Shown here: one piece after another, positions 1 through 16,489 of the stretch
Layout: each line of letters begins with the position of its first letter
Numbering within the stretch: the stretch's first letter is position 1
Notes under the pieces: model-generated
Database searches by the model: none
The model's input: the letters and a program-made list of their open reading frames with translations, nothing else
Told to the model about the DNA's origin: nothing
Made by a program: the position numbers and the translations under genes
DNA from: Candidatus Bipolaricaulis sp.
GTDB lineage: Bacteria; Bipolaricaulota; Bipolaricaulia; Bipolaricaulales; Bipolaricaulaceae
DNA: 16,489 bases
Direction of reading: 5' to 3'
NCBI GenBank assembly: GCA_020062805.1
Contig: JAGUVP010000264.1
Coordinates: forward strand, 1-16,489

Positions 1-2
1 CT

Positions 3-92
3 CAGAAGCCAACGTTGGAAGAAGGAGCGAGAATCCTCGCCGAGGCATTGGAAGGAACGATCCTACGGGAGGGAGACAATGGGAACAGGTGA
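3..92 (+). CDS. dnaX: Probable 3' end of dnaX (DNA polymerase III tau/gamma subunit), partial
   Basis: An open frame enters from the left edge and stops at TGA 90-92, overlapping the next gene by 14 bases. Its roughly 29 visible residues include an acidic-helical run (PTLEEGARILAEALEGT) that reads like real protein. The identification as dnaX rests on the very common bacterial gene order dnaX-ybaB-recR, not on a motif, because no clamp-loader ATPase domain is in view. If correct, this is the C-terminal tail of the clamp-loader subunit. Coding status is fairly likely; the gene name is inference. Confidence 0.5.
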   Translation, partial: QKPTLEEGARILAEALEGTILREGDNGNR

Positions 93-396
93 TCTGCGGA
101 ACCTGATGAAGGAGGCGCAACGCCTCCAGACGCAGATGGCGGAGAACCAGCGCAAGTTGGCCGAGACCGAAGTGGAAGCCACCTCAGGCGGGGGCGTGGT
201 CAAGGCCGTGGTGAACGGTCACGGCGAGCTTCAGAAGGTGGAGATCTCTCCCGAGGTCGCGCGACCGGACGAAGTAGACCTGCTAGCTGATCTTGTAGTC
301 GCAGCGGTCCGCGAGGCCCAGGCAAAAGCCAAGGAACTCGTCCAAAAGACGATGGCCCCCCTCACGCGGCTCCTCCCCCCGGGATTTGGCGGATGA
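79..396 (+). CDS. ybaB: YbaB/EbfC family nucleoid-associated DNA-binding protein
   Basis: A 105-residue protein of the usual family length. The N-terminal half is a helix rich in Lys, Gln and Glu (about residues 4-33, beginning DLRNLMKEAQRLQTQM), followed by the family's strand region with the glycine-rich turn SGGGVVKAVVNGHGEL near residues 36-51 and the EISPEV segment. A C-terminal helix follows (about 67-92). Family members form dimers that bind DNA and are thought to act in nucleoid organisation or with RecR. An RBS-like GGGAGGGAG precedes the ATG. The stop overlaps the recR start as ATGA, so the two are almost certainly co-translated. Confidence 0.93.
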   Translation: MGTGDLRNLMKEAQRLQTQMAENQRKLAETEVEATSGGGVVKAVVNGHGELQKVEISPEVARPDEVDLLADLVVAAVREAQAKAKELVQKTMAPLTRLLPPGFGG

Positions 397-977
397 TCGC
401 TCCCCTCGAAGATCTCCTCGCCACCTTGTCCCGCCTGCCGGGGATCGGACGACGATCAGCAGAGCGAATCGCGTTCTTCCTCCTCGCCAAGCCGGAGGAA
501 GGAAGAAGGCTCACGGCGACCCTGGCCGGACTCGACCGCATCACCCGCTGCCCGCGGTGCGGGAACTTCGCCACCGACGGCCCGTGCGCGATCTGCCGCG
601 ACCCCAAGCGCGATGGAACAACGCTCTGCACCGTCGCCCGGCCGTGGGAGATCCCCCACATCGAGAAGACGGGGGAATACCGAGGCCGCTACCACGTGTT
701 GGGAGGGCTCATCTCTCCAAGCCAGGACATCGGTCCTGACGACCTCGCCGTGGCCAGCCTCGTGGAACGGGTAAAGGTCGAGGGCGTTCGGGAAGTGATC
801 CTCGCCCTCGAGCCCAAGCTCGACGGCGACCTCACCGCGATGCACCTGCTGCGGGTGCTCAAGCCGTTGGGCATAGCAGTTTCGCAGCTCGCCCACGGGA
901 TCCCCGTGGGGCGGGACCTCGAATCCGCCGACGAACTCACCCTCGGCCGCGCCCTCAAGGGCCGGACGCAGCTCTAG
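393..977 (+). CDS. recR: Recombination protein RecR
   Basis: A 194-residue protein matching RecR in length and domain order. It has an N-terminal helix-hairpin-helix (LSRLPGIGRRSAERIAFFLL, about 12-31), a four-Cys zinc finger (C53, C56, C65, C68, pattern CPRCGNFATDGPCAIC), a Toprim domain (about 79-172) containing the hallmark EKTGEYRGRYHVLGGLISP, and the C-terminal GIPVGRDLESADELTLGRAL segment. RecR works with RecO (and RecF) to load RecA at gaps during recombinational repair. The start ATG overlaps the ybaB stop by 4 bases. Oddities: the Toprim Glu normally found in the CVVExP strand is Ala (CTVARP, A82), and the usual ATNPTVEGEATA stretch reads ALEPKLDGDLTA. Confidence 0.96.
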   Translation: MIAPLEDLLATLSRLPGIGRRSAERIAFFLLAKPEEGRRLTATLAGLDRITRCPRCGNFATDGPCAICRDPKRDGTTLCTVARPWEIPHIEKTGEYRGRYHVLGGLISPSQDIGPDDLAVASLVERVKVEGVREVILALEPKLDGDLTAMHLLRVLKPLGIAVSQLAHGIPVGRDLESADELTLGRALKGRTQL

Positions 978-985
978 GCCTGCTT

Positions 986-1058
986 TACGCCCGGCAGGAT
1001 TTGAACCTGCGTCCTCTGCCTCCGCAGGGCAGCGCTCTATCCCCTGAGCTACGGGCGC
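986..1058 (-). tRNA. tRNA-Arg, anticodon GCG
   Basis: Read on the minus strand, the sequence folds as a complete 73-base cloverleaf: acceptor GCGCCCG/CGGGCGT with a G1-U72 wobble, D arm GCTC/GAGC, anticodon stem CTGCC/GGCAG with loop CTGCGGA, a five-base variable loop and T arm GCAGG/CCTGC with TTCAAAT. The anticodon is GCG, which reads CGC (Arg). No 3' CCA is encoded, because AAG follows the discriminator A. It lies head-on to recR with an eight-base gap, downstream of the tRNA-Ser gene on the same strand. GCG in place of the usual bacterial ACG (inosine) is notable. Confidence 0.93.
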
Positions 1059-1144
1059 GTCAACACAGCCACAAGTCTAAGGTCCAAAAGTTGAAAGTCC
1101 AACCGCATTCCTGACCTGCGACTCGGGACCTGAGACTGTCCTTA
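1059..1144. other. Spacer between the tRNA genes with degenerate short repeats
   Basis: An 86-base spacer. It contains loosely repeated words: GTCTAAGGTCC, GTTGAAAGTCC, GCGACTCGGGACC and TGAGACTGTCC, all variants on a GT/GAC...GTCC theme at irregular spacing. No ORF, promoter or terminator is evident. On the minus strand it would be transcribed between tRNA-Ser and tRNA-Arg if they are co-transcribed. Confidence 0.4.
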
Positions 1145-1231
1145 TGGCGGAGGGACGGGGATTCGAACCCCGAAGGCCTTTCAGCCGTACCGGTTTTCGA
1201 GACCGGCTCCTTGCCGTTCGGACATCCCTCC
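1145..1231 (-). tRNA. tRNA-Ser, anticodon CGA
   Basis: On the minus strand this 87-base sequence folds as a class II tRNA: acceptor GGAGGGA/TCCCTCC, anticodon stem CCGGT/ACCGG with loop CTCGAAA (anticodon CGA, reading UCG), a long variable arm typical of serine tRNAs (TACGGCTGAAAGGCCTTC region) and T arm CGGGG/CCCCG with TTCGAAT. The discriminator is G and the 3' CCA is encoded, unlike the neighbouring tRNA-Arg. It lies about 46 bases downstream of the EamA-family gene on the same strand. Confidence 0.96.
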
Positions 1232-1277
1232 GCTCCAAGTATCGTTCGCGCGGGGTGACGCGTCAACGGAACGCCGA

Positions 1278-2111
1278 TCAGGAGCGTTGGGAGAGGATCC
1301 CAGCCATCACCAGCGCCCCACCTGCCATCTGTACGGGGAAGAGCACCTCGCCGAGGAGCCACCACCCGAAGAGCGCGGCGAACACGGGCTCGGTGGCGAG
1401 CACGATCGCCATCCGCGCTGCCGACGCCCGACGCCCCGCCCAGAGGACGAGGGCGAATGCGCCGGTTGTGGCCAGGGCTGCGGTCACCCCCACCGCGACC
1501 CACACGTGGGACGAGAACGCAAAGCTGACCTCCCTCTGCCACCCCGACCCAGCAAGGGAGAGCAAGGCAACGAGACCGACCTGCGGTGCGAGGAGAGCGC
1601 GGGGATCGCCGGCCTTGGCATAGCGGTCGAGGAGGACGAGGTGCACGGCGAACGCGATCGCGCAGAACGCAGTGAGGAGGTCGCCGAACCACGCCCCCCC
1701 GCCGAGGGAGTCCCCGCCCAGAGCAAGAAGGGACACCCCTCCGCCAGACAGGGCGACCCCGACCCATGCGCGCACACTTGGCCGGCGGCCGAACGCCCAC
1801 GCCACCACCGGTACGAGGACCACGGATAGCCCTGTGATCAACCCCGACTTCTGAGCGGTGGTGTACACGAGCCCCCACGTCTGGAGGAAGTACCCCCCGA
1901 ACAGGGCCAGACCGAGGATCGCTCCCCAGCGCCAATTACGAGCTAAGCGGGCCTCCCGCCGCCCGCGGAGGAAGGGCAGGGCAAGGAGGGTCGCCAAGGT
2001 GAACCGCAGAGCGAGAAACCAGAACGGGCCGACCTCCCGCAGCGCGTCCTTCACCAGGACGAACGTCCACCCCCACACCGCGCTGGCGAGGAGAAGGGCG
2101 CCGGTGGCCAT
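1278..2111 (-). CDS. EamA/DMT-family transporter (10 TM drug/metabolite transporter)
   Basis: A 277-residue, very hydrophobic protein with two tandem EamA repeats (about 2-130 and 140-275) and about ten membrane segments, the normal size for the family. The first segment reads LLLASAVWGWTFVLVKDAL, the typical opening, with conserved Gly/Trp and the following FWFLALRFTLATLLALPFLRG. The second repeat ends with MAIVLATEPVFAALFGWWLLGE, the most characteristic EamA stretch. Members export amino acids, metabolites or drugs from the inner membrane; the substrate cannot be read from sequence. The ATG overlaps the ychF TGA by one base (TGATG), so it is probably translated by coupling in the sucD-ychF unit. 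The two tRNAs lie downstream. Confidence 0.92.
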   Translation of the reverse strand: MATGALLLASAVWGWTFVLVKDALREVGPFWFLALRFTLATLLALPFLRGRREARLARNWRWGAILGLALFGGYFLQTWGLVYTTAQKSGLITGLSVVLVPVVAWAFGRRPSVRAWVGVALSGGGVSLLALGGDSLGGGAWFGDLLTAFCAIAFAVHLVLLDRYAKAGDPRALLAPQVGLVALLSLAGSGWQREVSFAFSSHVWVAVGVTAALATTGAFALVLWAGRRASAARMAIVLATEPVFAALFGWWLLGEVLFPVQMAGGALVMAGILSQRS

Positions 2112-3199
2112 CAGGCAGAGATGAAGTGGATGACGTCGCCGTCCTGGACCGTGTAATCACGGCCAGCACGGTGGATCTTGCCCGCCTCTCGCAGCGCCCG
2201 CTCGGAGCCGACGGCGAGTAGATCGGGGAGATGGATGACCTCGGCGAGAACGAACCGGTCACGGAAATCGGTGTGGATCGCCGCTCCCGCGTCGGGGGCT
2301 TTCGTCCCGGCGGGGACCGTCCACGCCCGGACCTCAGGCCCTTCCACCGTGTAGAAGGTGATCACCGAGAGGAGGCGGTACGCCTCGGTCACCAGACGCA
2401 CGAGGGCAGACTCGGCGAGGCCGTACTCCCGGAGGAACGCCTGGCGCTCTCCTTCGTCCGGGCACGCCTCCCCGAGCTCCGCCTCGAGCTTTCCGCGGAC
2501 GACGATCCACCCCGCCCCACTCTCCTGGGCGATGGCGGCCAGGGTCCGTGACAGGGCGCTCTCTCCCTCGTCGCCGACGTTGGCCACGAACAGAACCGAC
2601 TTCGAGGTGAGGGGAGCGAGCTCGCGGAGGAGGGGCAGCTCGTGGGAGGAGAAGTGCAGCGTGCGGATCGACTCCCCCGCGTTCACGGCTGCGAGAAGGC
2701 GGTCGAGGAAGGCGACCTCCTCCTGCGCCGCCTTGTCGCCGGTGCGGGCGGCCTTGGCGGACCGCTCCCGCCGGCGCTCGAGGGTCTCCCGATCCTTGGC
2801 GAGGAGTTCCCCATCCACCACCCCGATGTCCCGCCGCACGTCGAGCTCGCCCATGGGATGGGCGATGTCCGGGTCCTGGAAGCAACGCACCACGTGGAGG
2901 ATCGCCTCCACGCCACGGATCTCGGCGAGGAACTGGTTTCCCAGCCCTTCCCCCTGCGATGCCCGTTCCACCAGGCCGGCGATGTCCACGACCTCGATCG
3001 TCGTCGGGACCTTCCTCTTGCCGGGGAACAACGCGTGGAGCCGATCCAGCCGTCCGTCGGGAACGGCCGCCACCCCGTGGTGGGGTTCGATCGTGCAGAA
3101 CGGGTACGGCTCGACCTTCGCCCCGGCCAGGGTGAGGGCGTTGAAGATGGTGGACTTCCCCGCGTTGGGGAGCCCGACCAAGCCGAAGCTTCGGCTCAC
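2111..3199 (-). CDS. ychF: Redox-regulated ATPase YchF (Obg-family, OLA1-like)
   Basis: A 362-residue protein of full family length. It has P-loop GLPNAGKST (9-17), switch and G3 region [22 protein letters not shown] (70-91), a charged coiled-coil stretch (about 130-165), the NVGDE motif (207-211, the position that gives YchF its ATP rather than GTP preference) and a C-terminal TGS domain (about 279-361). The signature [23 protein letters not shown] and the terminal VQDGDVIHF are all present. YchF binds ribosomes and is linked to stress responses and translation. Translation starts with GTG, overlapping the sucD stop as GTGA, so it is coupled to sucD; eamA follows with a one-base overlap. Confidence 0.97.
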
Positions 3200-4065
3200 C
3201 GCAGCGCCTCCTTGACGAGAACGGCGACCTCGCCGGGGGTGCGGGCGACGGGGATCCCCGCCTTCTCCAAACGTTCCGCTTTCGCCTGGGCCGTGCCCTC
3301 GCTTCCCGTCACGATCGCCCCGGCGTGTCCCATCCGCTTTCCCGGCGGGGCCGAGAACCCGGCGATGTACGCCACAACCGGCTTCGTCCCCTTCTCGGCG
3401 AGGTAGGCCGCGGCCTCCTCCTCGGCGCTGCCCCCGATCTCCCCGACGAGGACGACGACCTTTGTCTCAGGATCGGACTCAAACAAGGGAAGGAGGTCGG
3501 TGAACGAGCTCCCGATGATCGGGTCCCCCCCGATCCCGATCACCGTGGACTCGCCGATCCCCGCCTGCGACAGGTGATGGGCAATCTCGTAGGTGAGCGT
3601 GCCGGAGCGGGAAACGATCCCCACCGACCCAGGGGTGAACGCCGCGGGGGGGATGACCCCGACCTTGGCCTTGCCCGGAGAGATCAGGCCGGGGCAGTTG
3701 GGGCCGATGAGCCGGACCGGGTACGCCTTGAGGAGTGGATAGGTGCGGAGCATGGCGTGAAGGGCGATCCCCTCCGTGATGCACACGAGAAGAGGGATCC
3801 CGGCGGCCGCGGCCTCGAGGAGCGCATCCGGTGCAAACGCCGCGGGGACGAACAGGACCGAGGCGTCCAGGCAATGGGCTTCCGCCGCCTCGGCCACCGA
3901 GTCGTAGACCGGGATCCCATCGAGGGCCGTGCCGCCCTTGCCCGGGGTGACCCCGGCCACGACCTTGGTTCCGTAGGACACCATCTGCCGGGTGTGGAAC
4001 GCTCCCTCGCCCCCGGTGATGCCCTGAACGACTACCTGTGTGTTCGCGTCTACTAGAATCGCCAC
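3196..4065 (-). CDS. sucD: Succinate-CoA ligase (ADP-forming) alpha subunit
   Basis: A 289-residue protein. I place the start at the GTG at 4065, not the in-frame GTG at 4083: it follows GGAGGG with a six-base spacer and gives the canonical N-terminus [18 protein letters not shown]. It has a CoA-binding Rossmann domain with GITG (15-18), [13 protein letters not shown] (118-130) and a ligase domain with SRSGTLTYE (152-160), GIGGDPIIG and the phosphohistidine loop [10 protein letters not shown] (H247). With SucC the enzyme interconverts succinyl-CoA and succinate with substrate-level phosphorylation. No sucC lies upstream, where it is usually found; the next gene that way is divergent dppB. It leads the sucD-ychF-eamA unit. 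Confidence 0.96.
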
Positions 4066-4099
4066 GTGTTGCCCTCCGTCCACAAGGATAGCACCGCCG

Positions 4100-4129
4100 A
4101 GGATACGGGAGATGCCGCCAATAGAACAA
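4100..4129 (-). promoter_or_regulatory. Candidate promoter for sucD-ychF-eamA
   Basis: On the minus strand a TTGTTC (4129-4124) and TATCCT (4105-4100) are separated by 18 bases, giving a modest sigma70-like promoter with a leader of about 25-30 bases before the sucD GTG. The match is only partial and the choice is weak. Another TATCCT occurs closer to the gene (4089-4084) without a clear -35. Confidence 0.3.
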
Positions 4130-4164
4130 CTCGCTGCAATCCCTCTCTCGCCAGGACAGAGTGG

Positions 4165-4193
4165 TTGACAGGCATCGAGTGGGTGAGTATAAC
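4165..4193 (+). promoter_or_regulatory. Strong sigma70-type promoter for the dppB1 locus, near-leaderless
   Basis: TTGACA (4165-4170) and TATAAC (4188-4193) are separated by exactly 17 bases, a near-consensus promoter. A start site about seven bases after the -10 box falls at roughly 4199-4201, only four to six bases before the ATG at 4205. No Shine-Dalgarno sequence precedes that ATG. The mRNA is therefore predicted to be leaderless or nearly so. It lies in the 139-base divergent gap between sucD and dppB1. Confidence 0.8.
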
Positions 4194-4204
4194 CCGCGGT
4201 TCGT

Positions 4205-5182
4205 ATGATTCAGTATCTGGTGCGGCGGCTGCTGTGGGCGATCCCCGTGTTGCTGGCCATCATGGTGGTCACGTTCTTCCTTGCTCGTGCCATCCCGGGG
4301 GGGCCGTTTGATTTTCGAGGAGACAAGCAGATACCGGAGACGATTCGCAAGAACCTGGAGCGAAAGTACGGGTTGGACCTCCCTCTGCACCAACAGCTCG
4401 GACGCTGGATCTGGGACGCGATCCGGTTTGACTTCGGCCCGTCCTATGCATCACGGTCTCAGACCGTAACCGACATCCTCAAGCGCACGTTCCCTATCTC
4501 GTTCCAGCTGGGGGTGCTCGCTCTCCTGTTCGCCTTATGCATCGGAATCCCCATGGGGACCATCGCTGCGGTCAAGCAGAACACGATCGTTGACTACGGA
4601 GCTACGTTCGCGGCGATTCTGGGTGTATCTATGCCCACCATGGTCACGGGCCCCCTCCTGATGTGGGTGTTCGCTCTCATTCTCGGGTGGCTCCCCGCAG
4701 CACGGTGGGGCACGGACTACACCCAGCTCTACCTTGGATTCTTCCCCAACCTCCTCTCGGGCAAGTTCTGGCTCCACGCGATTCTGCCCTCCCTAACCTT
4801 GGGCCTGGCGTATTCGGCGTCCATCGCGCGACTGACCCGGGCAAGCCTTCTTCAGGTTATCCGTGAGGACTACATCCGAACCGCATACGCCAAGGGACTG
4901 CCGGGGCGAAGGACGGTCATCCTGCACGGGCTGCGAAACAGCCTCATCCCGGTAGCGACAGTCCTCGGCCCAATGTTCGCCGGAATTGTGACAGGCAGCA
5001 TGATTGTCGAGCAGATCTTCGGTATCGCGGGAATGGGGAAGTACTTCGTGACCTCCGTAACCAACCGGGACTACCCGATGATCATGGGGGCCGTGTTGCT
5101 GTACTCCGTACTGTTGGTAGGGGCGAACCTGCTGGTGGATGTAAGCTACGCCTGGCTTGACCCAAGGATTCGGTACGACTGA
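4205..5182 (+). CDS. Peptide ABC transporter permease, DppB/OppB type (first locus)
   Basis: A 325-residue inner-membrane protein of normal family length. It begins [20 protein letters not shown] with the family's first membrane helix, then [11 protein letters not shown] and the [14 protein letters not shown] periplasmic segment (about 51-64). A BPD_transp_1 core follows, with the cytoplasmic EAA loop [16 protein letters not shown] (about 221-236), which docks with the ATPase, and a C-terminal [11 protein letters not shown] typical of DppB. It would pair with the DppC-type permease next to it (TGATG, one-base overlap). The start codon is fixed by the promoter immediately upstream. The substrate is probably di- or oligopeptides, though related systems take sugars or nickel. 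Confidence 0.93.
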
Positions 5183-6180
5183 TGGCCCTCCAGAAGCGCA
5201 CGATGGGGGCAAACGGAGAAATGCGAGGGCGGAGCCCGACTCAGGACGCGTTCCGGCGCCTGTTCAGACACCGAGCAGCCACTGTCGGCGCCATCTACGT
5301 TCTCCTGCTGGTGATCGTGGCGCTGTTCGTGGACACAACGATCCCCGCCGCGATCTTCGGAGGAGAGGCGCGACCTCTGATCGCCCCCAAGCACTACGCC
5401 GAGGTGAGTTTCTTCGAACGGGATTTGCCTCCGGGGACGCCGGGCTTCCCTCTCGGCACCGACTACCTCGGCCGGGATATCCTCAGCCGTACGCTCTACG
5501 GTACCCGTGTGTCGCTCGCGGTGGCGATTGTGGCAGCAACGGTTGCCCTCATTGTGGGGTTGACCTACGGCGTGATCTCCGGGTTCGCCCCATCGGGTGT
5601 TGACAACGCGATGATGCGGTTCGTGGACTTCCTGTATGGGTTCCCTCTTCTCATCTTCATCATCCTCATGCAGGCCTTGTTCAAGGCGGTGAGCCGCCGC
5701 GGCGCGACGGGGTTCGTGGGGATGATGGTGGGGATCGATAAGGCGTTGGGGGGGATGTTCTTTCTGTTCGTTGCGCTAGGGATCCTCAACTGGATTGGGA
5801 TGGCTCGACTCGCCCGTGGGCAGACCCTGTCTGTCAAGCAGAAGGAGTACATCGAATCGGCGCGTGCCCTGGGAGCGAGCAACCTGCGCATCGTATTCCG
5901 CCACGTTCTTCCCAACATCATTGGACCGTGTATTGTGTCGGAAACGCTGGCGATTCCAGGGTACATCCTGACCGAGGCGTTTCTCAGCTTCATCGGGCTG
6001 GGGGTGACCCCTCCAACCCCGAGCTGGGGACTTATGATCTCGGAGACGTACCAGGGGTTGCGGACATATCCCTGGGAGACGCTCATCCCCGGCGCGGCCC
6101 TCGCCACCACGACGCTCGCGTTCAACTTCCTGGGGGATGGGCTTCGCGACGCGTTTGACCCGCGGTTGAGAGGGACATAG
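5182..6180 (+). CDS. Peptide ABC transporter permease, DppC/OppC type (first locus)
   Basis: A 332-residue permease with the OppC N-terminal segment (FRRLFRHRAATVGAIYVLLLVIVALF, about 24-49). The hallmark LGTDYLGRDILSRTLYGTRVSL (91-112) precedes the core helices. The EAA loop KEYIESARALGASNLRIVFRHVLPN spans about 221-245, and the C-terminus ends NFLGDGLRDAFDPRLRGT, typical of DppC. A Gly/Met-rich extra stretch (about 170-192, RRGATGFVGMMVGIDKALGG) makes it somewhat longer than E. coli DppC (about 300). Its start overlaps the dppB1 stop by one base. It forms the heterodimeric channel with DppB1. Confidence 0.93.
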   Translation: MALQKRTMGANGEMRGRSPTQDAFRRLFRHRAATVGAIYVLLLVIVALFVDTTIPAAIFGGEARPLIAPKHYAEVSFFERDLPPGTPGFPLGTDYLGRDILSRTLYGTRVSLAVAIVAATVALIVGLTYGVISGFAPSGVDNAMMRFVDFLYGFPLLIFIILMQALFKAVSRRGATGFVGMMVGIDKALGGMFFLFVALGILNWIGMARLARGQTLSVKQKEYIESARALGASNLRIVFRHVLPNIIGPCIVSETLAIPGYILTEAFLSFIGLGVTPPTPSWGLMISETYQGLRTYPWETLIPGAALATTTLAFNFLGDGLRDAFDPRLRGT

Positions 6181-6194
6181 ACTATTGGGTTTGC

Positions 6195-6213
6195 GCCAGG
6201 CTTCTGGCCTGGC
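6195..6213 (+). promoter_or_regulatory. Hairpin between dppC1 and SBP1
   Basis: A perfect 7-bp inverted repeat, GCCAGGC-TTCTG-GCCTGGC, lies in the 124-base gap before the binding-protein gene. No T-run follows, so it is not a typical intrinsic terminator. It may be an mRNA stability or processing element that raises SBP levels relative to the permeases. Apart from this I see nothing in the gap but the SBP1 ribosome site. Confidence 0.45.
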
Positions 6214-6304
6214 TCGAGGAGGTGGTCGTCGGAGGGGATCGGGAGGGGTAGCAGGCGATGAGTCTTTCGTTCTTGTGGCAGATAGGAAGCAAAGGAGGCA
6301 TGCG

Positions 6305-8062
6305 ATGAAGCTGAGCAAACTGGCAATACTGGCGGTTGTTGGGTTGATGATTTGGCCTGCGTTCGCGGCACCGGTGATCCTGAACCGGAACCTGGGCACG
6401 GAACCTCCCACGGCGGACCCGGCCCTCGGTGAGGACACGACCTCGATCGAGATCATCGAGCAGATGTTCCTCGGTCTTGTGGACATGGACGAGGTAACGA
6501 TGGCCCCGATCCCGGAGTTGGCCGCGCGCTGGGAGGTTTCAGCGGATGGGCTGACCTGGACCTTCTTCATGCGCAAGGACGTGTACTGGGTGAAGTACGA
6601 TGCCAAAGCGGGCCAGGTCGTCTATGACCTCGACGAAGGGGGCCAGAAGCGTCCAGTGACTGGTAATGATGTCGTGTACGGCGTGAAGCGGACGCTAAGC
6701 CCGGAGACGGGTTCGAACTACGCCTACGTGCTGTACATCATCGACGGCGCCCTCGAGGCCAATGAGGGAACCGGGGCGCTTGACGATGTTGGCGTCGGGC
6801 TCCTTCCGATCAAGAACGAGAAGGGTGAGACCGTCGGGTACGACCAGTATGCCGTTCAGTTCAAGCTGATTGCCCCGGCGGGCTACTTCGGCCAGATCGC
6901 CTCGATGTGGGTCGCCCGGCCCCAGCCGCAGTGGGCGATCGCGAAGCACGGCGACGCGTGGATCGAGCCGGAGAACATCGTCACCAACGGGTCGTACGTG
7001 ATGAAGACCTGGGTTCACAATGACAACCTCGTCTTCGTGCGAAACCCGTACATCCCCGCGGCCCTGTGGGGCGGCGGGAACATTGACGAGGTTCACTGCG
7101 TGACGATCGTCGAGGACTCCACCGAGTTCGCGATGTACCTCAACAACGAACTCGACACGATCGACGGCCCACCGCTGCCGGAGATGGACCGCATCAAGAC
7201 CGACCCCGTCCTCTCTAAGCAGCTCAACATCCGGCCGCAGCCCTGCACCTACTACTATGGGTTCGTCACCACCAAGCCCCCGATGGACAACCCGGATGTG
7301 CGCAAGGCGCTCTCCATGACCATCGATCGGAAGACGATCGTCGAGCAGGTGACGAAGGGCGGACAGATCCCGGCGAACACGTTCGCTGGAGGAACCATCT
7401 TTGGCAATGCTGCTCTCAGCCCGGAGATCGCTCCGTGGGCCATCGGCGTAGCTGGGTGGGACTACGACAAGGCCGTCACCGCGGCACAGCAGCTGCTGGC
7501 CGGTGCTGGGTACCCGGATGGAGCGGGCCTCGAGATCATCCTCATGCACAACGTGTCCGAGGGCCATGCCCGAATCGCGCAGGCGATCCAGGCGATGTGG
7601 ACGAAGGCGTTCCCCAAAGCCAAGTTCATCATTGAGACCCAGGAGTGGGGAACCTACCTGAAGACCATCACCAAAGAGACGCCGATCGAGAACGTGCCGC
7701 ACGTGTACCGGCTGGGCTGGTGCCAAGACTACCCGGACCAGAACAACTGGGTACACGAGGTGCTCAACCCGACCCTTGGCGAGAACAAGCCGCGGTTGAG
7801 CGCCAATGACCCCTACGTGGGGGCGGCGATCGCACGGTTTGACGCGGTCACCACGCAGGCGGGGCGGCTTTCCGATCCAGTCGAGCGAGCAAAGCTGTAC
7901 TTCGAGGCTGAGAAACTGCTCATCGACGAGATCGTGGCTATCGCACCCATCTACTACTACAGCTACAACATCATGAACAAGCCGTGGATGACCCGGAAGT
8001 GGCACGACACACCGCATTGGGACACCTGGTCCATCGACATGGCACTCAAGGCGAAGGGCTAA
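6305..8062 (+). CDS. Peptide ABC transporter substrate-binding protein, family 5 (SBP1)
   Basis: A 585-residue protein. The ATG at 6305 is preferred over upstream in-frame starts because AAAGGAGG lies just before it and it opens a clean signal peptide (MKLSKLAILAVVGLMIWPAFA, cleavage near AFA-A). There is no lipobox Cys. The mature part is SBP_bac_5: GTEPPTADPALGED (31-44), LAARWEVSADGLTWTFFMRKDVYW (72-95), PVTGNDVVYGVKR (117-129), and late RLGWCQDYPDQNNWVHEVL. A 20-odd residue insertion (about 97-116) interrupts the segment that is usually continuous before the TGNDVV motif. It delivers peptides to DppB1C1 in the periplasm. SBP last in the operon (B-C-A) is unusual. A terminator follows. Confidence 0.94.
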   Translation: MKLSKLAILAVVGLMIWPAFAAPVILNRNLGTEPPTADPALGEDTTSIEIIEQMFLGLVDMDEVTMAPIPELAARWEVSADGLTWTFFMRKDVYWVKYDAKAGQVVYDLDEGGQKRPVTGNDVVYGVKRTLSPETGSNYAYVLYIIDGALEANEGTGALDDVGVGLLPIKNEKGETVGYDQYAVQFKLIAPAGYFGQIASMWVARPQPQWAIAKHGDAWIEPENIVTNGSYVMKTWVHNDNLVFVRNPYIPAALWGGGNIDEVHCVTIVEDSTEFAMYLNNELDTIDGPPLPEMDRIKTDPVLSKQLNIRPQPCTYYYGFVTTKPPMDNPDVRKALSMTIDRKTIVEQVTKGGQIPANTFAGGTIFGNAALSPEIAPWAIGVAGWDYDKAVTAAQQLLAGAGYPDGAGLEIILMHNVSEGHARIAQAIQAMWTKAFPKAKFIIETQEWGTYLKTITKETPIENVPHVYRLGWCQDYPDQNNWVHEVLNPTLGENKPRLSANDPYVGAAIARFDAVTTQAGRLSDPVERAKLYFEAEKLLIDEIVAIAPIYYYSYNIMNKPWMTRKWHDTPHWDTWSIDMALKAKG

Positions 8063-8085
8063 GGTCGAAGCACGGTAGGAGCACG

Positions 8086-8117
8086 GGGCCTCCCCTAGCG
8101 GGAGGCCCTTTTCTTCT
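8086..8117 (+). terminator. Intrinsic terminator after SBP1
   Basis: A perfect 9-bp GC-rich stem GGGCCTCCC/GGGAGGCCC with loop CTAGC is followed by TTTTCTTCT. This is a textbook Rho-independent terminator, 23 bases after the SBP1 stop. It separates the first transporter unit from the peptide gene downstream. Confidence 0.93.
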
Positions 8118-8306
8118 GAGAAGGGTACCCATCAACAGATGTCGCGTAAGGGTCTGCGTAGCATCCCGCCAGCGGGCTGCGTTGGCCGGTGTCTGTGAAG
8201 AGCTCTTGCTGATATCGGCGTACACCGTGCAGGAGCCTTCGCCAGAGGGCCGGGCGCTTGGGAACATCCAAATCAGGGCGCAAGCCACACTTCCCCGCCC
8301 TTCAGG
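8118..8306. other. Non-coding stretch upstream of the peptide-1 promoter
   Basis: About 190 bases after the terminator with no convincing gene. An open frame runs through part of it, but it is a continuation of an out-of-frame reading of SBP1, has no RBS and shows no recognisable protein. A small CCCGC-CA-GCGGG inverted repeat is present without a T-run. Confidence 0.4.
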
Positions 8307-8386
8307 TCATCTTGCGCTTGACCGCCAGGCGCGGCTCGTTGTATCCCATAGGTTACAGGTGACAGAGATCACAAAAGGAGGTCAAG
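8307..8386 (+). promoter_or_regulatory. Conserved promoter and leader of peptide gene 1
   Basis: TCATCT (8307), TTGACC (-35, 8318-8323), TATCCC (candidate -10, 8342-8347, 18-base spacer) and CAAAAGGAGGTCAAG (8372-8386) occur in the same order and at exactly the same spacing as in the block before peptide gene 2 (16147-16226). From the -35 to the end of the last element the two align without gaps at about 44 of 69 positions, counted by eye. The -10 box itself is poor here. The AAGGAGGT word in the leader looks like a ribosome-binding site but has no start codon after it, so it may be an operator, an RNA element or a decoy site. Confidence 0.6.
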
Positions 8387-8459
8387 AGGCACAGAACAGA
8401 GGCTGCTTTGATCGTGGGTTATTATGGAGTGTAATTCAACTTACTCAAGGAGGCACACG

Positions 8460-8570
8460 ATGAAGTGGGGAGAGAAGGTCAACAAGACGCTAGGAACCCG
8501 TGGACTGTACGTTCTTCTTGCGATGACCCTGCTCGCCATCCTGAGCGGGGCCAACCACAAGTGGTGCTAA
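8460..8570 (+). CDS. Small secreted-peptide precursor, copy 1 (36 aa; putative signalling peptide)
   Basis: A 36-codon ORF with an excellent RBS (AAGGAGG, 8448-8454, five bases before ATG). A basic N-terminus (MKWGEKVNKTLGTRG) leads to a 13-residue hydrophobic core (LYVLLAMTLLAIL), then SGANHKWC. S-G-A fits the -3/-1 rule for signal peptidase I and would release the pentapeptide NHKWC. That it is a real gene is shown by a second complete copy and a third partial copy, all with the same strong RBS and almost the same DNA. Position: after the first transporter terminator and before the IS. Function is unknown. A quorum/pheromone precursor reimported by the neighbouring peptide transporters is my leading inference; a type I toxin-like membrane peptide is the main alternative. 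Confidence 0.8.
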   Translation: MKWGEKVNKTLGTRGLYVLLAMTLLAILSGANHKWC

Positions 8571-8606
8571 TCGTACGGAGATACTGACCAGGCGTGCGGG
8601 GCGTGA

Positions 8607-8664
8607 TGCCTCAGAAGTAGGTGTTACCGAAGCCGGGAGCGATGCCTCAGAACGCATGTTACCG
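8607..8664 (+). repeat. Left IS end: outer and inner terminal repeats
   Basis: Two directly repeated copies of TGCCTCAG...TGTTACCG start 36 bases apart (8607 and 8643). Such repeated subterminal boxes are usually transposase-binding sites. Confidence 0.8.
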
Positions 8665-9794
8665 GGGCAACCTCGCGAGGGCTCGTAGGTTCTCCTCGAT
8701 CCGTCTTTGCAGGGCCACCGGGTTCAGCGTGGTGTAGATCTCCCCGGCCTCGATCTTCTTCTCCTCGGGGATGTCGGAGGCAGCGAGCACCCGCCGGTAG
8801 GGCGTGTGGGCCAGGTCGTACTTCTTCCGTACCTTGCTGCCCACCCGCTCCTTGGAGATGAGTTTCCGCACCGGTTGGAAGTAGTTCACCACCAGCCGCC
8901 AGTCGGCGTAGATCGCCTCCAGGAGATCCAGCGCGTCCCGCGACTCGTACCGCCGGTACCCCACCAGCTGGCGCACGACACGCCAGTTCTTCCCCTCCAC
9001 GTACGCCTGGTCGTTCTTCTTGTACGTCCGCGAGCGGGTGAACTGGACCCCTTCCTTCTGGCAGTACGTGTAGAGATGGGCGTTGAGGAACGCCGAGTCG
9101 TTGTCCGAGTCGATCCCCCGCAGGGGGAACGGAAGGCGCTCCCGGATCCGCTGGATCGCCTTCCGTACCGCCTCCTGACTCCGGTTGAGCACAGCCACCG
9201 GCTCGCACCACAGGGTGGCCACGTCCACCGCGTTCAGGGTGTGCAGTACTCCCCTGCCGTCGTCTCCCCGCAGTGGGCCACCAGGTCCAGCTCCAGGAAC
9301 CCCGGGCCCACGTCCTCCCAGTCAGCGAAGGTCCGCACAGGAACCTTCGCCTTGAGGAGGGTCCCCGGCTTGGTGGCAGGCCGTCCCGTGTCCCGGCGGT
9401 AGCGGTGCGTGACGAGCAGCCGGTCGATCGTGGCCGGGCTCATCTGGACCAGGAGCCTTCGCGTGTCCGGGGCCAGCGCGAGTTCCCCTTCACGCTGGAG
9501 CACTGCCACGATCTCGGGGAGAAACGGAGCGAGGCGCTTCGAACAGATCCATCCGCAGGCCTCCCACACCTGAAGGAGCGCTGCCTTCACGTCCGGGGTG
9601 TACATCCGGGGACGTCCCCGACGGTCCCTGCCCTTGGGTCTCCTTCCGTTCCGGAGGACGCGGATCGCGGCCTTGCGGTGGTACCCGGCGAGGGCCACGA
9701 ACTCGTCGAGGATCATCGTCTTGTCGCCGCGCCTCGCACGCAGGTAGCGGGGGCGTAGCGCTCCCACCACCTCCGCCACGCTCGCTTGAGTCAT
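8659..9794 (-). pseudogene. DDE transposase (integrase-core type), broken by a frameshift
   Basis: The first part starts at ATG 9794 (GAGGAGG five bases upstream) and runs to a stop at 9236-9234; the second frame resumes by about 9240 and ends at TAA 8661-8659. The N-terminal half has a helix-turn-helix region (LDEFVALAGYHRKAAIRVLRNG) and ends in FLELDLVAHCGETTAGEY, which holds the first catalytic Asp. The second frame supplies VDVATLWCEPVAVLNRSQ, GIDSDNDSAFLN (second Asp) and KKNDQAYVEGKNWRVVRQLVGY (catalytic Glu). The parts join seamlessly as GEY...TLNAVDVAT if one base is missing or two are extra near TGCACACCCTGAAC. No slippery heptamer is evident, so this looks like an inactivating mutation or a sequencing error and not a programmed shift. 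Confidence 0.85.
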
Positions 9795-9811
9795 CGGCAC
9801 CTCCTCGTCTT

Positions 9812-9868
9812 CGGTAACCCGAATTCTGAGGTACCGACACCCCGCCCGGTAACACTTTCACTGAGGCA
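9812..9868 (-). repeat. Right IS end: inner and outer terminal repeats
   Basis: On the minus strand the outer repeat reads TGCCTCAG-TGAAAG-TGTTACCG (9868-9847) and the inner one TACCTCAG-AATTCG-GGTTACCG (9833-9812). The inner repeat lies just upstream of the transposase ribosome site, so transposase binding here could also repress its own gene. Confidence 0.8.
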
Positions 9869-9935
9869 ACTCGGCGTCTTGACCGTTGAAGAGCACCCCA
9901 CTAGACTGTACGTTTGCTGTGCTGTTCGGGGAGGT
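9869..9935 (+). pseudogene. Possible decayed remnant of a second peptide gene, cut off by the IS
   Basis: Just beyond the IS, ACTGTACGTT (9905-9914) repeats a word in the peptide genes. The frame through it reads TRLYVCCAV, compared with TRGLYVLLAV in peptide copy 2. It lies 37 bases after the IS end, against 42 bases between the ATG and the same word in the intact genes. After that the similarity fades and no KWC tail is visible. Alone the match is weak. It gains weight because the left IS edge falls within two bases of where a tandem copy (148-bp period) should start. Confidence 0.35.
9879..9907 (+). promoter_or_regulatory. Candidate promoter for the SBP2-dppBCDF locus
   Basis: TTGACC (9879-9884) and TAGACT (9902-9907) are separated by 17 bases, about 90 bases before the SBP2 start and immediately outside the right IS end. 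The match is good but not perfect. It is the best candidate I can see for the second transporter locus. Confidence 0.45.
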
Positions 9936-9999
9936 GGTCGCCGTAAGGAGTCGGGGGATGCGCAACCGTAACCTCATGAAGGGCAGGAAGGAGGCGTCT

Positions 10000-11895
10000 A
10001 TGCGCAGGAGCGTGGTAGTAGCGGCAGTGGTGTTGATGGGCGTGGTGGGTCTCGGACAGGTGCTGGACGTCGGGATCTTCGAGGACCTGACCACGACGAA
10101 CATCTGGGCCCGGATCGGACCGGACGCCACGGTGTGGAACACCTACGTTTCGGGCGGCCAGCATGGTGGCCTCTATGTATCTGCGGCCCCGTACTGGACG
10201 TTTGTCCCGTCGTTGGCGGCAGACTTCCCGAGCGACTTCGTCGAGAACGCTGATGGAACATGGACTGCGACGGTCGAACTCCGCGCGGGGATCAAGTGGA
10301 CCGATGGCACGCCGTTCACCGCGGACGACGTTGTGTTCACCTACAACGTGCTCTTGACCGAGATCGGCGGCGGCCGGTTCGGGATCCTCCTTGGTGGGAA
10401 CTGGCCGAGCTACGTCCCCGACGCGCTCGTGGCCGTGGAGAAGGTGAACGATCTGACAGTCGCGTTCGTGTACTCAATGGAGCCGGGCCTCGGGGAGTGG
10501 ACGTTCGGAGCTCTGTTCAGCCCGATCGTGCAGAAGGCCTACTGGGAACCCCACTTCCAGGCAGCACTGGGGACGGACGATCCGACCCGGAACCTCCTCC
10601 GCGTGACCCCCACCGGCGAACCGATCCTGGGCGGGTACCAGTTCGTCCAGTGGCAGCCAGGCGCGTTCGCCCAGATGAACAAAAACCCGACGTACTACGG
10701 CACGGGGGAAACCCTCACGTTCTACGAGGGTGGTGGGTTCACAATTGCGAACCCGAAGCTGGGGTTCGATCTTGAGGGCTACGGAGGCGTCACGGGCAAG
10801 CTCGACCTCTCGCTCACCGAGGGTCCCTATGTTGACTCCATCCTGTACTCGGTCTTCTTGAACCAGGACGCGGCGGTGCTGGCGCTTCAGGGCGGCCAGA
10901 TCGCGACGTTCCTGAACCCGTTGGGGCTGGCGAGCGGGTTCCAGCAGCGCCTAGCTGCGACCCCGAACGTTCAGATCGTCTCCAACCCGCCGTGGGGATT
11001 CCGGTACATGGCGTTCAACATGCGCCGCGCACCGATGGACAACGCGGCGTTCCGCCATGCGGTGGCGACCCTGATCGACCGGGAGTTCCTGGCCGAGGGG
11101 GTGTTCCAGGGGATCATCGTCTCGATGTACTCGGCCGTTCCTGATTCGAACCCGTTCTGGCACAACCCGAACGTGACGATCTACGGCGAGGGGATGACCC
11201 GCGCCCAGCGCGTCGAGGAGGCGGTACGGATCCTCAAGGAGGCTGGGTTCTCGTGGGATGCCGAGCCCAAGGTTGTCTTCCCCGGGACCGGCAACCAAGC
11301 AGTGATCGGCGTCCTCCCGGACGGGAGGGAAGTGGCTGCGCCGCGAGGGTTCAAGCTCCCGGACGGCACGTACTGTCCTGAGCTTGAGCTGCTCGCCCCG
11401 AGCGCGGGGTACGACCCGCTGCGGGCGACGTTCGGCCTGTACATCGAGCAGTGGGCGAGGGAAATCGGGCTCCCGATCAGGGCCAACCTCACCGGGTTCA
11501 ACGTGATCGTGGACAAGGTGTGGGCCCTTGATGGGTTCAACTACGACATGTACATCCTCGGGTGGTCCCTCGGGAACCCGGCGTTCCCGGACTACCTCTA
11601 CTACTTCTGGCACTCGGACATGGACTTCATCGACGGGTGGAACACCCCGGGCTACCACAACGACGAGTTCGACCAGTTGGCCAGCGAGTTCCTCGCTGCC
11701 CAGAGCGTCGACGAGGCGCGCCCGCTTGTGTTCCGCATGCAGGAGATCCTGGCCGACGACGTCCCGTACATCATCCTGTTCGACAGCCCGATCGTGGAGG
11801 CGTTCCGGACCGACATGATCCAGCTCCCGTACACGGAGGTCCTGGGCGGAGTCCAGTTCGTGTGGCCGTTGACGACCGTGAGGGCGCTCAAGTAG
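10000..11895 (+). CDS. Peptide ABC transporter substrate-binding protein, family 5 (SBP2)
   Basis: A 631-residue protein. The ATG at 10000 is chosen because AGGAAGGAGG lies six bases upstream and it opens a signal peptide (MRRSVVVAAVVLMGVVGLG); upstream in-frame starts would add an implausible basic extension. No lipobox Cys. SBP_bac_5 features: NADGTWTATVELRAGIKWTDG (83-103), PFTADDVVFTYNVLL (105-119), the central RYMAFNMRRAPMDNAAFRHAVATLIDRE, and the late MYILGWSLGNPAFPDYLYYFWHSDMD. It is larger than E. coli DppA/OppA (about 540), with extra loops. It captures peptides in the periplasm for DppB2C2. It leads a five-gene operon; two hairpins separate it from dppB2. Confidence 0.94.
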   Translation: MRRSVVVAAVVLMGVVGLGQVLDVGIFEDLTTTNIWARIGPDATVWNTYVSGGQHGGLYVSAAPYWTFVPSLAADFPSDFVENADGTWTATVELRAGIKWTDGTPFTADDVVFTYNVLLTEIGGGRFGILLGGNWPSYVPDALVAVEKVNDLTVAFVYSMEPGLGEWTFGALFSPIVQKAYWEPHFQAALGTDDPTRNLLRVTPTGEPILGGYQFVQWQPGAFAQMNKNPTYYGTGETLTFYEGGGFTIANPKLGFDLEGYGGVTGKLDLSLTEGPYVDSILYSVFLNQDAAVLALQGGQIATFLNPLGLASGFQQRLAATPNVQIVSNPPWGFRYMAFNMRRAPMDNAAFRHAVATLIDREFLAEGVFQGIIVSMYSAVPDSNPFWHNPNVTIYGEGMTRAQRVEEAVRILKEAGFSWDAEPKVVFPGTGNQAVIGVLPDGREVAAPRGFKLPDGTYCPELELLAPSAGYDPLRATFGLYIEQWAREIGLPIRANLTGFNVIVDKVWALDGFNYDMYILGWSLGNPAFPDYLYYFWHSDMDFIDGWNTPGYHNDEFDQLASEFLAAQSVDEARPLVFRMQEILADDVPYIILFDSPIVEAFRTDMIQLPYTEVLGGVQFVWPLTTVRALK

Positions 11896-11903
11896 GAAGC
11901 GGC

Positions 11904-11967
11904 GGGAACAGCGAGTTCCCATTGCGCAACAGAACAGCCGGGGGGTGGGAGACCCCCATCCCCCGGC
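11904..11967 (+). promoter_or_regulatory. Two consecutive hairpins between SBP2 and dppB2
   Basis: Hairpin 1: GGGAAC-AGCGA-GTTCCC (11904-11920). Hairpin 2: a 13-bp stem, GCCGGGGGGTGGG pairing with CCCATCCCCCGGC around loop AGACC (11937-11967, one G-T pair). Neither has a T-run, so complete termination is unlikely. In this position (94-base gap after an SBP gene) such structures commonly protect the upstream mRNA from 3' decay or allow partial termination, giving more SBP than membrane components. The dppB2 RBS follows directly. Confidence 0.65.
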
Positions 11968-11989
11968 CGTCTCAGAGGGGGAGTTGAGG

Positions 11990-13141
11990 ATGCTGCGGTT
12001 CGTGGGGGGAAGGCTCGTGCAGATCGCCATCACGTTCTTCTTGTTCCTCACGGTAGTCTTCTTCCTGTTCCAGGCGATGCCCGGCGACTACACGAAGCAG
12101 TTCATCATGAACCCCCGCATCCCTCCCGCAGCGCGGGAAGCCCTCAAGGTTCGCCTCGGCCTCACGGATTCGGTGTGGGGCCAGTACGTGAACTACGTGC
12201 GCAACGTGTTTACGGGGAACCTCGGCCTGTCGTTCGAGCACTACCCGCGCGAGGTGTGGGACGTGATCAAGGAACGGCTTCCCCGTACGGCGATCCTGTT
12301 CCTGGTGGCATCGGTGATGGCGTTCGTGTGGGGATTTCCACTGGGGCGGTACATCGCCTGGAAGCGGGGGCAGACGCTCGACTACACGATCACCGTCGCA
12401 GGGGTCCTGTTCTACACGATCTTCACGCCACTCCTGGCCCTGATGCTGCTCTTCGTGTTCGCGAACCAGCTCGGCTGGTTCCGCACCGGGGGGTTCCTGA
12501 CCCCTCGGCTCTGGCTCACACCGCCCTCCTCCCCCCAATCCATCTTCATCTGGCTGGCCGCAACACTTGCTGGGCTGGGAACGTGGGCTGTGCTGGCCCG
12601 CTTTGCAACCCGCAGGATTGGGCATCCGCGCCCGCGACGTCTCGCTCAGCGTGGTTTGGTGGTCGTAGGCGTTGGACTGGCCGGGCTCGGTTGGTGGGCA
12701 TCGGGCCTTGGCCCCTTCGCATGGGACATCGTGTGGCACATGTTCCTCCCCGTCTTGGCCGTGACCTTGATCGCGTTTGGAGGAGACATGCTGCTGATGC
12801 GGGACTCGATGCTCGAAGTGATCCGCGAGGACTACATCACCACTGCCAAGGCGAAGGGGCTCCCAGACAAGGTCGTCCGCGACCGGCACGCGGCTCGCAC
12901 CGCGCTCCTTCCGCTCGTCACGAGTTTCACCTTGTCCATCGGGTTCGTTGTCTCGGGCGGGATCGTAACCGAGACCATGTTCTCGTGGAAGGGGATGGGG
13001 CTCACCTACCTCAACGCGCTGCTGATCCAGGACTATCCGATGGCGATGGGGTGCCTCATCTTCACCGGGATTCTGGTCTTGGTAGCGCACCTGGTGGCGG
13101 ACCTCCTGTACGCGGTGCTCGACCCGCGGATTGTCTACTAG
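11990..13141 (+). CDS. Peptide ABC transporter permease, DppB/OppB type (second locus), with insertion
   Basis: A 383-residue permease; the ATG at 11990 follows GAGGGGGAG and gives MLRFVGGRLVQIAITFFLF. Recognisable parts are FQAMPGDYT (27-35), the LKVRLGLTDSVWGQYVNYV segment (52-70), the EAA loop REDYITTAKAKGLPDKVVRDRH (279-300) and the C-terminal YAVLDPRIVY. It is about 55-60 residues longer than usual. The extra part (about 175-245) lies between the middle helices and holds two additional hydrophobic segments flanking a very basic loop (FATRRIGHPRPRRLAQRG). An upstream GTG in the same frame is rejected because it falls inside the hairpin and lacks an RBS. Confidence 0.92.
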   Translation: MLRFVGGRLVQIAITFFLFLTVVFFLFQAMPGDYTKQFIMNPRIPPAAREALKVRLGLTDSVWGQYVNYVRNVFTGNLGLSFEHYPREVWDVIKERLPRTAILFLVASVMAFVWGFPLGRYIAWKRGQTLDYTITVAGVLFYTIFTPLLALMLLFVFANQLGWFRTGGFLTPRLWLTPPSSPQSIFIWLAATLAGLGTWAVLARFATRRIGHPRPRRLAQRGLVVVGVGLAGLGWWASGLGPFAWDIVWHMFLPVLAVTLIAFGGDMLLMRDSMLEVIREDYITTAKAKGLPDKVVRDRHAARTALLPLVTSFTLSIGFVVSGGIVTETMFSWKGMGLTYLNALLIQDYPMAMGCLIFTGILVLVAHLVADLLYAVLDPRIVY

Positions 13142-13150
13142 GAGCTCTCG

Positions 13151-14104
13151 GTGACCGATCGAACCCCAGCCCAATACGCGATCACTCCCCTGTGGAAGAT
13201 GCGCCTGCGCCTCCTCGCTCGGACCAGCCGCCAGAACTGGTCGCTGTTCTGGGAGTCGCGGATCGGCCCGGTGGGTCTCCTGATCATCGGCCTCTTCCTC
13301 CTGGCAATGGTGGCCCATCCGATCCTCATCAGCACGGTGTGGGAGCCGAGAGTCTATGACCCGGTGATGGGCTTCGACCGGGCGCTCATCGGGCGGCATC
13401 CCGCCCCACCATCGTGGAGCCATCCTTTGGGGACCGACCCCATTGGGCGAGACGTGCTGTCCCAGCTGATGTGGTCTGCACGGTCAGCGTTCGCCCTCGG
13501 CGTGACCGCGGCTGTGATCAGCGTAGTGATCGGAACGCTCATCGGGGCCGTATGCGCCTATTTCGGCGGGGTGGTGGATGTCGTCTTCATGCGGCTGGCG
13601 GACCTGGTGATGCTGTTTCCGTTCATCGCCTTGCTCATGGTGTTGCGAAGCGTGCTTCCGCTGACCCTGATTCGCCTGGCGCTGATCCTGGGCGCTCTGT
13701 CGGGCCTGGGCGGGATCACCATCGTTCTCAAGTCCCAAGCCCTAACAGTGAAGGTGAAGCCGTACATCGAAGCGGCGAGGGTGGCGGGAGGAGGATCCTG
13801 GCACATCATCCGCCGGCATATCATCCCCAACATCATGCCGCTCACGTTCCTGTACATGATGTTCAACGTAACGGCGGCCATCTTCACAGAGGCGGTCCTG
13901 TCGTTCTTCGGATTCCTCGATATCCGCATGAGCTGGGGGGTCATGATCAACACCGCCCAGCAGGCGGGGTACCTTGGGGCGTTCGGCCACTACTGGTGGT
14001 TGTGGGCGCCGGCTGGTGCGGCGATCACCCTCCTTTGCTTCGCGTTCTACTTGGTGGGGCGCGGTCTGGATGCCGTGGTCAACCCCCGGCTCCGCCGCAG
14101 GTGA
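13151..14104 (+). CDS. Peptide ABC transporter permease, DppC/OppC type (second locus)
   Basis: A 317-residue permease starting at GTG 13151, nine bases after the dppB2 stop, with TAGGAG seven bases upstream overlapping that stop. The OppC signature HPLGTDPIGRDVLSQLMWSARSAF spans 91-114; the EAA loop KPYIEAARVAGGGSWHIIRRHIIPN spans about 203-227; the end is YLVGRGLDAVVNPRLRRR. It partners DppB2 to form the membrane channel and couples to DppD/DppF through the EAA loop. Confidence 0.94.
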   Translation: MTDRTPAQYAITPLWKMRLRLLARTSRQNWSLFWESRIGPVGLLIIGLFLLAMVAHPILISTVWEPRVYDPVMGFDRALIGRHPAPPSWSHPLGTDPIGRDVLSQLMWSARSAFALGVTAAVISVVIGTLIGAVCAYFGGVVDVVFMRLADLVMLFPFIALLMVLRSVLPLTLIRLALILGALSGLGGITIVLKSQALTVKVKPYIEAARVAGGGSWHIIRRHIIPNIMPLTFLYMMFNVTAAIFTEAVLSFFGFLDIRMSWGVMINTAQQAGYLGAFGHYWWLWAPAGAAITLLCFAFYLVGRGLDAVVNPRLRRR

Positions 14105-14108
14105 TCCG

Positions 14109-15074
14109 ATGGCCCTGTTGACCGTGCAGGACCTGACCATGCACTACCGGACGAAACTTGGCGGTGTTCACGCCGTGGATGGGGTGTCGTTCGCGATGGC
14201 AGAGGGCGAGGCGATTGGGCTTGTCGGGGAGTCCGGATGCGGGAAGACGTCGGTCGCGATGGCCCTCCTGCGGCTCCTGCCCGACAACGCCCAGATCCTG
14301 GGAGGGGAAATCCTGTTCGAGGGCCGCGACCTGGTCAAGCTCTCCGAGCACGAGATGCGCAAGGTCCGCTGGAGGAGCATCTCCATGGTGTTCCAGGCCG
14401 CGATGAACTCTCTCAACCCCGTTTACCGTGTGGGGCAGCAGATCATCGAGGCGATCCAACAACACCTGTCTGTGTCCGAGCGGGAGGCCCGGAGCCGAGT
14501 GGCCGAGCACTACAACCTTGTGGGCCTCGATCCCAAGCTGATGGACCGCTATCCCCACGAGTACTCGGGGGGGATGAAGCAGCGAGCGGTGATCGCGATG
14601 GCCCTTGCCTGCTCCCCCAAGCTGATCATCGCCGACGAGCCGACCACAGCCCTTGACGTGATCGTTCAGGATAGAATCCTCCGCCGGATCAACGAAGTCC
14701 GCGCCGAATTCAACATGGCGATGATGTACATCTCCCACGACATCGCGGTGATCGCCGAGGTGGCTGAGCGGATCGGGGTGATGTACGCAGGGTGGATCGT
14801 GGAAATGGCGGATACGGTGTCCGTGTTCAAGCATCCCGCCCATCCCTACACGATCGCCCTTATGTCCGCGTTTCCGTCCATCAAGGGCGACAAGCGAGTC
14901 CTCGCTCAACTGCCGGGGGAACCGCCAAACCTCCTCGCACCACCTTCAGGGTGCCGCTTCCATCCCCGGTGCCCTCACGCCACCGCGGAGTGTGTGGACG
15001 AGGCACCGCGCCTCGAGGAGATCGACAAGGGACATTTCGTCTCCTGCTGGCACCCCCAGAGGAGGAGCCAGTGA
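14109..15074 (+). CDS. dppD: Peptide ABC transporter ATP-binding protein, DppD/OppD type
   Basis: A 321-residue ATPase. The ATG at 14109 follows an AGGTGATCC ribosome site that contains the dppC2 stop; longer in-frame readings are inside dppC2 and unrelated. Walker A GESGCGKTS (about 40-48), Q-loop VFQAAMNSLNP, signature YSGGMKQR, Walker B LIIADEPTTALD and the H-loop ISHD are complete. The C-terminal oligo_HPY region has Cys residues in CRFHPRCPHATAEC plus a later SCW, the pattern that binds a 4Fe-4S cluster in characterised DppD/OppD proteins. It powers import with DppF on the cytoplasmic face. Confidence 0.95.
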   Translation: MALLTVQDLTMHYRTKLGGVHAVDGVSFAMAEGEAIGLVGESGCGKTSVAMALLRLLPDNAQILGGEILFEGRDLVKLSEHEMRKVRWRSISMVFQAAMNSLNPVYRVGQQIIEAIQQHLSVSEREARSRVAEHYNLVGLDPKLMDRYPHEYSGGMKQRAVIAMALACSPKLIIADEPTTALDVIVQDRILRRINEVRAEFNMAMMYISHDIAVIAEVAERIGVMYAGWIVEMADTVSVFKHPAHPYTIALMSAFPSIKGDKRVLAQLPGEPPNLLAPPSGCRFHPRCPHATAECVDEAPRLEEIDKGHFVSCWHPQRRSQ

Positions 15075-16072
15075 GCGAGAACGGTCTTCTCACCGTCGCC
15101 GGCCTCAGCAAGCTCTTCCCCGTGAAGAAGCGGACCTACTCGCTCCGCGTGCGCAACTTCATCCACGCCGTTGACGGCCTCAGCTTCTCAGTGGAGCGCG
15201 GAGAGGTCTTTGGCCTCGTGGGCGAGTCCGGATGCGGTAAGACGACTACCGGGAAGCTGATCGTGAAGCTTCTCGATCCCACCGCGGGGGCTGTCCTACT
15301 CGGCGGCGAGAACACAGCGAGCATCCGCCGAGGCAAGCCCCTCCGAGCGTTCCGGCGCAGGGTACAGATGATTTTCCAGGATCCCTACGAGAGTCTGAAC
15401 CCCCGATTCACGGTGTTCGACACCGTGGCCGAACCCCTTGTAGTGCAGAATCGACACTCCGTAGCTGAGAGGGAGCGCGCGGTGGCGGAGATCCTCGTCG
15501 CTGTAGGCCTTGCACCGCCGGAGACGTTCATGTTCCGATTCCCACACGAGTTGTCCGGTGGGCAACGACAACGCGTGTCCATTGCCCGGGCGATGGTGAT
15601 CCATCCCGACTTCGTTGCCGCGGATGAACCAACCTCGATGCTCGATGTCTCGATTCGAGCCGGGATCATGGAACTGCTGCTTGGCCTGAGGGCCGACCTC
15701 GGTGTGAGCTACCTGTACATCACCCACGACCTGGCAGTGGCACGGTACATGTGCAACCGCATCGGGGTGATGTACCTAGGGAAGATCGTGGAGCTGGGGC
15801 CAGCCGAGGAGGTCGTTCAGAACTCCCTCCACCCGTACACCCAGGCCCTCATTGCCTCGGTTCCAGTACCCGATCCTACCTACCATCGCCAGCCAGGGGA
15901 GATCAAGGGAGACGTGGCGGCACCCATTGATCCCCCGGCGCGATGCAGGTTCTACCCACGCTGCCCGAGAGGCGACAAACAGTGCGAGGAGGTTTCCCAC
16001 CCACCTCTCGATGAACTCCAGCCTGGGCACTTCGTCGCGTGCTACAAGGCATCGGCACAGAGCAGGGGATAG
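15071..16072 (+). CDS. dppF: Peptide ABC transporter ATP-binding protein, DppF/OppF type
   Basis: A 333-residue ATPase. The GTG at 15071 overlaps the dppD stop as GTGA, with GAGGAG upstream, giving MSENGLLTVAGLSKLFPVKK, a typical OppF opening. Walker A GESGCGKTT, Q-loop IFQDPYESLNPR, signature LSGGQRQR, Walker B VAADEPTSMLD and H-loop ITHD are present. The C-terminal CRFYPRCPRGDKQC and a later ACY give the four-Cys oligo_HPY motif. It forms the heterodimer with DppD. It may also serve DppB1C1, whose locus lacks ATPases. It is the last gene of the operon; no strong terminator follows. Confidence 0.95.
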   Translation: MSENGLLTVAGLSKLFPVKKRTYSLRVRNFIHAVDGLSFSVERGEVFGLVGESGCGKTTTGKLIVKLLDPTAGAVLLGGENTASIRRGKPLRAFRRRVQMIFQDPYESLNPRFTVFDTVAEPLVVQNRHSVAERERAVAEILVAVGLAPPETFMFRFPHELSGGQRQRVSIARAMVIHPDFVAADEPTSMLDVSIRAGIMELLLGLRADLGVSYLYITHDLAVARYMCNRIGVMYLGKIVELGPAEEVVQNSLHPYTQALIASVPVPDPTYHRQPGEIKGDVAAPIDPPARCRFYPRCPRGDKQCEEVSHPPLDELQPGHFVACYKASAQSRG

Positions 16073-16146
16073 CCCCTCTTCTCCCTTCCCGTTCCGGGCG
16101 GGGCCATCGCAACCCGGCTAAGCGCCGTAGTTCACTCCTTCTTACC
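16073..16146. other. Short gap after dppF with no clear terminator
   Basis: A pyrimidine-rich run follows the stop (GGGG-ATAG-CCCC then TCTTCTCCCTTCCC), a weak four-pair stem only. I see no gene. Some transcription from the transporter operon could therefore continue into the peptide genes. Confidence 0.35.
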
Positions 16147-16226
16147 TCATCTACCACTTGACGGCCATGCCCGAGTCGCTGTACGATATCGACCAAGGAC
16201 GACGCGGATGTCAAAAGGGGGTTAAG
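16147..16226 (+). promoter_or_regulatory. Conserved promoter and leader of the peptide gene 2-3 array
   Basis: TCATCT (16147), TTGACG (-35, 16158-16163), TACGAT (-10, 16182-16187, 18-base spacer) and CAAAAGGGGGTTAAG (16212-16226) are arranged exactly as before peptide gene 1 (8307-8386). The -10 here is the better of the two. The predicted start site, near 16194, gives a leader of about 120 bases containing the conserved purine-rich element. Confidence 0.65.
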
Positions 16227-16317
16227 CGCGAGAGGAGATAGTTCACGCTCGGGTCTGTGTATCGATGAACTGTAGGGACGGATGCTGGTACCTCAACTGA
16301 ACCCAAGGAGGGAGACG

Positions 16318-16428
16318 ATGAAGTGGGGAGAGAAGGTCAACAAGACGCTAGGAACCCGTGGACTGTACGTTCTTCTTGCGGTGACCCTGCTCGCCATCCT
16401 GAGCGGGGCGCACTGGAAGTGGTGCTAG
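16318..16428 (+). CDS. Small secreted-peptide precursor, copy 2 (36 aa)
   Basis: A 36-codon ORF with RBS CAAGGAGGGAGACG ahead of ATG. Its DNA matches copy 1 at all but one of the first 91 bases (ATG to GTG, M22V), then differs in an eight-base block that changes NH to HW, and ends again in KWC. Basic N-terminus, hydrophobic core LYVLLAVTLLAIL, S-G-A site, predicted released tail HWKWC. It lies downstream of dppF and its stop is followed by a 37-base gap and copy 3. Function unknown; see copy 1 for alternatives. Confidence 0.82.
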   Translation: MKWGEKVNKTLGTRGLYVLLAVTLLAILSGAHWKWC

Positions 16429-16465
16429 AATTCTGTGAGAGACTGAATCTACAAGGAGGGAGACG

Positions 16466-16489
16466 ATGAAGTGGGGAGACAAGGTCAAC
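16466..16489 (+). CDS. Small secreted-peptide precursor, copy 3 (partial, cut by window edge)
   Basis: ATG at 16466 preceded by the same CAAGGAGGGAGACG as copy 2. The eight visible codons read MKWGDKVN, differing from the other copies only at E5D. The start is 148 bases after that of copy 2, showing a tandem array that continues past the window. The variable tail is not visible. Confidence 0.75.

Follow-up and report, generated by a model that had tools for sequence, protein, structure and literature searches.

The DNA analysed here (the window, 16,489 nt of Candidatus Bipolaricaulis sp.) carries closely similar short peptide genes beside two peptide-import loci, which raises the question of whether these peptides are signals and, if so, which protein reads them.

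Peptide genes in the window

As the initial annotation had reported, the window contains two complete 36-aa genes and, from 16466, the start of a third that runs off the window end. All three have a strong ribosome-binding site (AAGGAGG, read from the sequence 6 nt before the ATG). The products of copies 1 and 2 are MKWGEKVNKTLGTRGLYVLLAMTLLAILSGANHKWC (8460-8570) and MKWGEKVNKTLGTRGLYVLLAVTLLAILSGAHWKWC (16318-16428), respectively, and the two complete copies form a 127-nt repeat with 93% identity. A distance of 148 nt separates the tandem copies 2 and 3, while copy 1 is 7.9 kb away. The features are the following:

4205-8062, + strand: dppB-like, dppC-like and SBP_bac_5 genes that precede copy 1, outside the conserved module
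8447-8453, + strand: Shine-Dalgarno AAGGAGG of copy 1 (sequence reading)
8460-8570, + strand: peptide precursor copy 1, 36 aa, tail NHKWC
8553-8567, + strand: codons 32-36 of copy 1 (NHKWC), variable candidate message, with putative cleavage after SGA
8659-9800, - strand: IS481-like transposase remnant, two frames, directly after copy 1
9886-16072, + strand: second SBP_bac_5 gene with genes for two permeases and two ABC ATPases, preceding copies 2 and 3
16305-16311, + strand: Shine-Dalgarno AAGGAGG of copy 2 (sequence reading)
16318-16428, + strand: peptide precursor copy 2, 36 aa, tail HWKWC
16411-16425, + strand: codons 32-36 of copy 2 (HWKWC)
16453-16459, + strand: Shine-Dalgarno AAGGAGG of copy 3 (sequence reading)
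16466-16489, + strand: start of peptide copy 3 (MKWGDKVN...), truncated by the contig end

The window is an entire contig (C26) of a 1.71-Mb MAG, 73% complete, and it stops within copy 3; no additional peptide copy was found in the rest of this assembly. In relatives, the array at the equivalent of copy 3 runs on into a gene for a MASE9-like HD-GYP protein, often followed by one for DUF5317, and these partners are missing from the window because the contig breaks inside the array. The initial remark that no receptor is visible holds for the window, but not for the relatives, in which a membrane receptor candidate is encoded beyond the point at which the window's contig stops. With 28.6 bits, the IS481-like remnant stayed far under the family cut-off (224), its match being confined to 8659-9228; at its place in genome G002 the array continues into the HD-GYP gene. 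The two complete window peptides matched no Pfam family, and window copy 1, one Thermus and one Caldisericum peptide matched no NCBIfam family. The Rfam scan of the window gave two tRNAs only, with no leader and no antitoxin over threshold.

Distribution of the family and its genomic partners

An HMM search found the peptide family in 73 of 100 genomes of the host's class, Bipolaricaulota, and its core is under purifying selection (pN/pS 0.29 in 10 genes of the window's genus), so that the family is real beyond chance. Where a class genome contains both genes, the peptide is located upstream and on the same strand of a MASE9-like membrane HD-GYP gene (64 of 67 genomes; median gap in the class 100 nt, mostly tens to about 200 nt), and never on the opposite strand. 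With this constant neighbour, a receptor candidate therefore exists. The next gene after it often encodes DUF5317. The same layout of peptide and HD-GYP genes was observed in Thermus, where 26 of 27 genomes have the peptide, in Meiothermus and in Caldisericum exile, which carries six identical tandem copies; the arrays of Bipolaricaulota contain up to five. These genes form a cassette conserved in several phyla, made of short precursor genes (one to six), the gene for a MASE9-like/HD-GYP protein and, in most cases, that for DUF5317. The peptide family, previously undescribed, consists of tiny membrane or exported peptides and is widespread over at least three phyla, hidden by annotation (genes mostly shorter than 50 codons) and by assembly (tandem repeats break contigs).

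The layout count was restricted to HD-GYP frames preceded by 120 nt or more; of its 19 misses, visual inspection shows the peptide in nine (L048, L054, L057, L068, L071, L158, L159, L161 and L163). In L038, L041 and L043, the HD-GYP gene escaped the gene caller and is located by profile placements. From locus L104 on, in a set that includes a few Bipolaricaulota (L117-L123) and from which nine edge loci were dropped (L115, L116, L125, L127, L144 and L153-L156), a scan for the peptide found it in 61 of 65 loci with DUF5317 and in 4 of 8 without; the latter four comprise two borderline cases as well as L157 and L161, the contig of L161 ending there. Distant MASE9-like HD-GYP genes matched the profile with E values from 1e-19 to 4e-6. 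Among these loci, L108, L110, L112 and L114 had no such peptide, L104 and L106 had borderline ones only, and a separate listing of L107, L111 and L113, uncaught by the peptide scan, contained no W-ending peptide.

The linked protein is a predicted HD-GYP phosphodiesterase, judging from its HD ... HHExxDGxGYP motif and HD_5 domain. PF13487 was found in all nine HD-GYP proteins scanned (E 6e-35 to 3e-44), the motif residues are invariant across 25 Thermus-type sequences, and the predicted fold matches 4mcw and 4r8z. The MASE9 domain (PF20972, Pfam cut-off 24.3 bits) exceeded the cut-off in four of the nine, namely T. composti (85.8 bits), G165 (35.5), G112 (28.5) and L037 (25.1); it fell below in L054 (22.3) and L061 (11.1), and the scan gave no row for L064, L106 and L108. 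The Bipolaricaulota proteins are therefore borderline members. The predicted fold of the MASE9 membrane domain resembles that of ligand-binding ECF S-components (RibU, FolT, metal-transporter component).

As to DUF5317 (PF17248, cut-off 25 bits), the three proteins scanned scored 109.7, 124.6 and 96.1 bits. DUF5317 has a conserved Asp pair, 18 residues apart as in the LspA dyad, although the match is weak: LspA was the best of 38 profiles by hhalign and the first row of the structural list, whereas the Pfam scan of the three proteins gave no LspA/Peptidase_A8 (PF01252) row, Foldseek returned nothing below E 9, and a PDB sequence search gave nothing meaningful (best E 0.11). Profile matches for MASE9 and DUF5317 were also obtained in Thermotoga maritima, the control genome.

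A candidate peptide ligand and its rivals

Selection and tail variation were analysed on 31-aa Thermus peptides (19), 29-aa Meiothermus-like peptides (15) and the 10 genes of the window's genus. Five of the six coding differences between the two complete window copies fall in codons 31-33, the five-residue tail around a near-invariant Trp varies between species, and the tail is uniform within 13 of 16 arrays; these results support the initial description of a signal-peptide-like precursor with an informative tail after SGA. In 8 of 10 arrays, different cores are followed by an identical tail (the G002 array, which holds Ns, was excluded from the array counts). Conservation of the tail in homologues, which the initial annotation had proposed to check, was found for the Trp and its spacing but not for the residues around it (GFHWK in T. 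composti, SFHWR in T. parvatiensis, DLKWH in C. exile), and the tail covaries with the sensor (MASE9) domain beyond the HD-GYP domain.

The best reading of these data, and the one we moderately favour, is an exported peptide ligand with a MASE9 receptor and a c-di-GMP phosphodiesterase output. The basic N-terminus and the hydrophobic segment would place the precursor in the membrane with its C-terminus outside, and cleavage near an [AGS]-x-A site would free, or leave exposed, a Trp tail of about five residues (NHKWC and HWKWC in the window). The S-component-like MASE9 domain would bind this tail from outside and change the activity of the cytoplasmic HD-GYP domain, so that c-di-GMP would report peptide abundance. 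A possible role of DUF5317 is that of the maturation protease, and tandem repetition of the gene may raise the dose. More tentatively, the cassette of Bipolaricaulota, Caldisericota and Thermaceae might represent an undescribed class of peptide quorum sensing, in which a Trp pentapeptide specific to each species is released from tandem precursors, with DUF5317 maturing it as an LspA-like aspartyl membrane protease, and is sensed by the S-component-like MASE9 domain, which switches the HD-GYP c-di-GMP phosphodiesterase.

The main rival, which we hold to be rather unlikely, is that the peptide stays uncleaved as a single-span membrane micro-protein, a regulatory subunit of the MASE9/HD-GYP protein whose Trp tail touches the outer face of the receptor, with no cell-to-cell signal involved. 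The conserved hydrophobic segment with its interfacial Lys-Trp and the linkage of the peptide gene to a membrane enzyme agree with such a subunit, covariation of tail and MASE9 suits either kind of contact, cleavage of the precursor is itself a prediction, and the N-terminal Trp of all aligned Bipolaricaulota peptides would be unexpected if that part were a signal peptide to be thrown away; in Thermus and Meiothermus, however, the peptides lack the MKW start. Moreover, the six identical copies of C. exile and the up to five of Bipolaricaulota look like dose rather than stoichiometry, and the occurrence of one tail behind differing cores suggests that nothing but the tail is read. Improbable, in our judgement, is a regulatory leader or arrest peptide whose translation controls the downstream membrane-sensor gene, its signal-like segment and C-terminal Trp being sensed in the ribosome tunnel or through Trp supply. 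A short ORF with its own ribosome site, a near-invariant Trp near the stop and a distance of mostly tens to about 200 nt to the following membrane-protein gene would fit, but multiple identical full copies, a tail in which Trp is the sole fixed residue, its covariation with a protein domain, amino-acid-level selection on the core and the lack of an Rfam leader at threshold in the window all argue against it.

The initial annotation had proposed an export-reimport loop, in which the trimmed peptide returns to the cell after capture by SBP1 or SBP2. SBP_5 and DppBC-type genes do adjoin the peptide in the window and in some relatives, including L064 from another family, and NHKWC and HWKWC are within the size range of Opp substrates. 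A minority of relatives, though, have the dppB-like, dppC-like and SBP_bac_5 genes close to the peptide: among 41 Bipolaricaulota neighbourhoods, which differ in size, the window's SBP_5 cluster was found in at least 9, as compared to 64 of 67 genomes for the HD-GYP neighbour. The figure is a minimum because annotation by Pfam outside the window covered, in Bipolaricaulota, the neighbour clusters c0 and c1 and one other neighbour protein, from L038; a further, cytosolic receptor may be encoded among the other clusters. Since the importer, expected to track with the peptide as dppBCDF loci, is only a minority neighbour and a membrane receptor candidate recurs instead, Opp re-import is unsupported as a general mechanism, and we consider it highly improbable. 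The other alternative raised at the outset, type I toxins silenced by antisense RNAs, would account for size, hydrophobicity and tandem copies; it is disfavoured because the linkage to a signalling enzyme is conserved across phyla. In fact, the position upstream of the same sensor gene in 64 of 67 class genomes, with no case on the opposite strand, the recurrence of this layout in other phyla, the presence in nearly all Thermus genomes and an Rfam result limited to two tRNAs make toxins scarcely credible.

If the peptide-ligand reading holds, it would explain two orphans, giving the membrane sensor family MASE9 a ligand and the membrane protein DUF5317 a function, and would connect an extracellular peptide to c-di-GMP directly, without kinase or import; a true quorum-sensing cassette would bring the first MASE9 ligand and a peptide language for thermophiles. 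The cassette reaches cultured Thermus, Meiothermus and Caldisericum, and the question is therefore directly testable.

Comparison with known systems

Enterococcal sex pheromones such as cCF10, of several distinct sequences, are cut from lipoprotein signal peptides by membrane proteases, lipoprotein signal peptidase II among them; the pheromone corresponds to the C-terminal stretch of the signal peptide, ahead of the lipobox Cys, and reaches a cytosolic receptor by PrgZ/Opp import (PMC7117660). The likeness is a short peptide from a signal-peptide-bearing precursor, processing being presumed here, whereas our candidate tail follows the hydrophobic segment with no preceding lipobox Cys, and the linked candidate receptor is a membrane HD-GYP protein. 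The MASE9 domain resembles ECF S-components in predicted fold, but it is fused to HD-GYP and no transport role is suggested.

RRNPP systems (Phr, PapR, SHP) have small exported precursors with a C-terminal message of about five residues, encoded next to the receptor gene; their TPR receptors, located in the cytosol, depend on Opp import. The cassette shares the small precursor, the candidate message of about five residues and the adjoining receptor-candidate gene, but, among the neighbour clusters annotated, its constant downstream neighbour is a membrane HD-GYP gene. In Agr, the AgrD precursor, the membrane protease AgrB and the membrane histidine kinase AgrC are encoded in one gene set, and the peptide diversifies. 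A diversifying peptide precursor, a potential processing membrane protein and a membrane receptor candidate are likewise together here; the linked proteins, however, are HD_5/MASE9 and DUF5317 by Pfam, neither AgrB nor histidine kinase, the output would be c-di-GMP hydrolysis, and the message would be at the extreme C-terminus. In the Rpf/DSF system, the HD-GYP phosphodiesterase RpfG serves an extracellular signal, as we propose for the cassette; there a separate kinase detects the signal, which is a fatty acid, while here the proposed ligand is a peptide.

The peptide genes and their surroundings

The window is one whole contig (C26) of a MAG of 1.71 Mb that is 73% complete. The initial annotation, which proposed an exported and Opp-reimported signalling peptide, had described two complete 36-codon genes and a third one truncated at the contig end, and our reading of the sequence agrees with it on these genes. 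The features are:

986-1058, (-) strand: tRNA gene (Rfam)
1148-1231, (-) strand: tRNA gene (Rfam)
Upstream of copy 1: two permease genes (dppB-like and dppC-like) and an SBP_5 gene
8460-8570: peptide copy 1, 36 codons, complete
8602-9883, (-) strand: remnant of an IS481-like transposase, spread over two frames and immediately 3' of copy 1
Preceding copies 2 and 3: another SBP_5 gene, along with two permease and two ABC-ATPase genes
16318-16428: peptide copy 2, 36 codons, complete
From 16466: peptide copy 3, cut by the contig end

The sequence AAGGAGG lies 6 nt ahead of the ATG in all three peptide genes. Copies 1 and 2 differ at six coding bases, five of which fall within codons 31-33. No Pfam model was found for either complete peptide, and no NCBIfam model for copy 1. 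The IS481-like remnant scores 28.6 bits (cut-off, 224); since DNA 86-89% identical to it sits at another place in genome G004 (locus L037), it is probably mobile, and it may have split or moved the peptide array.

Linkage to a membrane HD-GYP protein within the class

A profile built from 39 peptides detected the family in 73 of 100 genomes of the host's class within Bipolaricaulota, and in 32 of the 38 near-complete ones. In the Bipolaricaulota consensus, M-K-W-G is followed by a variable linker, a hydrophobic segment, A-x-x-K-W and finally a short tail. The aligned peptides all share the initial W and the later K-W pair; divergent members occur at locus L061 and in genome G075. A search of 5.8 billion proteins gave 199 clusters with E values of 1 or below, and among the 120 matches listed all organism-named ones were Candidatus Bipolaricaulota, Bipolaricaulis or Bipolaricaulia; on this basis the host is placed in the same group.

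When genes were clustered over 40 fetched neighbourhoods, the commonest neighbour of the peptide (35/40) was a protein, about 425 aa long, that combines an N-terminal membrane region with an HD-GYP domain, hereafter the partner, and a gene for the membrane protein DUF5317 often lay behind it (23/40). The N-terminal domain of the partner, which is MASE9-like, was found by profile in 72 of 100 class genomes. Of the 100, 67 carry both peptide and partner, 6 (including G000) the peptide alone, 5 the partner alone, and 22 neither. The peptide precedes the partner on the same strand in 64 of these 67 genomes, the median distance to the profile start being 100 nt (26 to 1060 nt); no pair on opposite strands was found among class genomes with both. 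In each of the three layout exceptions (G010, G031, G034) one member is at a contig end. The partner-only matches are at or near a contig end in G014, G041, G049 and G081, and weak and partial in G027.

At least two peptide matches were present in 23 of 64 genomes having the peptide beside the partner; arrays reach up to five copies, and several contigs break off within them. The N-terminal profile search found no assembled copy of the partner in the window's own genome; the window's contig, however, stops within the array. The junction between copies 2 and 3 aligns to an array of G002 that leads into an HD-GYP gene.

Some loci depart from this arrangement. In L039 (G008) and L040 (G005) a different five-gene set, including clusters c45-c48, replaces the dpp genes upstream of the peptide. 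In G075, from a distant family of the class, two peptide copies ending SFKLG (L117, 3108-3377) and one ending NDKFCC (L118, 3193-3330; both on the gene's own strand) lie upstream of MASE9-like proteins, that of L118 having only 243 aa and stopping before the HD-GYP part. DUF5317 is found with neither peptide nor HD-GYP gene in the fetched stretches L128, L130 and L143 (family f112), which is a second context for it, and two consecutive DUF5317 genes occur in L131, L148, L149, L154 and L155 (family f107).

Occurrence outside the class

Weaker matches to the N-terminal domain were obtained in 11 of 97 genomes outside the class. In two of these, G112, whose peptide starts with MKWG and ends with ADFKWH, and G118 (Thermus composti, 100% match), the genes for the peptide, the MASE9/HD-GYP protein and DUF5317 are consecutive. 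Additional loci came from searches with DUF5317 (37/243 genomes) and MASE9 (61/151 genomes). Strict scanning for ORFs of 22-60 codons with a ribosome site, a hydrophobic core and an A...xW end was positive in 56 of 70 loci from these searches outside the first set and in 30 of 35 in Bipolaricaulota, the background being <1% of shuffled sequences, with 3/51 and 1/372 for control genes.

In Caldisericum exile (phylum Caldisericota; assigned by a 100% protein match) a 104-nt unit is repeated six times with identical DNA, and its peptide was matched in 18 of 54 genomes of the same phylum. The Thermus peptide is present in 26 of 27 genomes of the genus of G118 (phylum Deinococcota), and named Thermus, Meiothermus, Calidithermus and Thermaceae records have the peptide at 20 of 23 loci. 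L160 and L203 (family f188, relatives of Thermus) encode peptides of the same build with the Trp replaced, ending GAGANFDP and GASASYNP. Peptide copies off the DUF5317/HD-GYP contig were seen at G112:C21:115156-115362, which is a second site, and at G197:C19, G210:C8, G241:C125 and G214:C16, which possibly reflect contig breaks only.

Selection on core and tail, and the possible role of the peptide

We compared the tail, the short Trp-containing C-terminal segment, with the rest of the precursor (core). The core is under purifying selection, with pN/pS of 0.26 (Thermus), 0.31 (Meiothermus-like set) and 0.29 (the window's genus); the corresponding values for the tail are 0.54, 0.50 and 0.57, rising to 0.71, 0.66 and 0.78 without its conserved positions. 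Each of the 19 Thermus peptides with 31 residues is distinct: positions 19-26 (ALGLAAGA) and Trp30 are constant and the remaining tail varies. All copies share one five-residue stretch ending in KW in 13 of 16 arrays, among them 8 of the 10 arrays having differing cores. The window is an exception, as codons 31-33 differ between copies 1 and 2.

At 40 loci of the Thermaceae type, tail and MASE9 distances are correlated once HD-GYP distance is removed (r 0.28, p 0.0005 in a permutation test that ignores phylogeny), and the value is 0.27 with the peptide core also removed. Between tail and HD-GYP no correlation was found at these loci after removing MASE9. Two further results call for caution: the raw correlation of the tail with HD-GYP is 0.51, and the core has a partial correlation too (0.12; 0.26 for Thermus and, exceeding the tail there, 0.35 for the Meiothermus-like set). 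The gene family, its linkage, the way selection acts on it and the domain identities are established by these data. The chief rival reading is that the peptide is an uncleaved micro-protein, acting as a membrane subunit.

A passage of PMC11731258 states that nothing is known so far about c-di-GMP effectors of T. thermophilus. No paper describing a peptide/MASE9-HD-GYP/DUF5317 system was found among openly licensed PMC full texts, judged by title or abstract start, on DUF5317, MASE9, HD-GYP with small peptides or receptors, peptide pheromones with c-di-GMP, quorum sensing in Bipolaricaulota, and energy-coupling factor with HD-GYP. From its pattern of variation, the tail looks like a message, and we infer the topology of the precursor, its cleavage, ligand binding and a change of c-di-GMP.
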